From Terriglobales bacterium (GTDB lineage Bacteria > Acidobacteriota > Terriglobia > Terriglobales > Acidobacteriaceae): 64,000 bases of DNA. Where the stretch lies: contig JAICWP010000010.1 in the NCBI GenBank assembly GCA_025934735.1, positions 124,001-188,000 on the forward strand, written 5' to 3'. Shown one piece after another: positions 1 to 64,000 of the stretch. The stretch's first letter is position 1. Each line of letters begins with the position of its first letter. The translations under genes and the position numbers were made by a program. The notes under the pieces were generated by a model. The model was not told where the DNA came from and did not search any database. It saw nothing but the letters and a program-made list of their open reading frames with translations.

Positions 1-339
1 GCTCACTCCGCACAGCGTCAGCAGGTAAATCAGCAGGATGACGTCGCCTGCCAGGTTCAGAGGCGCGCCGAAGCCCATGGGCAGCAGGCACGCTACCGCC
101 AGCACTGCTGCCAGCGACAGCCACGCGGCTAAGCGCTGCATGCCCGGTGTTTCCCCGGATTCGATGTCTTCCTTGCCCAGCAGCTTCAGCAGATCGAAAT
201 ACGGCTGCAGCAGCGGCGGTCCCTGCCGCGATTGAATGCGGGCGGTGATTCTGCGCATCACCCCATGCAGCAGGGGCGCCAGCGACAGCACCAGCGCTAT
301 GTTCAGCGCGCTGCCGAAAATTGCCCAAACCACCTGCAT
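1..339 (-). CDS. hyfC: HyfC/HycD-like hydrogenase membrane subunit (NuoH family), partial
   Basis: This is the N-terminal 113 residues of a membrane subunit of a group 4 [NiFe]-hydrogenase, cut by the window edge. In this family the protein anchors the hydrogenase arm and forms part of the ion path, as NuoH does in complex I. The sequence shows a first membrane helix, then the loop RRITARIQSRQGPPLLQPY followed by DLLKLLGKEDI, a signature of HyfC/HycD, then two further hydrophobic stretches. ATG at 337-339 lies four bases after the stop of the large-subunit gene, so it is the last visible member of the operon. The rest of the gene, and presumably the small subunit and ferredoxin genes, lie outside the window. 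Recognition is firm; Hyf versus Hyc naming is arbitrary. Confidence 0.88.
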   Translation of the reverse strand, partial: MQVVWAIFGSALNIALVLSLAPLLHGVMRRITARIQSRQGPPLLQPYFDLLKLLGKEDIESGETPGMQRLAAWLSLAAVLAVACLLPMGFGAPLNLAGDVILLIYLLTLCGVS

Positions 340-343
340 GCCG

Positions 344-2017
344 TTACTTCTTTCCCTGGCTCAAGGCCAGCAGTTCCTTCTGCGGCCAGGTCTTCCTCTC
401 GCCCGAACGCAGTTCGATCGTCTCCATCCGGTCGGTGCAGGAAAAACATGGGTCAATGCTGCCCAGCGAAATCGTCATGTCGGCAATCTGCTGATCGCGA
501 ATCATGGCCGGCACCGCCTGCAGGTTCTGATAGGTGGGGGCGCGCACCCGCCAGCGCCGCGGCCGGTTGTTCTCCCCGGTGATGACGAAGTGATGGCTCT
601 CGCCCCGTGGCGCCTCCACCGACGACAGCCCGATGCGCCCCACCGGCAGCTCGTCCTTGATCTCCAGTTGCAGCGGACCGGGCTCCATCTTTTCCAGGCA
701 CTGCCGGATGATGGCAATGGACTCGAACACTTCCTTCATGCGCACCACCACCCGCGACCACACGTCGCATCCCGTCGCCGTGATGACCCGGAAATCCACC
801 CGGTCGTATGCGGCATACGGGTGGTCGCGCCGGCAATCAATATCTACGCCCGCCGCCCGCGCCACCGGGCCCACCGCCCCCGCGTTCTTCACCACGTTTC
901 TATCAGCCACGCCCACGCCTCGCGTGCGCTTCTGGATGTTCTTGTCGCGGCTGACCGCCCCAACCAGCGGCTCCCACTCGGCCTGCAGCTTGTTCAGCGT
1001 CTGGTTGAGCTCGGCCTTCAGTTCCGGCGTGATGTCCCAACGCACGCCGCCCACCACGCACAGCCCATAGGTTTTGCGGTTGCCGGTGATCTTTTCCGCC
1101 ATCCACATCACCGGTTCGCGGATACGGAACGCCTGCATGAACAGCGTGTCGAATCCCACGATGTGGCAGGCCAGCCCCACCCACAGCAGGTGGCTGTGCA
1201 GCCGCTCCATTTCCAGCAGGATAGTGCGGATGTACTCAGCTCGAGGCGGCGGGCGGAGAGCCGCCGCGGCCTCCACCGCCTGCGTGTAAGCCACGCTGTG
1301 CACGCAGCCGCAGATGCCGCAGATGCGCTCTGCCAGCACCGGTATATCGTTGTAGCTCATTACCGATTCCGCCAGCTTCTCAATGCCGCGGTGTGCCATG
1401 AAGCCGCGGTACTCGCAGCCCCGCACCATCTCCCCTTCCACGTACAGCCGGAAATGCGCCGGCTCATCCAGGGTGGGATGGAAAGGACCGAAAGGCACCA
1501 CCGTGCAGCCCTCCGGCGTCTTCTCGAATTCGAAGCTGGCTCCTTCTTTGAACTCCGGTGGCACGTGATTCCAGGGCACGTCCTTGCGCAGCGGGTGCAC
1601 GTCTTCCGGCCAGCCATCCGGCAGCACCAGCCGCTTGGGATAGGGATGGCCCACCGACTCAATGCCCACCAGGTCGCGCATCTCGCGCTCTGCCCAGTTG
1701 GCTGCCGGCACCACCCCGGAAATGCTCTCGATTTTTGGCTCATCTCCTGGAAGCTGCGCCAGCAGGCTGCACAGCACATGGTCCGTGTCGAAGGCAAAGT
1801 CATGGGCCACGATGAATTTGCCGGAAAACGGCCGGTCATCGGCGCCGATGCTGATCACATAGCGTGCGTCCAGATCGCGGAAGATGTGCCGGCATAGCTC
1901 CTTTACGGCCTCGGGCTGCACCCATACAAACAGCTGGCGGTCGCTGGGCAGGTCGGCGCGCAAAATGGCGCTGCCGAACTTGTCCTTCAGCTGGTTGAGC
2001 CGTTCTCGCGCGATCAT
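344..2017 (-). CDS. hycE: Group 4 [NiFe]-hydrogenase large subunit (HycE/HyfG-like, NuoC-NuoD fusion)
   Basis: Catalytic subunit of a membrane-bound hydrogenase, 557 residues. Residues about 1-150 are a NuoC-like 30-kDa domain and the rest is the NuoD/large-subunit domain, the fusion seen in formate hydrogenlyase HycE. Both NiFe-binding motifs are intact: ERICGIC gives Cys233 and Cys236, and DPCFSCTDR gives Cys524 and Cys527, so the protein should bind a NiFe centre, unlike complex I NuoD. It ends about 33 residues after the second motif, so there is no long C-terminal peptide of the kind that maturation proteases remove; group 4 enzymes vary in this. ATG at 2015-2017 overlaps the hyfB stop by four bases, which suggests translational coupling. 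Proton reduction or H2 oxidation at the cytoplasmic face is inferred from the family. Confidence 0.93.
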   Translation of the reverse strand: MIARERLNQLKDKFGSAILRADLPSDRQLFVWVQPEAVKELCRHIFRDLDARYVISIGADDRPFSGKFIVAHDFAFDTDHVLCSLLAQLPGDEPKIESISGVVPAANWAEREMRDLVGIESVGHPYPKRLVLPDGWPEDVHPLRKDVPWNHVPPEFKEGASFEFEKTPEGCTVVPFGPFHPTLDEPAHFRLYVEGEMVRGCEYRGFMAHRGIEKLAESVMSYNDIPVLAERICGICGCVHSVAYTQAVEAAAALRPPPRAEYIRTILLEMERLHSHLLWVGLACHIVGFDTLFMQAFRIREPVMWMAEKITGNRKTYGLCVVGGVRWDITPELKAELNQTLNKLQAEWEPLVGAVSRDKNIQKRTRGVGVADRNVVKNAGAVGPVARAAGVDIDCRRDHPYAAYDRVDFRVITATGCDVWSRVVVRMKEVFESIAIIRQCLEKMEPGPLQLEIKDELPVGRIGLSSVEAPRGESHHFVITGENNRPRRWRVRAPTYQNLQAVPAMIRDQQIADMTISLGSIDPCFSCTDRMETIELRSGERKTWPQKELLALSQGKK

Positions 2018-3999
2018 GACGTCCGTCCCTTCACGACAGCAACCTTGCCGTTCTCGGCCCCGCCTACCCAGTGGAAGTGGCGCTTCACCTCGCTGTAGAA
2101 ATTATGAGCAATGTAGCGGTCGCACTCTGCCTCCGTGGCGTATCCGCATAGCCACGGTGCGGCGGCTCGCCTGGGTGCCGAACCCATTCTTGAAATTCCA
2201 TAAGCGACGAGGAAGCCCACCCCCAGCGCGGCCAGCAATCCTGCCGGCACAAATACAGCCGTGCCCAGCGGCCCTGTGACTCCGCTCAGCACTCCGGCGG
2301 AAACTGGTGCCGCCTGGGCCAGCAGCGCGCCTGCGCCCTGCGGTGTAGCGGCAATCGCCCGCTGCAGAATCCCAAATGCCACTCCGGGCGCCAGTCCCAG
2401 CAGCACGCAGCACAACGCCAGCACGATTTGCGGCAGCTGCATGCTCCACCCCACCTCCAACTTTCCAGTACCGGCGCTGCCTGCGTTGGCAAGGCTTGTG
2501 TGTGCACGGCTTGTGTGGGCACGGGGCTCTGCCCCGTGCAGGGCGGGTCGCAGACCCGCCTTCTCAGCCACCAATTCACTCGTCCTGGAAAGGAAACTGG
2601 TGCCAAAAAACTTAATGAACGATGCCAGCGTGATTCCGCTGGTCAGGATCCCGATAGCGGCGCACACGGCCAGGTACTTGGCCGAACCTGCGCCCTGAAT
2701 GGCGGCCACAAATATCGCCCACTTGCTGGCAAAGCCGTTGAACAGCGGCACGCCGGAAATGGCCAGCGAGCCCACCAGCGCCGTCACTCCGGTCAGCGGC
2801 ATGTACTTCATCAACCCGCCCAGCCGGTTCAGATCCTGTGTGCCGGTAGCATGCAGCATGGAACCGGCATTCAGAAACAACAGGCCCTTGAAAAGTCCAT
2901 GGTTCAGTACATGGAACAGAGCGCCAATCAAGCCCAGCATGGCCAGAGTGCCTGCCTCTGGGCCCGCGGGCAACAGCGCCATGCAAGCGCCCAGCCCCAG
3001 CAGGATGTAGCCGATCTGCCCGATGCTGTGGAAGGCCAGCAGCCGCTTCGATTCCTCCTGCTTCAATGCCTGCATGGTTCCGGTGAAAAGCGTTACCGTC
3101 CCCAGCACTGTAACCACCACGCCCCAGCGCGCTAGCGGAAAATCGTCCTGGGCCGTTGCTGGCACCAGCCAGAGGAAATAGCGCATCACGCCATATACGC
3201 CGGTCTTGATCATTACTCCGGAGAGCAGGGCGCTGACCGGCGAGGGCGCAGCGGGATGCGCATCCGGTAACCACATCTGCCCGAATGGCCACATCCCCAT
3301 CTTGATTCCGAACCCGATGAGAAAAAGTGTGAACGCCAGCGCCACCGTGCCCGGGTGCGCGCTCAACAGCGCCGGTAGGTTCGCCCTGACGCTGGCAAAC
3401 TCAAATCGGGCCCCTCCTCCGGAGGGGGCCAGCAATGCCGAGCCGACCATGATGGCGGCGCAGGCAATCTGCATCATGACCAGAAACTTGCGGCTGGCTC
3501 TTCGATTCTGCTCCTTCCGGTATTCAAACCGGATCAGTATGTAGCCTGGCAGAGTCATCAGCTGCCAAAACACCAGGAAGGACCACATCGTGTCCGTCGT
3601 GCTCAGCAATCCATACATTGCCGCCAAAAAGAGCAGCAAGCAGGGATAGTACCGGCGCACGCCGTAATCGGCGTAGTGCTCCATGTAGCGGATGGAATAC
3701 AATGCCGCCGGCAAAGCGATGCCCGCAGCCAGCACCAGGAAAACAATCGCTAATCCATCTACGTGCAGGCGAAACGAAATGGCATACGCGGGCGCTGCCC
3801 ACAACTTCAATGGTTCAGCGGAGGGCCCATGAAGCAGAACTTCGCACGCGCCGCCAAATATCAGGATTGATGATGCCGCGGTGGCCGCGAACGCCAGCCA
3901 GCCGCTCATCGCCTTGCTGCGCGCGGTCAGTAACGCAATCGCCGAGCCGGCGAAGCAGGTCACGATGGCGGCAAACACGGCTTGTTCCGGCGTCATCAT
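2014..3999 (-). CDS. hyfB: HyfB/HycC-like proton-translocating membrane subunit (NuoL/M family)
   Basis: Antiporter-like membrane subunit of 661 residues with many hydrophobic helices, expected to carry ion flow coupled to the hydrogenase. The family core is clear: GFGIKMGMWPFGQMWLPDAH followed by PAAPSPVSALLSG, with the helix-7 lysine present. Two oddities are visible. In the helix-5 motif, where relatives read FWE, this protein reads FWQLMTLPGY with Gln146 (codon CAG near 3562). About residues 481-510, in a hydrophilic loop before the final helices, the protein is encoded by a palindromic repeat element at 2511-2562 that also occurs between genes elsewhere in the window. Start ATG at 3997-3999 overlaps the upstream stop by four bases. 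Function by homology is secure; whether it pumps normally is open. Confidence 0.92.
   Translation of the reverse strand: MMTPEQAVFAAIVTCFAGSAIALLTARSKAMSGWLAFAATAASSILIFGGACEVLLHGPSAEPLKLWAAPAYAISFRLHVDGLAIVFLVLAAGIALPAALYSIRYMEHYADYGVRRYYPCLLLFLAAMYGLLSTTDTMWSFLVFWQLMTLPGYILIRFEYRKEQNRRASRKFLVMMQIACAAIMVGSALLAPSGGGARFEFASVRANLPALLSAHPGTVALAFTLFLIGFGIKMGMWPFGQMWLPDAHPAAPSPVSALLSGVMIKTGVYGVMRYFLWLVPATAQDDFPLARWGVVVTVLGTVTLFTGTMQALKQEESKRLLAFHSIGQIGYILLGLGACMALLPAGPEAGTLAMLGLIGALFHVLNHGLFKGLLFLNAGSMLHATGTQDLNRLGGLMKYMPLTGVTALVGSLAISGVPLFNGFASKWAIFVAAIQGAGSAKYLAVCAAIGILTSGITLASFIKFFGTSFLSRTSELVAEKAGLRPALHGAEPRAHTSRAHTSLANAGSAGTGKLEVGWSMQLPQIVLALCCVLLGLAPGVAFGILQRAIAATPQGAGALLAQAAPVSAGVLSGVTGPLGTAVFVPAGLLAALGVGFLVAYGISRMGSAPRRAAAPWLCGYATEAECDRYIAHNFYSEVKRHFHWVGGAENGKVAVVKGRTS
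2511..2562. repeat. Interspersed double-hairpin element R1, copy A, inside hyfB
   Basis: Two perfect stem-loops side by side. The first has 9-bp arms at 2519-2527 and 2531-2539 with loop TCT; the second has 8-bp arms at 2542-2549 and 2553-2560 with loop GCA. The same architecture occurs at 9632-9677 and 17168-17215. This copy is in frame within hyfB and is translated there as a Pro/Ala/His/Thr-rich stretch. A partial duplicate of its left edge (TTGTGTG...GCACGG) lies just before it. Confidence 0.85.
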
Positions 4000-4499
4000 G
4001 CCGTTACCTTCTCGGGCAGGTACATCAGCTCTGGCGGTGTTTTGGCGCCGTAGAAAATCTGGATACGGTCGTAGTACTCACGGTGCTGCAGCGCGTACAC
4101 AATGCACGAGCGCAGCGGAATCAGGCCGATGCCGCCGGCCACGAACACCAGATCCTTACCGTAGTACTCCTCCATGGGGAAACCGTTGCCATAAGGGCCC
4201 CGCACCGCGAACTTCTGTCCCGGTTGCAACTCGTCCAGCGCCGCGGTGCAGCTGCCCACTTTGCGGATGGTGAAGAAGGTGTCCTCTTCCCCCGGGCTGG
4301 AGGGCAGGGAAGCGGGAAATTCGCCCACACCGAACAGCGAAATTTGCGCGAATTGGCCGGGACGGAATTTATGGAAGGCCTGCTGCTCTTCCGCATCTTC
4401 AAAGTGCCAGTAGAAAGTCTTCACCTCGGGAATTTCCGGCAGCACCCGCTCCAGCACCGCCGGCTTAGGCAAATAGACGTTCTGCATGGCCGCGCTCAT
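3996..4499 (-). CDS. Sulfhydrogenase gamma-like FAD/NAD oxidoreductase, C-terminally truncated
   Basis: A 167-residue protein matching the first part of the sulfhydrogenase gamma subunit (HydG; ferredoxin-reductase fold). Visible are the FAD-binding motif FRPGQFAQISLFGVGEFP, RGPYGNGFP and the start of the nucleotide-binding domain, VFVAGGIGLIPLRS. It stops at ELMYLPEKVTA, shortly after the second strand of that domain. Family members are near 290 residues, so roughly the last 120 are missing, including the rest of the NAD(P) site and the Cys-rich 2Fe-2S segment. The stop overlaps the hyfB start (ATGA), and the next bases are fully used by hyfB, so this is not a simple frameshift. ATG at 4497-4499 overlaps the preceding gene's stop. 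It may still bind FAD; NAD(P) reduction seems unlikely as it stands. Confidence 0.85.
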   Translation of the reverse strand: MSAAMQNVYLPKPAVLERVLPEIPEVKTFYWHFEDAEEQQAFHKFRPGQFAQISLFGVGEFPASLPSSPGEEDTFFTIRKVGSCTAALDELQPGQKFAVRGPYGNGFPMEEYYGKDLVFVAGGIGLIPLRSCIVYALQHREYYDRIQIFYGAKTPPELMYLPEKVTA

Positions 4500-5572
4500 C
4501 GCGCCTCCGCCTGCGCCGCTGCCCGCCGGATCATCTCCACCACCGTGGGCATCCCGATGTCGCCGTGGCACACTGCGGCGCAGCGGCCGCAGCCCACGCA
4601 GGCCACGGAAAGCTCGCGCTGGATGAAGTAGTGCGAAAGTTTGCGGAAGAAGCGTCGGTTGCGCCGGTCGTGGACCGCCCGCCGCGGGTTGAACCCGCCC
4701 GCCATGCGCGTAAACCCGCCCAGCGCGCAGGAATCCCAGGTCCGCACCCGCTCCACTTCCTTCACCCCGGTGCGCCGGTCGCTCACCGTGAAACAGGTGC
4801 ACGCCGGGCACACATAGGTGCAGCCGCCGCATTCCAGGCAGCGCTGCCCGATCTCTTCCCAGGTCTTTTCTGTGACCTTGTCCTGCGAAACGTACCGCAC
4901 CGCGCCAGAAAACCAGCTGGTCATGGTGCTCTCGAAATGCCCCCGTAGTCGCTCCAGGATGGCGCGCCGCTTCTCCACATGCTCGTCTGTCCCCTTCCGG
5001 AAGATAGGGTTGGCCAGCAGCGACTCGCCGGCGGGGGTGCCGGCCACCGCCATGAACTCCTCACCCAGATCCATCAATTGAAGGTCGAAGTGGTCGCGCG
5101 CGGCCGGGCCCGTGTCGGCGCACATGCAGAAGCATTCTTTGCCGATATCACGCTCGCGATCGGTGCAGACCAGGTTGATCAGCAGCAGGTTGCGCCGCCG
5201 CTTCTCGTAGTAAATGTCGCTGAATTCCTTCCCTAGGAAGAAGCGGTCCAGGTGGTAGATGCCGGCCACGTCGCAGGACCGGATCCCGAAAATGGCCCGC
5301 TTGGGTGCTTCGTACGTTGGCTCGATGCGCAGGTCGCCGTTGCAGCGCTCCACCTTCATCAGGCGCTCGATATGGGGTAACACAAACCGCTTCGGCGGGT
5401 AATACGGGTTGGGCAGGTGGATTTGGATATGCTCCCGGTTGTCATCGGTCACCGTGTCGAAGCAGGTGTCCCGCCCGCGCCCGCAAAATGGCGCCAGAAC
5501 CTCGTAGCCCTGCCCGCGCAGCAGGTCCACCACGGCCAGCACGTCCGCGCTGCGCAGCACCCGCGCTTTCAT
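4496..5572 (-). CDS. Sulfhydrogenase beta-like 4Fe-4S protein (HydB/AsrA family)
   Basis: A 358-residue electron-transfer protein of the family that holds the sulfhydrogenase beta subunit and anaerobic sulfite reductase subunit A. Typical marks are IFGIRSCDVAGIYHLDRFFL near residues 94-113, ECFCMCADTGP near 147, and two C-terminal ferredoxin-type clusters: CLECGGCTYVCPACTCF (residues 245-261) and CVGCGRCAAVCHGDIGMP (325-342). In archaeal sulfhydrogenase this subunit passes electrons between the hydrogenase and the flavin subunit gamma. Here it sits between a molybdoenzyme gene and the truncated gamma gene, with four-base overlaps on both sides, so it probably wires the molybdoenzyme to the hydrogenase. 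Start ATG at 5570-5572. The family is well recognised; the exact partners are inferred. Confidence 0.88.
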   Translation of the reverse strand: MKARVLRSADVLAVVDLLRGQGYEVLAPFCGRGRDTCFDTVTDDNREHIQIHLPNPYYPPKRFVLPHIERLMKVERCNGDLRIEPTYEAPKRAIFGIRSCDVAGIYHLDRFFLGKEFSDIYYEKRRRNLLLINLVCTDRERDIGKECFCMCADTGPAARDHFDLQLMDLGEEFMAVAGTPAGESLLANPIFRKGTDEHVEKRRAILERLRGHFESTMTSWFSGAVRYVSQDKVTEKTWEEIGQRCLECGGCTYVCPACTCFTVSDRRTGVKEVERVRTWDSCALGGFTRMAGGFNPRRAVHDRRNRRFFRKLSHYFIQRELSVACVGCGRCAAVCHGDIGMPTVVEMIRRAAAQAEAR

Positions 5573-7587
5573 GCGGCCTCCTTCTCCAGCCGCACCGGCA
5601 CCAGTTGGCTGCGATCAGCTGCGTTGTGAAGCAGTTTCTTCTCCACCTCGCGCAGGAAGTAGGGCACAAAGATCGTGCCGCTCATCACTTCCGGCGTGAC
5701 CCGCGCGGTAGCTTCCGCGGCAGCAGCCTCGGTCCTGAGTCGAACTTTCTGCCCATCTCGAATGCCCAGCTGCTTTGCGTCCTCACTGTTGATCTCGACA
5801 AAGCCTTGCGGGTAATCCAGCCACAGGACGCGGTATTCCCGTTTGAGCGTCTCGCTGTGCCGGACGAGCACGTCTTGTGCCCAGTAATAAAGTGAGCTGC
5901 CAAAAAACAACCGGAAGGGAAACTCCGTGGCATTTGCAATCTGCGGCGGCCTGGGAACCGCGGCGAACTTGAACTTCGTGCCGTTATCGGCAAACAAGTA
6001 GCGCGTGCCCAGCGGCCGGTCCTTGGTGCAGGGCCACTGCCGCCCATATTCGCGTTCCAGGTTCTCGTAGCTGGCCCCGCTGTAGAAGGGAACCGCTTTG
6101 CCGATTTCCTCCATTACCTGGGCCGCGGAGGTGTAATCCCAATTCGCGCCCAGCAGGCGCGCCACTCTCGTCAGCTGTTGCCACGCCGGTATCAGCCCCG
6201 GCGCTGGCTCGATGACCTTTTGTGCTAATTGAATCCGCCGTTCCGTGCTGGTGAACGACACCTCCTCTTCGCCGTAGGCAGTGGTAGGCAGCACCACGTC
6301 CGCCAAGCGGGCTGCCTCGGTCATGAACAACTGCTGGATTACAAGCAGTTCGCGGTTGCGAAACAACCCCGCTGTCTCCTCCAGGCCGGCGGCGCTGGCT
6401 GGGTCGTACTGGCATACCCAGAGCCCCTTCACATGAGAGTCAGCGCCATTGCCCAGCAAAGAGCCAGCCTGCAGGCCGGGAGCGGATGGCAACTTTGCCT
6501 GCCACAGCGTCTCTAATTCCGCCCGGGCGCTCGCATCATCCACGCGCCGGTAACCGGGCAGGCGATCGGGCAGCATACCCATGTCGCAAACCCCCTGCAG
6601 GTTGTTCTGCTCGCTCAGGGCCAGAATTCCCGCCCCAGGTTTGCCCATGTTGCCGGTGAGCAGCGCCAGATTCACCACCGCGCGGATGGTGTCGCGGCTG
6701 CGCGCTTCCATGCTGGTGGAATACAGAAGGGTGGCGGCGCGCGCGTGCGCAAACTCCACGGCGGCGCCTTCGATCGCCTCCGCCGGGATGCCGCAGGCTT
6801 CCGCGGCATGCAGCAGGTCGTATTCCCGCACCTGCTGCAGGAAATCCTCATAATTGCGGCAGCGCGCCTTGACAAACCCCAGGTCCATCAGCCCGCGGTC
6901 CACGATCACCTTGGCCATGGCGCCGTAGAGCGGCACTTCGGTGCCTGGCCGGATCTGCAGAAATCTGTCAGCGTTTTCCGCCACCCGATGGCGGCGCGTC
7001 CCGATCACCATCAGCTTGGCTCCCCTCAGCTTGGCGCGGATGACGGCGCCTCCCACCGTTGGCATGCGGCGGCCCAGGTCCACCCCGTCCACCACCACCA
7101 CGTCACTCTGCGCCAGGTCGGCAAGGGAGGTGCTGGCCGCGGCCACACCCGTCATTTCCAGCAGCACATCAATGGAGTTGTTGCAGAAAACTCCGCTGCC
7201 CTGGTCCACGTTGTTGGTGCCAATCACCGCCCGGGCTAACTTCTGCAGGAGGTAGGTATCCTCATTGGAGCAGCGCGGCGAATTCAGGAAAGCTATGGCA
7301 TCAGGCCCGTGCCGCTTGCGGATTTGCTGTAGCCGGGCCGCCACGAACTCGAAAGCCTCATCCCATTCCGCTTCCTCCAGTTCGCCGTGTTTCTTCAATA
7401 ATGGCTTCTTGAGGCGCTCGGCTGAGCTGGCGATTTCGTGCACGTGCCAGCCGCGCACGCAGATCTTGCCCTGATTGGTGGGATGAGAAACGCTGGGGTA
7501 GACCCCGATAACCCGGTTATCGGAGGTCTCCAGGTATAGGCCGCAGCCGACCCCGCAGTAGGTGCAGGTCGTCAACCGATGGGCCAT
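5569..7587 (-). CDS. Formate-dehydrogenase-H-like molybdopterin oxidoreductase
   Basis: A 672-residue member of the Mo/W-bis-MGD family. The N-terminal 4Fe-4S cluster is ligated by Cys8, Cys11, Cys15 and Cys43. The stretch NNLQGVCDMGMLPDRLPGY closely resembles E. coli FdhF, and the C-terminal MGD domain is present. Two key positions differ. The residue after Cys43 plus one is Arg45 (CVRG) where formate dehydrogenases have Lys. At the metal site the sequence reads NNVDQGSGVFCNNS: Cys135 is one position later than the FdhF selenocysteine, and the following His is Asn136. Formate may not be the substrate. A strong ribosome site (AGGAGG) precedes ATG at 7585-7587. As first gene of the operon it probably supplies electrons to the HydB-like protein and the hydrogenase. 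No signal peptide, so cytoplasmic. Confidence 0.88.
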   Translation of the reverse strand: MAHRLTTCTYCGVGCGLYLETSDNRVIGVYPSVSHPTNQGKICVRGWHVHEIASSAERLKKPLLKKHGELEEAEWDEAFEFVAARLQQIRKRHGPDAIAFLNSPRCSNEDTYLLQKLARAVIGTNNVDQGSGVFCNNSIDVLLEMTGVAAASTSLADLAQSDVVVVDGVDLGRRMPTVGGAVIRAKLRGAKLMVIGTRRHRVAENADRFLQIRPGTEVPLYGAMAKVIVDRGLMDLGFVKARCRNYEDFLQQVREYDLLHAAEACGIPAEAIEGAAVEFAHARAATLLYSTSMEARSRDTIRAVVNLALLTGNMGKPGAGILALSEQNNLQGVCDMGMLPDRLPGYRRVDDASARAELETLWQAKLPSAPGLQAGSLLGNGADSHVKGLWVCQYDPASAAGLEETAGLFRNRELLVIQQLFMTEAARLADVVLPTTAYGEEEVSFTSTERRIQLAQKVIEPAPGLIPAWQQLTRVARLLGANWDYTSAAQVMEEIGKAVPFYSGASYENLEREYGRQWPCTKDRPLGTRYLFADNGTKFKFAAVPRPPQIANATEFPFRLFFGSSLYYWAQDVLVRHSETLKREYRVLWLDYPQGFVEINSEDAKQLGIRDGQKVRLRTEAAAAEATARVTPEVMSGTIFVPYFLREVEKKLLHNAADRSQLVPVRLEKEAA

Positions 7588-7627
7588 GCCACCCTCCTAA
7601 GTCCTTTGCCCCTGCGGACAAACCCCC

Positions 7628-7680
7628 AACATTCTGATGTTAGGCAGCCAGCAGGGCAGCGAGCGGTGACTGGGGTCACC
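7628..7680. promoter_or_regulatory. Two inverted repeats between the hydrogenase operon and the RsbW-like gene
   Basis: The divergent intergenic stretch 7588-7776 holds AACAT-TCTG-ATGTT at 7628-7641 and GGTGAC-TGGG-GTCACC at 7665-7680. Both are perfect dyads with four-base centres, the geometry of a dimeric regulator site. They lie about 40-95 bases upstream of the hydrogenase operon start. No clear sigma-70 or sigma-54 promoter hexamers could be assigned. Regulatory role is inference. Confidence 0.35.
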
Positions 7681-7776
7681 TGGGAGCGTGACTTTCGTCC
7701 ATACTTTCGCCCAAAAAGGAACTCACCTCAGCTACAATGCCCCAGAGTTCTTCATTTCCGCAGCTCGGGATCGCTC

Positions 7777-8223
7777 ATGACCGATTCGGGCAATTCACAG
7801 TGTGCCTTTGAAGGCAAGAAGTTGAAGGTGCAGGTGGATATCACCATCACCGCTCACCTTGAGTCCATCTCGCCGGTGGTGCAAGCCATTCTCGCGCTCG
7901 CCCGTGAAATGAAGTGTGCTGTGGGCAAGGAGTTCGAGATTGAGACTGCCGTCCGCGAGTCGCTGGCCAACGCCATACGTCATGGCTGCGGCGAAGATTC
8001 CTCCAAGCGAGTGGAGTGCTGTGTGGCCTGCGACGAAGCTCACGGCATGTTGATCGTGGTCCGTGATCCCGGTCCCGGCTTCGATCCCGCTTCCATTCCC
8101 AACCCCATCGTGGGCGACAATATTTACTCCAACCACGGGCGCGGGATCTATCTGATCAATCAGTTGATGGATGAAGTTCGCTTCGAGCGCGGCGGCAGGG
8201 AAATCCACATGCGCAAGCAGTAG
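7777..8223 (+). CDS. RsbW-like anti-sigma factor / serine-protein kinase (HATPase domain)
   Basis: A 148-residue GHKL ATPase-fold protein. The N box is ESLANAIRHG, the G1 box DPGPGFDP and the G2 box NHGRGIYLI, in the order seen in RsbW/SpoIIAB-type kinases. Such proteins phosphorylate anti-anti-sigma factors and hold an alternative sigma factor, or act as stand-alone response kinases. The ATG at 7777 is preferred because the protein family starts about here; the longer reading frame to 7579 would encode an unrelated Arg/Pro-rich extension over the intergenic region. No partner sigma or antagonist gene is adjacent, so the target cannot be named. It diverges from the hydrogenase operon. Confidence 0.85.
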   Translation: MTDSGNSQCAFEGKKLKVQVDITITAHLESISPVVQAILALAREMKCAVGKEFEIETAVRESLANAIRHGCGEDSSKRVECCVACDEAHGMLIVVRDPGPGFDPASIPNPIVGDNIYSNHGRGIYLINQLMDEVRFERGGREIHMRKQ

Positions 8224-8310
8224 AGGCTCCGCATTCGCTCCGAGGGGTATGATGTTGCACGGGTCGGCGCCGCGAGCCAGACCACCCCAATGCCCTTTCC
8301 GGAGGCACGC

Positions 8311-9000
8311 GTGAAACTATCCCTTGCTGTTGCTCTCACCTTTCTGCTGGCCGCCAGTGCCTGGGCGCGAGATCCCTGGAAGGACAAGGCTTACAAAAAC
8401 TGGGACGCCAGCGACGTTCGCAAGATCCTTTACGACTCGCCCTGGTCCAAGCGCATTTCCCGCACCGCCCTGCAAGCCCCCGATGCTCCCGCCGAAGATG
8501 TAAGCGGGGTGGACATGATGGGCAGCCATTCCAAGGAGGCGGAAGCCGGAGGTGACACTCAGCAGCTGATGTTCGTGGTCCGTTGGGTCTCATCGCGGAC
8601 CCTCCGGGAGGCGTGGGCACGCTCCCTGGTTCTGCAGAAGCAGATTTCGCCCGAGTCCATGGATCAGCATCTGCCTCCGGCCCCCGCCGAATTCCTCCTC
8701 GCCGTGGTTGGTCCCAACCTGTCTGCGTTTGAGCATGCCGATGAGGCTGCCCTGAGAAACAAGAGCTATCTATCAGTAAGCAAACAGAAGATAAGCCCAG
8801 CTCGGGTGGAAGTCGCTCGTGCTCAGGATGGCAGGATCAGCGGGGTGGTCTTTCATTTCCCCAAAACAAATGCCGCCGGTCGCCCGCTGATTGCGGGAAA
8901 CGAAAAGGACGTAAAGTTTATTGAACGGGGAGCAGCAACAGGATTTCAGGCCGACTTCAACCCGCGCCAGATGGTGGATTCACAAGGGCCGGATTTGTGA
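8311..9000 (+). CDS. Secreted protein of unknown function, acidobacterial type
   Basis: A 229-residue exported protein. A GTG start at 8311 is chosen because GGAGG at 8301-8305 sits five bases upstream; the upstream ATG at 8290 has no such site. Residues 1-20 form a signal peptide (KLSLAVALTFLLAASAWA). The mature part begins with DPWKDKAYKNWDASDVRKIL and a DSPWSK motif, a pattern I associate with secreted Acidobacteriota proteins resembling the GWxTD group. No catalytic motif is visible. The next gene is convergent, with its stop five bases beyond this one. Function unknown. Confidence 0.75.
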   Translation: MKLSLAVALTFLLAASAWARDPWKDKAYKNWDASDVRKILYDSPWSKRISRTALQAPDAPAEDVSGVDMMGSHSKEAEAGGDTQQLMFVVRWVSSRTLREAWARSLVLQKQISPESMDQHLPPAPAEFLLAVVGPNLSAFEHADEAALRNKSYLSVSKQKISPARVEVARAQDGRISGVVFHFPKTNAAGRPLIAGNEKDVKFIERGAATGFQADFNPRQMVDSQGPDL

Positions 9001-9004
9001 GCCC

Positions 9005-9508
9005 CTAATTGGGCTCGGAGATGTCCACCACCGGGGCTTGCGGGACATTGACCTGCACGCGCGGCCACGCTATCTGTACCTGCCCTTGATTCGTCAGCAC
9101 CTTGAGCCGGCCATTCTGCAGCTCCACCTCTGCCCGTTGCATCTCGCGCTGCACCATAATCTGCTGCAGCCGCGCTACCCGGGCCTTCACCCGCGCCGCT
9201 TGTAGCGTCCCCAGCCGCACTTGCACGTCGGCCAGCCGAGCCTGGGTCTGCGGCGGCATACCCGCATTAACCGCGACCACCGTATTGCGTGTTGCCCGTG
9301 GACAGAGGATTCGGGCATGAGTGGTCATGGCCACATCCGCTAACATTGCCACTTGGCTGAACTCGGCCTGGGTTTCCGCCACTGTGGATGTCACGTTGTT
9401 GGCCAGGCGGTGCAGCCCCTGAAGCCCTCCGTCGTGATAGTAGCCATTCAGTCCCAGGGCCAGCACCCCTGCCGCCAGCCAGTACCATGCTTTGTTGGTC
9501 GCCTTCAT
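9005..9508 (-). CDS. Small membrane-anchored or secreted protein, unknown function
   Basis: A 167-residue protein with an N-terminal hydrophobic helix (AWYWLAAGVLALGLNGYY) that could be a signal anchor, followed by a mostly helical Ala/Gln/Val-rich region and a C-terminal part ending VQVNVPQAPVVDISEPN. The middle, ARLADVQVRLGTLQAARVKA and onward, looks coiled-coil forming. ATG at 9506-9508 follows AGGAG. I do not recognise a family. It is convergent with the preceding gene, and an R1 repeat element lies upstream, between it and the CocE-type hydrolase gene. Confidence 0.6.
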   Translation of the reverse strand: MKATNKAWYWLAAGVLALGLNGYYHDGGLQGLHRLANNVTSTVAETQAEFSQVAMLADVAMTTHARILCPRATRNTVVAVNAGMPPQTQARLADVQVRLGTLQAARVKARVARLQQIMVQREMQRAEVELQNGRLKVLTNQGQVQIAWPRVQVNVPQAPVVDISEPN

Positions 9509-9631
9509 GGTCTGCTCCTTGCCTGCTATCCCTTGGACGGGTTCAGCCTCCGTCCGTTAGCACACAACAGCCAATACGCGACCAGTAGGTGTTTGGTTCC
9601 ATCGGGTTTGGTCTGCTGACCCGCTGCATGT

Positions 9632-9677
9632 GTGGGGACGGGGCTTTGCCCCGTCCAGGGCGAGCGCAGCTCGCCTA
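9632..9677. repeat. Interspersed double-hairpin element R1, copy B
   Basis: First hairpin arms at 9636-9644 and 9648-9656 (loop TTT), second at 9659-9665 and 9669-9675 (loop GCA). It matches copies at 2511 and 17168 in layout. Compared with copy A, paired positions in both stems differ in compensating fashion. The last bases overlap the stop codon (9675-9677) of the CocE-type hydrolase gene. Confidence 0.85.
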
Positions 9678-11588
9678 CTTGGCGGGCAATACCTCCACCT
9701 CCACCCCCGAAGCCTCGTTGGCTGAGCGGTATACGCGCTCCGTGGCCTTCTGGAAGCCGCTGGGTTTGGCGTTGGGAATATCCACAAACGTCTGCGGATT
9801 CCGGTCCACCAGCGGGAACCAGGAGCTCTGCACCTGGATCATGATGCGGTGCCCCCGGCGGAAGGTATGGTTCACGTCCGGCATGGTGAAATTCACCTCC
9901 TCCACGTGGCCCGGGGTGAAAGGCACTGCCTTTTCAAAGCCATGGCGGAATTTGCCGCGCATCGGCTCCCCTCGTACCAGTTGCTGGTAGCCGCTCATGG
10001 AGTCCACCGGCGGGGGGACGTCAGCTTCATGCTTTCGTTCCTCCGGCTCCGGGTAATCCGGCGGATACACGTCAATTAGCTTTACCACCCAATCAGAGTC
10101 TGTCCCTGAAGTCGAAACGTGCAGCTTGGGTGCCACCGGCCCTGCGAGCGTCACGTCTTCCTCCAGCGGGTCGGTCTGGTACACCAGCACGTCCGGGCGT
10201 CGCGAAGCAAAGCGCTGGTCGGAAACCATGTATTCCTGGGGAACATCGAGCGCCGTGTAATCAATAAAGGGTACCGGACGGTTGGGATCGCTCACGTATT
10301 CGTCATAAGCATTTCCCGCCGCCGTGGGCGGGCTGAAGGAAAGCTTCCCGTTCGCCTGGAAGTAGAGCGTGCGCTTCTGCGCCTGCGCCGGCGGCCATGC
10401 AGTGTACTGGCGCCAAACGTTGGTGCCGGTCTCAAACATATAGGCTTTAGTCGGAGACGATTGCCCGTCTCCCTTTAAGTACTTCTCGAAGAATGGAAAT
10501 TCGATGTTGGCGTGGAAGTAAGCGGAATTATCGGAATCGAAATTTACCCGCCCCAGGCTGTGGCCGGCGCGGTAAACCCAGCCGCCATGCACCCAGGGGC
10601 CCATAACGATGGCGTCATAAACGCCGGGATCGTTCTGCGCCACCGCCCGGAAAACGTTGAACGGGCCCTGCAGGTCCTCGGCATCGAACCACCCTCCCAC
10701 CGTCAGCACCGCGCAATGGATGTTGTGCAGGTGCGGAGGCAGGCTGCGTACCTTCCAGTAATTGTCATAGGTTGTGTGGTAAACCTGATCATTCCACAGG
10801 GGGTTGCTGCCCTTATGGTAGAGGCGGTCGGCGTTGGCCAGCGGCCCCATGTTGAGGAAGAACTGATAGCCATCTTCGGTCCCAAAGTCCACCGGGCTGG
10901 GATAGCGCGGCGGCGGCGCCGGCTTGGGCTGCGGTTTAAAGAATGCATAGAAATCGAAGTTGGCGGCCAGCATGAACGCGCCATTGTGGTAAGCGTCGTC
11001 GTTCATGTAGAGATCGGTGACCGGCGCCTGTGGCGATGCGGCTTTGATGGCCGGGTGCGAATCAATAATGCTCGCAGCCGTGTAGAACCCCAGATAGGAA
11101 ATGCCCCAGATCCCGACCCGCCCATTGTTGTTGGCCACGTGTTTCAGCAGCCACTCAATCGTGTCGTGCGCGTCGGTGCTCTCATCCACGTCCTTCTTCG
11201 ATTGCGGATGGTCAATGTGCGGCGTCATCTCTTTCCACGACCCCTCCGACATGTAGCGCCCGCGTACATCCTGCAAGACAAAGATGTAGCCCGCTTTCTC
11301 GTACTCCTCCGAAGGCGCCAGTTGCTTGGGATAGTGGTCCTCGCCGTAGGGCTCAACGCTGTACGGGGTGCGCTCCATCAGGAAGGGATAGAGGCGCTCA
11401 GGAGAGGCATCCTTGGGCACGTAAACGGCGGTGAACAGGCGCGCTCCATCGCGCATGGGGATCCGGTATTCGTACTTGGTGTAATGGGCGCGCACGTCGA
11501 ACTTGGGCGGCGACTGCTTCTCCTGCGCCGCCATTAGGCAAACGGGGAACATCAGCACTACCGACACGAATCCGAACCGACGCAGCAT
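9675..11588 (-). CDS. CocE/NonD family hydrolase (X-Pro dipeptidyl-peptidase S15-like), exported
   Basis: A 637-residue alpha/beta hydrolase with a signal peptide (residues 1-21, ending LMAAQ). The nucleophile elbow GISYLG places the catalytic Ser at 164. Other family marks are YEYRIPMRDGARL, LQDVRGRY and MGPWVHGG, and the C-terminal jelly-roll domain is present (LHVSTSGTDSDWVVKLIDV). Relatives include cocaine esterase, glutaryl-7-ACA acylase and X-prolyl dipeptidyl peptidases; the substrate cannot be read from sequence. The start ATG at 11588 is preferred over 11645 because AGGAGA precedes it and the signal peptide begins there. The stop codon lies in an R1 repeat element, so the last codons may have been reshaped by the insertion. 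Divergent from the next gene. Confidence 0.88.
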   Translation of the reverse strand: MLRRFGFVSVVLMFPVCLMAAQEKQSPPKFDVRAHYTKYEYRIPMRDGARLFTAVYVPKDASPERLYPFLMERTPYSVEPYGEDHYPKQLAPSEEYEKAGYIFVLQDVRGRYMSEGSWKEMTPHIDHPQSKKDVDESTDAHDTIEWLLKHVANNNGRVGIWGISYLGFYTAASIIDSHPAIKAASPQAPVTDLYMNDDAYHNGAFMLAANFDFYAFFKPQPKPAPPPRYPSPVDFGTEDGYQFFLNMGPLANADRLYHKGSNPLWNDQVYHTTYDNYWKVRSLPPHLHNIHCAVLTVGGWFDAEDLQGPFNVFRAVAQNDPGVYDAIVMGPWVHGGWVYRAGHSLGRVNFDSDNSAYFHANIEFPFFEKYLKGDGQSSPTKAYMFETGTNVWRQYTAWPPAQAQKRTLYFQANGKLSFSPPTAAGNAYDEYVSDPNRPVPFIDYTALDVPQEYMVSDQRFASRRPDVLVYQTDPLEEDVTLAGPVAPKLHVSTSGTDSDWVVKLIDVYPPDYPEPEERKHEADVPPPVDSMSGYQQLVRGEPMRGKFRHGFEKAVPFTPGHVEEVNFTMPDVNHTFRRGHRIMIQVQSSWFPLVDRNPQTFVDIPNAKPSGFQKATERVYRSANEASGVEVEVLPAK

Positions 11589-11698
11589 GGGCTCTCCTGT
11601 TTGTGGCGAAAGCGGAAGGTAAATGCCCAAGCCCGGCCAAGTCAACCCGAATGGCGTTGACTTGCACCTTGGCGCCGCCTAGCATGGGCGGTCCTATC

Positions 11699-13714
11699 AT
11701 GAACTTCCCTGACACCGAGCGCTCAACGTTTGGCGGCCGTGTGTTCGCACTCCGCGCCATACTTCTGCTTCTGGTTTTCTCCCTGTCCGGCTTTGCCGCC
11801 GCGCAACAACGGCGGCAGAACCCGCTGGCTCCTCGCCCGGCGAAGAAGGAAGCAGCAGCGCCGGAAAAAGCAGCTGCCGGCCAGCACGAGCTGACGGCCA
11901 CCGATCTGGAAGCCTTTCTCGATGGCCTGGTGCCGCTGCAAATCCAGCGCGACGATATTGCCGGCGTGGTCGTGGCCGTGGTCAAAGACGGCAAAGTGCT
12001 CTTCGAGAAGGGCTATGGCTATTCCGACGTGGGCAAAAAGACGCCGGTCTCACCCCAGACCACCCTCTTCCGCCCGGGCTCTATTTCCAAGCTCTTTACC
12101 TGGACGGCGGTCATGCAGTTGGTGGGCGAAGGCAAGCTGGATCTGGACCGCGACATCAACGACTATCTCGATTTCAAAATTCCGCCTGCCTACTCCAAGC
12201 CCATCACCCTGCGGAATCTGATGACTCACACCCCCGGGTTCGAGGAATCCATTAAGGGGCTAATTGTGCCCTCGGCCAAAGATATGGAGCCTTTGGGCAA
12301 ATACTTGGCCGTACACTTGCCGGCGCGCGTTTTTCCTCCCGGCACCGTGCCCGCTTATTCCAATTACGGCGCCACCCTGGCGGGCTACATCGTGCAACGG
12401 GTCTCAGGGCAGCCGTTTGATCAGTACGTGCAGCAGCACATTTTCCAGCCGCTGGACATGCCGCACTCCACGTTCAACCAGCCTCTCCCCGACAACCTGA
12501 AGCCGCTCATGTCGCGGGGCTACCAGCTCGCCTCGGAGCCGCCCAAGGAATTTGAGCTGGTACAGGCCTATCCGGCCGGCAGCCTTGCCAGCAGTGCTGA
12601 CGACATCACGCACTTCATGATCGCCCACTTGCAAGATGGCCGGTATGGCGGCGCGACTATCCTGCAGCCGCAAACCGCCCAGCTCATGCATACCCGCGCC
12701 TTCAGCAACGCCCCCGATATGAACGCGATGGCGCTCGGCTTTTATGAGGAGAGCCGCAACGGCCACCGCATCATCGGCCACGGCGGCGACACCAACTGGT
12801 TCCACAGCGACCTGCACCTGATCCTGGACGCCAATCTGGGCTTCTTTGTTTCCTACAACAGCGCCGGCCGCGACGAGGGCGATCCGCGGGGCGAGCTATG
12901 GCACAAGTTCCTCGACCGCTATTTCCCCTATCAGCCTCCGGCAGCTGCCGCCCCCGCCAGCGCCGCCAAAGATGCTAACGCCGTCACCGGCGCCTACATC
13001 ACCAGCCGCCGCGACCAGACCAACGTCTTCTCTGTATCCTCGCTGTTCGACGAAATGAATGTGGAGGCGAATGCCGATGGCACCATCACCGTGGATGCCC
13101 TCAAGGGGGTAAACGGCCAGCTCAAGAAGTGGCAGGAAATTGCGCCCCTTCGATACCGCGAAAGTGATGGTCAGGACCGCTTGGCTTTTACGAAAAACGC
13201 TTTGGGGCAAATGGAACTGGTCACCGATTTTCCTGCCATCGTCTATCCGCGCGCTCGCTGGTACCAGAACAAGCTGGTCAACGAAATCATCCTGGGTATT
13301 TGCGCGGCCATTTTTCTCCTGACCTTGCTGTTCTGGCCATTGGCCGGTCTGGTGCGGCGGCACTATGGTAAGCCTCTCATGCTCACCGCCGGCCAGCGCC
13401 GCTTGCGGCGGGCCGTGCGCCTGGTTTGCGCCCTCGATTTGGCCTTCATCGTGGGCTGGGCAAGCATCCTCCTGGGCCTCAACGATGTAGCCGCCCTCAA
13501 CCAGCAACTTGATCCCTGGATGCGCCTCCTGCAGGTGGTGGGCTGGCTCGGCATCGCCGGCCTGGTGGTCACTTTGGACAACTTGGTGCGGGTTTGGGAG
13601 ACGCCGCGCTGGTGGTGGACCCGTCTGTGGGACACCGGCATCGCCCTGGCCAGCATTGCCTTCGTATGGTTCCTGTTTAACTGGCACCTGCTGCACTGGC
13701 GGCTAATGTACTGA
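11699..13714 (+). CDS. Class C beta-lactamase-like serine hydrolase with C-terminal membrane helices
   Basis: A 671-residue exported hydrolase. After a hydrophobic signal (LLLLVFSLSGFAAA) comes a beta-lactamase/transpeptidase-like domain with the SxxK motif SISK (Ser128, Lys131), the YxN-type motif YSNYG and GHGGD near residue 375. A beta-sandwich-like middle region follows, then about four membrane helices in the last 130 residues (for example LGICAAIFLLTLLFWPLAGLV). This layout is common for esterases/peptidases of the PBP4*/AmpC-like group with a membrane tail; the substrate is unknown. ATG 11699 is chosen at the natural start of the signal region, though no strong ribosome site is visible and 11684 is an alternative. 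It diverges from the CocE-type gene. Confidence 0.85.
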   Translation: MNFPDTERSTFGGRVFALRAILLLLVFSLSGFAAAQQRRQNPLAPRPAKKEAAAPEKAAAGQHELTATDLEAFLDGLVPLQIQRDDIAGVVVAVVKDGKVLFEKGYGYSDVGKKTPVSPQTTLFRPGSISKLFTWTAVMQLVGEGKLDLDRDINDYLDFKIPPAYSKPITLRNLMTHTPGFEESIKGLIVPSAKDMEPLGKYLAVHLPARVFPPGTVPAYSNYGATLAGYIVQRVSGQPFDQYVQQHIFQPLDMPHSTFNQPLPDNLKPLMSRGYQLASEPPKEFELVQAYPAGSLASSADDITHFMIAHLQDGRYGGATILQPQTAQLMHTRAFSNAPDMNAMALGFYEESRNGHRIIGHGGDTNWFHSDLHLILDANLGFFVSYNSAGRDEGDPRGELWHKFLDRYFPYQPPAAAAPASAAKDANAVTGAYITSRRDQTNVFSVSSLFDEMNVEANADGTITVDALKGVNGQLKKWQEIAPLRYRESDGQDRLAFTKNALGQMELVTDFPAIVYPRARWYQNKLVNEIILGICAAIFLLTLLFWPLAGLVRRHYGKPLMLTAGQRRLRRAVRLVCALDLAFIVGWASILLGLNDVAALNQQLDPWMRLLQVVGWLGIAGLVVTLDNLVRVWETPRWWWTRLWDTGIALASIAFVWFLFNWHLLHWRLMY

Positions 13715-13723
13715 GATGCAATA

Positions 13724-13751
13724 TGTGGCGACAGGCGCCCTCGCCTGTCAG
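13724..13751. repeat. Interspersed hairpin element R2, copy 1
   Basis: Stem arms at 13730-13737 and 13742-13749 enclosing CCCT, preceded by TGTGG. A second copy at 17103-17133 has the same loop and a compensating end-pair change (G-C here, C-G there). It sits just before the GTG start of the dehydrogenase gene, so the apparent N-terminal extension of that reading frame is repeat sequence. Confidence 0.75.
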
Positions 13752-13781
13752 CGAAGCCAAGCGTCATGTACACTTTTCGCC

Positions 13782-14846
13782 GTGAACGCTAAGGCAAAAA
13801 GGATTGCTGTCATTCCCGGCGACGGCATCGGCAGGGAAGTGCTGGTCGAGGCGGTCAAGGTCCTCGAGGCCTCCGGCGCCCCCGTGGAAATGCAGCATTT
13901 TGACTGGAGCGCTGACTGCTACCTCAAGGACGGCACCACCGTTCCAGCGGACGGCTTCACCATGCTGGACCGCGACTTCGATGCCATCCTGGTAGGCGCC
14001 TTCGGCGATCCCCGCGTGCCCACCAACATTCACGCCAAGGAAATCCTGCTGGGCATGCGCTTCCAGATGGACTTGTACGCGAACGTGCGCCCGGTCAAGC
14101 TACTGGACGACTCTCTCTGCCCCCTCAAGGGCGTGGAGCCCAAGGACGTGGACTTCACCATCATCCGCGAGAACACCGAAGGCCTTTACGTGGACGTGGG
14201 CGGCGTCTTCAAGCAGGGAACGCTCGAGGAAATTGCCGTGCAGGAGGATGTCAACACCCGCAAAGGCGTGGAGCGGATTATCCGCTACGCGTTCGAATAT
14301 GCCCGCCAGCATGCCCGGCCCGGCCGCCAGCCCAAGCTGCTCATGGCCGACAAGGCCAACGTCATGACTTACGCCCACGGCCTGTGGCAGCGCGTCTTCA
14401 AGGAAGTTGCTAAGGAATACGCCGACGTCAAATCCGAGCACATGTACGTGGACGCGCTCTGCATGCAGATGGTGCGCGATCCCCGCCAGTTCGACGTGAT
14501 CGTCACCAACAATATGTTCGGCGACATCATCACCGACCTGGGCGCCGGGCTGCAGGGCGGCCTGGGAATGGCCGCCAGCGGCAACATCCACCCGGGACGC
14601 ACCTCCATGTTCGAGCCGGTGCACGGCTCCGCCCCGCCCATCGCGGGCAAGAACATCGCGAACCCTATGGGCGCCATCCTTACCGCTTCCATGATGCTCG
14701 CGCACCTCGGGCTGAACCAGCCTGCTGCAAAGATTGACTCGGCTGTGCTCGAAGCCGTCCGCCAAAAGAAAACGACTCAGGATATCAGCGGCACACTCGG
14801 CACCCGCGAAGTCGGAGAGTGGATCGCCGCCCGCGTTGCCGCGTAA
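13782..14846 (+). CDS. Isocitrate/isopropylmalate dehydrogenase family protein (LeuB/TtuC-like)
   Basis: A 354-residue NAD(P)-dependent beta-hydroxyacid oxidative decarboxylase. It opens with IAVIPGDGIGREV and carries RENTEGLYVDVGG, DKANVMTYAHGLW, VDALCMQMVRDPRQFDVIV and NNMFGDIITDLGAGLQGGLG, the Mg-carboxylate and NAD-binding core. The RENTEG motif and the surrounding QEDVNTRKGVERIIRYAFEYA look more like tartrate/D-malate dehydrogenase than classical Thermus- or E. coli-type LeuB, and no leuA, leuC or leuD is adjacent. GTG at 13782 is preferred because the frame upstream runs through the R2 repeat. It could serve leucine synthesis or another 2-hydroxyacid pathway; the family is certain, the substrate is not. 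Confidence 0.85.
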   Translation: MNAKAKRIAVIPGDGIGREVLVEAVKVLEASGAPVEMQHFDWSADCYLKDGTTVPADGFTMLDRDFDAILVGAFGDPRVPTNIHAKEILLGMRFQMDLYANVRPVKLLDDSLCPLKGVEPKDVDFTIIRENTEGLYVDVGGVFKQGTLEEIAVQEDVNTRKGVERIIRYAFEYARQHARPGRQPKLLMADKANVMTYAHGLWQRVFKEVAKEYADVKSEHMYVDALCMQMVRDPRQFDVIVTNNMFGDIITDLGAGLQGGLGMAASGNIHPGRTSMFEPVHGSAPPIAGKNIANPMGAILTASMMLAHLGLNQPAAKIDSAVLEAVRQKKTTQDISGTLGTREVGEWIAARVAA

Positions 14847-14895
14847 CTTCCTTGCGCCGCGGATCAACACGGATTGACACGGATCAACACGTAGG

Positions 14896-14990
14896 TCCGG
14901 CAAACATTAGCCCCGCCAGGGGCGAAACAGTAAAGCCCAGGACGGAAGTCCTGGGTAGGCTCCGGAAGGAACCCTAGTCCTGTAGGGACG
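14896..14990. repeat. Interspersed palindromic elements R3 downstream of the dehydrogenase gene
   Basis: The convergent gap holds a CCCAGGAC/GTCCTGGG hairpin at 14936-14955 with TAAAG before it, a short CCCCGCCAGGGG dyad near 14911, and a CCTAGTCCTGTAGGGAC stretch. The reverse complement of the main hairpin, with its flanking TAAAGCCC, recurs three times at 49300-50000. Just upstream, CGGATCAACA/CGGATTGACA occurs in three near-copies (14862-14892). The hairpin may also act as a transcription stop for the converging genes. Confidence 0.7.
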
Positions 14991-14998
14991 ACACCGAT

Positions 14999-16135
14999 TT
15001 ACGCGGCGGGCTGCTGCTGCGTCATGCAGTGGATGGCGCCAAATCCCCAGATCAAATCGCCGCAATAAATCCCCACTACTTCGCGGTCGGAAAAGACTTC
15101 CGCCAGGATATTCAACGCCCGGCGGTCGTTCTTATCGTTGAACACGGGAACCAATACCAGCCCGTTGGCGATATAGAAATTGGCGTAGCTGGCAGGCAGC
15201 CGCCGTCCCTGGAAGCTCACCGGCCCGGGCATGGGCAATTCCACCACCCGCAGTGGCCGGCCATCCTGGTCGGTCATCGAGCGCAGCCGGCGCAGGTTCT
15301 CCTGCAAAGCCGCAAAGTTCGCGTCGGTGGGATCGCGCTCCACCGCGGCCAGCACCGTATCCGGGCCGGCAAAGCGGGCCAGGTCGTCCACGTGGCCGTG
15401 GGTGTCGTCGCCCACGATGCCGCTGCCCAGCCACAGCACCTTGCTGATGCCCAGGTAGTCGGCAAAGGCTTTTTCCAGTTCTGAGCGTTTCACCCGCGGG
15501 TTGCGCGCCTGCACCGGGCTGAGCAGGCACTCTTCGGTGGTTAGCAGCGTGCCCCATCCGTTGACGTCAATGCTGCCGCCCTCCAGCACCAGCTGGTGAC
15601 GCCTGCCGCCCAACTCCAGCCTCGGGCGTACTACGGGGACGCGCTGCGCCGCTGCAATCTTCCCGGCAATGGTCGCGTCGTTTTTCCAATTCGGATACTT
15701 GGCCCAGGCATTGAAGCGCCAGGTGGTGGCCAGCAGGGGCCTCTCTCCCGGCGGGTTCTGCGGAGTCCAGGTCCGGGGTGAGGAATCCTTGCGCAGGAAA
15801 ATAGGGCCGTAATCGCGGGTCCAGACGCGGTCGGTGGACCAGTGATGAAATCGCACCACGGTGCCCAGTTCCACGCCGGCCAATTTCAGCAGCTTGCGCG
15901 CGCTGCGCTCCGCCTCGGGGTTGTTGACAATAATCTCGACAATTTCATGCCGCGCCAGGTGGCGCACAATCTCGGCGTACACCCAGGGGATCGGCTGAAA
16001 TTTTCCCGGCCAGTCCTCCCGGTTGTGTGGCCATGCAATCCAGGTAGCGGCGTGCGGTTCCCACTCCGCCGGCATGCGGTAGCCGAGTTCCGCGGGCGTA
16101 GCGCCCGGAGGCAGGCTTGGCGGGCGTGCGGTCAC
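14999..16135 (-). CDS. aguA: Agmatine deiminase
   Basis: A 378-residue enzyme of the agmatine/peptidyl-arginine deiminase family that converts agmatine to N-carbamoylputrescine and ammonia. Family marks are MPAEWEPHAATWIAWPHN near the start, DRVWTRDYGPIFL, VLEGGSIDVNGWGTLLTT, GDDTHGHVDD with the catalytic His, and GAIHCMTQQQP with the catalytic Cys370. The start is GTG at 16133-16135; it overlaps the stop of the aguB gene, so the two are translationally coupled. With the amidase upstream, this gives the complete agmatine-to-putrescine step pair. The downstream region carries R3 hairpins. Confident call. Confidence 0.94.
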   Translation of the reverse strand: MTARPPSLPPGATPAELGYRMPAEWEPHAATWIAWPHNREDWPGKFQPIPWVYAEIVRHLARHEIVEIIVNNPEAERSARKLLKLAGVELGTVVRFHHWSTDRVWTRDYGPIFLRKDSSPRTWTPQNPPGERPLLATTWRFNAWAKYPNWKNDATIAGKIAAAQRVPVVRPRLELGGRRHQLVLEGGSIDVNGWGTLLTTEECLLSPVQARNPRVKRSELEKAFADYLGISKVLWLGSGIVGDDTHGHVDDLARFAGPDTVLAAVERDPTDANFAALQENLRRLRSMTDQDGRPLRVVELPMPGPVSFQGRRLPASYANFYIANGLVLVPVFNDKNDRRALNILAEVFSDREVVGIYCGDLIWGFGAIHCMTQQQPAA

Positions 16136-17067
16136 GTTTGCGGCGTGTCCAGGAAGCGGCTGGTTATGGGCGCGTAGCTGTCAATGCGGCGGTCGCGCAG
16201 GAAGGGCCAGTTGCGGCGCACCTCTTCCAGTTTGCCCAGGTCCACTTCGCCCATCAGGATTTCTTCTTCTTTGCTGGAGGCCTCGCCCACCACCGTGCCG
16301 AATGGATCGCAAAGGAACGATCCGCCCCAGAACTCCAGACCCTGCCCAGGCGCTTCTTTGCCGCGGATATTGCCGGTTTCGAAGCCCACCCGGTTCACCG
16401 CCGCCACATAAACCCCGTTGGAAATAGCATGAGCGCGTTGGATAGTGCGCCAAGCGTCATGCTGGGCGGCGCCATATTCCTCTTTTTCGGCGGGATGCCA
16501 GCCGATCGCGGTGGGATAAAACAGCACCTCTGCGCCCTGCAGCGCGGTCAGGCGCGCGCCCTCCGGATACCACTGGTCCCAGCACACCAGGGTGCCCAAG
16601 CGGCCAGCCTGCGTGTCGAACGCGCGGTAGCCCAGGTCACCGGGTGTGAAGTAGTACTTCTCGTAGTACAGCGGATCATCCGGAATGTGCATCTTGCGGT
16701 AAATGCCGCGCATGGCGCCATCCGCGTCAAACACCACCGCCGTATTGTGGTAAATGCCGGGAGCTCGCTTCTCGAACAGGGAAGCGATCAGCACCACGCC
16801 CTGCTGCCGCGCCACCTGCGACAGCCGCGTGCTGCTGGGGCCAGGAATGGTTTCTGCCAGGTCGAACAGGTTCGCGTCCTCCCGCTGGCAAAAATACTGG
16901 GTGCGGAACAACTCCGGCAGACAGACCACTTGCGCGCCTCGTCCCGCCGCGCCGCGAATGCGCTCAATGGCGCGCTCCAGATTTTCATCCGGATCCGGCG
17001 TGCACGACATCTGCACCAGCCCTACCCGAAATTTGTGCGGCCGGTCCTCCGCCATGGGCAATAGCAT
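16132..17067 (-). CDS. aguB: N-carbamoylputrescine amidase (nitrilase superfamily)
   Basis: Hydrolyses N-carbamoylputrescine to putrescine, CO2 and ammonia. The protein (about 311 residues) has the nitrilase-fold Glu-Lys-Cys triad: Glu in VVCLPELFRTQYF, Lys in YRKMHIPDDP and Cys in LVCWDQWYPEGARL. AguB-specific features include DPLYYEKYYFTPGD and WEITQRAHA-like AWRTIQRAHAISNGVYVA. The true start is at 17067 (AAGCAGG upstream) or 17055 (MAEDRPHKF); the open frame continues to 17286 but that extension is encoded by R1 and R2 repeat DNA and should be ignored. The stop overlaps the aguA GTG. Part of the polyamine island. Confidence 0.92.
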   Translation of the reverse strand: MLLPMAEDRPHKFRVGLVQMSCTPDPDENLERAIERIRGAAGRGAQVVCLPELFRTQYFCQREDANLFDLAETIPGPSSTRLSQVARQQGVVLIASLFEKRAPGIYHNTAVVFDADGAMRGIYRKMHIPDDPLYYEKYYFTPGDLGYRAFDTQAGRLGTLVCWDQWYPEGARLTALQGAEVLFYPTAIGWHPAEKEEYGAAQHDAWRTIQRAHAISNGVYVAAVNRVGFETGNIRGKEAPGQGLEFWGGSFLCDPFGTVVGEASSKEEEILMGEVDLGKLEEVRRNWPFLRDRRIDSYAPITSRFLDTPQT

Positions 17068-17102
17068 AGCAAACCTGCTTCGCTGCTCACCCCGCGCTGA
17101 TG

Positions 17103-17215
17103 TGCGTGGGCACAGGCGCCCTCGCCTGTGCAGGAAGCGCCTGTATGGCGCCGGGGCTCTGTTGCCTGTGTGGGGACGGGGCTCTGCCCCGTCCAGGGCG
17201 AGCGCAGCTCGCCTA
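17103..17215. repeat. Repeat cluster: R2 copy 2 followed by R1 copy C
   Basis: R2 hairpin arms at 17110-17118 and 17123-17131 (loop CCCT), then R1 hairpins with arms at 17174-17182/17186-17194 (loop TCT) and 17197-17203/17207-17213 (loop GCA). The cluster fills most of the divergent gap between the amidase gene and the deoxyhypusine-synthase-like gene, so it lies in both 5' regions and could affect their transcription or translation. R1 copy C is nearly identical to copy B at 9632. Confidence 0.85.
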
Positions 17216-17327
17216 CCGGTTTGGCAGGGCGCAGCAAAGGACCCGCTTTTCAGAATGCAGCTCCGGTTGACGCGGAACAAGCCCACGATATAGCTTGCTC
17301 TTTCCTTGTACCCGGCGGAGGTGAAAG

Positions 17328-18458
17328 GTGAAGCACGGCAATCACATGGGTGGCGAAGGCATCGAACGCAAGCTGCACGATCCGGTCGAAGACCGGCTCA
17401 CGCCCCTGGAACCTCTCGATCTGGCCCGCAGCCGTTCGGTGGACGCCCTGGTGCGCGCCATGGGCCGAACCGCCTTCACCGGCCGCCAAGTGGGCGAGGC
17501 CGCCGACGTGCTGGAAGCCATGGCCCGCGACAAAGACTGCTTTGTGGTCATGACCCTGGCCGGCGCCATGACCGTAGCCAAGCAGGGCCTGATCGTCACC
17601 GAATTGATTGACCGCGGCATCGTGAAGGCCATCGTCTCCACCGGCGCCCTCATGGCCCATGGTCTGGTGGAAGCCACCGGCCGCGCTCACTTCCGCGTGA
17701 ATCCCGATTTCAAGGATGAGGAACTGTATGAGGCGGGCTACAACCGCGTCTATGACACCATCGAGCCGGAACAGAACCTGGACGATGTGGAGCGCGTGGT
17801 TTTCCAGGTGCTGCAAGGCTGGGAACCGCAGGAAGTGGTCTGCTCCTGGAAGCTAAACCTCGCCATCGGCAAGCATCTGCACGAAACCGTGAAGGAGCGC
17901 GGCATCCTGAAATCCGCTTACGAAAAGGGCGTGCCCGTGTTCGTGCCCGCTTTCACCGACTCCGAGCTGGGCCTGGATTTCGCGCTTGATAACCGCGTCC
18001 GCGCCCGCGAGAACAAGCCCAGGCTGCGCTACGACCCCTTCGAAGACCTGGAGCATTTTGCCGCCACCCTGCTCAAGCAGAAGCGGCTGGGCATTTTCAC
18101 CATTGGCGGCGGCGTGCCCCGCAATTGGGCGCAGCAGTTTGGGCCCTTCATCGAGCTGCGGCGGCGGCGGGGCGGGGAAGATGTGCCCCTGAAGCGTTAC
18201 CATTACGGGCTGCGCATCTGCCCGGAGCCGGTTTACTGGGGCGGCCTCTCCGGCAGCCCCTACACCGAGGCGGTCTCCTGGGGCAAGTTTGTGCCGCCGG
18301 CCGAGGGCGGCAAGTTCGGCGAGGTGTTTGTAGACGCCACCGTGGGCCTGCCGCTGATCGTGGGCGCGGTGCTGGAGCGCCTGGACAAGGGTGCGGCGAA
18401 AGCCGAGCCGGAGAAGGCTGCGGTCAGCCGCGGGCGCAAGGCGCTCAGTCGAAAATGA
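17328..18458 (+). CDS. Deoxyhypusine synthase-like protein (polyamine enzyme)
   Basis: A 376-residue member of the deoxyhypusine synthase family. The NAD/spermidine core is visible: [35 protein letters not shown] and the active-site motif EAVSWGKF with Lys320, the lysine that forms the imine intermediate in the eukaryotic enzyme. Bacteria lack the eIF5A substrate; related bacterial proteins are thought to use a small amine acceptor, for example making homospermidine from putrescine. That fits the neighbours, which make putrescine. GTG at 17328 is supported by GGAGG seven bases upstream. It diverges from aguBA and overlaps the arginine decarboxylase gene tail-to-tail by 14 bases. Family firm, product inferred. 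Confidence 0.9.
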
Positions 18459-18990
18459 AGATGGCCGCGGCGATCACCGTGGTCCACAGGCCGCGCTTGT
18501 CGCCTACGGCTGACTGGGTAATGTTGGCGGTGCGCACAATCTTGTTGGAGATGCGGTAAATCTCCTTCTTCTCGTCCCAGGACCGGTCCGGATCGAACTC
18601 CACGTTCAAGGTGGTGGCCAGCATCTCCGCCGCCAGTTCCTCGGCATAATCGCCCGCTGCTTCCTCTTTCTCGCCAAAGGAATGGTGCTCGCTGAGGTAG
18701 CCGTAGGTGTTACGGTCGGCGGGAAGTGCCACGCCGATGCTGGCCGCCAGCAGCCGGTGCGGCTCCCGGGTGGAGTTCTCCGCTACCACGGCAAACACAA
18801 CTTCGCCGTGGTGCAGGTATTTCAGCCCCTGCGTGCGGGAGAGCAGCTTGCACTGGGGCGGAAAGATAGACGAGACGCGGACCAGGTTCTGCGAAGCGAT
18901 GCCGGCGTCGCGCAGCGCCAGCTCAAAGGAGGTAAGACGTTCCCGGTGTTTCCCTACACCCTTGGTAAAGAAAACCTTCTTGGGAACCAT
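18445..18990 (-). CDS. pdaD: Pyruvoyl-dependent arginine decarboxylase
   Basis: A 181-residue proenzyme that cleaves itself to create a pyruvoyl cofactor and decarboxylates arginine to agmatine. The self-cleavage site is [10 protein letters not shown]; cleavage before Ser41 is expected by analogy with the Methanocaldococcus enzyme. Other family marks are [31 protein letters not shown] and [14 protein letters not shown] 18990 matches the family N terminus; the open frame extends to 19047 without a better site. It feeds agmatine to the aguA and aguB products encoded nearby and converges on the deoxyhypusine-synthase-like gene with a 14-base overlap. Confidence 0.93.
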
Positions 18991-19083
18991 GTTTATGGGC
19001 AATTCCGCAATCCTCCACCGTAGAGAATTAAGTGAAATTTTCCACAATCTAACACAGTGCTAATTTGCGTGCGTTAAATTGTC

Positions 19084-19113
19084 AAAAAAAAGGCGGGAGC
19101 TGCCGCTCCCGCC
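19084..19113 (-). terminator. Rho-independent terminator downstream of the small secreted protein gene
   Basis: On the minus strand a hairpin with 9-bp arms (19092-19100 and 19105-19113, GGCGGGAGC/GCTCCCGCC) is followed by eight T. It lies 22 bases past the stop at 19136. Confidence 0.85.
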
Positions 19114-19135
19114 CTGGGCGAAACTTCGGCTCTTC

Positions 19136-19465
19136 TCAGCTGCCTTTGACTGTGGCCACCTGAATGGTGTTGCCCTCGGCCGTTCCCGTTACCGTCGCCT
19201 TCTTGCCGGCCAGTTTGTCCACTTCGCTTTCGTGACCCTTGAGCGTATAAACCGTGTCTCCCACCAGCAGCGCGTAGCTGGAGCCTTTGCTGACGCAAGC
19301 GCGGGTACATTCCGCGGCGTCCGACATCATGTGTTTGGCGCCGCACATGGAATCCGTCACTACCCCGCTCCAGCTCTGTTTCTTGGTCTTGGGCGGCTGC
19401 GCCACCGCCATACCGGCCAGCAATATCGCCGTGATCCCCAGGCCCATCAGCTTATGCAGTCTCAT
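19136..19465 (-). CDS. Small secreted protein, unknown function (SDSMCG...Cys motif)
   Basis: A 109-residue protein with a signal peptide (LMGLGITAILLAGMAVAQ) and a short mature domain. The motif SGVVTDSMCGAKHM, followed by AAECTRACVSKGSSYALLVG and GDTVYTLKGH, gives three or four conserved-looking cysteines and one small beta-domain. I associate this pattern with small exported acidobacterial proteins of unknown role. A strong intrinsic terminator follows, and AGGGAGAG precedes ATG at 19463-19465. Function unknown. Confidence 0.75.
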   Translation of the reverse strand: MRLHKLMGLGITAILLAGMAVAQPPKTKKQSWSGVVTDSMCGAKHMMSDAAECTRACVSKGSSYALLVGDTVYTLKGHESEVDKLAGKKATVTGTAEGNTIQVATVKGS

Positions 19466-19596
19466 GCATCCTCTCCCTTATTTGTTCGAATGTAATTGCC
19501 ACCCCGCCAGCATACCGGAAACCTTCTGCTGGCCGGGTTCATAACAACAGATTGCGCACCCGGCAAATGGTTTCAAGATGAGCGGCAGTTTGTAGC

Positions 19597-19613
19597 GCCG
19601 GCGTCCCGCCGGC
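19597..19613. repeat. Short GC hairpin in intergenic region
   Basis: Seven-base arms GCCGGCG/CGCCGGC with loop TCC in the 227-base gap 19466-19692. It resembles the REP-like hairpins elsewhere in the window but has no second copy here. Nothing else is visible in the gap. Confidence 0.4.
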
Positions 19614-19692
19614 TGTCGCGGTGGCATCTTGCCCCCGCATGTGAGCAGGCTTCAGAAGGCAACAGCCAAAAGCCAACTGCCAACAGCCGCAC

Positions 19693-20220
19693 CTACACCC
19701 TTTCAATCTTCACGTTATTTAACTTGATGTCCTTCACCGGGCAGTCCTGGGTATTGCGCTGGGCGTGGGTAATCTTGTCCACCACATCCTGGCCCTCCAC
19801 CACCTCGCCAAAAATGGTGTGTTTGCCGGTTAGCCAGGTGGTGGGCGCCACCGTAATGAAGAACTGCGAGCCATTGGTGTTGGGGCCGGCATTGGCCATG
19901 GCCAGTTTCCCGGCTCGGTCGAATTTGTGGGGCGAGCCCTTGGTCTCGTCCTCGAACTTGTAGCCGGGCCCGCCCCTGCCCGTGCCGCTGGGGTCTCCGG
20001 CCTGGATCATGAAATCGGGAATCACGCGGTGGAAAATGGTGCCACTGTAGAGCGGCCCGGGGCCCTTCTTGCCGCTGACCGAATCCTTCCAGTCGCGCTT
20101 GCCCTCGGCCAGATCAATGAAGTTCTGCACTGTTTTTGGTGCATCTTTGTCGAAGAGGCGGCAGGTGATATTGCCTTCGCTGGTCTCCAAGATGGCGTAG
20201 GTTCCAGGTTGACGAGTCAT
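19693..20220 (-). CDS. ppiB: Peptidyl-prolyl cis-trans isomerase, cyclophilin type (cytoplasmic)
   Basis: A 175-residue single-domain cyclophilin without a signal peptide. The catalytic core [19 protein letters not shown] and the binding-site stretch [18 protein letters not shown] are intact. It catalyses prolyl bond isomerisation during folding. It is followed in the same orientation by nothing closer than the small secreted protein gene and preceded, 18 bases away, by a second cyclophilin gene that encodes an exported protein, so the pair probably share a transcript and serve two compartments. ATG at 20218-20220. Confidence 0.93.
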
Positions 20221-20238
20221 GCAGATAGTCTATCGCAG

Positions 20239-20961
20239 CTACTGTTTGGGCGCTGTTTTGGACGTCGGCTGCACCCTGGGACGGCGTGGCGAAACGTGGT
20301 GCGGCACGGCGTGGCCTTCCACGATCGTGATGTGCTTAATCTGCACCGGATGGAAGGGGCGGTCGTTGCTGTCGCGCGGCATGGCGGCGATCTTCTTCAC
20401 CAGCGCCACCGTGGCCGGATCGCACTGCCCGAAGATGGTGTAGTTGCCGTTCAGCATGGCAGCTTGCTGGCCGCTGAAGGCCTGCTCGGTAATGAAGAAT
20501 TGCGAACCGTTGGTGCCTGGGCCAGCGTTGGCATAGGCCAGGCGCCCGGGAACGCTGAACTTCAGGTCCGGATGTACTTCGTTCTTGAAAGCGTAGCCGG
20601 GATCGCCTTCGCCCGTTCCCGCCGGGTCGCCGCCCTGGATCATGAAGCCGGGAATCACCCGGTGGAAGATGGTGCCGTCATATAGCGGCACGCCGTGTTT
20701 TTTTGCGTGGCTCACCGGATTGGTCCAATCCTTGGTGCCCTTGGCCAGCCCAATGAAATTGGCCACGCCGATGGGGGCCTTGTCGGGAAATAAGGTGCAG
20801 TGCATGTCGCCGGCGCTGGTGTGAATGACGGCTTCCGGCTGCCCCTTGGCGGGAGCGGCGTGATGCGGCGTAACGTGATGCGGCGTGGTTTGTGGCGCGG
20901 GCTTGGTCTGGGCCAGCAGCAGCGCCGGGGCCAGCAGAAGGGCGAAGGACAAGGTTTTCAT
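20239..20961 (-). CDS. Peptidyl-prolyl cis-trans isomerase, cyclophilin type (exported)
   Basis: A 240-residue cyclophilin with a signal peptide (LSFALLLAPALLLAQ), a His/Pro-rich linker (residues about 20-40, PHHVTPHHAAP) and the catalytic domain: FHRVIPGFMIQGGDPAGTG and [17 protein letters not shown]. The tail is basic and again His/Pro-rich (HAVPHHVSPRRP). It should assist folding in the periplasm or outer envelope. AGGAG precedes ATG at 20959-20961. The two cyclophilins are only about half alike by eye, so this is an old duplication or two unrelated recruits rather than a recent copy. Confidence 0.92.
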   Translation of the reverse strand: MKTLSFALLLAPALLLAQTKPAPQTTPHHVTPHHAAPAKGQPEAVIHTSAGDMHCTLFPDKAPIGVANFIGLAKGTKDWTNPVSHAKKHGVPLYDGTIFHRVIPGFMIQGGDPAGTGEGDPGYAFKNEVHPDLKFSVPGRLAYANAGPGTNGSQFFITEQAFSGQQAAMLNGNYTIFGQCDPATVALVKKIAAMPRDSNDRPFHPVQIKHITIVEGHAVPHHVSPRRPRVQPTSKTAPKQ

Positions 20962-21099
20962 CAGTGCTCCTGTTCGGGGAAGGGCAATCTTTTCACAAAC
21001 TCAAGGCCAAGCGCAACGCGGGCGTTCACCGCCGAGACGCCAAAAGAACTTGTAAGCCGTGAGTCATTTCGCAATCCCCGAGGTCGCTCGCACAGACGG

Positions 21100-21753
21100 T
21101 CACGGTTGGGCAGCGTTTTCGATGTGGATCTTTTGTTCTACTCGCTGGATTAATTGACCCTGAATGGCGGGCCAGAGGTCATGGGCTTGTCCATCTTTTT
21201 GCAATTGTTCCGCTGTATAACCTGTGGCAGCCAAATCCTCGCCATAGATGACCATGAGTTCCTTGCGCTTCGTATCCATTAAATGGACCAGGCGGACCTC
21301 CATCATGCTATTGGGCATGCTGTAGCCCTTCGAGCGCAGTAGCGCCAGCAGGTGCTCCTCGTCGGAACCAGGCGTGGTCTTTTCGTCCTTCCTCCAGACC
21401 CACGTATCCACATAAAAATCCAGTTCACCGAGTATTGCGTGCAGCGGCGAATTATAACGGTGCTTCAGTTCGGGTCTGCTGGGGAGATAGGCCTCGAACT
21501 GAACCCAGTACAACCTTCGCACGTGATTGTGTTCATCGGCTTCGACGAAGGCGTGCAGTTCGCAATCGTCCATCGCGTACAGTATCCACCGGTCGGCCCC
21601 GACATATTGGGAGGCTTTCGGCAATTCGATCCGCACCTTGGGATTACGGGAAGACACAACGGCAGTGCCCTCCACCGTCCGCTCTGGGCTCTCGACCTGG
21701 CCGTAGAAAAAGCCGGTCAGGAGGAGAACGGTAAAAAAGACTTTCAGCAACAC
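21100..21753 (-). CDS. Secreted protein of unknown function
   Basis: A 217-residue protein starting at GTG (21751-21753) after AGGTGG, with a signal peptide (VFFTVLLLTGFFYGQ). The mature part has a beta-rich first half (VRIELPKASQYVGADRWILY) and a helical second half ending QRVEQKIHIENAAQP. No cysteine motif or catalytic signature is seen and I do not recognise a family. It lies downstream of the M19 dipeptidase gene on the same strand with a 30-base gap and may belong to that transcript. Confidence 0.7.
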   Translation of the reverse strand: MLLKVFFTVLLLTGFFYGQVESPERTVEGTAVVSSRNPKVRIELPKASQYVGADRWILYAMDDCELHAFVEADEHNHVRRLYWVQFEAYLPSRPELKHRYNSPLHAILGELDFYVDTWVWRKDEKTTPGSDEEHLLALLRSKGYSMPNSMMEVRLVHLMDTKRKELMVIYGEDLAATGYTAEQLQKDGQAHDLWPAIQGQLIQRVEQKIHIENAAQP

Positions 21754-21783
21754 GCCACCTCTGCCTGCGCCAGATACCGGCTG

Positions 21784-23040
21784 CTACGTACTGGATCCGC
21801 CCTTTTGCGTTTGCCGGCTTACCTCCTCCACCTGCCGGAACACGCGCAGCACATTGCCGCCCAGGATCTTTTTAATGTCCTCGGGCTTATAGCCGCGGTC
21901 GAGCAGCGCCTGCGTGATCTTGGGCAGGTCGGCCACCGAATCCATGCCCTGCGGCAGCGCCCCGGAAACGCCGTCGAAATCGGAACCCAGGCCCACATGG
22001 TCAATGCCCGCCACCTTGGCAATGTGGTCAATCTGGTCAATCAGCGACTTCAGCGGCGGCCGCGGAATCTTGGCCAGGTATTCGCGCTGAATGTGGTCCA
22101 CTTCCATGTAGTTCACCGGCTTGCCGGAGGCTTTTTGCTTGGCGATGTACTGCTCGGTGGCGGCTTCCACGTCTTTGTGCTGGGCCGCCTCCTGCTTGCG
22201 GAAGTTCTCATCGTCAAACGCGGAGTAGAAGTTCACGTCCACCACGCCCCCGTTCTTGGCCACCGCCCGCAGCATATCGTCAGTCATGTCGCGGGGCGCG
22301 TTCACCAACGCCCGGGCCGAGGAATGGGAGGCAATCACCGGCGCCTTGGTAACCGCAATCGTGTCCCAGAAGGTTTTGTCGGCCACGTGGGAAATGTCCA
22401 CCATCATGCCCAGGCGGTTCATCTCCAGCACCACCTGCTTGCCGAAGGGCGTGAGCCCGTTGTGGTGCTGCACCTTGGGATCGTTGATGTCGCCGGAGGA
22501 ATCGCCCAGTTCGTTGGTATTGGACCAGGTCAGGGTCATGTAGCGCGCGCCCAGGCGGTAGAAGTCGCGCAGCACCCGGATATCGCCCTCCATCGCATGC
22601 CCGCCTTCCACGCCCATCAGCGCGGCCAGTCGTTTGTGGGGGCCGGTGCGGGCGCGCACAATGTCTTCCGCGCTGAACGCCATCACCATCTGGTCGGGAT
22701 GGCGCGCTGCCTGCTGGTACACCGCATCAATCAGGTCGAGCGCGCGCTGGGTGTAGTGCCCGGCGCTGGTCTGCGGGTCCACCCAGATGGAGAAGAATTC
22801 CGCGCCCAGGTTGCCCTGCCGCGCCTTCTGCAGGTCGAGGTTGCCTTCGCTGACCGGCGTGTTTGAGCCGATATCGAAATGCTCGTCTACAAAGCGCTGC
22901 GGCGTATCCGCGTGGGTGTCAATGACGATGGCGGAATCGTGAATGCGCCGGGCTTCGGGGAAAATTTTAGTGATGTCGGTCTGGGCCAGGGCACAAGCCC
23001 AGCTCAGAACCAGGAAAACAACGGCAGATTTGCGGAACAT
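21784..23040 (-). CDS. Membrane dipeptidase, peptidase family M19, exported
   Basis: A 418-residue zinc dipeptidase of the renal dipeptidase family with a signal peptide (VVFLVLSWACALAQ). Zinc and substrate residues are in IVIDTHADTPQRF (His-x-Asp), GVEGGHAMEGD (bridging Glu), DISHVADKTFWD and ASHSSARAL (His ligands) and HVGLGSDFDG (Asp). M19 enzymes cleave dipeptides, often with a D-residue at the C terminus. It starts six bases after the DUF5715 gene ends, so the pair are co-transcribed; a role in handling cell-wall-derived D-dipeptides is a reasonable inference, not shown. Confidence 0.92.
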   Translation of the reverse strand: MFRKSAVVFLVLSWACALAQTDITKIFPEARRIHDSAIVIDTHADTPQRFVDEHFDIGSNTPVSEGNLDLQKARQGNLGAEFFSIWVDPQTSAGHYTQRALDLIDAVYQQAARHPDQMVMAFSAEDIVRARTGPHKRLAALMGVEGGHAMEGDIRVLRDFYRLGARYMTLTWSNTNELGDSSGDINDPKVQHHNGLTPFGKQVVLEMNRLGMMVDISHVADKTFWDTIAVTKAPVIASHSSARALVNAPRDMTDDMLRAVAKNGGVVDVNFYSAFDDENFRKQEAAQHKDVEAATEQYIAKQKASGKPVNYMEVDHIQREYLAKIPRPPLKSLIDQIDHIAKVAGIDHVGLGSDFDGVSGALPQGMDSVADLPKITQALLDRGYKPEDIKKILGGNVLRVFRQVEEVSRQTQKGGSST

Positions 23041-23046
23041 GGGCCC

Positions 23047-23817
23047 TCATTGTACCGCAGGGCCCGTGTTCTCCTGTTCCTCGGCGCTCTGTGCGGGCGC
23101 TTCCACGTCCTTCTGCTCCAGGTGGGCGGAGCGCCAATCCTCGTAGCGCTTCGCCACCATGATGTGGAACACCGGTTCGCGGCGCTCTTCGGCAGTCTCG
23201 ATCACTCCCTGCTTCTTCAGGTTGAGCAGGTACTTTTCCATCCACTTGCGCTCGGAGCGTCCCATGCCCCGCCGTGAAATATCCACGGTCAGCCCAGCCA
23301 CGTGCGACGACTCTGTGTCTCCCGACGTGGGCGCCGCGTTGTGGTTGTAACGCCGCAGACGCTGCTGCTGGGCCACGGTGCGCACCGCCGAATTCACCTG
23401 AATCGGGCTGCGGAACTCACGGTAGTGGGCCGCCGCCAGGTCCTGCAGAAACTCGCGTGTCCACGATTTGCAGTAGCGGTCCTGCGGCGCCAGTTGCGGG
23501 TGGATGGCCAGGTTGCGGCTCTCGCGAATGGCCACCAGTTCGTGCTCCTGCTCCAGGCCTTCCAGTTGCTGGTCGTCGGCAATACGCGGCAAGCCCAGGC
23601 GGTCAATCTCCTCATTCTGCCGCACCAGCGAGTCGTGTGAGCCGTGCAGCACCGGCGTCCACACAATGTGGCGGTGGTGGCGGTAGGAACGCGAGCGCCG
23701 TGTAGTACGCCGGAAGTGCTGGCTGTGCCGGACGCGGTAGTGCAGGGCCTGCGCGGGCAAGGAAATAATGGCAAGCAATAGTAGGACGACCAGGTTCGAC
23801 CGAGTGCCGTGATTCAC
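23047..23817 (-). CDS. DUF5715 family protein, likely M15-like peptidase, exported
   Basis: A 256-residue protein with a signal peptide (LVVLLLLAIISLPAQA) and a basic His/Arg-rich linker. The C-terminal half has FRSPIQVNSAVRTVAQQQRL, SSHVAGLTVDISRRGM and PVFHIMVAKRYEDW, with spacing like the His-Asp-His zinc ligands of D-Ala-D-Ala carboxypeptidases of family M15. That suggests peptidoglycan cleavage, but Acidobacteriota DUF5715 proteins are not characterised to my knowledge. The start is GTG at 23815-23817 with GGGAGC upstream. The M19 dipeptidase gene follows after six bases. Confidence 0.75.
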   Translation of the reverse strand: MNHGTRSNLVVLLLLAIISLPAQALHYRVRHSQHFRRTTRRSRSYRHHRHIVWTPVLHGSHDSLVRQNEEIDRLGLPRIADDQQLEGLEQEHELVAIRESRNLAIHPQLAPQDRYCKSWTREFLQDLAAAHYREFRSPIQVNSAVRTVAQQQRLRRYNHNAAPTSGDTESSHVAGLTVDISRRGMGRSERKWMEKYLLNLKKQGVIETAEERREPVFHIMVAKRYEDWRSAHLEQKDVEAPAQSAEEQENTGPAVQ

Positions 23818-23953
23818 TGAGATTTGCTCCCGCGGCTTGGTTCAACTGAAGCAAAAAAATTCTAAGCCAGAGTCGCCGAATTTCGGGCGCAGTTTTTTGC
23901 TGGTGGAACCAACAAGAGCAAACTTTGGTAACGAATGACCAGCGGTGATGAAG

Positions 23954-24109
23954 GATTCGTATCAGGGCACGCCTTTAGGCGTGCTGGATGGAGGGACTAA
24001 GAATACGGCTTCAGCCGCTGCGTCCGTCTTTTCGATATGCAGCGGCTAAAGCCGGCTCGCGGAACGGGCCGGGTTCGGCACGCCTAAAGGCTTGCCCTGA
24101 CACGAACCA
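23954..24109. repeat. Composite palindromic element R4 with inverted ends
   Basis: The 339-base gap 23818-24156 has no gene. Its core begins ATTCGTATCAGGGCACGCC and ends with the inverted near-copy GGCTTGCCCTGACACGAAC. Inside are a GCACGCCT/AGGCGTGC hairpin (23967-23984) and a larger stem formed by CGGCTTCAGCCGCTGC and GCAGCGGCTAAAGCCG. Related pieces recur at 27902 and within 49251-50029. The flanks 23818-23953 and 24110-24156 show nothing else. Confidence 0.75.
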
Positions 24110-24156
24110 CGGATGGGATACTCCTTCCGAAGATGGTGGTCACGAGGTTTGACGGT

Positions 24157-24909
24157 TTACTTGCGAAACAAATCCCCAATCGCCTGCTTCATCACCTCGC
24201 GGCCCACCTCGGAGATGGACCTGGTCAGTGGAATGTCCTTGGGGCACACCTCGACGCAATTCTGCGCGTAGCCGCACTCGTGGATGCCGCCATCGCCCAT
24301 CAGCGCCGACAGCCGCTCCCGTTTGAGCGCCTTGCCCGTGGGATGGGTATTGAACAGCCGCACCTGCGAAATAGTTGCCGCCCCGACGAACCCGGTGCTC
24401 TCGTTGAATTGGGGGCAGGCCTCCATGCAGCAGCAGCAGGAAATGCACCGCGAGAGCGGGTAGGCGGCCTCCTGGTCTTCGGGCAGCAGGCGCGGTCCGG
24501 AACCCAGGTCGTAGCTGCCGTCTATCGGCACCCAGGCCTTCACCCGCTTCAGGTTCTCGAACAGCACCGAGCGGTCCACGGTCAGGTCGCGCACTACGGG
24601 AAATTTGCTGAGCGGTTCCAGCCGGACGGGCTTTTCCAGGTTATCAATCAGCGCCGAGCAAGCCATGCGGACGCGCCCATTGATGCGCATGGCGCAGGAG
24701 CCGCACACCTCTTCCAGGCAGTTCGACTCGTACGTAATTGGGGTCGTCGCTTTGCCCTGACGGGTGGTGGGGTTAAGCGCGATGTCCATCAGAGCGGAAA
24801 TCACGTTCATGCCCGGCCGATAGGGGATCTCGAATTCTTCCCAGTAAGACTTGGAGTCAGGGCCGTTCTGGCGTTTGATCTTGATGAGGACGGTGTTGTT
24901 GTTGGCCAT
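24157..24909 (-). CDS. sdhB: Succinate dehydrogenase iron-sulfur subunit
   Basis: A 250-residue iron-sulfur subunit of complex II, which carries electrons from FAD to quinone. The 2Fe-2S site is SNCLEEVCGSCAMRINGR; the 4Fe-4S and 3Fe-4S ligands are in CISCCCCMEACPQ and NCVEVCPKDIPLTRSI, with CGYAQ between. The sequence type matches the Bacillus-like (type B) enzymes. ATG at 24907-24909 fits the family; the frame extends six codons further without support. It is the last gene of sdhCAB, separated from sdhA by 126 bases rich in AGCTAG-like repeats. Confidence 0.95.
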   Translation of the reverse strand: MANNNTVLIKIKRQNGPDSKSYWEEFEIPYRPGMNVISALMDIALNPTTRQGKATTPITYESNCLEEVCGSCAMRINGRVRMACSALIDNLEKPVRLEPLSKFPVVRDLTVDRSVLFENLKRVKAWVPIDGSYDLGSGPRLLPEDQEAAYPLSRCISCCCCMEACPQFNESTGFVGAATISQVRLFNTHPTGKALKRERLSALMGDGGIHECGYAQNCVEVCPKDIPLTRSISEVGREVMKQAIGDLFRK

Positions 24910-25035
24910 AAGAGAAGCACTCAGCAATCAGCACTCAGCCTGCCGAACTGAGTGCGGCACTCCGTAGCTGGCTAGCTTTCTAGCTGGTCGGGCCCAAAGA
25001 GCTAGTTAGCTAGTCAGCCAGACAGCTAGTCCGCT
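24910..25035. repeat. AGCTAG-rich spacer between sdhA and sdhB
   Basis: This intra-operon gap contains many near-copies of AGCTGG/AGCTAG (for example 24966-25030) and an ACTCAGC/ATCAGC series at 24918-24955. A similar stretch, GGTAGCTGGTAG...CAGCCAGCAGCTAGTC, sits between the squalene-hopene cyclase gene and hpnH (61975-62040). No gene or clear hairpin terminator is seen. Confidence 0.45.
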
Positions 25036-26805
25036 TCAATACTTCCTCGCCCGCGGCGGAATCAGCGAAATGTCCACCGGCTCGAACTCAAAGCGCGGCT
25101 CATCGGCGTCAGGCGCGAAATACGCCTTGGTTGTTTTCAGCCAGTTCTTGTCGTCGCGCTCCGGGAACTCCGGCTTGTAGTGCGCGCCCCGCGATTCGTC
25201 GCGCATGCGCGCCCCCTGCGCGATGACCCGCGCCAGTTGCAGCATGTTGTAGAGCTGGCGGGTGAACGCAAACGTCGTGTTGGCCCACTGCGAGCGGTCG
25301 CTCAGGTTCAACTTGCCGTAGCGCTCCAGCAGTTCGCACAGTTTCGTATCGGTCTGCGCCAGGTCTTTGTTGTCGCGGATAACGGTGCAGGTGCGGGTCA
25401 TCACGTCGCCCAGCTCGCGCCAGATCTGGAAGGGATTCTCGCTCCCATCCGCCTTCAGCAGCTTGCCGTTGATTTCTTCCTGCCGCTTGCGCTCGGCATC
25501 CAAATGGCCGTTGCCGGCCGCCGCCTTCTGCCCGCGCGCGTACTCCACCGCTGCTGGTCCCGCCACTCCTCCGCCAAATATGCAGGAAACCAGTGAATTC
25601 GCCCCCAGCCGATTGGCGCCGTGATATTGGTACTCGCACTCGCCCGCCGCGAACAGCCCGGGAATGTTGGTGGCCTGCTTGAAGTCCACCCACAAGCCGC
25701 CCATGGTGTAGTGCATGCCAGGGAAAATCTTCATGGGCGTGTCGCGCGGATCATCGCCCACAAACTTTTCGTAAATCTCGAGAATGCCCTCCAGCTTGCG
25801 GTCCAGCACCTTGCGGTCAATGTGCGTCAGATCGAGATAGACCATGGGCTGGCCGTCAATGCCCAACTGGTGTTCGTAAACCACCTTGAAGATGGCACGG
25901 GTGGCCACATCCCTCGGTACCAGGTTGCCGTACTTGGGATACCACTCCTCCAGGAAGTACCAGCGCTCGCTCTCCGGGATGGACTTGGGGTCGCGTTTGT
26001 CGCCCTTCTGCTTGGGCACCCACACCCGCCCGCCCTCGCCGCGCGCCGACTCCGACATCAGCCGCAGCTTGTCTTCGCCCGGAATGGACGTGGGGTGTAC
26101 CTGGATGAACTCGCCATTGGCGTAGAAGGCCCCCTGCTGGTAAAGCGCTGACTGCGCCGAGCCGGTACACACCACCGAGTTGGTGGATTTGCCGAAGATG
26201 GCGCCAATGCCGCCGGTGGCGATGATGACCGCGTCGGCCGGGAAGGTGCGCACCTCCATGGTGTGCAGGTCCATGGCGCAGATGCCGCGGCACACGCGGT
26301 TGCCGTCGAGCACGGCGGAGAGAAATTCCGAGTGTTCGAACTTCCTGACCTTCCCGTCGGCCTCGTGCCGCCGTACCTGCTCGTCCAGCGCGTAGAGCAA
26401 CTGCTGCCCGGTGGTGGCGCCCGCAAAAGCGGTGCGGTTATAAAGCGTGCCGCCAAAGCGCCGGAAATCCAGCAGCCCTTCCGGCGTGCGGTTGAAGGGC
26501 ACGCCCATGCGGTCGAGCAAGTCAATAATCCCCGGAGCCGCATCGCACATTTCTTTTACCGGCGGCTGGTTGGCCAGAAAGTCGCCGCCATAGACGGTAT
26601 CGTCGAAGTGCTGCCAGGTGGAATCGCCTTCGCCCTTCAGGTTCTTGGCCGCATTGATGCCCCCCTGGGCGCACACCGAATGCGAGCGCTTCACTGGCAC
26701 GATGGAAAACAGGTCCACCTGCCCGCCCATTTCGGCGATCTTGATGACGGCCGACAGCCCTGCCAGCCCGCCCCCGACTACGATGATTTTTGGATTCGCT
26801 GCCAT
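25036..26805 (-). CDS. sdhA: Succinate dehydrogenase flavoprotein subunit
   Basis: A 589-residue FAD-containing catalytic subunit that oxidises succinate to fumarate. The dinucleotide fold is IIVVGGGLAGLSAVIKIAEMG; the covalent FAD site is RSHSVCAQGGINAAKN; TSIPGEDKLRLMSESARGEGG is the substrate domain and HYTMGGLWVDF and GECEYQYHGANRLGANSL are further core motifs. The insertion pattern and the single membrane subunit upstream fit type B complex II as in Bacillus. ATG at 26803-26805. Middle gene of sdhCAB. Confidence 0.96.
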   Translation of the reverse strand: MAANPKIIVVGGGLAGLSAVIKIAEMGGQVDLFSIVPVKRSHSVCAQGGINAAKNLKGEGDSTWQHFDDTVYGGDFLANQPPVKEMCDAAPGIIDLLDRMGVPFNRTPEGLLDFRRFGGTLYNRTAFAGATTGQQLLYALDEQVRRHEADGKVRKFEHSEFLSAVLDGNRVCRGICAMDLHTMEVRTFPADAVIIATGGIGAIFGKSTNSVVCTGSAQSALYQQGAFYANGEFIQVHPTSIPGEDKLRLMSESARGEGGRVWVPKQKGDKRDPKSIPESERWYFLEEWYPKYGNLVPRDVATRAIFKVVYEHQLGIDGQPMVYLDLTHIDRKVLDRKLEGILEIYEKFVGDDPRDTPMKIFPGMHYTMGGLWVDFKQATNIPGLFAAGECEYQYHGANRLGANSLVSCIFGGGVAGPAAVEYARGQKAAAGNGHLDAERKRQEEINGKLLKADGSENPFQIWRELGDVMTRTCTVIRDNKDLAQTDTKLCELLERYGKLNLSDRSQWANTTFAFTRQLYNMLQLARVIAQGARMRDESRGAHYKPEFPERDDKNWLKTTKAYFAPDADEPRFEFEPVDISLIPPRARKY

Positions 26806-26836
26806 ATAAAAATTTGGCGGCCGCAGCCGCTTCTCG

Positions 26837-27589
26837 TTACGGAATTTGTGCTCCCGTGCTTATCTCCGCGGGCGGCGCCACCTGCGGCGAGGTCAGGAAC
26901 GCCACCATGGTCGCCGTTCCCACGGTGATGAACACCACCGCCACCAGCAAGCACACCACGCCGAACTTGCGCCGCGCGCTCTCGCCGGTAAAAAAGCCCC
27001 ACTTGGCCGCGAACAGCCACAGCCCATAACCAAAATGCCACGACGCCGCGATGATGCCCACGAAATAGAATGCCACCGCCCAGGGGTGATGGAATTCGTT
27101 CTGCACCTTCCAGAAGGCGGCGGCCGAATTGGTCAGCAGGTGCACGCCGTTAAAGCGCATGGACCACACGTGCCAGCCCATGTAGAAAAAAGCGATAGCA
27201 CCCGTCCAGCGCTGCGTGGTGTAGAGCCAGTTGCCGGTCCAGGGATAATCGCCCACGTTGGTCTCGCCCCGGTACCAGATGTAAAAACCGTAGCCGGCAT
27301 GGTAGGCGATCGGGATCCAGATGAAAAAAAGCTCCAGGAAGAAAACGAAGGGCAGTCCGGTGAGAAAGCGGACGTTCTCGTTGTAGGCGGCGGCGCCATT
27401 GGTGGCGAAGGCGTTGGAGAAGAAGTGCTCGACCAGGAAAGCGCCAATGGGAAAGATGCCGCTCAGCGAGTGCAGCCGGCGCCAGAAAAACGAATGCCCC
27501 TGGCCGGCGCGCAGGGGAGCGACTCCTGAATGAGCTCTCGCGGATGCTTTGGACCCGGCAACCGGGGCCGTGCTGCTAACCGATGCCAC
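26837..27589 (-). CDS. sdhC: Succinate dehydrogenase cytochrome b558 subunit (type B)
   Basis: A 250-residue five-helix membrane subunit that binds two haems and quinone. Candidate haem histidines are in WRRLHSLSGIFP, LVEHFFSN, IAYHAGYGFY and YMGWHVWSM. The single large cytochrome subunit, without SdhD, is the type B arrangement. The start is GTG at 27587-27589, seven bases after AGGAG; an ATG in another frame nearby is not used. A good promoter lies 43 bases upstream. First gene of sdhCAB. Confidence 0.92.
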   Translation of the reverse strand: MASVSSTAPVAGSKASARAHSGVAPLRAGQGHSFFWRRLHSLSGIFPIGAFLVEHFFSNAFATNGAAAYNENVRFLTGLPFVFFLELFFIWIPIAYHAGYGFYIWYRGETNVGDYPWTGNWLYTTQRWTGAIAFFYMGWHVWSMRFNGVHLLTNSAAAFWKVQNEFHHPWAVAFYFVGIIAASWHFGYGLWLFAAKWGFFTGESARRKFGVVCLLVAVVFITVGTATMVAFLTSPQVAPPAEISTGAQIP

Positions 27590-27631
27590 GCATTGCTCCT
27601 AAGACTCCGGAATGAAGGCGCGAAACTCTCT

Positions 27632-27661
27632 ATTATCTTTTTCTCGGTGCGGCAGAGTCAA
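27632..27661 (-). promoter_or_regulatory. Sigma-70-type promoter of sdhCAB
   Basis: On the minus strand TTGACT (27656-27661) and GATAAT (27632-27637) are separated by 18 bases. Transcription would begin near 27625, giving a leader of about 36 bases that contains the AGGAG site for the GTG start at 27589. Confidence 0.65.
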
Positions 27662-27810
27662 GGAAGACAGCGTGTACCTGGTGCCGTTTCAGTACTTAGA
27701 GAAGGATGGAAGGTCAGCCAGATCTCATGTTCTCTGTGTCACACTGAGCAACAACAGCGTGACATCCAGCCGCGCAGCGGCGCAACAATGCACCCCCCGA
27801 TAGTCCGCGC

Positions 27811-27893
27811 TTGCACAATTCACCACTGGCTTTGCACAATTCACCACTGACTTCGCACAATTCACCACTGGCTTTGCACAATTCACCACAGAC
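27811..27893. repeat. Four tandem 21-base repeats
   Basis: Four near-identical direct copies of TTGCACAATTCACCACTGGC plus one base, head to tail with no spacers, in the gap 27590-28089. The variants differ at one to three positions (CTGAC, TTCGCAC, CACAGAC). This is a minisatellite, not a CRISPR array. It lies about 150 bases upstream of the sdh promoter. Confidence 0.9.
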
Positions 27894-27901
27894 TAAGATT
27901 C

Positions 27902-28035
27902 GTATCTCGACGGAGCAGATTCGTATCAGGGCACGCCTTCAGGCGTGCCGCCTCCAATCGGTCGCACTGCGGCTTTAGCCGCTGCCTGTTATGCTCAGCC
28001 GCGAAGCGGCACAAGAATGTAGCCTACAGCGTGAG
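27902..28035. repeat. R4-type palindromic element, second copy
   Basis: Begins ATTCGTATCAGGGCACGCC like the copy at 23954, with a GCACGCCT/AGGCGTGC hairpin (27915-27932), then TGCGGCTTTAGCCGCTGC and a CAGCCGCGAAGCGGC hairpin. The remainder of the 500-base gap 27590-28089 holds the sdh promoter, the 21-base repeats and no gene that I can support. Confidence 0.7.
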
Positions 28036-28089
28036 CCGTGGGTGGAAAGTGGAACCATCCCGAGCCCCAGCGGGGCGAAAGAACCTGAC

Positions 28090-28716
28090 CTACCGACTCC
28101 CGCCTTTCTCCATCCACTCCAGAAATTTGCGAAACGCCTTTCCGCGATGGCTGACCCGTGCCTTCTCTGTGGCGGATAATTCTGCGAATGTTTTCCCCAA
28201 CTCAGGAAAATAAAACAGCGGGTCATAGCCGAATCCTCCGGATCCTCGCGGCGCGTGCAGAATCATTCCTTTCGCTTCGCCGCGAAAACTGGCCAGAGCT
28301 TTCCCATTCCCGGCCGCCACAATCACGCACACGAACCGCGCCTGGCGCTGCTCCTCCACTACTGTTTTCAATTCCGCCAGAAGCCGCGCGTTGTTGGCAG
28401 CGTCGCTGGCGTTTTCTTCCGGCGAGTGGGCTGCGTACCGTGCCGAGCGCACCCCCGGCGCTCCCCCCAGCGCTGGCACCTCCAGCCCGGAATCATCCGC
28501 CAGCACGATTGCGTCCGGAGCAAAACGGCTGTAAATTTCCGCCTTCTTGCGCGCATTCGCCTCAAAGGTGGGCTGATCTTCGGCCACCGGGGGCAGGGAA
28601 GAGAAGCCCGGCAGCGCGTCCACAACAATTCCGTGCTCCTGCGCGGCGGCAGCGAAATCGCGCAGTTTACCGGCATTGGAGGTGGCGATCAGCACCGCGG
28701 CCATTCCCGCCATCAT
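28090..28716 (-). CDS. rdgB: XTP/dITP pyrophosphatase (RdgB/HAM1)
   Basis: About 208 residues. This housekeeping enzyme hydrolyses deaminated purine nucleoside triphosphates to keep them out of DNA. Marks are LIATSNAGKLRDF at the start, TFEANARKKAEIY, ADDSGLEVPALGGAPGVRSARYA and the base-binding GGFGYDPLFYFPELGKTFAEL followed by SHRGKAF. Several start codons are possible (TTG 28722, ATG 28716, ATG 28713, ATG 28704); the conserved region begins at the residue after 28704, so the exact start is uncertain by a few codons. It diverges from the next gene. Confidence 0.93.
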   Translation of the reverse strand: MMAGMAAVLIATSNAGKLRDFAAAAQEHGIVVDALPGFSSLPPVAEDQPTFEANARKKAEIYSRFAPDAIVLADDSGLEVPALGGAPGVRSARYAAHSPEENASDAANNARLLAELKTVVEEQRQARFVCVIVAAGNGKALASFRGEAKGMILHAPRGSGGFGYDPLFYFPELGKTFAELSATEKARVSHRGKAFRKFLEWMEKGGSR

Positions 28717-28862
28717 ACTCAACCGTTTTCCAACTGCCCGCTACTAGCTACCAACCATCGTCTTTACAAAATGTTTTATTCCGGAAGCGAACTTTGAAAA
28801 ATCTTGCGGCCCGCAACAACTCTCAAACTAGAATCCGGGTTAGCAAAGATGGAGGTCGAAAT

Positions 28863-29366
28863 ATGCGCAAATGTAAAGGAAGTTGGCTTCCCGCCCTATT
28901 CCTGATTCTGCTCGCGCCCGCTCTGCTGGCTCAAGACCAGCAGAGCGCCCCGCCACCGCAAGCAGCCGCGCCCGGGCCCCACGCTGGCCGCCGCGGCGCC
29001 GAACCGCCGTGCTTCAAGCAGGCCGGTGTCTCCGATGCTACCTGGCAGCAGATCATGGACATTCACAAGAGCACCCACCAGCAGGTGGTGGGCATCTGCG
29101 AAAACACGTCTCTCAAACCGCAGCAGAAGCGCCAAGAGATCCAACAGGCCCGCCAGCAGGCGGAGCAGCAAGTGCATGGCCTGCTCACCCCCCAACAGCA
29201 GGACACGGTGAAGCAGTGCCGCCAGGAGCGCCGGGCAGACCGCAAGGGCATGGGCGGCGGCATGCGGGGCATGCGCCGTGAAGGTGGAGATCCCTGCGCC
29301 CGCATTCTTCGTCAGCAAAACAAAGGCCAGGGCGGACCGCCCGAAGGCTCAGAACCGCAACCGTAG
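28863..29366 (+). CDS. Secreted Gln-rich protein, Spy/CpxP-like
   Basis: A 167-residue protein with a signal peptide (WLPALFLILLAPALLAQ) and a helical mature part with SLKPQQKRQEIQQARQQAEQ and LLTPQQQDTVKQCRQER. The repeated L-x-P/T-x-Q motif and helix-rich composition resemble the periplasmic Spy/CpxP chaperone group, although three or four cysteines (for example PPCFKQAG, ICENTSLK) are unusual for it. GGAGG lies seven bases before ATG 28863; the frame open to 28158 upstream overlaps rdgB and is a shadow. Function as an envelope-stress protein is inference. Confidence 0.72.
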   Translation: MRKCKGSWLPALFLILLAPALLAQDQQSAPPPQAAAPGPHAGRRGAEPPCFKQAGVSDATWQQIMDIHKSTHQQVVGICENTSLKPQQKRQEIQQARQQAEQQVHGLLTPQQQDTVKQCRQERRADRKGMGGGMRGMRREGGDPCARILRQQNKGQGGPPEGSEPQP

Positions 29367-29608
29367 CGGATACGCCTCTGACCCTGAGCGCAGCAGGCTG
29401 GTTCGCCTGCAAATTAGCCTGTGCAGAGACTCTAAGCCGGCTGCGTCTCCTATCAAGACTGCCCAACTCCGAACCCGGTCAGGTACCAAGGTCATCTCGC
29501 TATGCCGCCCAGGGTAGCGCCGGCTTCGCTTACAATGAGAAGAGATTCCGGTCACCGCGGCCGGCTACTCTGCATCTAATCGGGTACGAACTCCAGGTGG
29601 GGGATGTG

Positions 29609-30541
29609 ATGAAGAAGTGCTTAGTTTTGCTTTGTTTGCTCGTGCTGGCCAGCGGCGCTTCGTTTGCCGCTGCTCTGGGGACGGCTACCCAGTCGGTGAT
29701 CCCCTCCGACGTTCAGCAGATCATCTCGGTGGACTACGGTTCACTGCAGAACTCGCCCACCGCCCAGGCCCTCAAAGCCCAGGTCCTGCCGGAAAACCTG
29801 AAGCAGTTTGAGGGCTCGCTGCGCGGCATCGGCCTGAACCCGGAAAAAGAGGTGGACCAGCTCATTTTCGTGTCCTACCGCGCCGGCAAGCAGATAAGGA
29901 CCGTGGGCATTGCCCAGGGCCAGTTCACGCCTCGCCTGGTGCTCAAGAACCTGCGCCTGCGCAAAATCAAGGCCATCAATTATCAGAATTCATATCTCTA
30001 TCCCATGGGCAATGGCATGGAAATGACTTTTCTCGACACTTCCAGCCTGCTCTTCGGGGACGTGGGCGCGGTGAAAGGAGCGCTGGACGCGCGCAATGGC
30101 GCCGCCGCCGCCTTGGACAGCAATTCGCAAGTCACCGACATGATTGGCGGCGTGGAATCGAGCCCGGTGTGGAGCGTGCTGGATGGCGCCGGCACCCAGA
30201 ACATGATGCGCTCCGCCTTGGGCCAGGCCTCGCAGCTCGCCGACTACAACGCGGTTAAGCAGCGCCTGCTGGGCTCGCGCTATGTCATGGACTTTTCCAA
30301 CGGCGTCAGCTTCGACCTGGACGTACTCACCTCTGATTCCATGATGGCGGCCACCATGGCCAACCTGGTGAAGGCGGGCATGATGTTCCGCAAGATGAGC
30401 GCCACCCCGACCGAGAAGCTGGCCATTGACAGCACCAGCGTGGATAATGACGGCTCCACCCTGAAAGTCCACTTCCGCACCGACGACAATCGTTTCCAAT
30501 CGCTGCTGCACTCGGAGCTGTTCGCCGCCGTCTCCCGCTAA
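29609..30541 (+). CDS. Secreted protein of unknown function
   Basis: A 310-residue protein with a signal peptide (CLVLLCLLVLASGASFAAA) and a mature region that reads as an alternating alpha/beta domain: VIPSDVQQIISVDYGSLQNS, KEVDQLIFVSYRAGKQIRTV and LLFGDVGAVKGALDARNG. No catalytic or metal motif is seen. The pattern is one I associate with Acidobacteriota-specific exported proteins. ATG 29609 has AGGTGGG upstream; GTG codons at 29597 and 29606 are alternatives. The gap 29367-29608 before it holds no feature that I can support. Confidence 0.75.
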   Translation: MKKCLVLLCLLVLASGASFAAALGTATQSVIPSDVQQIISVDYGSLQNSPTAQALKAQVLPENLKQFEGSLRGIGLNPEKEVDQLIFVSYRAGKQIRTVGIAQGQFTPRLVLKNLRLRKIKAINYQNSYLYPMGNGMEMTFLDTSSLLFGDVGAVKGALDARNGAAAALDSNSQVTDMIGGVESSPVWSVLDGAGTQNMMRSALGQASQLADYNAVKQRLLGSRYVMDFSNGVSFDLDVLTSDSMMAATMANLVKAGMMFRKMSATPTEKLAIDSTSVDNDGSTLKVHFRTDDNRFQSLLHSELFAAVSR

Positions 30542-30618
30542 CCGCCAAGCCAACGCGCCGGCTGACTGATTGGGTACGCCGGCGCTCCGCAACTCCCGGC
30601 AAAGGCTATACTCCACCG

Positions 30619-30855
30619 ATGTCTTCCATGCTGCGATTTGTGTGGCGAGCCAGCCGTGGCCATCGCCTGGCGCCCTGGCGCAGTCCCTACCTGCGCTGGC
30701 GCATGGAAACCTACAGCGGCATCAAGATGCAGCACATCGGCTTCCTGGAGTTCTGGGGATTCATGTGGCGGGAGCGCCACAACCTGAGGCGTTTCCTGGA
30801 GTGGACCACAGAAATGGAACGCTATGCCCGCCCCGCGGAGAAGCAGGGCGGATGA
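30619..30855 (+). CDS. Small conserved basic protein, unknown function
   Basis: A 78-residue protein rich in Trp, Arg and Met: residues 5-24 read LRFVWRASRGHRLAPWRSPY and the middle HIGFLEFWGFMWRERHNL. The composition and length, plus absence of a competing frame, support a real gene; I have a weak recollection of similar short proteins in other Acidobacteriota. No signal peptide or domain is identified. It could be a membrane-surface-associated peptide, but that is a guess. Confidence 0.6.
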   Translation: MSSMLRFVWRASRGHRLAPWRSPYLRWRMETYSGIKMQHIGFLEFWGFMWRERHNLRRFLEWTTEMERYARPAEKQGG

Positions 30856-31037
30856 AATGTGTAATCAGGTAATCTGTAATTGTTAATTGAGGCAGGCGGC
30901 GCCGTGCGGCGCTGCTGGGCGCCCGGTCGGCGCTGTTCGAAGTACTTCCGCTTTGCCGGACCATACACTCGGAATCATCCCTGAAATACTCGACTTAATT
31001 GCCGGGCCGTCATATGCGCCAAGGCGAATATATTTGT

Positions 31038-31049
31038 TATAATTGGGCG
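31038..31049 (+). promoter_or_regulatory. -10 element and imperfect dyad upstream of arsR
   Basis: TATAAT at 31038-31043 lies inside the AT-rich stretch AATATATTTGTTATAATT (31027-31044), an imperfect dyad of the sort bound by ArsR proteins. Transcription would start close to 31050, which is the likely GTG start of arsR, so the message may have no leader. No good -35 hexamer is seen. Confidence 0.45.
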
Positions 31050-31472
31050 GTGCCGGATAAAAGTGCCATTACAGAGATGGAGCGGCTATTTCAGGGCTTG
31101 GCGGACCGCACCCGCCTGCGGCTGCTGAACCTCATGGCCGATCAGGAAGTTTGTGTCTGCTATTTCGTGGAGATTCTCGAGCTGCCGCAACCGACCATCT
31201 CGCGGCACTTGGGATACCTCCGTCGAACCGGGCTAGTCGCGGCTCGACGCGAAGGCCGGTGGATGCACTACCGTATCTCGGTCCCCCGCGGCCGGCTCGC
31301 CCGCCAGTTGCTGATGGACACGCTGCGCTGGCTCGCTGCTGACAAGCAGATGCAGCGTGACCGTTCACGTCTGACCCGCGCGTGCTGCGCACAGGACAAA
31401 TTCGTCAACCTGCAGGGTGCTCCCGTTCCCCAGCCTGTGCGCGAAGGGGTTGGGGAAAGGCGCTCGATATGA
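31050..31472 (+). CDS. arsR: ArsR-family arsenite-responsive repressor
   Basis: A 140-residue winged-helix repressor. The metal-sensing motif EVCVCYF supplies the Cys pair of classical arsenite sensors, followed by the recognition helix region [19 protein letters not shown] and the wing [12 protein letters not shown]. It should release the ars operator when arsenite binds. GTG 31050 gives the usual family start; ATG 31077 ([13 protein letters not shown]) is the alternative if translation needs a leader. The stop overlaps the ACR3 start by four bases, so repressor and pump are co-translated. First gene of arsR-ACR3-arsC. Confidence 0.9.
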
Positions 31473-32575
31473 GTGAATCAACCAGTCGCAAGCTTGGATT
31501 TCTGGATCGTTATCTAACGGCGTGGATTTTTGGCGCCATGCTGCTGGGGGTGGTCGCAGGCTGGCTCGCGCCGGGGATCGTGCCGTTCCTCAATAAGTTC
31601 AGCATTGGCACGACCTCCATTCCTATCGCCGTGGGCCTTATCGTGATGATGTACCCGCCCTTCACCAAGGTTCGCTACGAGGAACTCCACGAGGTCTTTC
31701 GTAATAAGCGCGTGTTGGGCCTTTCATTGGTCCAGAACTGGATCATCGGACCGGTCTTGATGTTCGCGCTTGCCGTGATCTTCCTGCGCGGCTACCCGGA
31801 ATACATGGCCGGCCTCATCATGATCGGCCTGGCCCGGTGCATTGCGATGGTGATCGTCTGGAACGAACTGGCAAAAGGCGACACACAATATGCCGCCGGC
31901 TTGGTCGCCTTTAATTCGCTGTTCCAGGTTTTCTTTTATTCGGTGTATGCCTGGCTCTTCATTACGGTCCTGCCGCCCCGGCTTGGCCTTCCCGGCATGA
32001 AGGTCAACGTCTCCATCGCTCAAATCGCGCAGAGCGTATTCGTGTACCTGGGCATTCCGTTCCTTGCGGGTTTTCTGACCCGGACGGTGTTGATCCGGAC
32101 GAGGGGCCGCGAGTGGTACGACCATCACTTTGTGCCGCGTGTGGGCCCGCTGACACTTATCGCGCTGTTGTTCACAATTGTCATCATGTTCTCGCTCAAA
32201 GGCGAGTACATCGTCCGCCTTCCCCTCGATGTGCTGCGCATCGCGGTGCCGCTGCTGATCTACTTCGTTGTGATGTTCCTGGTGTCGTTCTACATGGGCA
32301 GGAAGCTCGGAGCCGATTACTCGAAGACAACGACGCTCTCATTTACCGCCGCATCCAACAACTTCGAACTGGCGATTGCCGTGGCTGTCGCGGTGTTCGG
32401 CATCAACTCCGGCGCTGCGTTCGCGGCCGTGATCGGACCGCTGGTCGAAGTGCCGGTCATGATCGGGCTGGTTAACGTGGCCTTCTATTTCCAGCGCAAA
32501 TACTTTGCCACCGCCCTAACCTTGAATGTCGAGCCGGTCGGCGCCTCGGCGGTTCGCCATTTGGAGCACCCATGA
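31469..32575 (+). CDS. acr3: ACR3 family arsenite efflux permease
   Basis: A 368-residue membrane protein with ten predicted helices. It extrudes arsenite, driven by the membrane potential. The conserved catalytic Cys lies in [13 protein letters not shown] and the helix-9 Glu in [18 protein letters not shown], with [20 protein letters not shown] in helix 2. ATG 31469 and the arsR stop share four bases, and its own stop shares four with the arsC start (32572-32575). A bile-acid symporter-like fold is expected from the family. Confident. Confidence 0.95.
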
Positions 32576-32994
32576 AAGCGAGAGCGCTATTTCTTTGTAC
32601 GGGGAACTCCTGTCGCAGTCAGATGGCTGAAGGCTTTCTTCGCTATTACGGCGGCGAGGCCTACGAGGCGCACAGCGCTGGAACTAAGCCCTCAACCGTT
32701 AACCCGCTTGCAGTCCAAGCGATGGACGAGGTCGGCATCGACATCTCCGGGCAGCGCTCCAAGAACGTAACCGAATACCTGGGCCAGCACTTCTCGCTCG
32801 TTATTACGGTCTGCGACAACGCCAAGGAGCACTGCCCCATTTTCCCTGGCCCATGTATTCGCGAGCACTGGCCTTTCGAAGATCCCGCGGAAGCCACGGG
32901 AACAGACGAACAGAAGCTGAAGATTTTCCGAAATGTGCGAGATCAGATTAGAGCTCGCATTCAGCGCTTCGTCGCGCAGAAAGCATCAGCATAA
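32572..32994 (+). CDS. arsC: Arsenate reductase, low-molecular-weight phosphatase type
   Basis: A 140-residue enzyme that reduces arsenate to arsenite so that ACR3 can export it. The P-loop is [15 protein letters not shown] with the nucleophilic Cys, and the partner cysteines for the thioredoxin-type disulphide relay are in [16 protein letters not shown]. The tail [19 protein letters not shown] is typical. It overlaps the ACR3 stop by four bases and completes the resistance operon. A multicopper oxidase gene follows after 123 bases on the same strand. Confidence 0.95.
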
Positions 32995-33117
32995 GCCCTG
33001 TTGTCGGGCCTTGCGCGTAATGTCCGAGCGGCAATCCGGCAGGTGCCGCCACCCTGGCAACTTCGAAGACTCTAACTGTTGGTTCATCCGAATTTCGTGC
33101 AAGGAGTGAAGAAGATC

Positions 33118-34614
33118 ATGAGTATTTCCCGACGTTGTTTTCTCAAAACGGCCGGCGTAGTGGCCGGGGGCGTGCTGGTTCCGACGGCAATCGCCCGAAC
33201 GCCGGGCTCCCCGGATCCAGCCAATGGCACTTTTCCGAACCAGGGCACCGCCGATTACACCCTCAGAATCGCCGCTTCCGCTGTGGAGGTCGCACCCAAG
33301 AAGATTCTTTCTGTTACAACCTACAACGGCCAGTTTCCGGGGCCGCTGCTCCGGTTCAAAGAAGGACGCCAGGTTACTGTTGATCTCTACAACGACACGG
33401 ACACACCCGAGCAATTGCACTGGCATGGCCAGCTCGTTCCGGTGGATGTGGACGGAGCGGCTGAGGAGGGTACGCCATACATTCCAGCGCGGGGAAAGCG
33501 GCGTATTTCTTTTGTGCCGCGGCCTTCAGGGTATCGCTTTTATCACACGCACAACCGTGCCGGCGCCGATCTTTCCGCCGGCCAATACAGTGGCCAAGTT
33601 GGACAGGTTTACATCGAGCCCAATCACGAGCCGGGGAACTACGATCGCGAAGTCTTTCTTGTCCTGAAGGAATTTGAGCCGGCCTTCAGCCGGGGCGGCG
33701 ATATGCCACAGGATGTTTTGGCTCCGGCCACGAAGGTGAAGGCGCTGGAGCAGGAGGGCGAGTCGGCAATGAAGCGCTCCCTGGCCAAAGGCATGCCGAA
33801 GGGCTATGAGGTCGGTTACGCATCCTTCACCATCAACGGCCGCATGCTCGGGCATGGAGAGCCGGTCAGGGTAAAGCAGGGCGAGCGCGTGCTGTTTCAC
33901 GTGCTGAACGGGAGCGCCACCGAGGTCCGCAGCCTGGCCTTACCGGGACACACTTTCCATGTGGTGGCACTTGATGGTAACCCGGTACCGAATCCCGCCA
34001 TGGTTCCGGTTTTGTGGCTGGGCACGGCGGAGCGGGTGTCGGCGATCGTGGAGATGAACCATCCCGGAGTATGGATCATGGGCGATACCGATGATGACGA
34101 TCGCCGCCACGGCATGGGCATCGTGCTGGAGTACGCCAACCACGCCCGCAGGGCGCAGTGGATCGCGCCTCCGAAATTCCGTTGGGACTACACCAGATTC
34201 GGTAAGCCAGGTGCCACCGCGCCTGCGCCCGACGAGACTTTCGAAATGACATTTGCCAAGGACAACGCGGCCGCCGAGGGCTTCAATCGCTGGACCATCA
34301 ATGGCGTGGCCTACCCGAGTACGAGCGCCATGGCCCCGCCTGCCTTTCATCTACATGAGGGGCGGCGTTACCGCGTGCACATGCGCAACCAGAGCGACGA
34401 CCTCCATCCTGTCCACTTGCACCGGCACGTCTTTGAGCTCACCAGCATCATGGGGCATCGGACTGCAGGCGTCATGAAAGATGTGGTCATGCTGGGCGGA
34501 TACCAGGAAGTCGCATTCGATTTCGTGGCCAATGATCCGGGGATGACGCTGTTTCATTGTCACCAGCAATTGCACATGGATTTTGGATTCATGACGCTGT
34601 TCGATTACGTATAA
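33118..34614 (+). CDS. Multicopper oxidase, Tat-exported
   Basis: A 498-residue copper oxidase with a twin-arginine signal (SRRCFLKTAGVVAGGVLV). All copper motifs are seen: LHWHGQLVPVDVDG, FYHTHNRAG, HPVHLHRHVFEL and HCHQQLHMDFGFM, which together give the type 1, 2 and 3 ligands including the axial Met. AAGGAG lies 12 bases before ATG 33118; the frame open to 33079 adds nothing. Likely roles are copper or phenol oxidation in the periplasm; its position right after the ars genes may point to metal tolerance. The substrate is not readable. Confidence 0.92.
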   Translation: MSISRRCFLKTAGVVAGGVLVPTAIARTPGSPDPANGTFPNQGTADYTLRIAASAVEVAPKKILSVTTYNGQFPGPLLRFKEGRQVTVDLYNDTDTPEQLHWHGQLVPVDVDGAAEEGTPYIPARGKRRISFVPRPSGYRFYHTHNRAGADLSAGQYSGQVGQVYIEPNHEPGNYDREVFLVLKEFEPAFSRGGDMPQDVLAPATKVKALEQEGESAMKRSLAKGMPKGYEVGYASFTINGRMLGHGEPVRVKQGERVLFHVLNGSATEVRSLALPGHTFHVVALDGNPVPNPAMVPVLWLGTAERVSAIVEMNHPGVWIMGDTDDDDRRHGMGIVLEYANHARRAQWIAPPKFRWDYTRFGKPGATAPAPDETFEMTFAKDNAAAEGFNRWTINGVAYPSTSAMAPPAFHLHEGRRYRVHMRNQSDDLHPVHLHRHVFELTSIMGHRTAGVMKDVVMLGGYQEVAFDFVANDPGMTLFHCHQQLHMDFGFMTLFDYV

Positions 34615-34701
34615 AGCTCAGATGTGATTGCGCGCTCTCCCATGATGTACCCTGAGATCAAAGTCAGGCAGAAAATCACAAATTCCCAATTACAAAATTC
34701 T

Positions 34702-34747
34702 AACCAAGGAGCCCGGTTGTGCCCCACGCCGGCGCCGTTCGAAGGTC
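34702..34747. repeat. Left copy of a duplicated segment (matches the 3' end of the SAM hydrolase gene)
   Basis: AGGAGCCCGGTTGTGCC at 34707-34723 is identical to 37265-37281, and similarity extends on both sides (AACCAAG before, CGGCGCC and TTCGAA after). The right copy spans the stop codon and last codons of the SAM hydrolase gene. The two copies bracket the TadE/TadE/TadG genes in direct orientation. The rest of the 380-base gap 34615-34994 holds no gene that I can support. Confidence 0.75.
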
Positions 34748-34994
34748 GTAACCGACTGCTTGAATCTTCCAGGAGTGAAACAGAGAGCACAACATTTGCA
34801 GAGATGTTGCACAAACTTGCGCTCCTTGCGGGCTATAGAATTGTCTCGAATAGCACCTTGGTGGCATAGAAGGGAATGGTTTGTATGCTGTACGGTCTTA
34901 GTGTCCGTTGGAAATGGGTTTGGAATGTGGAAATTGGCGTGCTATCACAACCCATTGGGTGACAGTTCGGGCCGGTAATGCAGATTGCAAGCCT

Positions 34995-35561
34995 ATGACT
35001 AATCCGCTAACGCATTCGGGCGGTTGTGGTTCCAACAAGCTCGGACCGTGCCGAGCAGAACGGGCAGAACAAGGCACCCAAATTGTCGAGTTAGCGGTTG
35101 TCCTTCCATTCCTGGTCCTCTTCGCAGCCATCGTGATTGAAGGCGTCGGCCTGGTCCGGGCGCAGCAGATCATGACCAATGCCGCCCGTGAGAGTGCTCG
35201 GATGGCGATTCTTCCGCAGAACGACCCGGTGCTTACCTCTAACTACAACATGTTGCAACAAGCCGCTATCTGCTATGCGGCGAGTAATAAGCTGATACTC
35301 AAAGCTACTCTGCCAGCAGCTTGCAGCAGCCTTGCCGCAGCCAACAATTGCACGAGCACTACGACGCCCGTCACCATTACACCCAATCCGAGCAACCCGA
35401 ATCCGATTTTCATCACCCGTTCCGGTCAGGGATCAATGGCTATGTCCCGGGTTCAGATTACTTGTGGATATAAGCTGCGCTATTTGCCCAGACTGCCTTG
35501 GTTCAACATTTCAGCTTCCGTCCCGCTCTCGGTCACGGTGGAAATGAGGAACGTATTTTGA
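34995..35561 (+). CDS. TadE-family pseudopilin-like protein
   Basis: A 188-residue protein with the TadE signature: EQGTQIVELAVVLPFLVLFA, a type IV pilin-like hydrophobic segment with the conserved Glu, then IEGVGLVRAQQIMTNAARES. The remainder is a Thr/Asn/Pro-rich exported domain with three cysteines. TadE proteins are minor pseudopilins of Flp/Tad systems. ATG 34995 is chosen at the natural start; the open frame continues to 34908. The stop TGA at 35559-35561 overlaps the TTG start of the next gene. The base composition is visibly richer in A/T than the neighbouring operons. Confidence 0.85.
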   Translation: MTNPLTHSGGCGSNKLGPCRAERAEQGTQIVELAVVLPFLVLFAAIVIEGVGLVRAQQIMTNAARESARMAILPQNDPVLTSNYNMLQQAAICYAASNKLILKATLPAACSSLAAANNCTSTTTPVTITPNPSNPNPIFITRSGQGSMAMSRVQITCGYKLRYLPRLPWFNISASVPLSVTVEMRNVF

Positions 35562-36037
35562 AGAACCAGCAGGGTGCAACCATCGTTGAGGCGGCTCTCG
35601 TTCTGTCGCTGCTGTTTCTGCTCTTCTTGGGCATTCTCGGGTTCGGAGTTGGGCTTGCGAACTACGCAGCCATTAGCCACGCCGCTCGTGAGGGAGCCCG
35701 ATTCGCGGTGGCCCCGTACACTCCTACAAACGCACTGCCCACAGCGGCCACAGTTGCCCAGAAGATTTGCGCCGAGTTGAACAGCGGTTTTGCTCTGGTT
35801 TCTTGTTCTACTTACAGCGCCGGCAATACAGCGCCGCCGACCGTACCCACGTGCGTGCTATCCGGTGGGACCATCCCGGCGACCAATGACGTTTACGTTA
35901 CTCAGTGTTCCGTCGCGGAACCCAACAATACTACGGTCGCATATACCGAGGTAGACATCCGCAAGGACGTCAAGCTGCCGATGATTCCCAAGCTCAGTCT
36001 GCACACATCGGTAGCCATGCGGAACGAGACCAACTAG
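35558..36037 (+). CDS. TadE-family pseudopilin-like protein, second copy
   Basis: A 159-residue protein, KNQQGATIVEAALVLSLLFL followed by LGFGVGLANYAAISHAAREG, so again a TadE-type N terminus. The start is TTG at 35558, eight bases after GAGGA and overlapping the previous stop; the frame upstream to 35498 is inside the first tadE. The mature part is Thr/Pro/Asn-rich with two or three cysteines. It may form a heteromeric minor pilin with its neighbours. Divergence from the first copy is high, so the duplication is old. Confidence 0.85.
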   Translation: MKNQQGATIVEAALVLSLLFLLFLGILGFGVGLANYAAISHAAREGARFAVAPYTPTNALPTAATVAQKICAELNSGFALVSCSTYSAGNTAPPTVPTCVLSGGTIPATNDVYVTQCSVAEPNNTTVAYTEVDIRKDVKLPMIPKLSLHTSVAMRNETN

Positions 36038-36045
36038 GAGTGCAT

Positions 36046-37137
36046 ATGAAGCACGAAAATGAAAAAGGCATGGCACTCTTAGCCACCGCAATTCTGCTTC
36101 CCGTGATAATCGGCATTGTCGGTCTTGGCATTGACCTCGGCGTGGCGTATGCGGTTCGAACCTCTGCTCAGGCTGCTGCAGATGCGGGAGCTTTGGCAGG
36201 AGCCACCAGCTACATGCTGGATCCAACCCCCAATCCGGTGAATGATGCGGTCCTGGTCACCAATGCTCATACCATCCTCGGACAGGCGATCAACATCGGT
36301 TCGGGTAATGTATCCGTTGCAACTTGTTCCACCCCGCAAGGGGCTGCCAATTGCGTCACGGTGACGGTGCCGACCAGCGCGCCTACCTTTTTTGCCAAAA
36401 TATTTGGCTTCGCCGGGGTTCCAATCACGGTGAAGGCGACTGCGCTTGCCGGTGGCCCAGGCAGTGGCACGGGTGCGTTCTGTATGAAGCCTATTTTCGC
36501 TCCCCAATCGCTGATAAGCGGCTACTCGAGTGGACAAGATATTCCGGACATTCGTCCTTCGAATCCCAACAATGCGCTGGTGCCCAGCGACTATTATTCG
36601 TTGAATTTCGGCGGCGGCTGCACTGGCGTTCCCAATCCTTGTCCGCTCCCGCCAGTGTCGCAAAGCGTCCCATGGACCGATGGCACTAGCAGCACCTCGG
36701 CAGGAAACCCTACCTACATGGCTGGGTGGACGAACTGCTTGGCAATTCCCATCAAATGTGGGGATAACATTCCTGTCGCTACCGGCAGCACGCCAAATTC
36801 GACCGGGAAGGCGGCATACCAGGCCGGATACACGGACACCTGGAATTCTCTGGGGAATTATGGTTCGAATAATTCGGATACATCGAATTCCTTAGTCGTC
36901 GCCGCCCTATGGCAGAACGGGTTTATGCCGTCAGGGGGCAATAATGCTACAGCTTATGTGACGGTGAGCGGATTTGTGGAGCTTTTCATAGACCCCTACA
37001 CCGACTCCTCAGGGCAGACAGCAGTCTCGGCGCACCTGATTAAGCAATTTACTTGCTCGGCGGGAGCCGGCGGGGGCGGTGGTGCTGGCAGCGGTACAGG
37101 ACCGCTGGGAGCGCCCCTCAAATTGGTGCAGCCATGA
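36046..37137 (+). CDS. TadG-like protein (Flp pilus assembly N-terminal domain)
   Basis: A 363-residue protein beginning EKGMALLATAILLPVIIGI, with GLGIDLGVAYAVRTSAQAAADAG as the TadG/von Willebrand-adjacent N-terminal motif. No full von Willebrand domain is visible; the body is Asn/Ser/Thr/Gly-rich with a Gly tract near the C terminus (AGGGGGAGSG) and several cysteines. AGGAG at 36036-36040 precedes ATG 36046. Only tadE, tadE and tadG are present: the secretion ATPase (TadA), the platform proteins and the prepilin are absent from the window, so this islet would depend on genes elsewhere. Confidence 0.82.
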   Translation: MKHENEKGMALLATAILLPVIIGIVGLGIDLGVAYAVRTSAQAAADAGALAGATSYMLDPTPNPVNDAVLVTNAHTILGQAINIGSGNVSVATCSTPQGAANCVTVTVPTSAPTFFAKIFGFAGVPITVKATALAGGPGSGTGAFCMKPIFAPQSLISGYSSGQDIPDIRPSNPNNALVPSDYYSLNFGGGCTGVPNPCPLPPVSQSVPWTDGTSSTSAGNPTYMAGWTNCLAIPIKCGDNIPVATGSTPNSTGKAAYQAGYTDTWNSLGNYGSNNSDTSNSLVVAALWQNGFMPSGGNNATAYVTVSGFVELFIDPYTDSSGQTAVSAHLIKQFTCSAGAGGGGGAGSGTGPLGAPLKLVQP

Positions 37138-37251
37138 AGTTGCTAACTTCGCGCTAACGGAGCCGTCTCGCCTGGCGAATCTGGAAGCTCCACCGGTGCA
37201 AATTCATCGCCACGGCTGAAGGTAAAAAGACCCTCGTACCATAGCTCAGTC

Positions 37252-37306
37252 ACAACCAAGTCTTAGGAGCCCGGTTGTGCCGCCACCCCGGCGCCTTCGA
37301 AAATCA
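37252..37306. repeat. Right copy of the duplicated segment flanking the Tad genes
   Basis: Includes AGGAGCCCGGTTGTGCC at 37265-37281, the stop codon and last codons of the SAM hydrolase gene, and matches 34702-34747 with small gaps. Confidence 0.75.
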
Positions 37307-38090
37307 GCCCCACTTCCAGGCCTTTTTTCGCTCCCAGAATGTCAGCGGCAGAAGCGCGATTGGCGGCGATCTCCAGGTAACCCATGCTGCCCAGGATGGC
37401 GAACACCTGCCCCGGAGCGCCTTGGGCATAAGCCGCCTTCAGGTCGCTGACCTCGTGCGAGCCCAGCATGATCTTGAAAGCCGGCGGAGTCGACTGGAAC
37501 AGCGCGGGCGCATCCTGGGGAGTGATGTTGGTCACGATGTTGCCGAACTTGTCTACCTTCAGCACAACGGCCCGCATGGTGCGCTCGTTCACGGCCTTCG
37601 GCCTGGGCGCGGCGAAGCGCACGAAATCGGTAATCTCCTCGCCGAACTTGGCGGCTTCCACGCCCTTGCTGAGATAGCCGGCCACGCGGGCAAAAACGTC
37701 GCGCCCGTGAAAGGTCGGGCTCACCGGCTGCAGAAAATAGTGCTCGGCGCTGATGTGGCGCACCGAAAGCCGGCTCTCGCGCTCATACACCAGCGAAAGC
37801 ACGCCATTGTCGGGGGCAATGAACATGTGCTTTTCGGTGGTCACCAGGATGGGCCGCCGCGCCGTGCCCACGCCCGGATCCACCACCACCATATGAATGG
37901 TTTCCGAAGGAAAATAGCGGTAAGCCTGGGTGATGGTAAGCGCGCCGTCGAGCACGTCGAACGCCTGCACCGAGTGGGAGATATCCACCAGGGACGCTTC
38001 CGGATTGATGTTGAGCACCACCCCCTTCATCGTGCCCACGTAGTGGTCCTGCAGCCCAAAATCAGTGGTGAAGGTGACGATGCGCGACAC
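37263..38090 (-). CDS. S-adenosyl-L-methionine hydrolase (adenosine-forming), DUF62 family
   Basis: A 275-residue protein of the family that includes SAM hydrolases and the rarer SAM chlorinase/fluorinase. Conserved motifs are TFTTDFGLQDHYVGTMKGVV, VVVDPGVGT, IAPDNGVLSLVY and TFHGRDVFARVAGYLS. The hydrolases use water to split SAM into adenosine and methionine; nothing here specifically suggests a halogenase. The start is GTG at 38088-38090, about eight bases after GAGGGG. Its last codons are duplicated 2.5 kb away, beyond the Tad genes. Physiological role is unclear across the family. Confidence 0.88.
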   Translation of the reverse strand: MSRIVTFTTDFGLQDHYVGTMKGVVLNINPEASLVDISHSVQAFDVLDGALTITQAYRYFPSETIHMVVVDPGVGTARRPILVTTEKHMFIAPDNGVLSLVYERESRLSVRHISAEHYFLQPVSPTFHGRDVFARVAGYLSKGVEAAKFGEEITDFVRFAAPRPKAVNERTMRAVVLKVDKFGNIVTNITPQDAPALFQSTPPAFKIMLGSHEVSDLKAAYAQGAPGQVFAILGSMGYLEIAANRASAADILGAKKGLEVGLIFEGAGVAAQPGS

Positions 38091-38237
38091 GAGTGCCCCT
38101 CTTTTCCTTTAATTTGCCCCGAAGAAATGGAACTTAACCTGCCAGGGCAGGGGAGTCAAGTTACGGAGGGTGGCGGAATTGGGGCACACCAGGTCCAGCC
38201 CGGCGGGCCGGCCCACGCGGCACCGGCCCTGGCTGAA

Positions 38238-38735
38238 CTATTTTTTGCGGCTGGGATCGTCGTTGGGATTCACGTAATTGAACTGCACTGGCGCCATGCC
38301 GTGGATCTGGACCACCACCTCGCCGCTCGCCATGGCGTAGTGGTGCATGTCGGGATCAAGGTAGGCAAAGCTGCCGGCGGGGAAACTCGCCATGCTGCCT
38401 TCCTGAAATTGATCACCCATGCCCACCTTGAACGTGCCCGACACGACGGTTACGTTCTCGCGCTTGGGATGCCAGTGGGGCGGGATGCGGTAACCGTCGG
38501 GCATCTTCAGCCGCACCGTGTAGTCGCCGCTGGACGCCATCGGATTGCCTTCCAGCACAGCCAATTGCGCGCCCGCCGGGATGAACGGGGGCACGGGTCC
38601 GAACTGGACAGAGTCAGGAGTAAATATGTTTTTTGGCGCCGAGGCCGCCATCACGCGTTGGGTGCTGGCGTGGCTTGCCCACCAAATTCCTGCCAACAGC
38701 ACCACCATCAGCCCCAAGCACAGGTTGCGTTTCAT
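38238..38735 (-). CDS. Exported cupin-domain protein
   Basis: A 165-residue protein with a signal peptide (LCLGLMVVLLAGIWWASHA) and one cupin fold. The metal-binding motif IPPHWHPKRENVTVVSGTF provides two His and one Glu, and DPDMHHYAMASGEVVVQIHG the second motif. No substrate can be assigned. AAGGAG lies upstream of ATG 38735; the frame open to 38843 runs through the divergent promoter region and is not used. It diverges from the winged-helix/TPR regulator gene, which is a plausible regulator of it. Confidence 0.85.
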   Translation of the reverse strand: MKRNLCLGLMVVLLAGIWWASHASTQRVMAASAPKNIFTPDSVQFGPVPPFIPAGAQLAVLEGNPMASSGDYTVRLKMPDGYRIPPHWHPKRENVTVVSGTFKVGMGDQFQEGSMASFPAGSFAYLDPDMHHYAMASGEVVVQIHGMAPVQFNYVNPNDDPSRKK

Positions 38736-38845
38736 AGGTCTTTTCTCCTTTGCAAAGAGACTATCGCCTGCTTTCTGAGAGCTGGCAATGAGCCGGAAAT
38801 AACTTTTATATATTTTTGGTGTATCCTTATAGCTCACTGGCAACT
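38736..38845. promoter_or_regulatory. Divergent promoter region between cupin and regulator genes
   Basis: A 110-base gap with an AT-rich core AATAACTTTTATATATTTTT (38801-38820) and a CTTTGCAAAG palindrome (38748-38757) that overlaps the ribosome site of the cupin gene. TATAGC at 38829 could be a -10 for the regulator gene. A regulator binding here could control both genes. Confidence 0.4.
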
Positions 38846-40663
38846 ATGGACTTACCTTCAAAAGGTCGTGTTCGCAAGCCAAGCGAGGTGGAGCTTGACC
38901 TGGGCCGCTACGAGTTGCGCCGCGGCGGACACCGGGTAAAGCTGGGCAAAAAGCCCATGGAGCTGCTCATCTTCTTGGTGGGTCGGCGGGAGCAACTGGT
39001 TTCCCGTCAGGAGGTTGTGTCCAGGCTTTGGCAATCTGACCTGTTCATTGATACGGAACGGAACATCAACAACATCGTGCGGAAAATCCGCCGCGCCTTG
39101 GGTGACCACGCGGCGAAACCGCGTTTCCTGGAAACCGTGGTCGGCAAGGGCTACCGGTTTGTGGGACCGGTTCGCGTGATCGGACCACAATATTCCGGGG
39201 AAGAGTCAGGCGCAAGAAGCAGGGCGAAGGCTGCGAAGGATGTGGCCTGGCGGACGGAGCGGCCATCATTGGCTGTGTTCCCACTGCGGGTCATAGGTGA
39301 TTTTTCCAATGACCAGGGATTGGGTTTGGGCTTTGCCGACGCACTTACCGCACGCCTGGCGAACCTTGAAGGGGTGGATGTGCTGCCGGTATCGGCCGCG
39401 CCAGATGTGCCGGCGGGTTCGACGGCGCAGGAAACAGCTTCGCGTCTGGGCCTGCGCTTTGTCTTGCATGGCGCCATCCAGACGTCCAAGTCGGCGGCGC
39501 GTCTATCGGTGGAGCTTTTCGATTGCCACACGCAGAGCGCTTGCTTCACCCGCAAATTCGGCTTTGACGGAAAAGCGGTGTTCGACCACGTTGACGAAAT
39601 CGCGGTTCACACTTCCAGAGTGCTCAACCGGCCTCTGCACGAGCCCGCCCTGCAGACCCGGCCACGATACAGCCGCGATCCCCTGGCCTACGCGGAATTT
39701 ATCCACGGCTACCAGCGAAGTTCCTCGGGGGACCTGAAACAGCTGGACGAAGCCATCTACCACCTGATGAATGCAGTGACGCGCGACCCCGGGTTTGCCC
39801 TGGCGCATGCCATTCTCTCCTTCGTGAGCGCGACGCGGCACTTTGAATTCGATCCCAGCCGGGCCTGGCTGGACAAAGCGGAATTCCACTGCCAGCGTGC
39901 CCTGGAACTCGATCCGGGCCTGGCCGAAGGCCATGTGGCGAATGCGTTCCTGCTGTGGGGACCGCTGAAGAACTTTCAGCACCTGGAAGCCATCGCTGAA
40001 TTAAAACGGGCGCTGACGCTGCAGAACAATTTGCCGCATGCTTACAACCGGCTGGGAACGATCTTGGCGCATATCGGGCTGCTCGATCATGCCCGCACCA
40101 TGTACGAGCGAGGCAGGACGTTTCACCCCCGGAAAAAGATCAGTCCCAGCATCACCCAGGTGTATATGTGGGGCGGGGAGTACGAGCTGGCCTGGGAGGA
40201 GGCGGAGAGATGGCGAGCCGAGAACCCGGCCAACAAATATGCTATCTATTTTGCGCCGCAGCCCGCCATGATGCGCGGGGACTGGGACGAGGCCGGCAGG
40301 CGGCTGGAAGAAGCGATCCGGCTTATGCCGCAGGAGCCCTTGATCATCAGCCTGCAGGGTCTCCTGAATGCCTTGATGGGCAACCACCCACAGGCCCTGC
40401 AGAGCGTGAGCCAGGCCTGTGAGAACCCGAAAACCTTTGGGCACGCGCACCACACTTACTATCAAATCGCCTGCATTTATTCGTTGCTCGGCTACTTCGA
40501 CCTGGGTTTCGAGTGGCTGGAGCGGAGCGTGGATACCGGTTTTGCGTGCTGGCCGTTTTTTATCAAAGATCGTTGCCTGAAGAACCTGCGCAGCCAGCCC
40601 CGGTTTGAACTGCTGGTGAGTTCTCTGCAGGCCAAGTATCCCGATCATCTGGGAAGGTTGTAG
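38846..40663 (+). CDS. Winged-helix (OmpR/CadC-type) regulator with TolB-like and TPR domains
   Basis: A 605-residue protein. Residues about 10-110 are an OmpR/CadC-type DNA-binding domain (ELDLGRYELRRGGHRVKLG, then VSRLWQSD and GKGYRFVGPV). Residues about 140-240 resemble the TolB-like domain often attached to such regulators (RPSLAVFPLRVIGDF). From about residue 290 onward there are multiple TPR-like helical pairs (for example DPGFALAHAILSFVSATRHF, LDPGLAEGHVANAFLL). No membrane helix is visible, unlike CadC, so it should be cytoplasmic. The signal is unknown. ATG 38846 is preferred over 38816. It diverges from the cupin gene. Confidence 0.85.
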   Translation: MDLPSKGRVRKPSEVELDLGRYELRRGGHRVKLGKKPMELLIFLVGRREQLVSRQEVVSRLWQSDLFIDTERNINNIVRKIRRALGDHAAKPRFLETVVGKGYRFVGPVRVIGPQYSGEESGARSRAKAAKDVAWRTERPSLAVFPLRVIGDFSNDQGLGLGFADALTARLANLEGVDVLPVSAAPDVPAGSTAQETASRLGLRFVLHGAIQTSKSAARLSVELFDCHTQSACFTRKFGFDGKAVFDHVDEIAVHTSRVLNRPLHEPALQTRPRYSRDPLAYAEFIHGYQRSSSGDLKQLDEAIYHLMNAVTRDPGFALAHAILSFVSATRHFEFDPSRAWLDKAEFHCQRALELDPGLAEGHVANAFLLWGPLKNFQHLEAIAELKRALTLQNNLPHAYNRLGTILAHIGLLDHARTMYERGRTFHPRKKISPSITQVYMWGGEYELAWEEAERWRAENPANKYAIYFAPQPAMMRGDWDEAGRRLEEAIRLMPQEPLIISLQGLLNALMGNHPQALQSVSQACENPKTFGHAHHTYYQIACIYSLLGYFDLGFEWLERSVDTGFACWPFFIKDRCLKNLRSQPRFELLVSSLQAKYPDHLGRL

Positions 40664-40717
40664 CGTGGGACCGAAGCAACGGGCCGCTTCGCTGGGCGGC
40701 GTAGCTCCAGGCTCTGC

Positions 40718-40723
40718 TATAAT
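40718..40723 (+). promoter_or_regulatory. -10 element for the beta-propeller lipoprotein gene
   Basis: TATAAT at 40718-40723. No clear -35 hexamer. It decides against the longer reading frame for the lipoprotein gene. Confidence 0.4.
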
Positions 40724-40748
40724 TTCGACTTTCAGCCAAACAATCTAC

Positions 40749-41948
40749 GTGTTCCGCAAAGTCCCCATCTTGAAAATCGGCGCCACCGCCCTCTCCGCTG
40801 TTCTTCTCCTTCTGCTGGCCGGCTGCGGTTACGGCAGCAGCGGCGGCGGCACCAACCAGCAGACGGTCAGCAATATCCGTCCTCGCGCCTTCGTGTCCAA
40901 CGCTACGGTGGATATCCTGCAGATCATGAACGCTGCCAAGGATGCGCTGGTTACTAACACCATTTCGGTAGGCGTGCAGCCGGGCCTGATGGCATTAGCC
41001 CCCAATAAGAGCTTCACCCTGGTGTTCAACGCGGGCAGCAACAATATCTCTGTGGTTGACAATCTGAAAGAGACGCAGACCACTACGATTGCCCTGCCCA
41101 GTTGGACGGAGAGCATCGCCATCTCTCCGGACAGTACTCTGGGGTACGTGGCCATGCCTGCGGCTACCGTGCTGGGGCAACCGGCGGGAGTGCTCGACGT
41201 GCTCGATTTGGTGCACAACCACGTGAAGGTAGCCGTAAATCTTCCCCAGGTGCACTGGGTGGTGGTGAACGGTAACGGCAGCCGGGTGCTGGCTTTCAGC
41301 GACAACTCCGACTCGGTGACCGTGATATCTCCCTCCCAGATCGGCAAAGGCGCTTTTTCGACCACGGTGAGCGGGTTTGACCGCCCGGTGTGGGGGGTGT
41401 TCAGCAGCGACGGCAGCAAGGCTTACATCCTCAATTGCGGCCCCGAGTGCGGCGGCAGCAACGCCGGAATCACGGTGCTGGACATGGCCACGAATACGGC
41501 AGGGGCCACCGTGGGTCTTTCCGGAGCCACGATGGCCATGCTGAACAACGGCAACTTATATGTGGCCGGCAGCGGCCACGGCGTGGGCACACTGCAAGTG
41601 GTGAACACCTCCGGGCTGACCGCCTCGCCGCCGGTCACGATTGCCAATGGCTACCATAACCGCATGGAGCTGAGCAGCAACAACAAGCTGTTCATCGGGT
41701 CTCGCGGCTGCAGCGGCCGGGGATGCCTCTCGATTTTCGATATCGGCGCCAATACCGCGGTGGTGGACACTCCTAACGGCGACGTGACCGGGATCGCGCC
41801 CATCGCAGGCGGCAATGAGGTTTACGTGGTGGAAGGCGGCGAGATGCGCATCTTCGATACTACGACCAGCGCCCCATCCACCATCCACTTCGTGGACATC
41901 ATTGGGAAGGCCATTGACGTCAAGGAAGTGGATAATCCGCCGCAGTAG
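40749..41948 (+). CDS. Beta-propeller lipoprotein (YVTN-like repeats)
   Basis: A 399-residue lipoprotein. The lipobox LLLLLAGCGYG marks the acylated Cys, followed by a Gly/Ser linker. The body has repeated segments such as GLMALAPNKSFTLVFNAGSN, NISVVDNLKETQTTTIALPS and SIAISPDSTLGYVAMPAA, typical of YVTN-type six- or seven-bladed propellers, and ends IGKAIDVKEVDNPPQ. A TATAAT box at 40718-40723 predicts transcription near 40730, so GTG 40749 is the likely start; the frame open to 40665 begins before that point. TTG 40770 is an alternative. Function unknown, perhaps surface binding. Confidence 0.8.
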   Translation: MFRKVPILKIGATALSAVLLLLLAGCGYGSSGGGTNQQTVSNIRPRAFVSNATVDILQIMNAAKDALVTNTISVGVQPGLMALAPNKSFTLVFNAGSNNISVVDNLKETQTTTIALPSWTESIAISPDSTLGYVAMPAATVLGQPAGVLDVLDLVHNHVKVAVNLPQVHWVVVNGNGSRVLAFSDNSDSVTVISPSQIGKGAFSTTVSGFDRPVWGVFSSDGSKAYILNCGPECGGSNAGITVLDMATNTAGATVGLSGATMAMLNNGNLYVAGSGHGVGTLQVVNTSGLTASPPVTIANGYHNRMELSSNNKLFIGSRGCSGRGCLSIFDIGANTAVVDTPNGDVTGIAPIAGGNEVYVVEGGEMRIFDTTTSAPSTIHFVDIIGKAIDVKEVDNPPQ

Positions 41949-42079
41949 TTCTTCCGACCTTCTTCTCAGGTGGTTTGATATTCCACGAATTTAAAAAGGT
42001 TTGCGTGATCAGGGCGCCCGTTCAATGGGCCGGCTGGTCGTGGGGGATTCTGTCATCCAAAACCGAGTCCCGCCTGCAA

Positions 42080-44515
42080 TCATTTCGCCGGCTGCAGCAC
42101 CAGCTGGTGGCTGCGCGCATCGGCCACCGCCTGCACAGAATACGGCAGGCGGAAGGTAGTCCCATTAAACCAGGCGGACCACTGGTCCGTGTAATAAGGG
42201 CTGAACAGGTTGCCGGACTGCCCGGTCACGATGTTGAGCGTGGAGTTGTCAAAATTCGACAGGTCCACGGTGGTGCGCTCCGAGGGGCCAAAATGGCGGC
42301 CCACTGCTTTGACGGTGTAACTGTCGCCTGACTGAGGGTGGAGGCCCGGTCCCGCCCAGCGGCCCAGGACGGGGATGGCGCCAAAAATTGGATGATTGAT
42401 CTCCACCGGGTTGAGGTTTCCCCAGCGCCAGGAACCCACATTGGAAGGCGCATCCGGCGCCTGGACCGCCGCCTCCACGGCCGCGGCCAGCAGTTCGTCA
42501 TAACTTTTGTAATTAGAAGGCAGCCAGCGCGGCGGCTGGTACAGCAGCACGTTTTCCAGCCACACCGGGCGCATGAACCACTCGTAGGTTTTCCAACTCA
42601 GCCCGGCTTCATCTTTCTCATCGGCGGGAGCGGGTCCCAGCTTGGGCTCGAGCAGAAGTCGATAGAGCTGGTCGCGGGCGGAGGCTTCCACGGCGGCGGC
42701 GGCCGAGTCGGCCAGCATTCGGCCGTCCCACTTGCGCATCAGCTCGCGGGCCTGGCGCACCCGGGGTGAAATTCCTTTGACGTGATCCAGCGCGTACACG
42801 AATCGTTCGGCGCAAAAGCGGTCGAAGGCGGAGTAAACGTCAGTCTGCAGGGCCAGCATATCGGCAGGGGTAAATTTCCTGTCCTCCGCCAGCACCTTGT
42901 AGATGCGCTCGGTGCGGTAGGGCGGTCCCCATTCCACGCTCAATGGGTAGCGGTAGCCATCGGGGGTGATGCTACCATTGGCGGTGGCCAGGATGCCCGA
43001 AGCAGGATTAAAGACACTGGGCAGTTTCTCAACCGGAACATAGCCGGTCCACTCGTGGGCATTGTCGGCGCCGGAGACGGGCAAGCTGCCGTCGCCGGAA
43101 GCACGAATGGGCACGCGCCCGGTGGCCTGGTAGCCGATGTTCCCATCCACGTCCGCGTAAACCACGTTCTGGCCCGGCGCCACCCAGGGAGAAAAGGCGC
43201 GTCGAAACTCATCCCAGCCCTGCGCCGCGTCCACATCCACAAAGGGGAGGGCGAGTGCGTTGGGAGTGTAGAGCGTCCACTCGAGTGCCAGCATCCGCTT
43301 TTCTCCGGGCACCAACTCGGTGATGATGGGGCCGTGGCGGGTAATGAGCACGTCCAAGCCGACGTCGGGCTGATCTTTTACATGGATGACTTCATGGCGT
43401 CGCTGCGGCTCCTCCCAGCCTTGGGGCGTCTGGTATTGGCCGCTGCCATTGAAATTTTCAATGAATACGTCCTGCACCGTGGGCCCGATGTTGGTAAAGC
43501 CCCAGGCGATGCGCTGGTTGTGGCCAAGAATGACGGTAGGGGTTCCCGGCAGGGTGACGCCGGCTACATCGAAGTCGCCGCTCTTGAGGTGGGCTTCATA
43601 CCAAAGCGCCGGCATCTGGTGCCCGAGATGAGGATCGTTGGAGAGCAGGGGCTTGCCGGAAGCGGTGTGCGCTCCGGAGATCACCCAGTCGTTGGAACCC
43701 AATTCCGGCCGAAGCTCGAGCGCTGCGGGCGCCAGCCAGGAGAGGGAAGCATGCTCCGAGCCCGTACTGCGAGCAGGTGGTTCCGAGTGACTCATTTTCT
43801 GCGGGTCCTGTCCGGGCGGATGGTCGCGCCAGGAGGAATTGGGATAGAGGTCGGAAGTGAGCTCGGGGCCCAGCTTGGCCAGGATTTTTTCCCGCTCCAG
43901 CGCCACCTTCGCGGAGTAGTGGTTCAACTCCTTGATCATGTTGGCTTCGATGACCAGGGAATCGGCGGGCGTCCAAGGGCGGGGCGAATAATGCAGAATG
44001 CGGAACTCCAGAGGCAAGCGGTCACGGCGCTCGGCGATGAAGGCATTCACGCCCCGGGCATAGGCGTCCAGGTAGCCGCGATCGCGGGTTGAGAGCTCGT
44101 CCAGGCCTTTCTGCGCGCGGGCCTCCAAGCCCAGAATCCGCTGTTCGCGGTCGTGCTTCACCCAGTCCGGGCCCAGCACCTCAGCCATATTGCCGGCGGC
44201 GAAGCGGCGGGTCATATCCATTTCCCACAGCCGGTCCTGGGCGGTGACGTACCCCTGGGCGAGAAACAAGTCCTCCATGCTGGCAGCCTCAATGGTGGGC
44301 ACGCCGTGGGCGTCGCGGGTAACGGCTACCGGGGCGGAAAGCCCGTCCACGCTGAGCGTGCCATCAAGCTGCGGCAGGGCGGTGGCGGCCGTGTGGTAGA
44401 ACCAGGCGCCCAGCAGGGCAGCCAGCAACAACACGGCAAGCGCGATAACGGCAACCCAGCGCAAAATGTGGCGCGCCGAGCGGGGCGGGGAAAGAGCGAC
44501 TTCAGAAGTGGCCAT
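42080..44515 (-). CDS. Penicillin acylase family N-terminal-nucleophile hydrolase
   Basis: An 811-residue precursor with an N-terminal membrane helix (WVAVIALAVLLLAALLGAWF), an alpha region (DAHGVPTIEAASMEDLFLAQ), a spacer and a beta region. The autocleavage and catalytic Ser is Ser274 in LGSNDWVISG; further motifs are SNDPHLGHQMPALWYEAHL, TLPGTPTVILGHNQRIAWGF and RHGPIITE. The family hydrolyses amides such as penicillins or acyl-homoserine lactones; the natural substrate cannot be told. ATG 44513-44515 fits the membrane-anchor start. It follows the TlpA-like gene closely and ends the minus-strand run that begins with the AsmA-like gene. Confidence 0.92.
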   Translation of the reverse strand: MATSEVALSPPRSARHILRWVAVIALAVLLLAALLGAWFYHTAATALPQLDGTLSVDGLSAPVAVTRDAHGVPTIEAASMEDLFLAQGYVTAQDRLWEMDMTRRFAAGNMAEVLGPDWVKHDREQRILGLEARAQKGLDELSTRDRGYLDAYARGVNAFIAERRDRLPLEFRILHYSPRPWTPADSLVIEANMIKELNHYSAKVALEREKILAKLGPELTSDLYPNSSWRDHPPGQDPQKMSHSEPPARSTGSEHASLSWLAPAALELRPELGSNDWVISGAHTASGKPLLSNDPHLGHQMPALWYEAHLKSGDFDVAGVTLPGTPTVILGHNQRIAWGFTNIGPTVQDVFIENFNGSGQYQTPQGWEEPQRRHEVIHVKDQPDVGLDVLITRHGPIITELVPGEKRMLALEWTLYTPNALALPFVDVDAAQGWDEFRRAFSPWVAPGQNVVYADVDGNIGYQATGRVPIRASGDGSLPVSGADNAHEWTGYVPVEKLPSVFNPASGILATANGSITPDGYRYPLSVEWGPPYRTERIYKVLAEDRKFTPADMLALQTDVYSAFDRFCAERFVYALDHVKGISPRVRQARELMRKWDGRMLADSAAAAVEASARDQLYRLLLEPKLGPAPADEKDEAGLSWKTYEWFMRPVWLENVLLYQPPRWLPSNYKSYDELLAAAVEAAVQAPDAPSNVGSWRWGNLNPVEINHPIFGAIPVLGRWAGPGLHPQSGDSYTVKAVGRHFGPSERTTVDLSNFDNSTLNIVTGQSGNLFSPYYTDQWSAWFNGTTFRLPYSVQAVADARSHQLVLQPAK

Positions 44516-44559
44516 GAGAGAAACACGATTGTAGGGCCAGGCCGTCTGAGGAAACAACC

Positions 44560-45051
44560 TCACATCGTGCTGAGATAGCTCAACACTTCCGGCGAGTTCC
44601 AGTTGACCTCGCTGACGAACTTGCGCCGCAACACGCCATTGCGGTCAATGATGTAGGTTTCTGGGATTTTGACGGTGCCATAGAGGTGTTCCACTTTTTC
44701 GCTGGGGTCGCGGACGGTGGGGAAGTTGATGCCGTACTCCTGGATAAAGCGGCGATAGGCCTGTTCATCTTCATCACTGCTGACGCCCACCACGGTTATT
44801 CCTTTTGCCTTCAGGCGCTGCTGCATGCTCACCAGGGAAGGAGTTTCGTCAATGCAGGGCGGGCACCAGCTGGCCCAGAAATTCAGGACGACCACTTGGC
44901 CGCGGAACTGGCGAAGCGAAACCTTGCCCTGGCCGTCCTGAAGACTGAACTCGGGAGCCAGGCGGCCAATATTCTTCGGCGCCGTACCCCGGTCGCAACC
45001 GGCCAGCAGGAGGATGGCGCAGACGGTAATCGAAACAAGAGTGCGGGCCAT
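44560..45051 (-). CDS. TlpA-like thioredoxin-fold lipoprotein
   Basis: A 163-residue lipoprotein: lipobox LLLAGCDRG, then a thioredoxin/redoxin domain with the active site NFWASWCPPCIDE. Loop and C-terminal motifs GVSSDEDEQAYRRF and YGTVKIPETYIIDRNGVL mark the TlpA/ResA group, membrane-tethered thiol-disulphide reductants for periplasmic proteins. No cytochrome c maturation gene is adjacent. It is separated from the upstream sugar-porter gene by eight bases and from the penicillin acylase gene by 44, so the three are probably co-transcribed. Confidence 0.9.
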   Translation of the reverse strand: MARTLVSITVCAILLLAGCDRGTAPKNIGRLAPEFSLQDGQGKVSLRQFRGQVVVLNFWASWCPPCIDETPSLVSMQQRLKAKGITVVGVSSDEDEQAYRRFIQEYGINFPTVRDPSEKVEHLYGTVKIPETYIIDRNGVLRRKFVSEVNWNSPEVLSYLSTM

Positions 45052-45059
45052 GATCTCTG

Positions 45060-46442
45060 TTAGGCGATGCCCATCTTTTTCTGCATAGCTTCCAGGGTCA
45101 CACCTTTTGTTTCTGGGTAGATGAACAGAACTACGAAGAACTGCAGCACCATCATGACAGAGAAGAACACGAAGGGGTAGGCGCCGGAGCGGGCCGCTAC
45201 CATGGGGAAAACCAGGGAGATGAGCCCGTTCATGAACCAGTGAGAGAAGCTGCCCAGGCTCTGCCCCTTGGCGCGCACCGTGTTGGGGAAGACCTCAGCC
45301 AGGTACACCCAGATGACGGCGCCTTGGGAGAAGGCGAAGAAGGCGATGTAGCCGATGAGCAGCCAGACCAGCTTGTCCTCATGACGCCCGGTGAAGAAGA
45401 CGGCCGATACGCCGGCCAGGCAGAGTGCCGTGCCCACCGCGCCCACGAGCAGCAGGGTTTTGCGCCCCAGCTTATCAATGACCGACATGGCGATGACGGT
45501 GAAGATCAGATTCGTGAAGCCGACCGCCACCGCCTGCAGGCTGGCCGAGGCCCGGCTGAAGCCGGCGTGAGCAAAAATGTCGTTCAGGTAATAGAGGATG
45601 GCGTTGATGCCGGAAAGCTGGTTGAACATCCCGATGGTGACGGCGAGAAAGATGGGAAGCTTGAATTTGCGCGAGAAGAGCGGTTCCTGGGTCTGGTGCT
45701 GCTCCAGGTGGACCGAGTCCACGATTTCCTGCAGATCGCGCTCGTAGTTTTCGTCGCCGAGGGTGCGCAGGACTGAGCGTGCTTCCTCCACCCGGCCTTT
45801 TTTGACCAGCCAGCGCGGGCTGCGCGGAATGCCGAACAGCAGCAAAAAGAAGATAGCGGCAGGAAGGGCGGCCACCCCGAACATCCAGCGCCACTCCGCC
45901 GCGCCGAAGCGCGCCAAGCCGATCAGGTAGTTGGAGAAGTAAGCCAGCAGGATGCCGAACACCACGCAGAACTGGAACAGCCCGACCAGGCGGCCGCGCA
46001 AACGGGCAGGCGCGATTTCCGCGATGTACATGGGTCCCAGGACGGAGGAGCCGCCAATGCCCAGGCCACCGATGAGCCGGAACGCGACCAGCGCGTCCCA
46101 GTTCCACGCGAAGGCGCAGCCCACCGCCGAGATGACGTAGAGCACACCCAGAATGCGCAGGCTGTCACGCCGTCCATAGCGCTCCCCGGGAAAGCCGGCC
46201 AGCATGGCGCCGAAAACGGTGCCCACGAGCGCGCTGAAGACGGTGACCCCCAGCAGTTTCGGACTCAGGTGATAAGCCTGGGTGAGGGCGGCGGTGGTGC
46301 CGGAGATGACCGCGGTGTCGAAGCCAAACAGCAACCCGCCCAGGGCGCCCACGATGGTGCCCTTCACCAGGGCGGGAGTAAGACTTCCGCCCCCTTGGGG
46401 CGGAATAGGGCGGAGGGCCGCGCTGGATCCGGGATTTTCCAT
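45060..46442 (-). CDS. MFS sugar porter (major facilitator)
   Basis: A 460-residue transporter with 12 predicted helices. Sugar-porter motifs are present: GFDTAVISGT in helix 1, GERYGRRDSLRILG in the first loop, RLIGGLGIGGSSVLGPMYIAEIAP, PRSPRWLVKKGRVEEA, and PETKGVTLEAMQKK at the end. These resemble proton-coupled monosaccharide importers such as XylE/GalP. The substrate is not readable. The N-terminal loop codons contain a CCGCCCC/GGGGCGG dyad (46385-46408). ATG at 46440-46442. Confidence 0.93.
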   Translation of the reverse strand: MENPGSSAALRPIPPQGGGSLTPALVKGTIVGALGGLLFGFDTAVISGTTAALTQAYHLSPKLLGVTVFSALVGTVFGAMLAGFPGERYGRRDSLRILGVLYVISAVGCAFAWNWDALVAFRLIGGLGIGGSSVLGPMYIAEIAPARLRGRLVGLFQFCVVFGILLAYFSNYLIGLARFGAAEWRWMFGVAALPAAIFFLLLFGIPRSPRWLVKKGRVEEARSVLRTLGDENYERDLQEIVDSVHLEQHQTQEPLFSRKFKLPIFLAVTIGMFNQLSGINAILYYLNDIFAHAGFSRASASLQAVAVGFTNLIFTVIAMSVIDKLGRKTLLLVGAVGTALCLAGVSAVFFTGRHEDKLVWLLIGYIAFFAFSQGAVIWVYLAEVFPNTVRAKGQSLGSFSHWFMNGLISLVFPMVAARSGAYPFVFFSVMMVLQFFVVLFIYPETKGVTLEAMQKKMGIA

Positions 46443-46508
46443 GCCGGGAGATTAGCAGATTTCTGTGCAGGGCCAAGGTCTTCGGCCAGATTCCGGGCAG
46501 CGCCGGCG

Positions 46509-48071
46509 CTATTTTTTCGATTGTGGAGACATGTGGTAGGAAGGGTGATTATAGGTTCCGGTGATGCTGACCGGCAGCACTTCGTGGCGGTGATTGCTTT
46601 TCAGGAATGGTGAAAGGGCCTTCAGCAGGAATGACTTGATTCCGGAAGTGGCATTGGAGAGCTTGGATTGCATGTGCAGCAATCCGTGCAGATTGATGTG
46701 CAGGTTCACCAGGTTGTAGGTGCCGTGCATTTCAGCGCGCGCACCCGGAACGGTGAAACTGAGATTGCTGAAGGTGGCTACTCCGTTATTGAGTGCCACC
46801 TGGCCGCGCAGATTTGAGAGCACCCGCTCGGAAGTTTCCGGTTGCTCAGCTTTGTCCGTCTCGCCGCGGGAGCGCTGGCTGAGCTCGGTCAGCGATTTTT
46901 CGGTCTTGGGGCTGGTAAAGCGCGCGCCCCCGATTCCGAACTGGCCTTGAAGTTTCACCTTGCGGACAAATGCGGTGTGGCCTGGCGGGATGATGACATG
47001 AGCGCGGAAGCTGGTGACCCCCATCAAGGGCGAGCGCGGTTCCTTGATGAACAGCAACAGCGCATCTTCAATACGCCCGTCCTGGACGGAGAGGTCGAGA
47101 TCCGCCGTCTTCCCCTCGCCGGGCCGCAGGGAGGCGATGCGTCCTTGGGCAGCCACGGTGGTGTGGCCTACCAGCGCGGCCGCGCTCTGCAGGGTGACGT
47201 TGGCATTGGTGGCATCCACCAGGGCGTGGAACTGGGCGCTCAGGTGAAACTTGTGACCGCTGTGGGCGGCTTCAAAGTCGGGGGTGTCGGTGGTGCCCTG
47301 CACATGCAACTGGCGAAAAGTGCCGTGAAAAATTCCGTCGGAAGCAAGGATGCCGGCGATGCCGCGGAACACGCTCAGATCGGCATGGCGGAACGCATAG
47401 CGGCCGAAAACCGGAGTGGAAGCCGCACTGCCGCTCTTCCATGGCCCAAAGCTACCGCTGGCAGTGACCTCGCCCGGCGGCTTGGGATTCTCCAATACGG
47501 TTTGAAATGAAAGCGTGCGATTGCCTCCCAGCCCGCGCAGTTCGAAGCGGCGCAGCAGGAACCGGGTGGGGCGCCCGCCGGCATTCTTGGGCAGAACATC
47601 CAGGACCGCGCCGTCGGCCACCAGTCGGTCAATTACAGTGCCATCCTTGTTGCTTCCGCCTAAGGTCTGTCCGGTGCCGAATGGGGGCAGCGCGATGTGC
47701 GCGCCCTCGGCCTGAACCAGGCCTACGTGCTTGGTAAACAGTCCGAAAAAGGTACCGCGGATGGTGAGCGTGTGAATTGTCATCAGCGGCTGCGAGCCGG
47801 CGCTCTGGGGTCGAAAGATGACGTTTTCAGCTACGCAGCCGGGGTGGGGAAAGTACTCCGCCTTAAAGCTGCCCATGTGCACTGTGGTGGAAGTGGCGTC
47901 CTGCAGGCGCCGGGCGACTCGCTCTCGGGTGAACGGCCATTTGACCGCAAGCAGGATGCCGGCACCTACGACGATGGCGCCCAGCACAATAAGAACAACG
48001 AAAAGCCATTTTCGTGTACGTGGCGGGTGAGTGCCCGGAAGATCGTCAACTCGCCACCGCTGGGTCGCCAT
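46509..48071 (-). CDS. AsmA-like envelope protein
   Basis: A 520-residue protein with one N-terminal membrane anchor (WLFVVLIVLGAIVVGAGILL), then a long beta-rich region typical of AsmA/YhdP-like (bridge-like lipid transfer) proteins: ATSTTVHMGSFKAEYFPHPG at the start and GARAEMHGTYNLVNLHINLHG near the C terminus. AsmA-type proteins are implicated in lipid traffic between inner and outer membranes. The C terminus ends SYHMSPQSKK. ATG at 48069-48071; the sugar-porter gene follows after 66 bases. The assignment is by fold pattern. Confidence 0.75.
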   Translation of the reverse strand: MATQRWRVDDLPGTHPPRTRKWLFVVLIVLGAIVVGAGILLAVKWPFTRERVARRLQDATSTTVHMGSFKAEYFPHPGCVAENVIFRPQSAGSQPLMTIHTLTIRGTFFGLFTKHVGLVQAEGAHIALPPFGTGQTLGGSNKDGTVIDRLVADGAVLDVLPKNAGGRPTRFLLRRFELRGLGGNRTLSFQTVLENPKPPGEVTASGSFGPWKSGSAASTPVFGRYAFRHADLSVFRGIAGILASDGIFHGTFRQLHVQGTTDTPDFEAAHSGHKFHLSAQFHALVDATNANVTLQSAAALVGHTTVAAQGRIASLRPGEGKTADLDLSVQDGRIEDALLLFIKEPRSPLMGVTSFRAHVIIPPGHTAFVRKVKLQGQFGIGGARFTSPKTEKSLTELSQRSRGETDKAEQPETSERVLSNLRGQVALNNGVATFSNLSFTVPGARAEMHGTYNLVNLHINLHGLLHMQSKLSNATSGIKSFLLKALSPFLKSNHRHEVLPVSITGTYNHPSYHMSPQSKK

Positions 48072-48152
48072 GGAAAAAAGGCCTGAAAGAGATTTAGATG
48101 CAGGCCCGCAGGCTGTGGCGGAGCTGCTCAGTGATGGCGTGGTTCGCTGTTC

Positions 48153-49196
48153 CTATGCGGCTCCGGGCTGCTGCTGGGCCGATTGCTCTATTGCGTGGGC
48201 ATAGAGATCGGCGTATTTGCCCACCATGCGTTGCAGAGAAAAATTTTCGTCCACGTAAGCACGGAGCGCGGCCGGATCAAAGTTGAGCTGGGGAATGCGT
48301 TTGGCCATTTCGCGCACGTTACGGCAGACATAACCGGAAACGCCGTTCTGCACCACTTCCTTTACAGATCCTCCGCCGAGCGCCAACACCGGTGTTCCGC
48401 AGGCCATGGCTTCCACCATCACCAGGCCAAAGGGCTCGTTCCACTGGATGGGAAAGAGCATGGCCAGGGAATTTCCCAGCAGCTCGTTTTTGGCGCGCAG
48501 GTCGGCCAAGCCGATGTATTCGATGAATTGGCCATCAATCTGCGGCTTAACCTTAGCCTCGAAATACTCCCGGTACATGGGCTGAACGTCGCCGGCGATC
48601 TTCAGGGGAATGCCGGCACGCTTGGCCACGTCAATGGCCAGGTGCACGCCTTTAATGGGAGCGATGCGGCCGATGAAGCTGAGGTACTGCTGCTTTTGCG
48701 TGCGTAGCTGGTAGGAGGCGAGGTCGATGCCGTGATGAATGGTGCGCATGCGCGGCATGGATTCCTGATGGCACTGCGAATCGCTGATGCATACGTAGTT
48801 GACCTGGGGGTAATGCGCATAAACGCTGGACAATATCGGATCGTGCGGTCCATGCAGCGTGCACACGACAGGGACGTCTACAAAGCGGGAGTAAGTGAGG
48901 GCGGTGGCCGCGTGCACATGGAGCAGGTCGCAATAGGAGGCGCCATCCTGCATCGCCCAGGCGCTGTGTTCCGCGTCCTTAAGGAAAGCATGGCCATCCA
49001 CCTTGATGGGCCACTGCGCAACCGGGTAAAGGGAGCGCTTCTCCACCGCGACCGTGGATTCGCCGTTGGTGTAGACCACTACCTCCAGGCCGCGGCGATA
49101 GAGTCCTTCGGCCAATTGGGCAATGAACAGCTCTGTCCCACCGTAATCCTTGGGAGGAACACTGATGAAGGGTGGTGCGATCAGTCCGATTCTCAT
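48153..49196 (-). CDS. Glycosyltransferase family 4
   Basis: A 347-residue GT-B fold glycosyltransferase. N-terminal RIGLIAPPFISVPPKDYGGTE is characteristic; the donor-binding motif is NEPFGLVMVEAMACGTPVLA, followed by GGGSVKEVVQNGVSGYVCRN. The middle has SDSQCHQESMPRMRTIHHGID and FIGRIAPIKGVHLAIDVAKR. Cytoplasmic, likely acting on a lipid- or sugar-linked acceptor in glycan synthesis; no biosynthetic partners lie next to it. ATG 49196 or 49217. The upstream region is entirely the R3/R4 tandem-repeat tract. Confidence 0.92.
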   Translation of the reverse strand: MRIGLIAPPFISVPPKDYGGTELFIAQLAEGLYRRGLEVVVYTNGESTVAVEKRSLYPVAQWPIKVDGHAFLKDAEHSAWAMQDGASYCDLLHVHAATALTYSRFVDVPVVCTLHGPHDPILSSVYAHYPQVNYVCISDSQCHQESMPRMRTIHHGIDLASYQLRTQKQQYLSFIGRIAPIKGVHLAIDVAKRAGIPLKIAGDVQPMYREYFEAKVKPQIDGQFIEYIGLADLRAKNELLGNSLAMLFPIQWNEPFGLVMVEAMACGTPVLALGGGSVKEVVQNGVSGYVCRNVREMAKRIPQLNFDPAALRAYVDENFSLQRMVGKYADLYAHAIEQSAQQQPGAA

Positions 49197-49250
49197 TGCG
49201 CATTCGTTGTGATCCATTCGCGGCAGTGGAATGTTGTCTCTGGGATCTGC

Positions 49251-50029
49251 GTTCAGGGCAGCTGGCCGGTGCCGCCCCTAGGGGGCTCGAGTGTGTGCTT
49301 AGGCTACCCAGACTTCCGTCCTGGGCTTTAGCGGGCCGCGCCTCTGGCGCTGCAGAACGTAAGAAAGACGGCGCGATTTGAGCCCGCGAATGCCAGCGGC
49401 TAAAGCCGCCCTCCGGAAGAGCTGTTTTGGCACGGCTCAAGCCGTGCCCTGATACGAAACTGAAAGCCCTGAAGCCGTGCCGTGACACGAAACTGAGAGC
49501 GCTGAAACGCGCGCGATCAGGAAGCTGGGTGGTCAGCGAAGTTGGACAGATGTCATGGGGGGGCGGGTTCAGGGCAGCTGGCGACCGGTGCCGCCCCTAC
49601 GGGGCTCGGGTGTGTGCTTAGGCTACCCAGGACTTCCGTCCTGGGCTTTAGCGGGTCGCGCCTCTGGCGCTGCAGAACGTAAGAAAGACGGCAGTGCGAT
49701 TTGATCCCGCGAATGCCAGCGGCTAAAGCCGCCCTCCGGAAGAGCTGTTTCGGCACGGCTGAAGCCGTGCCCTGATACGAAACTGAAAGCTGCTGAAAGC
49801 CGTGCCCTGATACGAAAGCGCTGAAGCCGTGCCGTGACACGAAACTGAGAGCTCTGAAACGTGCGCGATCAGGAAGCTGGGTGGTCAGCGAAGTTGGACA
49901 GATGTCATGGGGGGCAGGTTAAGGGCAGCTGGCCGGTGCCGCCCCTACGGGGCTCGAGTGTGTGTGCTTAGGCTACCCAGGACTTCCGTCCTGGGCTTTA
50001 GCGGGCCGCGCCTCTGGCGCTGTAGAGTG
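49251..50029. repeat. Tandem array of long complex repeats (R3/R4 elements)
   Basis: Two full units (49251-49566, 316 bases; 49567-49917, 351 bases) and a third partial unit (49918 to about 50029) begin GTTCAGGGCAGCTGG or close to it. Each holds the CCCAGGAC/GTCCTGGG hairpin of family R3 in reverse (49626-49645 and 49976-49995 are perfect; the first is imperfect) and R4-type CACGG...CCGTGCC-TGATACGAAAC modules. The second unit has an extra copy of that module, which accounts for its length. The 996-base stretch 49197-50192 has no gene that I can support. Confidence 0.85.
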
Positions 50030-50192
50030 CAGGGCGGACCGGCGGTTGCGATTTGGCCCGGTGGCGAGCGGCAATTCCATGCGGCCAAATGTGGAGCACT
50101 CGCCGTGGCGGTCAGATGCGGGGCACTCGCCGACGATTCGTAATTGGAGCCGGGCATCGCCAGCGGCGAAGCGGCGACTCCGGATCCAGATT

Positions 50193-50405
50193 TCACGCCG
50201 CCAGCGGGTCGTCTTTGTCGCGGTTCTGGTTGTCCTTCTGGCGCCCGCCCGGATCCTGGTCAATGCCCACGTGCTCGGGATTCTCACCCTGCTTCTCGGC
50301 CTCGTCCATTTGCCGCATCTTTTCGCGGGTCCGGCTGGGCTGGTCCAGGGGCTCAATGTCGCGGTCTTTTTCCTGTGGTTTTGTTTCCGGTGGCTTTTCT
50401 GCCAT
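50193..50405 (-). CDS. Small hydrophilic disordered protein
   Basis: A 70-residue protein almost entirely of charged and polar residues: AEKPPETKPQEKDRDIEPLD, REKMRQMDEAEKQGENPEH and DQDPGGRQKDNQNRDKDDP. AGGAGG lies eight bases before ATG 50403-50405, which supports a real start. It overlaps the preceding gene by 53 bases in another frame, so the two are coupled. No fold or motif is identified; the composition recalls stress-linked hydrophilins, which is only an analogy. Confidence 0.6.
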   Translation of the reverse strand: MAEKPPETKPQEKDRDIEPLDQPSRTREKMRQMDEAEKQGENPEHVGIDQDPGGRQKDNQNRDKDDPLAA

Positions 50406-50637
50406 TGATGGATTCCTCCTCATCGCGTTCCAGCAGGCTGGGCTGCTGGGGTTCGCCGCTGTGTTCGGCATTCTCGCCGGGCTCGGGAAAATCAGTATCG
50501 GACGACTTAAGCAATGGATCCTCTCCGCGGTGAGGCAGTTGCCCCCCCATAGAGGTATTGCCCTTTTCGTGGGGATCTTCCGGCTCGAATGCTCCCTTAT
50601 GACTGTCCATGTCCACCGTCCTGGTCAATATCGGCAT
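50353..50637 (-). CDS. Small acidic hydrophilic protein
   Basis: A 94-residue polar protein: VDMDSHKGAFEPEDPHEKGN, SSDTDFPEPGENAEHSGEPQ, QPSLLERDEEESINGRKATG, with a basic tail TGKRPRH. GGGAGGG lies seven bases before ATG 50635-50637; a later ATG at 50610 is an alternative. The gene overlaps the start of the next small gene by 53 bases. No family is recognised. The composition suggests a disordered protein. Confidence 0.58.
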   Translation of the reverse strand: MPILTRTVDMDSHKGAFEPEDPHEKGNTSMGGQLPHRGEDPLLKSSDTDFPEPGENAEHSGEPQQPSLLERDEEESINGRKATGNKTTGKRPRH

Positions 50638-50769
50638 AAATGCCCTCCCTCGGATGTCGGGGGCTACTCCATTGTTGCTCCAGCGGGTCCGGGCCGCAAC
50701 TTTTTGCCCCTCCGGGGTTTTACAATTCAGGCGATGCAGTGCAGGAGTGGGAAAGTCAGGGGGGCGTGC

Positions 50770-51072
50770 ATGAAAACTTGGAGCCGGCTGCTGCTGGCCT
50801 GTGTAGCGCTGAGCCTGGGAGCATGGGCTCAGACGGGAAGATCGGAGGCGCCAAAGTCGCGGCCTGCCCATCCGGCGGGAGTGCACAAAATGCCGCGGCA
50901 CGCAGCGCGCCAGCTGAGCCTGCGGGAAGAGCAGGACAACGCGCGCTTGCGGGCGGAGAAGCGCCGCGAGGCCAAGCTGGCGAAAAAGCAGCGTAAGCAA
51001 GCGAAGCGGCGGTCCCGGCGCACACGGCAAGCGGGATTGAAGAACCAGACCACGAGAGCCGGGAGTCAGTAG
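50770..51072 (+). CDS. Small secreted Lys/Arg-rich protein
   Basis: A 100-residue protein with a signal peptide (KTWSRLLLACVALSLGAWAQ) and a strongly basic, Arg/Lys/Ala-rich mature part (REEQDNARLRAEKRREAKLA, KKQRKQAKRRSRRTRQAG). It might bind nucleic acid or anionic polymers outside the membrane. I see no family. ATG 50770 is chosen because the signal begins there; the longer frame upstream overlaps the two small opposite-strand genes. Confidence 0.6.
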   Translation: MKTWSRLLLACVALSLGAWAQTGRSEAPKSRPAHPAGVHKMPRHAARQLSLREEQDNARLRAEKRREAKLAKKQRKQAKRRSRRTRQAGLKNQTTRAGSQ

Positions 51073-51169
51073 TCGGTACCCAGTAGCCGCTTGCCTGAGC
51101 ACCGCCTCCCAGAGGGCGAACAAAAACTACTCACGGAAAACCACTCACCAGAACGCTACTGACCAACAA

Positions 51170-52006
51170 CTACTCCGCGGGCGGATTGCGCCGGGTGCGA
51201 GAGGGCGCGACACCCAGGCGGCGCAGGCGCTCGCGGGCCTGAGTAGCCTCAGGCGAGCGCGGGAAGCGCTGAATGAGCTGGCTGAGTTCGCGCACACCGC
51301 CCTGCTTGTCCCCCAATTCAATCAGCGAATATCCCTTCTTCAACTGGGCGGAGGCGGCCTTGTTGCCGCTGGGGAACTGCTGCAGCACCTTGTCATAGTC
51401 CTGGGCCGCGGCCTGATAGTTTCCGGCGCGGTATTCCATTTCAGCCACGTAGAAAAGGGCGTTGCCGGCCAGGTCGGTATTGGGATAAGCCTTCACATAC
51501 TCGTTGAATTCCTGCTTGGCGAGGTCCATGTTGCCGGCGTTGTAGTCGCGCACGGCGTTGTTGTAGAGCACGTCGGGGGGCGGCGCCTGGGGCTGCTGCT
51601 GTTGCTGCGCCTGCAGGTTCTGCTGGGACGCCTGCATGTCCTCCAGCTGCTTGGTGACGCGCGCCAGGCGAGCCTTGAGCTCGTCCAGGCTGTCGTTGAG
51701 CGTCTGGATTTGCCCGGCCAGCTGGTCGTTGCGTGTGCCGGCGTCCGCGTTCTGCTTTTGCAACACCTGCTGCAGCTGGGTCATGGTGCCGGCCAGCTTG
51801 TTCATGGTGTCGGTGTTCTGCTCGATCAGGTTCTTCATCACGCCCATGCCCTGGTCGAAGGACTGCTGCATGCGGGCTACCTGGTCCTGCAGCGCCTGCA
51901 CCTGGGTCTGCAGCTGCACAATCTCCTTGCTCACGCCAAAGGCGGGCAAGTTCAGGAACAGCAGGGCGGCGACGAGGGAAAGCACAAATAATCTTTGAAT
52001 TTTCAT
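51170..52006 (-). CDS. cpoB: Tol-Pal accessory protein CpoB (YbgF)
   Basis: A 278-residue periplasmic protein: signal peptide (VLSLVAALLFLNLPAFG), a coiled coil (residues about 30-135, with LQTQVQALQDQVARMQQSF and onward), a Gln/Pro-rich linker, then TPR repeats from YNNAVRDYNAGNMDLAKQEF. In E. coli CpoB links Tol-Pal to peptidoglycan synthesis during constriction. It is the last gene of the tol-pal cluster, 159 bases after pal. ATG 52006 is preferred to 52018. Confidence 0.9.
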   Translation of the reverse strand: MKIQRLFVLSLVAALLFLNLPAFGVSKEIVQLQTQVQALQDQVARMQQSFDQGMGVMKNLIEQNTDTMNKLAGTMTQLQQVLQKQNADAGTRNDQLAGQIQTLNDSLDELKARLARVTKQLEDMQASQQNLQAQQQQQPQAPPPDVLYNNAVRDYNAGNMDLAKQEFNEYVKAYPNTDLAGNALFYVAEMEYRAGNYQAAAQDYDKVLQQFPSGNKAASAQLKKGYSLIELGDKQGGVRELSQLIQRFPRSPEATQARERLRRLGVAPSRTRRNPPAE

Positions 52007-52165
52007 AGAGGTTTCCATGTTTCAAGGCAGGGATGCTGCCTTAGTTGGATGCAGAATACCTGCCCGGCGGCCAAAGCGCCGCAGTTGAACTGACCCAGCA
52101 TACAGCGAAGGGTGGCGTGCCCGCAGCTTATCAGGCCGCGAGCAGCGCCACCTCTCACTGAGGAC

Positions 52166-52900
52166 TTACTTCTGGTACACGAAATGAGCGCGCCGGTTTT
52201 GCTGCCAGCACTGCTCGTTGTGCTCGGTGCAGAAAGGCTTTTCCTTGCCGTAGCTGATGGTCTTGATGCTGTCAGCCGCGATGCCATCCTGTACCAGGGC
52301 GTTCTTGACCGCGTTGGCGCGATTGTCGCCCAGCGCCAGGTTGTACTCGGTGGAGCCGCGCTCATCGCAGTGCCCCTCGATAGTCACCTTCGTGTTGGGG
52401 TGCTGCTTGAGGAATGCGGCATCGGCCTGCAGGGCGGCCTGCTGGTCAGCGCGGACATCGTACTTGTCGTAATCGAAGTAAATGTCCTTAACATTCTGGT
52501 TGAACAGGTCCTCCTCGCTGGCGGTGGGCTGCGGCGGCGGGGGTGGCGGCGGCTGGGTCACGGTGACGCGAGCCGTAGCCTCCTGATTGCCGCCCGCACC
52601 TTTGGCCACCAGGTGATAGGTGGTGGAGTCAGCGGGTGACACCGACTGGCTGCCATTGGGCTGGACGCTGCCGATGCCGTCAATGCTGACATCAGTGGCG
52701 TTCTGGGTTTCCCAAGTCAGCGTGGTGGACTGGCCCTTCTGGATAGTGCTGGGATTGGCCGTAAGTGATGCCGTAGGCGCGGCCGGCGGCGGTGGTGGTG
52801 GCGGCGGTGGCGGCGCCACTTTCTTTTTGCACGCGCCAAGCATCAGCACGATGCTCAACGCGAAAACGAGTGTAACCCACTTCTTATGGCTGTGCTTCAC
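52166..52900 (-). CDS. pal: Peptidoglycan-associated lipoprotein Pal
   Basis: A 244-residue lipoprotein with lipobox MLGACKKK, two proline tracts (residues about 31-40 and 118-125), an Ig-like middle region and a C-terminal OmpA-like domain: IYFDYDKYDVRADQQAALQA, VTIEGHCDERGSTEYNLALG and RANAVKNALVQDG. This domain binds peptidoglycan and connects the outer membrane to TolB. The start is GTG at 52898-52900 with AGGGAGG upstream. An intrinsic terminator sits between tolB and pal, about 15 bases before the ribosome site. Confidence 0.93.
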   Translation of the reverse strand: MKHSHKKWVTLVFALSIVLMLGACKKKVAPPPPPPPPPPAAPTASLTANPSTIQKGQSTTLTWETQNATDVSIDGIGSVQPNGSQSVSPADSTTYHLVAKGAGGNQEATARVTVTQPPPPPPPQPTASEEDLFNQNVKDIYFDYDKYDVRADQQAALQADAAFLKQHPNTKVTIEGHCDERGSTEYNLALGDNRANAVKNALVQDGIAADSIKTISYGKEKPFCTEHNEQCWQQNRRAHFVYQK

Positions 52901-52913
52901 CTCATCCTCCCTT

Positions 52914-52941
52914 GAAAAAAACGCGCCAGGGGACTGGCGCG
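52914..52941 (-). terminator. Rho-independent terminator between tolB and pal
   Basis: On the minus strand the arms CGCGCCAG/CTGGCGCG (52922-52929 and 52934-52941, loop of four) precede eight T (52914-52921). The pal ribosome site and GTG follow almost at once. Confidence 0.82.
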
Positions 52942-53024
52942 CGAAATCAAATCTGCGTCCCCAGGAAGAGGTCTCCCTGGATGTCCGCCCGTACCAAAAA
53001 TCGTTCGCGATAAAGAGTGTGATC

Positions 53025-54359
53025 TTATTTCCAGCTCCAGTTCGGCTCGTAATTACTGCCGGAAGTGGTTAATTGCTGCTGCTGAGTCCCGTCTGCCAGC
53101 ATGGTCCATATCTCTTCCTGGCCGGAACGGCTGGACTGAAACACCAGGTGCCGGCTGTCCGGCGACCAGGAAGGGAAGTCGTTACGGCCCTCGCCGTGGG
53201 TCAACTGCGCCCAGGTATGAGTGGTGATATCCATCACGTAAATATCCTGCGCGCCCGGCTCGCCAGGCCCAAAGCGGCGCATCCAGGAGAAAGCCAGGAA
53301 TTGCCCATTCGGAGACCATGATGGCGAAACCGCGAAGCCTTCGTCAGTGACGTGCTGCTGGTTGGTGCCATCTGCTCCCATAATGCAAATCTGGGGCAGA
53401 TGTGTCACCTGACTTCGTTCCGCCCAGGCGATCTGTCCTCCCGTTTTGGGATTCCAGACCGGAGCGACATCAGGCCCCGCAAAGCTGGTAAGGCGCTTCA
53501 GGCCCGTGCCGTCGGAATCGGTGACGTAAATTTCCGGGTCGCCGGTGCGCGAGGAAGAGAAGGCGAGGTGGGTGCCATCCGGGGACCAGGCGGGGGACAG
53601 GTTGGTACCGCCAAAATGGGGGAAGTGCACCAGCCGGCCGAGGTCCTGGGAGTACATCAGGATTTCCCAGCCGTTCTTGGTCATGCCGCTGAAGGCGACG
53701 CGGCTGCCGTCAGGCGAAATGCGGGGCGAGAGCGCGTAGGAGCCCAGGTGGGTCAACTGGTGCTGGTTGGCGCCGTCATAGTCCATCTGCCAGATTTCCT
53801 TGTGGCCGCTGCGGCTGCTGACGAACACGATCTTGGTTTCGGCGATACCGCTGATGCCGCCGCCCAGGCGAAAAATAATCTCATCGGCAAACTTGTGGGC
53901 GATGCTGCGCGCCCCTTCTGGAGTGGCAGCATCGGTGTACTGCTTGCCCAGGACCTGCGGGTTGGCGGTATTCTTCAGGTCGTAGAGCCATCCCTGCACC
54001 GCCAGGTTGTTGCCGGTGGCGCCCAGGTTGCCGAAGGCCAGCATGGCCGCGCTGGGCGGCGGGCTGCTCCATTGGGCGAGATTGACGTCCGAAGGCATGC
54101 CCGGAACCTGGGTGGGCATGAAGCTCTTGGAAACCATGTCGAAAATGCCGGCGTGCTCGAGATCGTAAAACAGGGTATCGTCAAACGTCTTCTGCAGGGC
54201 AGTGTTTTGCGGGGTGGCATTATTGAGCTTGAAATCGGGAACCGCGACGCGAACTTTCTCCACTCCCAAACCGGTGCCGGTGCGGATCCAGTCCTGTTGC
54301 GCGCATAGAATGACGGAAAAAACAAAGACACTGATAACCACGGATAGCAGACGTTTCAT
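53025..54359 (-). CDS. tolB: Tol-Pal system beta-propeller TolB
   Basis: A 444-residue periplasmic protein: signal peptide (VVISVFVFSVILCAQ), an N-terminal TolB domain (VRVAVPDFKLNNATPQNTAL) and a six-bladed propeller with repeated SPDGS/TP motifs (ISPDGSRVAFSG, AWSPDGTHLAFSSSR, SPNGQFLAFSW). TolB links Pal to the inner-membrane TolA/Q/R motor. Start ATG 54359 or GTG 54362. Downstream is a terminator before pal. Confidence 0.93.
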   Translation of the reverse strand: MKRLLSVVISVFVFSVILCAQQDWIRTGTGLGVEKVRVAVPDFKLNNATPQNTALQKTFDDTLFYDLEHAGIFDMVSKSFMPTQVPGMPSDVNLAQWSSPPPSAAMLAFGNLGATGNNLAVQGWLYDLKNTANPQVLGKQYTDAATPEGARSIAHKFADEIIFRLGGGISGIAETKIVFVSSRSGHKEIWQMDYDGANQHQLTHLGSYALSPRISPDGSRVAFSGMTKNGWEILMYSQDLGRLVHFPHFGGTNLSPAWSPDGTHLAFSSSRTGDPEIYVTDSDGTGLKRLTSFAGPDVAPVWNPKTGGQIAWAERSQVTHLPQICIMGADGTNQQHVTDEGFAVSPSWSPNGQFLAFSWMRRFGPGEPGAQDIYVMDITTHTWAQLTHGEGRNDFPSWSPDSRHLVFQSSRSGQEEIWTMLADGTQQQQLTTSGSNYEPNWSWK

Positions 54360-54430
54360 CACTGGTTTGACCCTATCAACCTTGGAGTTGAGGATTCAAC
54401 GAAAATCTCAACCAAGAACCCGAAACCGCA

Positions 54431-55216
54431 TCAGCGGTGGTAGTCGAACCAGAACTCCACCGAAACCCTGCTGCCGGGATAATCCGAGGGTAAAGGCCCG
54501 AAACTGTCAATGCGCTGCAAAGTGTGGATGGCGGACTGGTCGAGCGAGGGCACGCCGCTGGATTGCTCGACGCGGATGTTGGTCGGCTGCCCGGAGCGGG
54601 TAATGTCGAACGTGACGTAGCAGCGCGCCGCCGTGCTGATGCGGGGATCAATCTCGTATTTTAGCCAGTTCTCGGAAATCTTGTTGCGCATGGCGTTCAC
54701 GTACCAGCCGAAGCGGCTGCCGAAATCGCCTCCCCCGCCGGTAAAGTTGAAGCCGCCCTTGGCTCCGCCCGAGGTGAAGCCGTAGAGATTGGTGACCGGG
54801 CCGCCTTCGCCGTAAGGCACCACGTTGGTCGCTTCCGGGATGGGCTGGATGGGCTCAGGCCGGTTGGAAGCAATCTTCTGTTTAACTTTGCGCTTGGAGT
54901 CCCGTTCAGGAATAGGAATGGCTTCCGGTTCCTCGACAGTTTTCTCCTTGGGCAAGGACTGCGAGAGTCCCTTGGATTCATTGGCCAGCACGTTTTGCGT
55001 CTTGTTGGGGCTGGCGGGAAGGGGAATGGTGGTGACCATGTGCACGCTCATGGCGTCGCCGCCGGTGCCGGTGCCGGCGCCCCAGTTCTCGCCGGGGAAG
55101 TGAATGACCGAGTAGGCGACGATGGCGCCGAACAGAATGCCATGCAGGATCGCGGACCAGGTCAAGGGACCGCGCCAGGGATCGTGCTCGAAAAAAATGT
55201 CAGCGCTTGCTGCCAT
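54431..55216 (-). CDS. tolA: TolA/TonB-like energy-transducing protein
   Basis: A 261-residue protein: one N-terminal membrane helix (LTWSAILHGILFGAIVAYSV), a Pro/Lys/Glu-rich periplasmic stretch, a Gly-rich segment (GGAKGGFNFTGGGGDFG) and a C-terminal TonB/TolA-like domain (WYVNAMRNKISENWLKYEID, YVTFDITRSGQPTNIRVEQS). It transmits the TolQ-TolR motor force to the outer membrane. The gene overlaps tolR by 17 bases. The C-terminal domain looks more TonB-like than E. coli TolA, as often outside proteobacteria. Confidence 0.88.
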   Translation of the reverse strand: MAASADIFFEHDPWRGPLTWSAILHGILFGAIVAYSVIHFPGENWGAGTGTGGDAMSVHMVTTIPLPASPNKTQNVLANESKGLSQSLPKEKTVEEPEAIPIPERDSKRKVKQKIASNRPEPIQPIPEATNVVPYGEGGPVTNLYGFTSGGAKGGFNFTGGGGDFGSRFGWYVNAMRNKISENWLKYEIDPRISTAARCYVTFDITRSGQPTNIRVEQSSGVPSLDQSAIHTLQRIDSFGPLPSDYPGSRVSVEFWFDYHR

Positions 55217-55628
55217 GTTCCTGCAAAGGCTGCGTCACGATGCTCACATTGGTGATGCCGGACTGCTTAACCGCATCCATGACGGTGGCGAAGGCGCCGA
55301 AGGGCACATCCTGATCGGCGCGCAAAAAAATGGATTGCCGCGACGGGTCGCGGAGCTTCTGGTGGAGCGCGGCGGGAATGTCGTTGATGTTGATGGGACT
55401 GTTGCCCAGGAAGACGCGCTGCTGGCGGTCAATGCTGATGACCACGCGCTCCTCGGTAATTTCCTTGACGGTGCGGGTTTTGGGAACGTTCACTTCAATG
55501 CCCGACTGCAGCACCGGGGCGGTGACCATGAAGATGATGAGCAGCACCAGCACTACGTCCACCAGCGGGGTGACGTTGATGTCGGCGAGCGAACTCTGGG
55601 TGCGTCCCTGGGGATTGGTGAAAGCCAT
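55200..55628 (-). CDS. tolR: TolR/ExbD biopolymer transport protein
   Basis: A 142-residue single-helix inner-membrane protein: LADINVTPLVDVVLVLLIIF has the membrane Asp that carries protons, followed by a periplasmic ExbD fold (EVNVPKTRTVKEITEERVVI). It partners TolQ in the ion-driven motor. Its ATG overlaps the tolQ stop (TAATG) and its 3' end overlaps tolA by 17 bases. Confidence 0.94.
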   Translation of the reverse strand: MAFTNPQGRTQSSLADINVTPLVDVVLVLLIIFMVTAPVLQSGIEVNVPKTRTVKEITEERVVISIDRQQRVFLGNSPININDIPAALHQKLRDPSRQSIFLRADQDVPFGAFATVMDAVKQSGITNVSIVTQPLQEHGSKR

Positions 55629-56365
55629 TAATCGCGCACCTCGCTGAGCGCGCTCCGGTAGGTGGAGTGCGGCTGCTGGGGAGGAGGAGGCGCGGCGGTG
55701 CGCTCAAAAGCATTGAGCAGTTCGAGAGAGAAATCGTCGCTGCGCGCGGCGAATTCCTTGATCTGGTGGCTGAACGCGTTATAGGCGATGACCGCGGGTA
55801 TGGCGGCAAACAGGCCGGCAGCGGTGGTGATGAGGGCTTCGGAAATGCCGGGGGCAACCGCGCGCAAGGTGGCGGCGCCGGCTGTGCCCAGTCCCTGAAA
55901 AGCGTCAATGATGCCCCACACCGTGCCGAACAAACCGATGAAGGGGGTGACCGCGCCGGTGGTGGCCAGCCAGGGCAGGCGGCGCTCCAGGCGCGTCATT
56001 TCCTCGGAAGCGGCAATCTGGGTGGCGCGCTGGATGGCGGTTACGTTGCGGGGCACACCTCCGCCCTGGCGGCGGTACTCGTCAAAGGCATTTTCAAAAA
56101 CGCCGACCAGCGGGCTCGGCTTGAACTGTTCCGCAACAGCTGCCACATCCTGCAGGCGCGTGGCTTTGCGGAAGGCGCGCACAAAACGGCCGCTCTGCGC
56201 CCGCGCGCGTTTCAGAGCGCTCCATTTCGCCAGGATGATGGCCCAGGAAAAAACGCTGAAGCCCAGCAGGATGAGCAAAACAATCTTGGCTACCGGGCCG
56301 GTTTGCTGGACCAGATTTCCGACCTCGCCACCCACCGCGGCTGCGAAAAATTGAGCGATAAGCAT
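55628..56365 (-). CDS. tolQ: TolQ/ExbB/MotA-type motor protein
   Basis: A 245-residue protein with three membrane helices: KIVLLILLGFSVFSWAIILA, then LATTGAVTPFIGLFGTVWGI and IAPGISEALITTAAGLFAAIPAVI, the proton-channel region of the family. With TolR it powers the Tol-Pal system. ATG 56363-56365 or the GTG just before it. Upstream are a GGCGC/GCGCC hairpin (56377-56391) in the leader and a TATAAT at 56439-56444 on this strand. First gene of the tol cluster. Confidence 0.93.
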   Translation of the reverse strand: MLIAQFFAAAVGGEVGNLVQQTGPVAKIVLLILLGFSVFSWAIILAKWSALKRARAQSGRFVRAFRKATRLQDVAAVAEQFKPSPLVGVFENAFDEYRRQGGGVPRNVTAIQRATQIAASEEMTRLERRLPWLATTGAVTPFIGLFGTVWGIIDAFQGLGTAGAATLRAVAPGISEALITTAAGLFAAIPAVIAYNAFSHQIKEFAARSDDFSLELLNAFERTAAPPPPQQPHSTYRSALSEVRD

Positions 56366-56438
56366 CACTGACGATAAGGCGCAAAGCGCCTACCGGCCTC
56401 CCCTATGTTGGCAGTTTTACCGTAGATTACGTGCGAAC

Positions 56439-56444
56439 ATTATA
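56439..56444 (-). promoter_or_regulatory. -10 element upstream of tolQ
   Basis: TATAAT on the minus strand; no good -35 partner. Transcription would start near 56432, giving a leader of about 65 bases with a GGCGC/GCGCC hairpin before tolQ. Confidence 0.4.
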
Positions 56445-56569
56445 GCTCCAGAGATGCCGGAATGCTCCCAAGCGTCTACCTTAGTTGCAGTTGCGTATCC
56501 AATGAGGTAACCGGGGAAAGGCCGTAGGAATGCCAGCTGCGAGTACTCAGTCCTCCGCCTGCGGGGCGC

Positions 56570-56749
56570 TCAGCGGCGCAGCAGGCCGCCGCGGCGGTCG
56601 GCCAGCAACAGCACCAGCAGGACAATGAGCAGCAAGCCCAGCAGTCCGCTGGGATAGTAGCCCCAGCCGGCACTGTAGGGCCAGGTGGGCAGGGCTAGGA
56701 CCAGCAGCAGCAAAATAATGAGCAGCAGCATGCGATTTCTCCGGTGCAT
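56570..56749 (-). CDS. DUF3309-like 59-residue membrane peptide
   Basis: Translation from ATG 56747-56749 gives a 59-residue peptide: two hydrophobic segments, LLLIILLLLVLALPTWPYS and LLGLLLIVLLVLLLA, flanking WGYYPSG, ending DRRGGLLRR. The ALPTWPYS...GWGYYPSG pattern is that of the DUF3309 family of short bacterial membrane peptides of unknown role. The stop of the previous gene and this start overlap (56747-56752), so both are co-translated. Confidence 0.78.
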   Translation of the reverse strand: MHRRNRMLLLIILLLLVLALPTWPYSAGWGYYPSGLLGLLLIVLLVLLLADRRGGLLRR

Positions 56750-56920
56750 CTACTTCCCCTTCCGGTGGCCCTTGCGCTTGTGTTGCTTCATGACGGTGCG
56801 GGCGGCGACTTCCTTGGCGCGCTTGCCGTAGCGGCCGGAGCGCTGCGCCTTTTCTTTGATGTGCTCGTACTGGCGTTGTTCCTTGCTGCCGACGCCGCGC
56901 AGATGTTTGCGACCAGGCAT
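56750..56920 (-). CDS. Small basic protein (family often labelled plasmid stabilisation protein)
   Basis: A 56-residue protein from ATG 56918-56920, with AGGAGG just upstream: PGRKHLRGVGSKEQRQYEHI, KEKAQRSGRYGKRAKEVAAR, TVMKQHKRKGHRKGK. The QYEHIK...RYGKRAKEVAARTV pattern matches a short protein group annotated in databases as plasmid stabilisation proteins, although the label has little experimental support. It overlaps the DUF3309-like gene by a few bases. Function unknown. Confidence 0.72.
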   Translation of the reverse strand: MPGRKHLRGVGSKEQRQYEHIKEKAQRSGRYGKRAKEVAARTVMKQHKRKGHRKGK

Positions 56921-57145
56921 GGTGGACCTCCTGCAGTCCCCCCAGGGCGGGCAATGGACAACGGGCTGAGGCTTTAACCTTTACGGAGCAGGTTGCACGG
57001 AGCTGTTAGACCCAAGCCTCAGCCCGCTGCACCAGCTGTGATGCAGTTGAAAGGTAAGTAGGTTTGCCCGGCGCCGGTGCGGGCATTTTGCGGCGGTAGC
57101 CGTCATGCTATTCTTCCCGCAACTTTCCCTTACAGGCAGAACAAC

Positions 57146-58846
57146 GTGCTGCGCGAGCTGCGACTGGAAAACTACGCGGTCATTGACAACGTGGTGGTGG
57201 AGTTCGCCCCCGGGCTGAACCTGCTAACCGGGGAGACGGGCGCGGGCAAGTCCATCCTGATAGACGCCCTGGCGCTGCTGCTGGGCGAGAAGGCCTCCAG
57301 CGACGTGATCCGCCACGGCGCCGAGCGCGCGGTGGTGGCCGCGGTGTTTGAAGCCGAGGGCAAAGCCGCCAAGGCGATAAGCCAGTTGCTGGAGGCCAAT
57401 GGCCTGGACGAGGAAGCAGGCGAAATCATCCTGCGGCGGGAGATCGCGGCGGCGGGCAAGGGCCGGGTCTTCATCAACAACCAGCCGGCGACGGTGGCAG
57501 TGCTGCGGCAACTCGCGCCGCATTTGGCCGCCATCCACGCGCAAAGCGAGTCTCTGGTGTCGTTTGATGCAGCCGCGCGGTTGGAGCTGCTGGATGCCTT
57601 TGCCGGGGCGGCGCTCGAGCCGGTTGAGGCGTCGTTTCATAAATGGAAAGCTGTCCGCGAGCGCATTGCTGAGCTGGAGCGCGATGAGCAGGACCGGCTG
57701 CGCCTGCTCGACCTGTGGAGCTTCCAGCAAAAGGAAATTGAGGCGGCGCGCCCGCAGGCGGGCGAGGACGAGCAGTTGGAGAACGATAAGCGGGTGCTGG
57801 CGAACGCGGAAAAGATTTACGCCGCGGCCATGGGCGCCTACGACGTGCTCTACGAGAGCAACGCCTCGGCTTCGTCGGCGCTGCGCGCGGCCATCCGCCA
57901 AATCGAGGAGCTGGCCCGCTTCGAAGCCAAATTCAAGGAGCTGCTGGCGGCGCTGGATTCGGCGCGCATTACCGTTGAGGATGCCGGCGCCACGCTGCGC
58001 GACTATGCCGGCGACGTGCAGGCCTCGCCTGAGCGGCTGGCGGAAGTAGAGGACCGGCTGGCGGCGCTCGACCGCCTCAAGCGCAAGTACGGTCCCACGC
58101 TGGCGGACGCAATCGCCTTCGGCGAGGAAGTGGCGCGCAAGCTGGCCGAGATGCAGAACAAAGATGAAGTCCTGGGTGAGTTGCGCAAGGAACTGGCGGC
58201 TGCCGGCCGGGAATATTTGGCGGCGGCCAAGGCCCTTTCCCGCAAGCGCCAGGAGGCTGCCCGCAAGCTGGAAAAGCTGGTGGAACACGAAGTGAACGAG
58301 CTGGCGATGAAGACTCGTTTCCGCATTGAAGTGAGCGGCGCCGGGGAGGAGGGAAGCTGGACCTCCGCCGGCTTTGACCAAGCCGCTTACCTCATCGCCA
58401 CCAACCCGGGGGAGCCGGAGAAGCCCCTGGAGGAAATCGCCTCGGGAGGAGAGCTCTCCCGGGTCATGCTTGCCCTGAAGGCCTGTGTAGAGGCCGGCCA
58501 GCCCGGCTCCAAGCGCCGTAACGGAGCAGCCGGCCAGCGTACCCTGGTTTTTGACGAAATTGACACCGGCATAGGGGGCCGGGCAGCCGAGGCCGTGGGG
58601 CGCAAGTTGAAGCAATTGGCGGGCAGCAGCCAGGTTTTGTGTGTCACTCACCTGCCACAAATTGCCTGTTTCGCCGACCACCATTATGTCATCCAAAAGA
58701 GCATAGCGGGGGGGCGTACCCGGACCACGGTCCGGCAAATCCAGGGAAGTGAGAGGACAGACGAGGTGGCCCGCATGTTGAGCGGGGCCCGGCTGACCGA
58801 GGCATCTCGGCAAAATGCCGAGCAGATGCTGCGCGCGCACGGGTGA
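57146..58846 (+). CDS. recN: DNA repair protein RecN
   Basis: A 566-residue SMC-like ATPase that acts in double-strand break repair. Walker A is GETGAGKSILIDALALLLGE near residue 35, the coiled coil spans about 150-350, the signature LASGGELSRVMLALKA and Walker B TLVFDEIDTGIGG are in the C-terminal half, followed by LCVTHLPQIACFADHH. The N terminus starts LRELRLENYAVIDNV, so GTG 57146 is the family start; the frame open to 57077 is not used. Single gene, with no obvious operon partner. Confidence 0.95.
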   Translation: MLRELRLENYAVIDNVVVEFAPGLNLLTGETGAGKSILIDALALLLGEKASSDVIRHGAERAVVAAVFEAEGKAAKAISQLLEANGLDEEAGEIILRREIAAAGKGRVFINNQPATVAVLRQLAPHLAAIHAQSESLVSFDAAARLELLDAFAGAALEPVEASFHKWKAVRERIAELERDEQDRLRLLDLWSFQQKEIEAARPQAGEDEQLENDKRVLANAEKIYAAAMGAYDVLYESNASASSALRAAIRQIEELARFEAKFKELLAALDSARITVEDAGATLRDYAGDVQASPERLAEVEDRLAALDRLKRKYGPTLADAIAFGEEVARKLAEMQNKDEVLGELRKELAAAGREYLAAAKALSRKRQEAARKLEKLVEHEVNELAMKTRFRIEVSGAGEEGSWTSAGFDQAAYLIATNPGEPEKPLEEIASGGELSRVMLALKACVEAGQPGSKRRNGAAGQRTLVFDEIDTGIGGRAAEAVGRKLKQLAGSSQVLCVTHLPQIACFADHHYVIQKSIAGGRTRTTVRQIQGSERTDEVARMLSGARLTEASRQNAEQMLRAHG

Positions 58847-58907
58847 CGCCGTTCGCTGCAGGAATCAAGCCGGACAATGCTAATCCTCGGCTTTTCTGTG
58901 GGTTACG

Positions 58908-58937
58908 TTGACCCGGCAAGGCTTGGTAGGATAGGTT
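58908..58937 (+). promoter_or_regulatory. Possible promoter upstream of ispH
   Basis: TTGACC (58908-58913) and TAGGTT (58932-58937) with an 18-base spacer, 14 bases before the GTG start; AGGAG at 58941-58945 is the ribosome site. The -10 is weak. Confidence 0.35.
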
Positions 58938-58951
58938 TGTAGGAGTAAGAT

Positions 58952-59959
58952 GTGGCAAAGTACGCCCAAAACAGGGGTTCAATGGGAACTACAGAAAGCA
59001 GTGGGAAGACCCTGCTCCTGCTGAAGCCTCGCGGCTTCTGCGCGGGAGTGGTACGGGCCATAGATATTGTGCGCATTGCCCTGGAGACCTTCGGGCCGCC
59101 TATCTACGTTCGTAAAGAGATCGTGCACAACCGGTTCGTGGTGGAGGAGCTTTCCGCCAAGGGCGCCATTTTTGTGGACAGTGTGGAGGAGGTGCCGACA
59201 GGTGAGCGTGTAATCTATAGCGCCCATGGCGTCTCTCCTGAGGTACGGGAAGCCAGCCAGCTGCGCAGCTTGCGGGTAATTGACGCAACTTGTCCGCTGG
59301 TCACAAAGGTGCACGTGGAAGCGGTACGCTTTGCCAGCCAGGGCTATACCCTGATCCTGATCGGCCACCGCGATCACGATGAGGTTATCGGCACGCTGGG
59401 CGAGGCCCCCATGGTGACCCAGGTAGTTGGTTCGCCTGATCAAGTGGATGACCTGGTGGTGCCGGATCCCAATCGCGTCGCCTACCTGACCCAGACCACG
59501 CTTAGCCTGGATGAAACCAAGGACATTATTGAAGCCCTGCGCCAGCGGTTTCCCAACATCAAGGGGCCGGCGGCGCAGGACATCTGCTACGCCACCCAGA
59601 ACCGTCAGCAGGCCGTGAAGCATGTGGCGGCTGACGCCGATCTGCTACTCGTGGTGGGCTCCGACAACAGCTCCAACTCCAACCGCCTGGTAGAAGTGGC
59701 TCGCAACCAGGGCACGGCTTCCCATCTGATTGAAAACTGCAGGGCAGTTCGTCCGGAATGGTTGCAGGGTGTGAAGACGATTGCCTTAACCGCAGGGGCT
59801 TCCGCTCCCGAGTGCCTAGTGGAGGAAGTGGTTAAGTACCTGGCCGGGCAGGGATTCAACAATATGCGCGAGGTGGAGGTCATGCCCGAGGACGTGCGTT
59901 TTGGCCTGCCGCCGGAGATTGTCGAAGCTATTGCCAGCGCGCCCGTGGCATCGGAGTAA
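58952..59959 (+). CDS. ispH: 4-hydroxy-3-methylbut-2-enyl diphosphate reductase (IspH/LytB)
   Basis: A 335-residue iron-sulfur enzyme that makes the isoprenoid precursors IPP and DMAPP. The three cluster cysteines are Cys30 (PRGFCAGV), Cys114 (DATCPLV) and Cys212 (DICYATQNR); substrate histidines lie at VHN, SAHG and GHRDHDEV. GTG 58952 has AGGAG seven bases upstream, better than ATG 58982. It stands right before the squalene-hopene cyclase gene, four bases between stop and ATG, so precursor supply and hopanoid ring closure share a transcript. Confidence 0.95.
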   Translation: MAKYAQNRGSMGTTESSGKTLLLLKPRGFCAGVVRAIDIVRIALETFGPPIYVRKEIVHNRFVVEELSAKGAIFVDSVEEVPTGERVIYSAHGVSPEVREASQLRSLRVIDATCPLVTKVHVEAVRFASQGYTLILIGHRDHDEVIGTLGEAPMVTQVVGSPDQVDDLVVPDPNRVAYLTQTTLSLDETKDIIEALRQRFPNIKGPAAQDICYATQNRQQAVKHVAADADLLLVVGSDNSSNSNRLVEVARNQGTASHLIENCRAVRPEWLQGVKTIALTAGASAPECLVEEVVKYLAGQGFNNMREVEVMPEDVRFGLPPEIVEAIASAPVASE

Positions 59960-59963
59960 TCGC

Positions 59964-61961
59964 ATGGAAGATGTCTCTGGTAGTAGTTCCACCATCCCAC
60001 AGATGAGATTTGGCAAGATTGATGACCTGAAGAGCCGGGTCATGGTGGCCGTGGATGCGGCCCGCAAGTTCCTTTTCTCCCAGCAAACCGAGGAAGGCTA
60101 CTGGTGCGGTGAACTGGAAGCCGACACCACGCTGGAATCCGATTACATCCTGCTGCACACGCTGCTGGGCACCGGCAAGCCGGAGCGGATGGCCAAGGCT
60201 GCCCGCTACGTTTTGCAGCACCAGAACCAGGACGGCGGCTGGGGAATTTATGCCGGCGGACCTTCCAACGTAAGCGCCACGGTGAAGGCCTATTTCGGGC
60301 TGAAGCTGGCGGGCTATAGTGCCGACCATCCAGCGCTGGCGCGGGCGCGGCAACGCATTGCCGAACTGGGTGGCGTGACCGCCATTAATACGTTCACCAA
60401 GATTTACCTGTGCTTCTTCGGGCAGTACGACTACGACGCAGTGCCGGCCATTCCCCCGGAGATCGTGCTGTTTCCAAACTGGTTCTGGTTCAATATTTAC
60501 GAAATTTCCTCGTGGTCGCGGGCCATCCTGATCCCACTTTCCATCGCCTACGCCAAGAAGCCGTTCAAGAAGATCCCGGCGGAAATGGGTATTCAGGAGC
60601 TATTTCCTAACGGCAGCATGCGGGGGGTGAACCTGCACCTGCGCTGGTCGCAGAAGCTGGTGAGCTGGCGGAACTTCTTCCTGGCGGCCGATACGCTGAC
60701 CCACTGGCTGGAACGCATTCACATTCGGCCGCTGCGCTCTATTGCGCTGCGCGCCGCCGAGGAGTGGATGCTGGAACGCTTTGAGATGAGCGATGGGCTA
60801 GGCGCCATCTATCCCGGCATCATGAATTCCATCATCGCGCTGCGCTGCCTGGGCTACTCGGTAGATGACCCGCAATTCATCCGCGCCATGGACGAGTTCG
60901 AGAAGCTCGGAATCGAAGAAGAGGAAACCTTCCGCATGCAGCCCTGCATGTCGCCGGTGTGGGACACGGCTTACGCGCTTTTTGCCCTGGGCGAGAGCGG
61001 GGTGCCGCGCAGCGAGCCGCGCATGATCAAGGCGGCGGACTGGATCCTGCAGAAGCAAGTGACGCACAAGGGCGACTGGGCCTTCAAGAACAAAAAGGGC
61101 CAGCCCGGAGGCTGGTACTTCGAGTTCAACAACGAGTTCTACCCGGACGTGGACGACACCGCCATGGTCAACCTCGGGCTGAGCTGGGTGGAGCATCCCA
61201 ACGGCCGCTACCAGTATGAGACGGTGCAGCGGGCCATCGCCTGGGTGCTCTCCATGCAGTGCAAGAACGGGGGCTTCGCTTCCTTCGACAAAGACAATGA
61301 CCGCATGGTGTTCCAGCACATTCCATTCGCCGACCACAACGCTATGCTCGATCCGCCCACGGTGGACATCACCGGGCGGGTTCTGGAGATGCTGGCCAGC
61401 TACGGGTACACGCGCGAGGACCCGGTGGTGAAGAAGGCCATCCAGTTCATCAAGCAGGAGCAGGAAGCGGATGGCTCGTGGTTTGGGCGCTGGGGGGTTA
61501 ACTACATCTACGGCACCATGCAGGTGCTGCGCGGGCTGGAAGCGATGGAAGTGGACAATCACGAGCCCATGGTGCAGCACGCGGCGGAGTGGCTGCGCTC
61601 CATCCAGAACCCCGACGGGGGCTGGGGTGAGACTTGCGGTTCCTACGACGATGCGACCTCGAAGGGCATCGGGCCCAGCACGCCTTCGCAGACGGCCTGG
61701 GCAGTACTAGGGTTGCTGGCCGTGGGCGACACACGCAGCGATTCCGTGGCTCGCGGCATCGCTTACCTATTGAGGACGCAGAAAAAGGAAGGCTCCTGGG
61801 ATGAGCCCTACTACACCGGAACAGGGTTCCCGCGGGTGTTCTACCTGATGTACCACCTGTACCGGCAGTATTTCCCGTTGCTGGCGCTGACCACGTATTC
61901 CAAGGTGCTGGCAGGAACGCAGGAAGCAGGGTTGGGAGCACGGGCTCTTACCACGATGTAA
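59964..61961 (+). CDS. shc: Squalene-hopene cyclase
   Basis: A 665-residue membrane-associated triterpene cyclase that converts squalene to hopene. The acid motif DVDDTAMV places the catalytic aspartates at 395, 397 and 398; several QW-like motifs follow the (alpha/alpha) barrel (QNQDGGWGIY, QKKEGSWDEPYYTGTGFP, QNPDGGWGE). MRFGKIDDLKSRVMVAVDAA begins the N-terminal part. ATG 59964 is four bases after the ispH stop, so the frame extending back to 59901 is not used. Core gene of the hopanoid cluster. Confidence 0.96.
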   Translation: MEDVSGSSSTIPQMRFGKIDDLKSRVMVAVDAARKFLFSQQTEEGYWCGELEADTTLESDYILLHTLLGTGKPERMAKAARYVLQHQNQDGGWGIYAGGPSNVSATVKAYFGLKLAGYSADHPALARARQRIAELGGVTAINTFTKIYLCFFGQYDYDAVPAIPPEIVLFPNWFWFNIYEISSWSRAILIPLSIAYAKKPFKKIPAEMGIQELFPNGSMRGVNLHLRWSQKLVSWRNFFLAADTLTHWLERIHIRPLRSIALRAAEEWMLERFEMSDGLGAIYPGIMNSIIALRCLGYSVDDPQFIRAMDEFEKLGIEEEETFRMQPCMSPVWDTAYALFALGESGVPRSEPRMIKAADWILQKQVTHKGDWAFKNKKGQPGGWYFEFNNEFYPDVDDTAMVNLGLSWVEHPNGRYQYETVQRAIAWVLSMQCKNGGFASFDKDNDRMVFQHIPFADHNAMLDPPTVDITGRVLEMLASYGYTREDPVVKKAIQFIKQEQEADGSWFGRWGVNYIYGTMQVLRGLEAMEVDNHEPMVQHAAEWLRSIQNPDGGWGETCGSYDDATSKGIGPSTPSQTAWAVLGLLAVGDTRSDSVARGIAYLLRTQKKEGSWDEPYYTGTGFPRVFYLMYHLYRQYFPLLALTTYSKVLAGTQEAGLGARALTTM

Positions 61962-62052
61962 ACGGAGTAGCCGGTTGGTAGCTGGTAGTTGGACGCGATT
62001 GCACGAGCTACTAACACCAGCTACTCAGCCAGCAGCTAGTCAAAGGAGACGA

Positions 62053-63170
<1,118 letters not shown>

Positions 63171-63174
<4 letters not shown>

Positions 63175-63599
63175 GCGGCAGGGAAGCAGGGCACCAGCCC
63201 GCAGCCGAGGCGGACACACTCGAGGTGGTTCCGGGCAAAAACCGGGAAAACCTGGAAGGCTGGGTGCCGGAACTGGCCCAGGTGGAGGAGTTGCGGGCGG
63301 CGCTGGAGCAGGCCTTCGACTACCGCGGCGACGTGCTGATCACGCGCAAGGACGGCAGCACGGTGGAGGGCTACGTCTTCGACCGCCGCAGCGGACGCAA
63401 TCTGGAAGATTCCTGCGTGCGCATCCTGCCCAAGAACGGAGGCGGGAAGGTATCCGTCAGCTATGCCGAGATCGCCGCCCTGGCGTTCACCGGGCGGGAT
63501 ATGGCGGCGGGCAAGAGCTGGGAAACCTGGGTCCGCCAGTACTGGGAAAAGCGCGCGGCGGGCGAGCACATTTCTCTGCACCCGGAAGAGCTGGAATAG
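63171..63599 (+). CDS. Conserved protein of unknown function in the hopanoid cluster
   Basis: A 142-residue soluble protein from GTG 63171, which overlaps the hpnH stop (GTGA). The sequence LEGWVPELAQVEELRAALEQ, FDYRGDVLITRKDGSTVEGY, then VRILPKNGGGKVSVSYAEIA and AGKSWETWVRQYWEKRA suggests a small beta-barrel-like centre flanked by helices. I do not recognise the family. Its coupling to hpnH and position before hpnA argue for a role in hopanoid side-chain work, perhaps as a scaffold or regulator; no catalytic residues are evident. Confidence 0.8.
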
Positions 63600-63612
63600 C
63601 GCCTCACAGTCC

Positions 63613-64000
63613 ATGAAGGCGTTGGTCACAGGAGCTACGGGGTTCGTCGGCAGTCACGTGGCGCGTTGGTTGGCCGACCAGGGAGCCGAGCTTCGCCTTC
63701 TAGTCCGCCCCACGAGTCTCACGGCCAATCTTGAAGGCATAACGGGAGAGCGGGTAAGCGGCGACCTGCGCGAGCCGGAATCGTTGCGCAATGCCATGGC
63801 GGGATGCGAGGCGGTGTTTCATGTGGCCGCCGATTACCGGCTATGGACACGGGATCCGCAGGAAATGTACCGGTCAAACGTGGAGGGTACCCGCAACATC
63901 ATCGCCCTCGCGCAACAAACGGGCGTGCGGCGAGTTATTTACACCAGCAGCGTGGCGACCATGGGGTTCAGCTCGAACGGGCACCTGGCGGATGAGAGCT
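63613..64000 (+). CDS. hpnA: Hopanoid-associated sugar epimerase HpnA, partial
   Basis: The first 129 residues of an NAD-dependent short-chain (extended) dehydrogenase, cut at the window edge. KALVTGATGFVGSHVARWLA is the Rossmann motif; FHVAADYRLWTRDPQEMYRS and NVEGTRNIIALAQQTGVRRV are characteristic of HpnA. ATG 63613 is 13 bases after the preceding stop. HpnA is found in most hopanoid clusters, and its exact step is still debated. Confidence 0.92.
   Translation, partial: MKALVTGATGFVGSHVARWLADQGAELRLLVRPTSLTANLEGITGERVSGDLREPESLRNAMAGCEAVFHVAADYRLWTRDPQEMYRSNVEGTRNIIALAQQTGVRRVIYTSSVATMGFSSNGHLADES

Follow-up and report, generated by a model that had tools for sequence, protein, structure and literature searches.

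The window, the whole stretch of 64,000 nucleotides analysed here, carries at its left end six minus-strand genes for an FdhF-like molybdopterin protein (Mop), a HydB-like iron-sulfur subunit, a shortened HydG and three parts of a membrane-bound hydrogenase (Table 1). As the preliminary description of this DNA had said, the first five genes are joined by overlaps of exactly four bases (5569-5572, 4496-4499, 3996-3999 and 2014-2017); HycE and HyfC are spaced by four bases, and a Shine-Dalgarno-like AGGAGGGTGGC stands upstream of the Mop ATG. The start of the hydG remnant at 4499 is our choice, and its 167-aa frame sits within a longer open frame of the ORF list. Profile searches agree with the named identities of all six window proteins, and among the matches listed each scores under the NCBIfam curated cut-off (for example 565 against 666 bits for Fdh-alpha and 139 against 750 for HydB).

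Table 1. Features of the operon in the window and, at negative positions in window coordinates, on the window's own contig
Feature	Position	Strand	Evidence or remark
FdhF-like molybdopterin protein (Mop), 672 aa	5569..7587	-	ORF list, family profile matches
HydB/AsrA-like iron-sulfur subunit, 358 aa	4496..5572	-	Fer4_22 4e-27
hydG remnant, 167 aa: first half and part of NAD domain	3996..4499	-
Junction region of the apparent deletion	3997..4020	-	locus ~0.85 kb shorter than in relative G025
HyfB-type antiporter-like membrane subunit, 661 aa	2014..3999	-	389 bits, hydrogenase 4 subunit B
HycE-type [NiFe] large subunit (NuoC+NuoD-like), 557 aa	344..2017	-	439 bits, E. coli FHL subunit 5
HyfC-type membrane anchor, N-terminal 113 aa in window	1..339	-	gene of 306 aa, continues to L009:15419
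HyfC end	~ -581		window's contig L009
HyfH-type ferredoxin	about -1121 to -681		window's contig L009
HyfI small subunit	about -1664 to -1128		window's contig L009

The operon in the window and in relatives

The window's own contig (L009, 196 kb) continues the operon past the left edge and bears out the prediction that the small-subunit gene lies there: HyfI was found, and the next gene encodes an M13 peptidase. HyfF, HycB and maturation genes were absent from the ten ORFs of this contig scanned left of the window, so that of the genes expected in this direction (hyfI, hyfF and maturation genes) only hyfI turned up. A gene for a HycB/HyfA-type ferredoxin that could link a formate dehydrogenase was likewise not seen among the ORFs scanned in the window and on the contig.

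The hybrid gene order is real, and relatives keep it in their genomes. Members of the window's phylum and of Verrucomicrobia share the order Mop-HydB-HydG-HycI-HyfB-HycE-HyfC-HyfH-HyfI, and the nine-gene operon thus occurs in bacteria of at least two phyla; the parts of the literature searched held no description of the arrangement. Two distant operons (L078 and L081) show no hycI at the usual place, as in the window, a point against reading its absence there as damage. In a more distant planctomycete cluster (L047), HydB and HydG adjoin a still more degenerate, NuoG/Fdh-like Mop, and a HycB-like ferredoxin is present. HydB-HydG loci also occur without the nine-gene operon elsewhere in the window's class and order (L031-L033), and in L033 a NiFe large subunit adjoins the pair.

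The operon's hydrogenase is a membrane-bound [NiFe] enzyme of the HycE/HyfG kind (group 4). HycE of the window carries the nickel-ligand motifs ERICGIC and DPCFSC, the RxCGxC and DPCxxC patterns recur in 13 relatives and in L076-L079 and L081, and no other NiFe large subunit in the window's genome exceeds the cut-off. In a tree that leaves out other group 4 subgroups and has several long branches, the HycE proteins of the operons fall into a single clade (19 of the 33 rows, support 96/91), whose sister is E. coli HycE/HyfG (99/94). HydB of the window has Cys motifs for two [4Fe-4S] clusters and further conserved Cys, and the cluster cysteines of both HydB and HyfH are conserved in the alignment.

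The shortened hydG and the loss of hycI

HydG is about 280 aa long in all 28 other operons readable at this place and 167 aa in the window, so a short HydG as a normal variant is ruled out. The flavin subunit named in the preliminary description is therefore a remnant here and a whole protein in relatives; a full HydG elsewhere in the operon, which that description had named as evidence against its own reading, is found in the relatives but not in the window's genome. About 0.85 kb is missing, comprising the second half of HydG with its [2Fe-2S] site and nearly all of the gene for the HycI protease; this is a result at the level of the sequence, and its cause, a deletion or a misassembly, we infer. 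At the junction the head of hydG enters the frame used by the end of hycI in relatives, and the stop overlaps the hyfB start. The remnant has no Pfam match, scores 136 bits to PRK08345 over residues 6-162 and 111 of the 650 bits set for NCBIfam HydG, and has neither the CGPP motif nor the [2Fe-2S] cysteines. These cysteines are present in 18 of 18 aligned full-length operon HydGs, and the full-length HydG of G025 (locus L030) has NAD_binding_1 and a DHODB-type Fe-S domain, although it too misses both cut-offs (196 of 650 bits for HydG, 195 of 288.6 for AsrB).

The HycI-family protease (PF01750) has no match in the window's genome, so that no hycI was found elsewhere in it, whereas the operon HycIs of all three relatives scanned match the family. 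HycE of the window retains a 27-residue C-terminal tail after CTDR. The other subunit genes in the window and hypABCDEF in its genome are open frames. The window thus holds a damaged copy of the conserved nine-gene operon, or a misassembled one, and the copy may no longer work. With the second half of HydG missing, the NAD(P)H port should be absent from the damaged copy, and the HycE large subunit should not mature, because HycI is gone and no other HycI-family protease was found. We considered accelerated decay of the whole operon and dropped it: changes unique to the window show a mild excess against L084, L036 and L038, but none against L030 (G025).

It is also possible, at appreciably under even odds, that errors of assembly shortened hydG and removed hycI, and that the strain has the full operon. 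The full HydG of every other readable operon would be consistent with this, as would the open state of the remaining subunit and hyp genes and the division of the assembly into 50 contigs. Yet no piece of hycI lies elsewhere in an assembly rated 99.83% complete, the junction is internal to a 196-kb contig, and it leaves the frame clean, with stop and start overlapping in the usual way, though this would arise by chance one time in three.

The FdhF-like subunit and the route of electrons

Judged by alignment and predicted structure, Mop is FdhF-like in fold but not in active site. Its score is 565 bits against formate dehydrogenase and 127 against NuoG, which rules out NuoG proper; TIGR01591 is its best NCBIfam match among those listed, and its closest solved relatives are formate dehydrogenases. 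In a Foldseek search the predicted structure (mean pLDDT 69.9, with low-confidence regions at the N-terminus and near the active site, and used only for overall fold) best matched 1aa6, E. coli FDH-H, with a TM of 0.74. The window Mop retains pterin-binding domains (PF01568 6e-15), and mean column identity is 76% over 13 aligned rows. Compared with E. coli FdhF, however, Sec140 is replaced by Phe, His141 by Cys, Arg333 by Ser and Lys44 by Arg, in a numbering that we take to be correct and that agrees with the letters at those E. coli FdhF positions. All 31 operon copies read (23 aligned, as 19 + 4, and 8 more) have lost both the Sec/Cys metal ligand and the formate-binding Arg. The Sec140 position holds Y, F, H or G in the aligned set and Y in the further eight. 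Arg333 and Lys44 are missing in 23/23 of the aligned copies, and His141 persists in two (L078 and L081), the others having C, S, G, A, V, R, Q or L. The N-terminal [4Fe-4S] Cys are present in all 23.

The relatives thus combine a HydG/AsrB-like subunit with NAD and [2Fe-2S] domains, a HydB/AsrA-like [4Fe-4S] subunit and an FdhF-like protein stripped of the formate dehydrogenase active site. We suggest, with a probability of roughly 0.5, that the operon, when intact, encodes a group 4 hydrogenase that is linked to NAD(P)H, translocates protons and has the layout of complex I, with Mop as the NuoG-like subunit. Use of NAD(P) by the HydG arm is predicted from family resemblance. Electrons would pass reversibly from NAD(P)H to HydG (FAD, [2Fe-2S]), HydB, the [4Fe-4S] cluster of Mop, HyfH, HyfI and the [NiFe] site of HycE, and their passage would be coupled to proton movement via HyfB/HyfC. 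Mop would serve as wire and scaffold in the place that NuoG has in complex I, with no oxidation of formate. Of the earlier proposal that HydB replaces HycB as the wire, one part stands: HydB is the best candidate wire in the operon, where a HycB-type ferredoxin was not seen. The formate-driven link does not stand.

How complex I arose from a hydrogenase, a diaphorase and the formate-dehydrogenase-like NuoG is a long-standing question. We speculate, at a little short of even odds, that here a formate dehydrogenase retired from catalysis to become a NuoG-like subunit independently of complex I, and that the window's genome shows this machine losing its NAD(P)H port and its maturation protease. 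If so, the operon would represent a second outcome of complex I-like assembly, accessible to biochemistry, with the [NiFe] site intact, a diaphorase different in kind from that of complex I and an FdhF-like subunit without its active site.

Mop may still bind Mo/W and act on some substrate, because the pterin domains, the conservation, the similarity to formate dehydrogenase and Moco synthesis (MoaA-type, in 4 of 4 operon genomes tested) are all retained. On this view Mop would be an active Mo/W enzyme that uses another substrate and whose open metal site lacks a protein ligand, as in arsenite oxidase; electrons from Mop and from NAD(P)H would meet at HydB before reaching the hydrogenase. The fold nearest to FDH-H fits this possibility, which we nonetheless think less likely than not: the metal-ligand position (Y/F/H/G) and its neighbour (C/S/G/A/V/R/Q/H/L) vary with no apparent catalytic constraint, and Mop is much reduced in the distant L047.

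HydB and HydG score almost equally against AsrA/AsrB and against the sulfhydrogenase families, and the pair could be read as the arm of a membrane-bound sulfhydrogenase that reduces sulfur, polysulfide or sulfite. This is improbable, as the scan of the operon ORFs showed no gene for AsrC or another terminal reductase, and in group 3b enzymes the same diaphorase fold as in HydG serves NAD(P)H.

The least probable reading by our estimate, one we consider very doubtful, is that of the preliminary description, a formate hydrogenlyase with HydB in place of HycB; the nearest solved relatives (formate dehydrogenases for Mop, FHL subunit 5 for HycE) and the TIGR01591 match speak for it, but we reject it on the active-site losses in all 31 Mops read and the absence of FdhD, and Mop lies under the Fdh-alpha cut-off. 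FdhD (PF02634), the formate dehydrogenase sulfurtransferase, was found in none of 8 operon genomes tested, drawn from 20. Among 8 control genomes that belong to the same phylum and carry ordinary FDH-like genes, 7 have it (Fisher p 0.0014, uncorrected for kinship). The sulfido ligand that depends on FdhD/FdsC is described as essential for formate dehydrogenase activity (PMC10385643, PMC12140954). The name formate hydrogenlyase is already in print for the fdhF and hyf operon of a peatland acidobacterial MAG (as described in PMC6018796). Caution is needed in giving this name from HMM matches alone, since environmental "fdhF plus hyf" genes may not use formate.

Parallels with known systems

Complex I comprises a diaphorase, a Mop-derived Fe-S subunit, NuoB/C/D/I and membrane subunits, and the operon shares this general layout, down to homologues of the membrane part. 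It differs in that HycE keeps the [NiFe] ligands in both CxxC motifs, the diaphorase is of the HydG type and Mop is much nearer to formate dehydrogenase than to NuoG. The group 3b NAD(P)-linked hydrogenase (sulfhydrogenase) HydBGDA has the HydB and HydG families in common with the operon, but here the catalytic subunits are group 4 and the HydB-HydG module sits with membrane subunits. E. coli FHL-1/FHL-2 shares HycE/HyfG, HycG/HyfI, HycF/HyfH, HycD/HyfC, HycC/HyfB and the HycI protease; HycB/HyfA, HycH, HycA and HyfDEF were not seen in the operons here, which add HydB-HydG and a Mop without the formate dehydrogenase active site. In E. coli, fdhF is unlinked to hyc/hyf, unlike the Mop gene.

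The fdh-mhy operon of Thermococcus litoralis likewise unites an FDH-like gene with a membrane [NiFe] hydrogenase, but it is described as using an FdhB/HycB-type ferredoxin, and formate-dependent H2 evolution was detected (PMC2432063). The nearest precedent, likened by its published description, is the enigmatic group 4 [NiFe] cluster of Saganbacteria RX5A (Matheus Carnevali et al. 2019, PMC6349859), whose nearest relatives are given as Zixibacteria and Omnitrophica. That cluster too combines a group 4 hydrogenase and antiporter-like subunits with asrA/asrB genes, whose families HydB/HydG match here, and with an FDH-like molybdopterin protein that defied assignment to FDH. It differs in also having cooF, whereas no CooF/HycB-type gene was seen in the operons here, and most of these carry hycI. 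The planctomycete cluster L047, with its HycB-like ferredoxin, is nearer to the Saganbacteria layout as published.

Operon in the window and its left flank

Operon genes at window 1-7587, in order of transcription
Product	Position	Strand	Basis
Mop, FdhF-like molybdopterin protein	5569-7587	minus	ORF + family matches
HydB/AsrA-like protein	4496-5572	minus	ORF + family matches
HydG/AsrB-like protein, 167 aa	3996-4499	minus	ORF + family matches
HyfB	2014-3999	minus	ORF + family matches
HycE	344-2017	minus	ORF + family matches
HyfC start	1-339	minus	ORF + family matches; gene runs on into left-hand flank (L009)

The first five genes are linked by four 4-base overlaps, as the preliminary description had noted, and the small-subunit gene that it placed to the left is indeed there: L009, the contig's left-hand flank, encodes HyfC (306 aa), a HyfH/HycF-type ferredoxin (146 aa) and a HyfI/HycG-type small subunit (178 aa), followed by an unrelated M13 peptidase. 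The scanned ORFs of the window and L009 include one antiporter-like subunit, and neither HycB/HyfA nor HyfF is among them. The window's genome comprises 4.94 Mb in 50 contigs with a completeness rating of 99.83%. Immediately upstream of the Mop gene, a divergent gene (7579-8223, plus strand) encodes a HATPase_c_2 domain of the anti-sigma-factor kinase-like type.

Recurrence and precedents of the arrangement

The hybrid order recurs, as nine genes, in relatives that include Verrucomicrobia. Locus L030 of G025, from the same family as the window, reads Mop-HydB-HydG-HycI-HyfB-HycE-HyfC-HyfH-HyfI, HycI being the maturation protease for HycE. A pattern scan of genome contigs returned 22 loci, 12 of them close relatives (L035-L046, HycE identity 65-80%) labelled Verrucomicrobia or Limisphaerales (nine), Acidobacteriaceae (L037) or unplaced (two). 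The order from Mop to HyfH is seen in 11 of these 12, with HyfI next in ten; L045 has HyfI as a piece only, on the opposite strand at a contig end, and L037 is cut by a contig end within hyfB, with HycE to HyfI present. In a whole-genome search with the Mop alignment, close copies (E 1e-200 or better) were found in 10/398 family and 2/399 class genomes, and the order is complete in G295, G639 and five further family members, those with sufficiently long contigs. At a laxer 1e-150, 19/396 phylum genomes matched, 11 with this kind of operon and eight with matches resembling formate dehydrogenase (FDH). Nine of the 11 operon copies form a second, more distant clade (L077-L081, L100-L103; identity 34-37% for Mop, 37-42% for HydB, 50-53% for HydG) with gene order unchanged, although L080 breaks off past hyfB and the L103 locus ends inside hycE.

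The 19 operon HycEs fall into a single clade (96/91) in a tree built from 33 large subunits. Their sister group is E. coli HycE plus HyfG (99/94), and a planctomycete cluster (L047) branches next. Reference sequences of the remaining group 4 subgroups are absent from the tree, which also carries a long-branch warning, so any subgroup assignment is tentative.

The nearest precedent we found is the Saganbacteria RX5A cluster, described as combining a group 4 hydrogenase with cooF, asrA, asrB and an FDH-like protein unclassifiable as FDH (PMC6349859). The Planctomycetota locus (L047:2351-11556; HydB-HydG-degenerate Mop-HycB-like ferredoxin-HyfC-HyfI-split HycE-HyfB) resembles that cluster but differs from the window-type order. 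Hausmann et al. name an 'fdhF, hyf operon' of the peatland acidobacterium MAG SbA1 a formate hydrogenlyase (FHL; PMC6018796). A literature search, with most subscription papers outside its reach, found no earlier description of the nine-gene arrangement among the papers it listed.

Several loci carry additional features. The HyfB-like antiporter gene is doubled in tandem in L035, L039 and L040, in place of a single copy, and this may allow more protons to be moved for each electron pair. In Limisphaerales locus L042, a second, divergent group 4-type set (HyfB, HyfC, HyfI, HycE, HyfH; 28-44% identity; 16256-21472) lies about 2.3 kb past the main operon on the same contig. In the distant clade, response-regulator genes flank L077 (G438:C3) on either side, with cache-domain and other histidine-kinase genes downstream, and by eye similar ORFs adjoin L078 and L081; these neighbours suggest two-component control there.

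The molybdoprotein and the intact system

Alignment with E. coli FdhF shows Phe in place of Sec140 in the window Mop, together with Cys for His141, Ser for Arg333 and Arg for Lys44. Across 23 aligned operon Mops, no Cys or Sec occurs at the Sec140 position, which is always Y, F, H or G; Arg333 and Lys44 are both substituted in every case, and all four [4Fe-4S] cysteines are retained throughout; His141 is kept in two (L078, L081). In eight additional copies Tyr replaces Sec140 and either Ser or Thr replaces Arg333, and therefore 31/31 Mops read lack both Sec/Cys140 and Arg333. Judged by these alignments, the operon Mop is without an FDH active site.

In the relatives, HydG combines an NAD-type domain with a [2Fe-2S] domain (in G025, 282 aa with NAD_binding_1 and a DHODB-type [2Fe-2S] domain), and the [2Fe-2S] cysteines are present in 18/18 aligned full-length operon HydGs. 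HydB conserves its cluster cysteines, Mop contributes one [4Fe-4S] motif, and HyfH has at least two cluster motifs. The set is completed by a NuoB-like HyfI, the [NiFe] subunit HycE and a membrane arm that includes either one or two antiporter-like subunits. We infer that the intact system is probably an NAD(P)H-linked, proton-coupled hydrogenase: NAD(P)H and protons/H2 would be interconverted along a HydG-HydB-Mop-HyfH-HyfI-HycE wire in which Mop would serve as a NuoG-like link, and electron transfer would be coupled to proton movement through the membrane arm. A drift of Mop toward such a role is supported by L047, since there HydB-HydG stand beside a shorter Mop scoring nearly equally as NuoG (45.8 bits) and Fdh (47.4 bits).

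The chief rival is that Mop is still active on some other substrate. Its predicted fold is FDH-like (best PDB match 1aa6, TM 0.74; model pLDDT 69.9), and it may still hold a bound cofactor, since a MoaA-type gene occurs in 4/4 operon genomes examined. The preliminary reading of the operon as an FHL-like hybrid, with HydB replacing HycB, is unlikely given the residues missing from 31/31 Mops and the distribution of FdhD. According to two papers, FDH owes its sulfido ligand to FdhD or the homologue FdsC and was inactive when produced without that protein (PMC10385643, PMC12140954). FdhD was found in 0/8 operon genomes searched, out of 20 whole genomes bearing the operon or its start, versus 7/8 controls, the non-operon genomes with FDH-like matches from the phylum search (Fisher p 0.0014, uncorrected for kinship). 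Five of the eight control loci were inspected, all but those of G140, G341 and G067, and matched E. coli FdhF best; two controls (G169, G067) have an in-frame, selenocysteine-codon-like TGA within the FDH gene.

The hydG remnant and the window's hydrogenase

What had been described as a HydG-like flavin subunit is, by comparison with relatives, a remnant. In DNA alignment, the window hydG matches that of G025 to about codon 163 and then skips to the last bases before hyfB, leaving the window about 0.85 kb shorter, with the remainder of hydG gone and hycI almost entirely lost. All 28 other operons readable at this segment encode a full-length HydG, 274-284 aa counted from the start of the match (L030, L035, L036, L038-L046, L076-L081, L084, L093-L096, L098, L100-L103). 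In 26 of them hycI separates hydG from hyfB; in L078 and L081 nothing there matches G025 HycI.

Either the deletion is real and recent, leaving an idle hydrogenase, or the segment was dropped in assembly. The remnant enters the hycI frame and ends in the customary overlap with hyfB, a frame with a 1-in-3 chance, and relative-rate counts favour neither alternative. No protease of the HycI family (PF01750) was found in the window's genome, but a divergent one could escape this search, because the operon HycIs of three relatives score just 26-46 bits. In the window HycE the nickel motifs are intact and DPCFSCTDR is followed, as in relatives, by a 27-residue tail; in nearly all [NiFe] hydrogenases a specific protease cleaves such a C-terminal tail as the final maturation step (PMC6769069). 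HycE is the genome's sole [NiFe] large subunit above cut-off, the remaining matches being proteins of the complex I type with no DPCxxC in their aligned C-termini. The hyp cluster is open on a separate contig (HypD, HypE-type, HypA, HypB-type and HypF by Pfam), with what we take to be HypC from its MCLAIPG start.

Locus L080 (G309:C5) is a second damaged operon. It carries Mop-HydB-HydG-HycI and then a shortened HyfB, beyond which come other ORFs; the locus gave no match to HycE, HyfC, HyfH or HyfI. In the incomplete genome G969, the HyfB match is split (L094:5482-7364; residues 1-277 and 279-647) by either a stop, a frameshift or a sequencing error. Three NuoC/NuoD-type match groups on contigs C8, C20 and C38 suggest three complex I-like gene sets in the window's genome.
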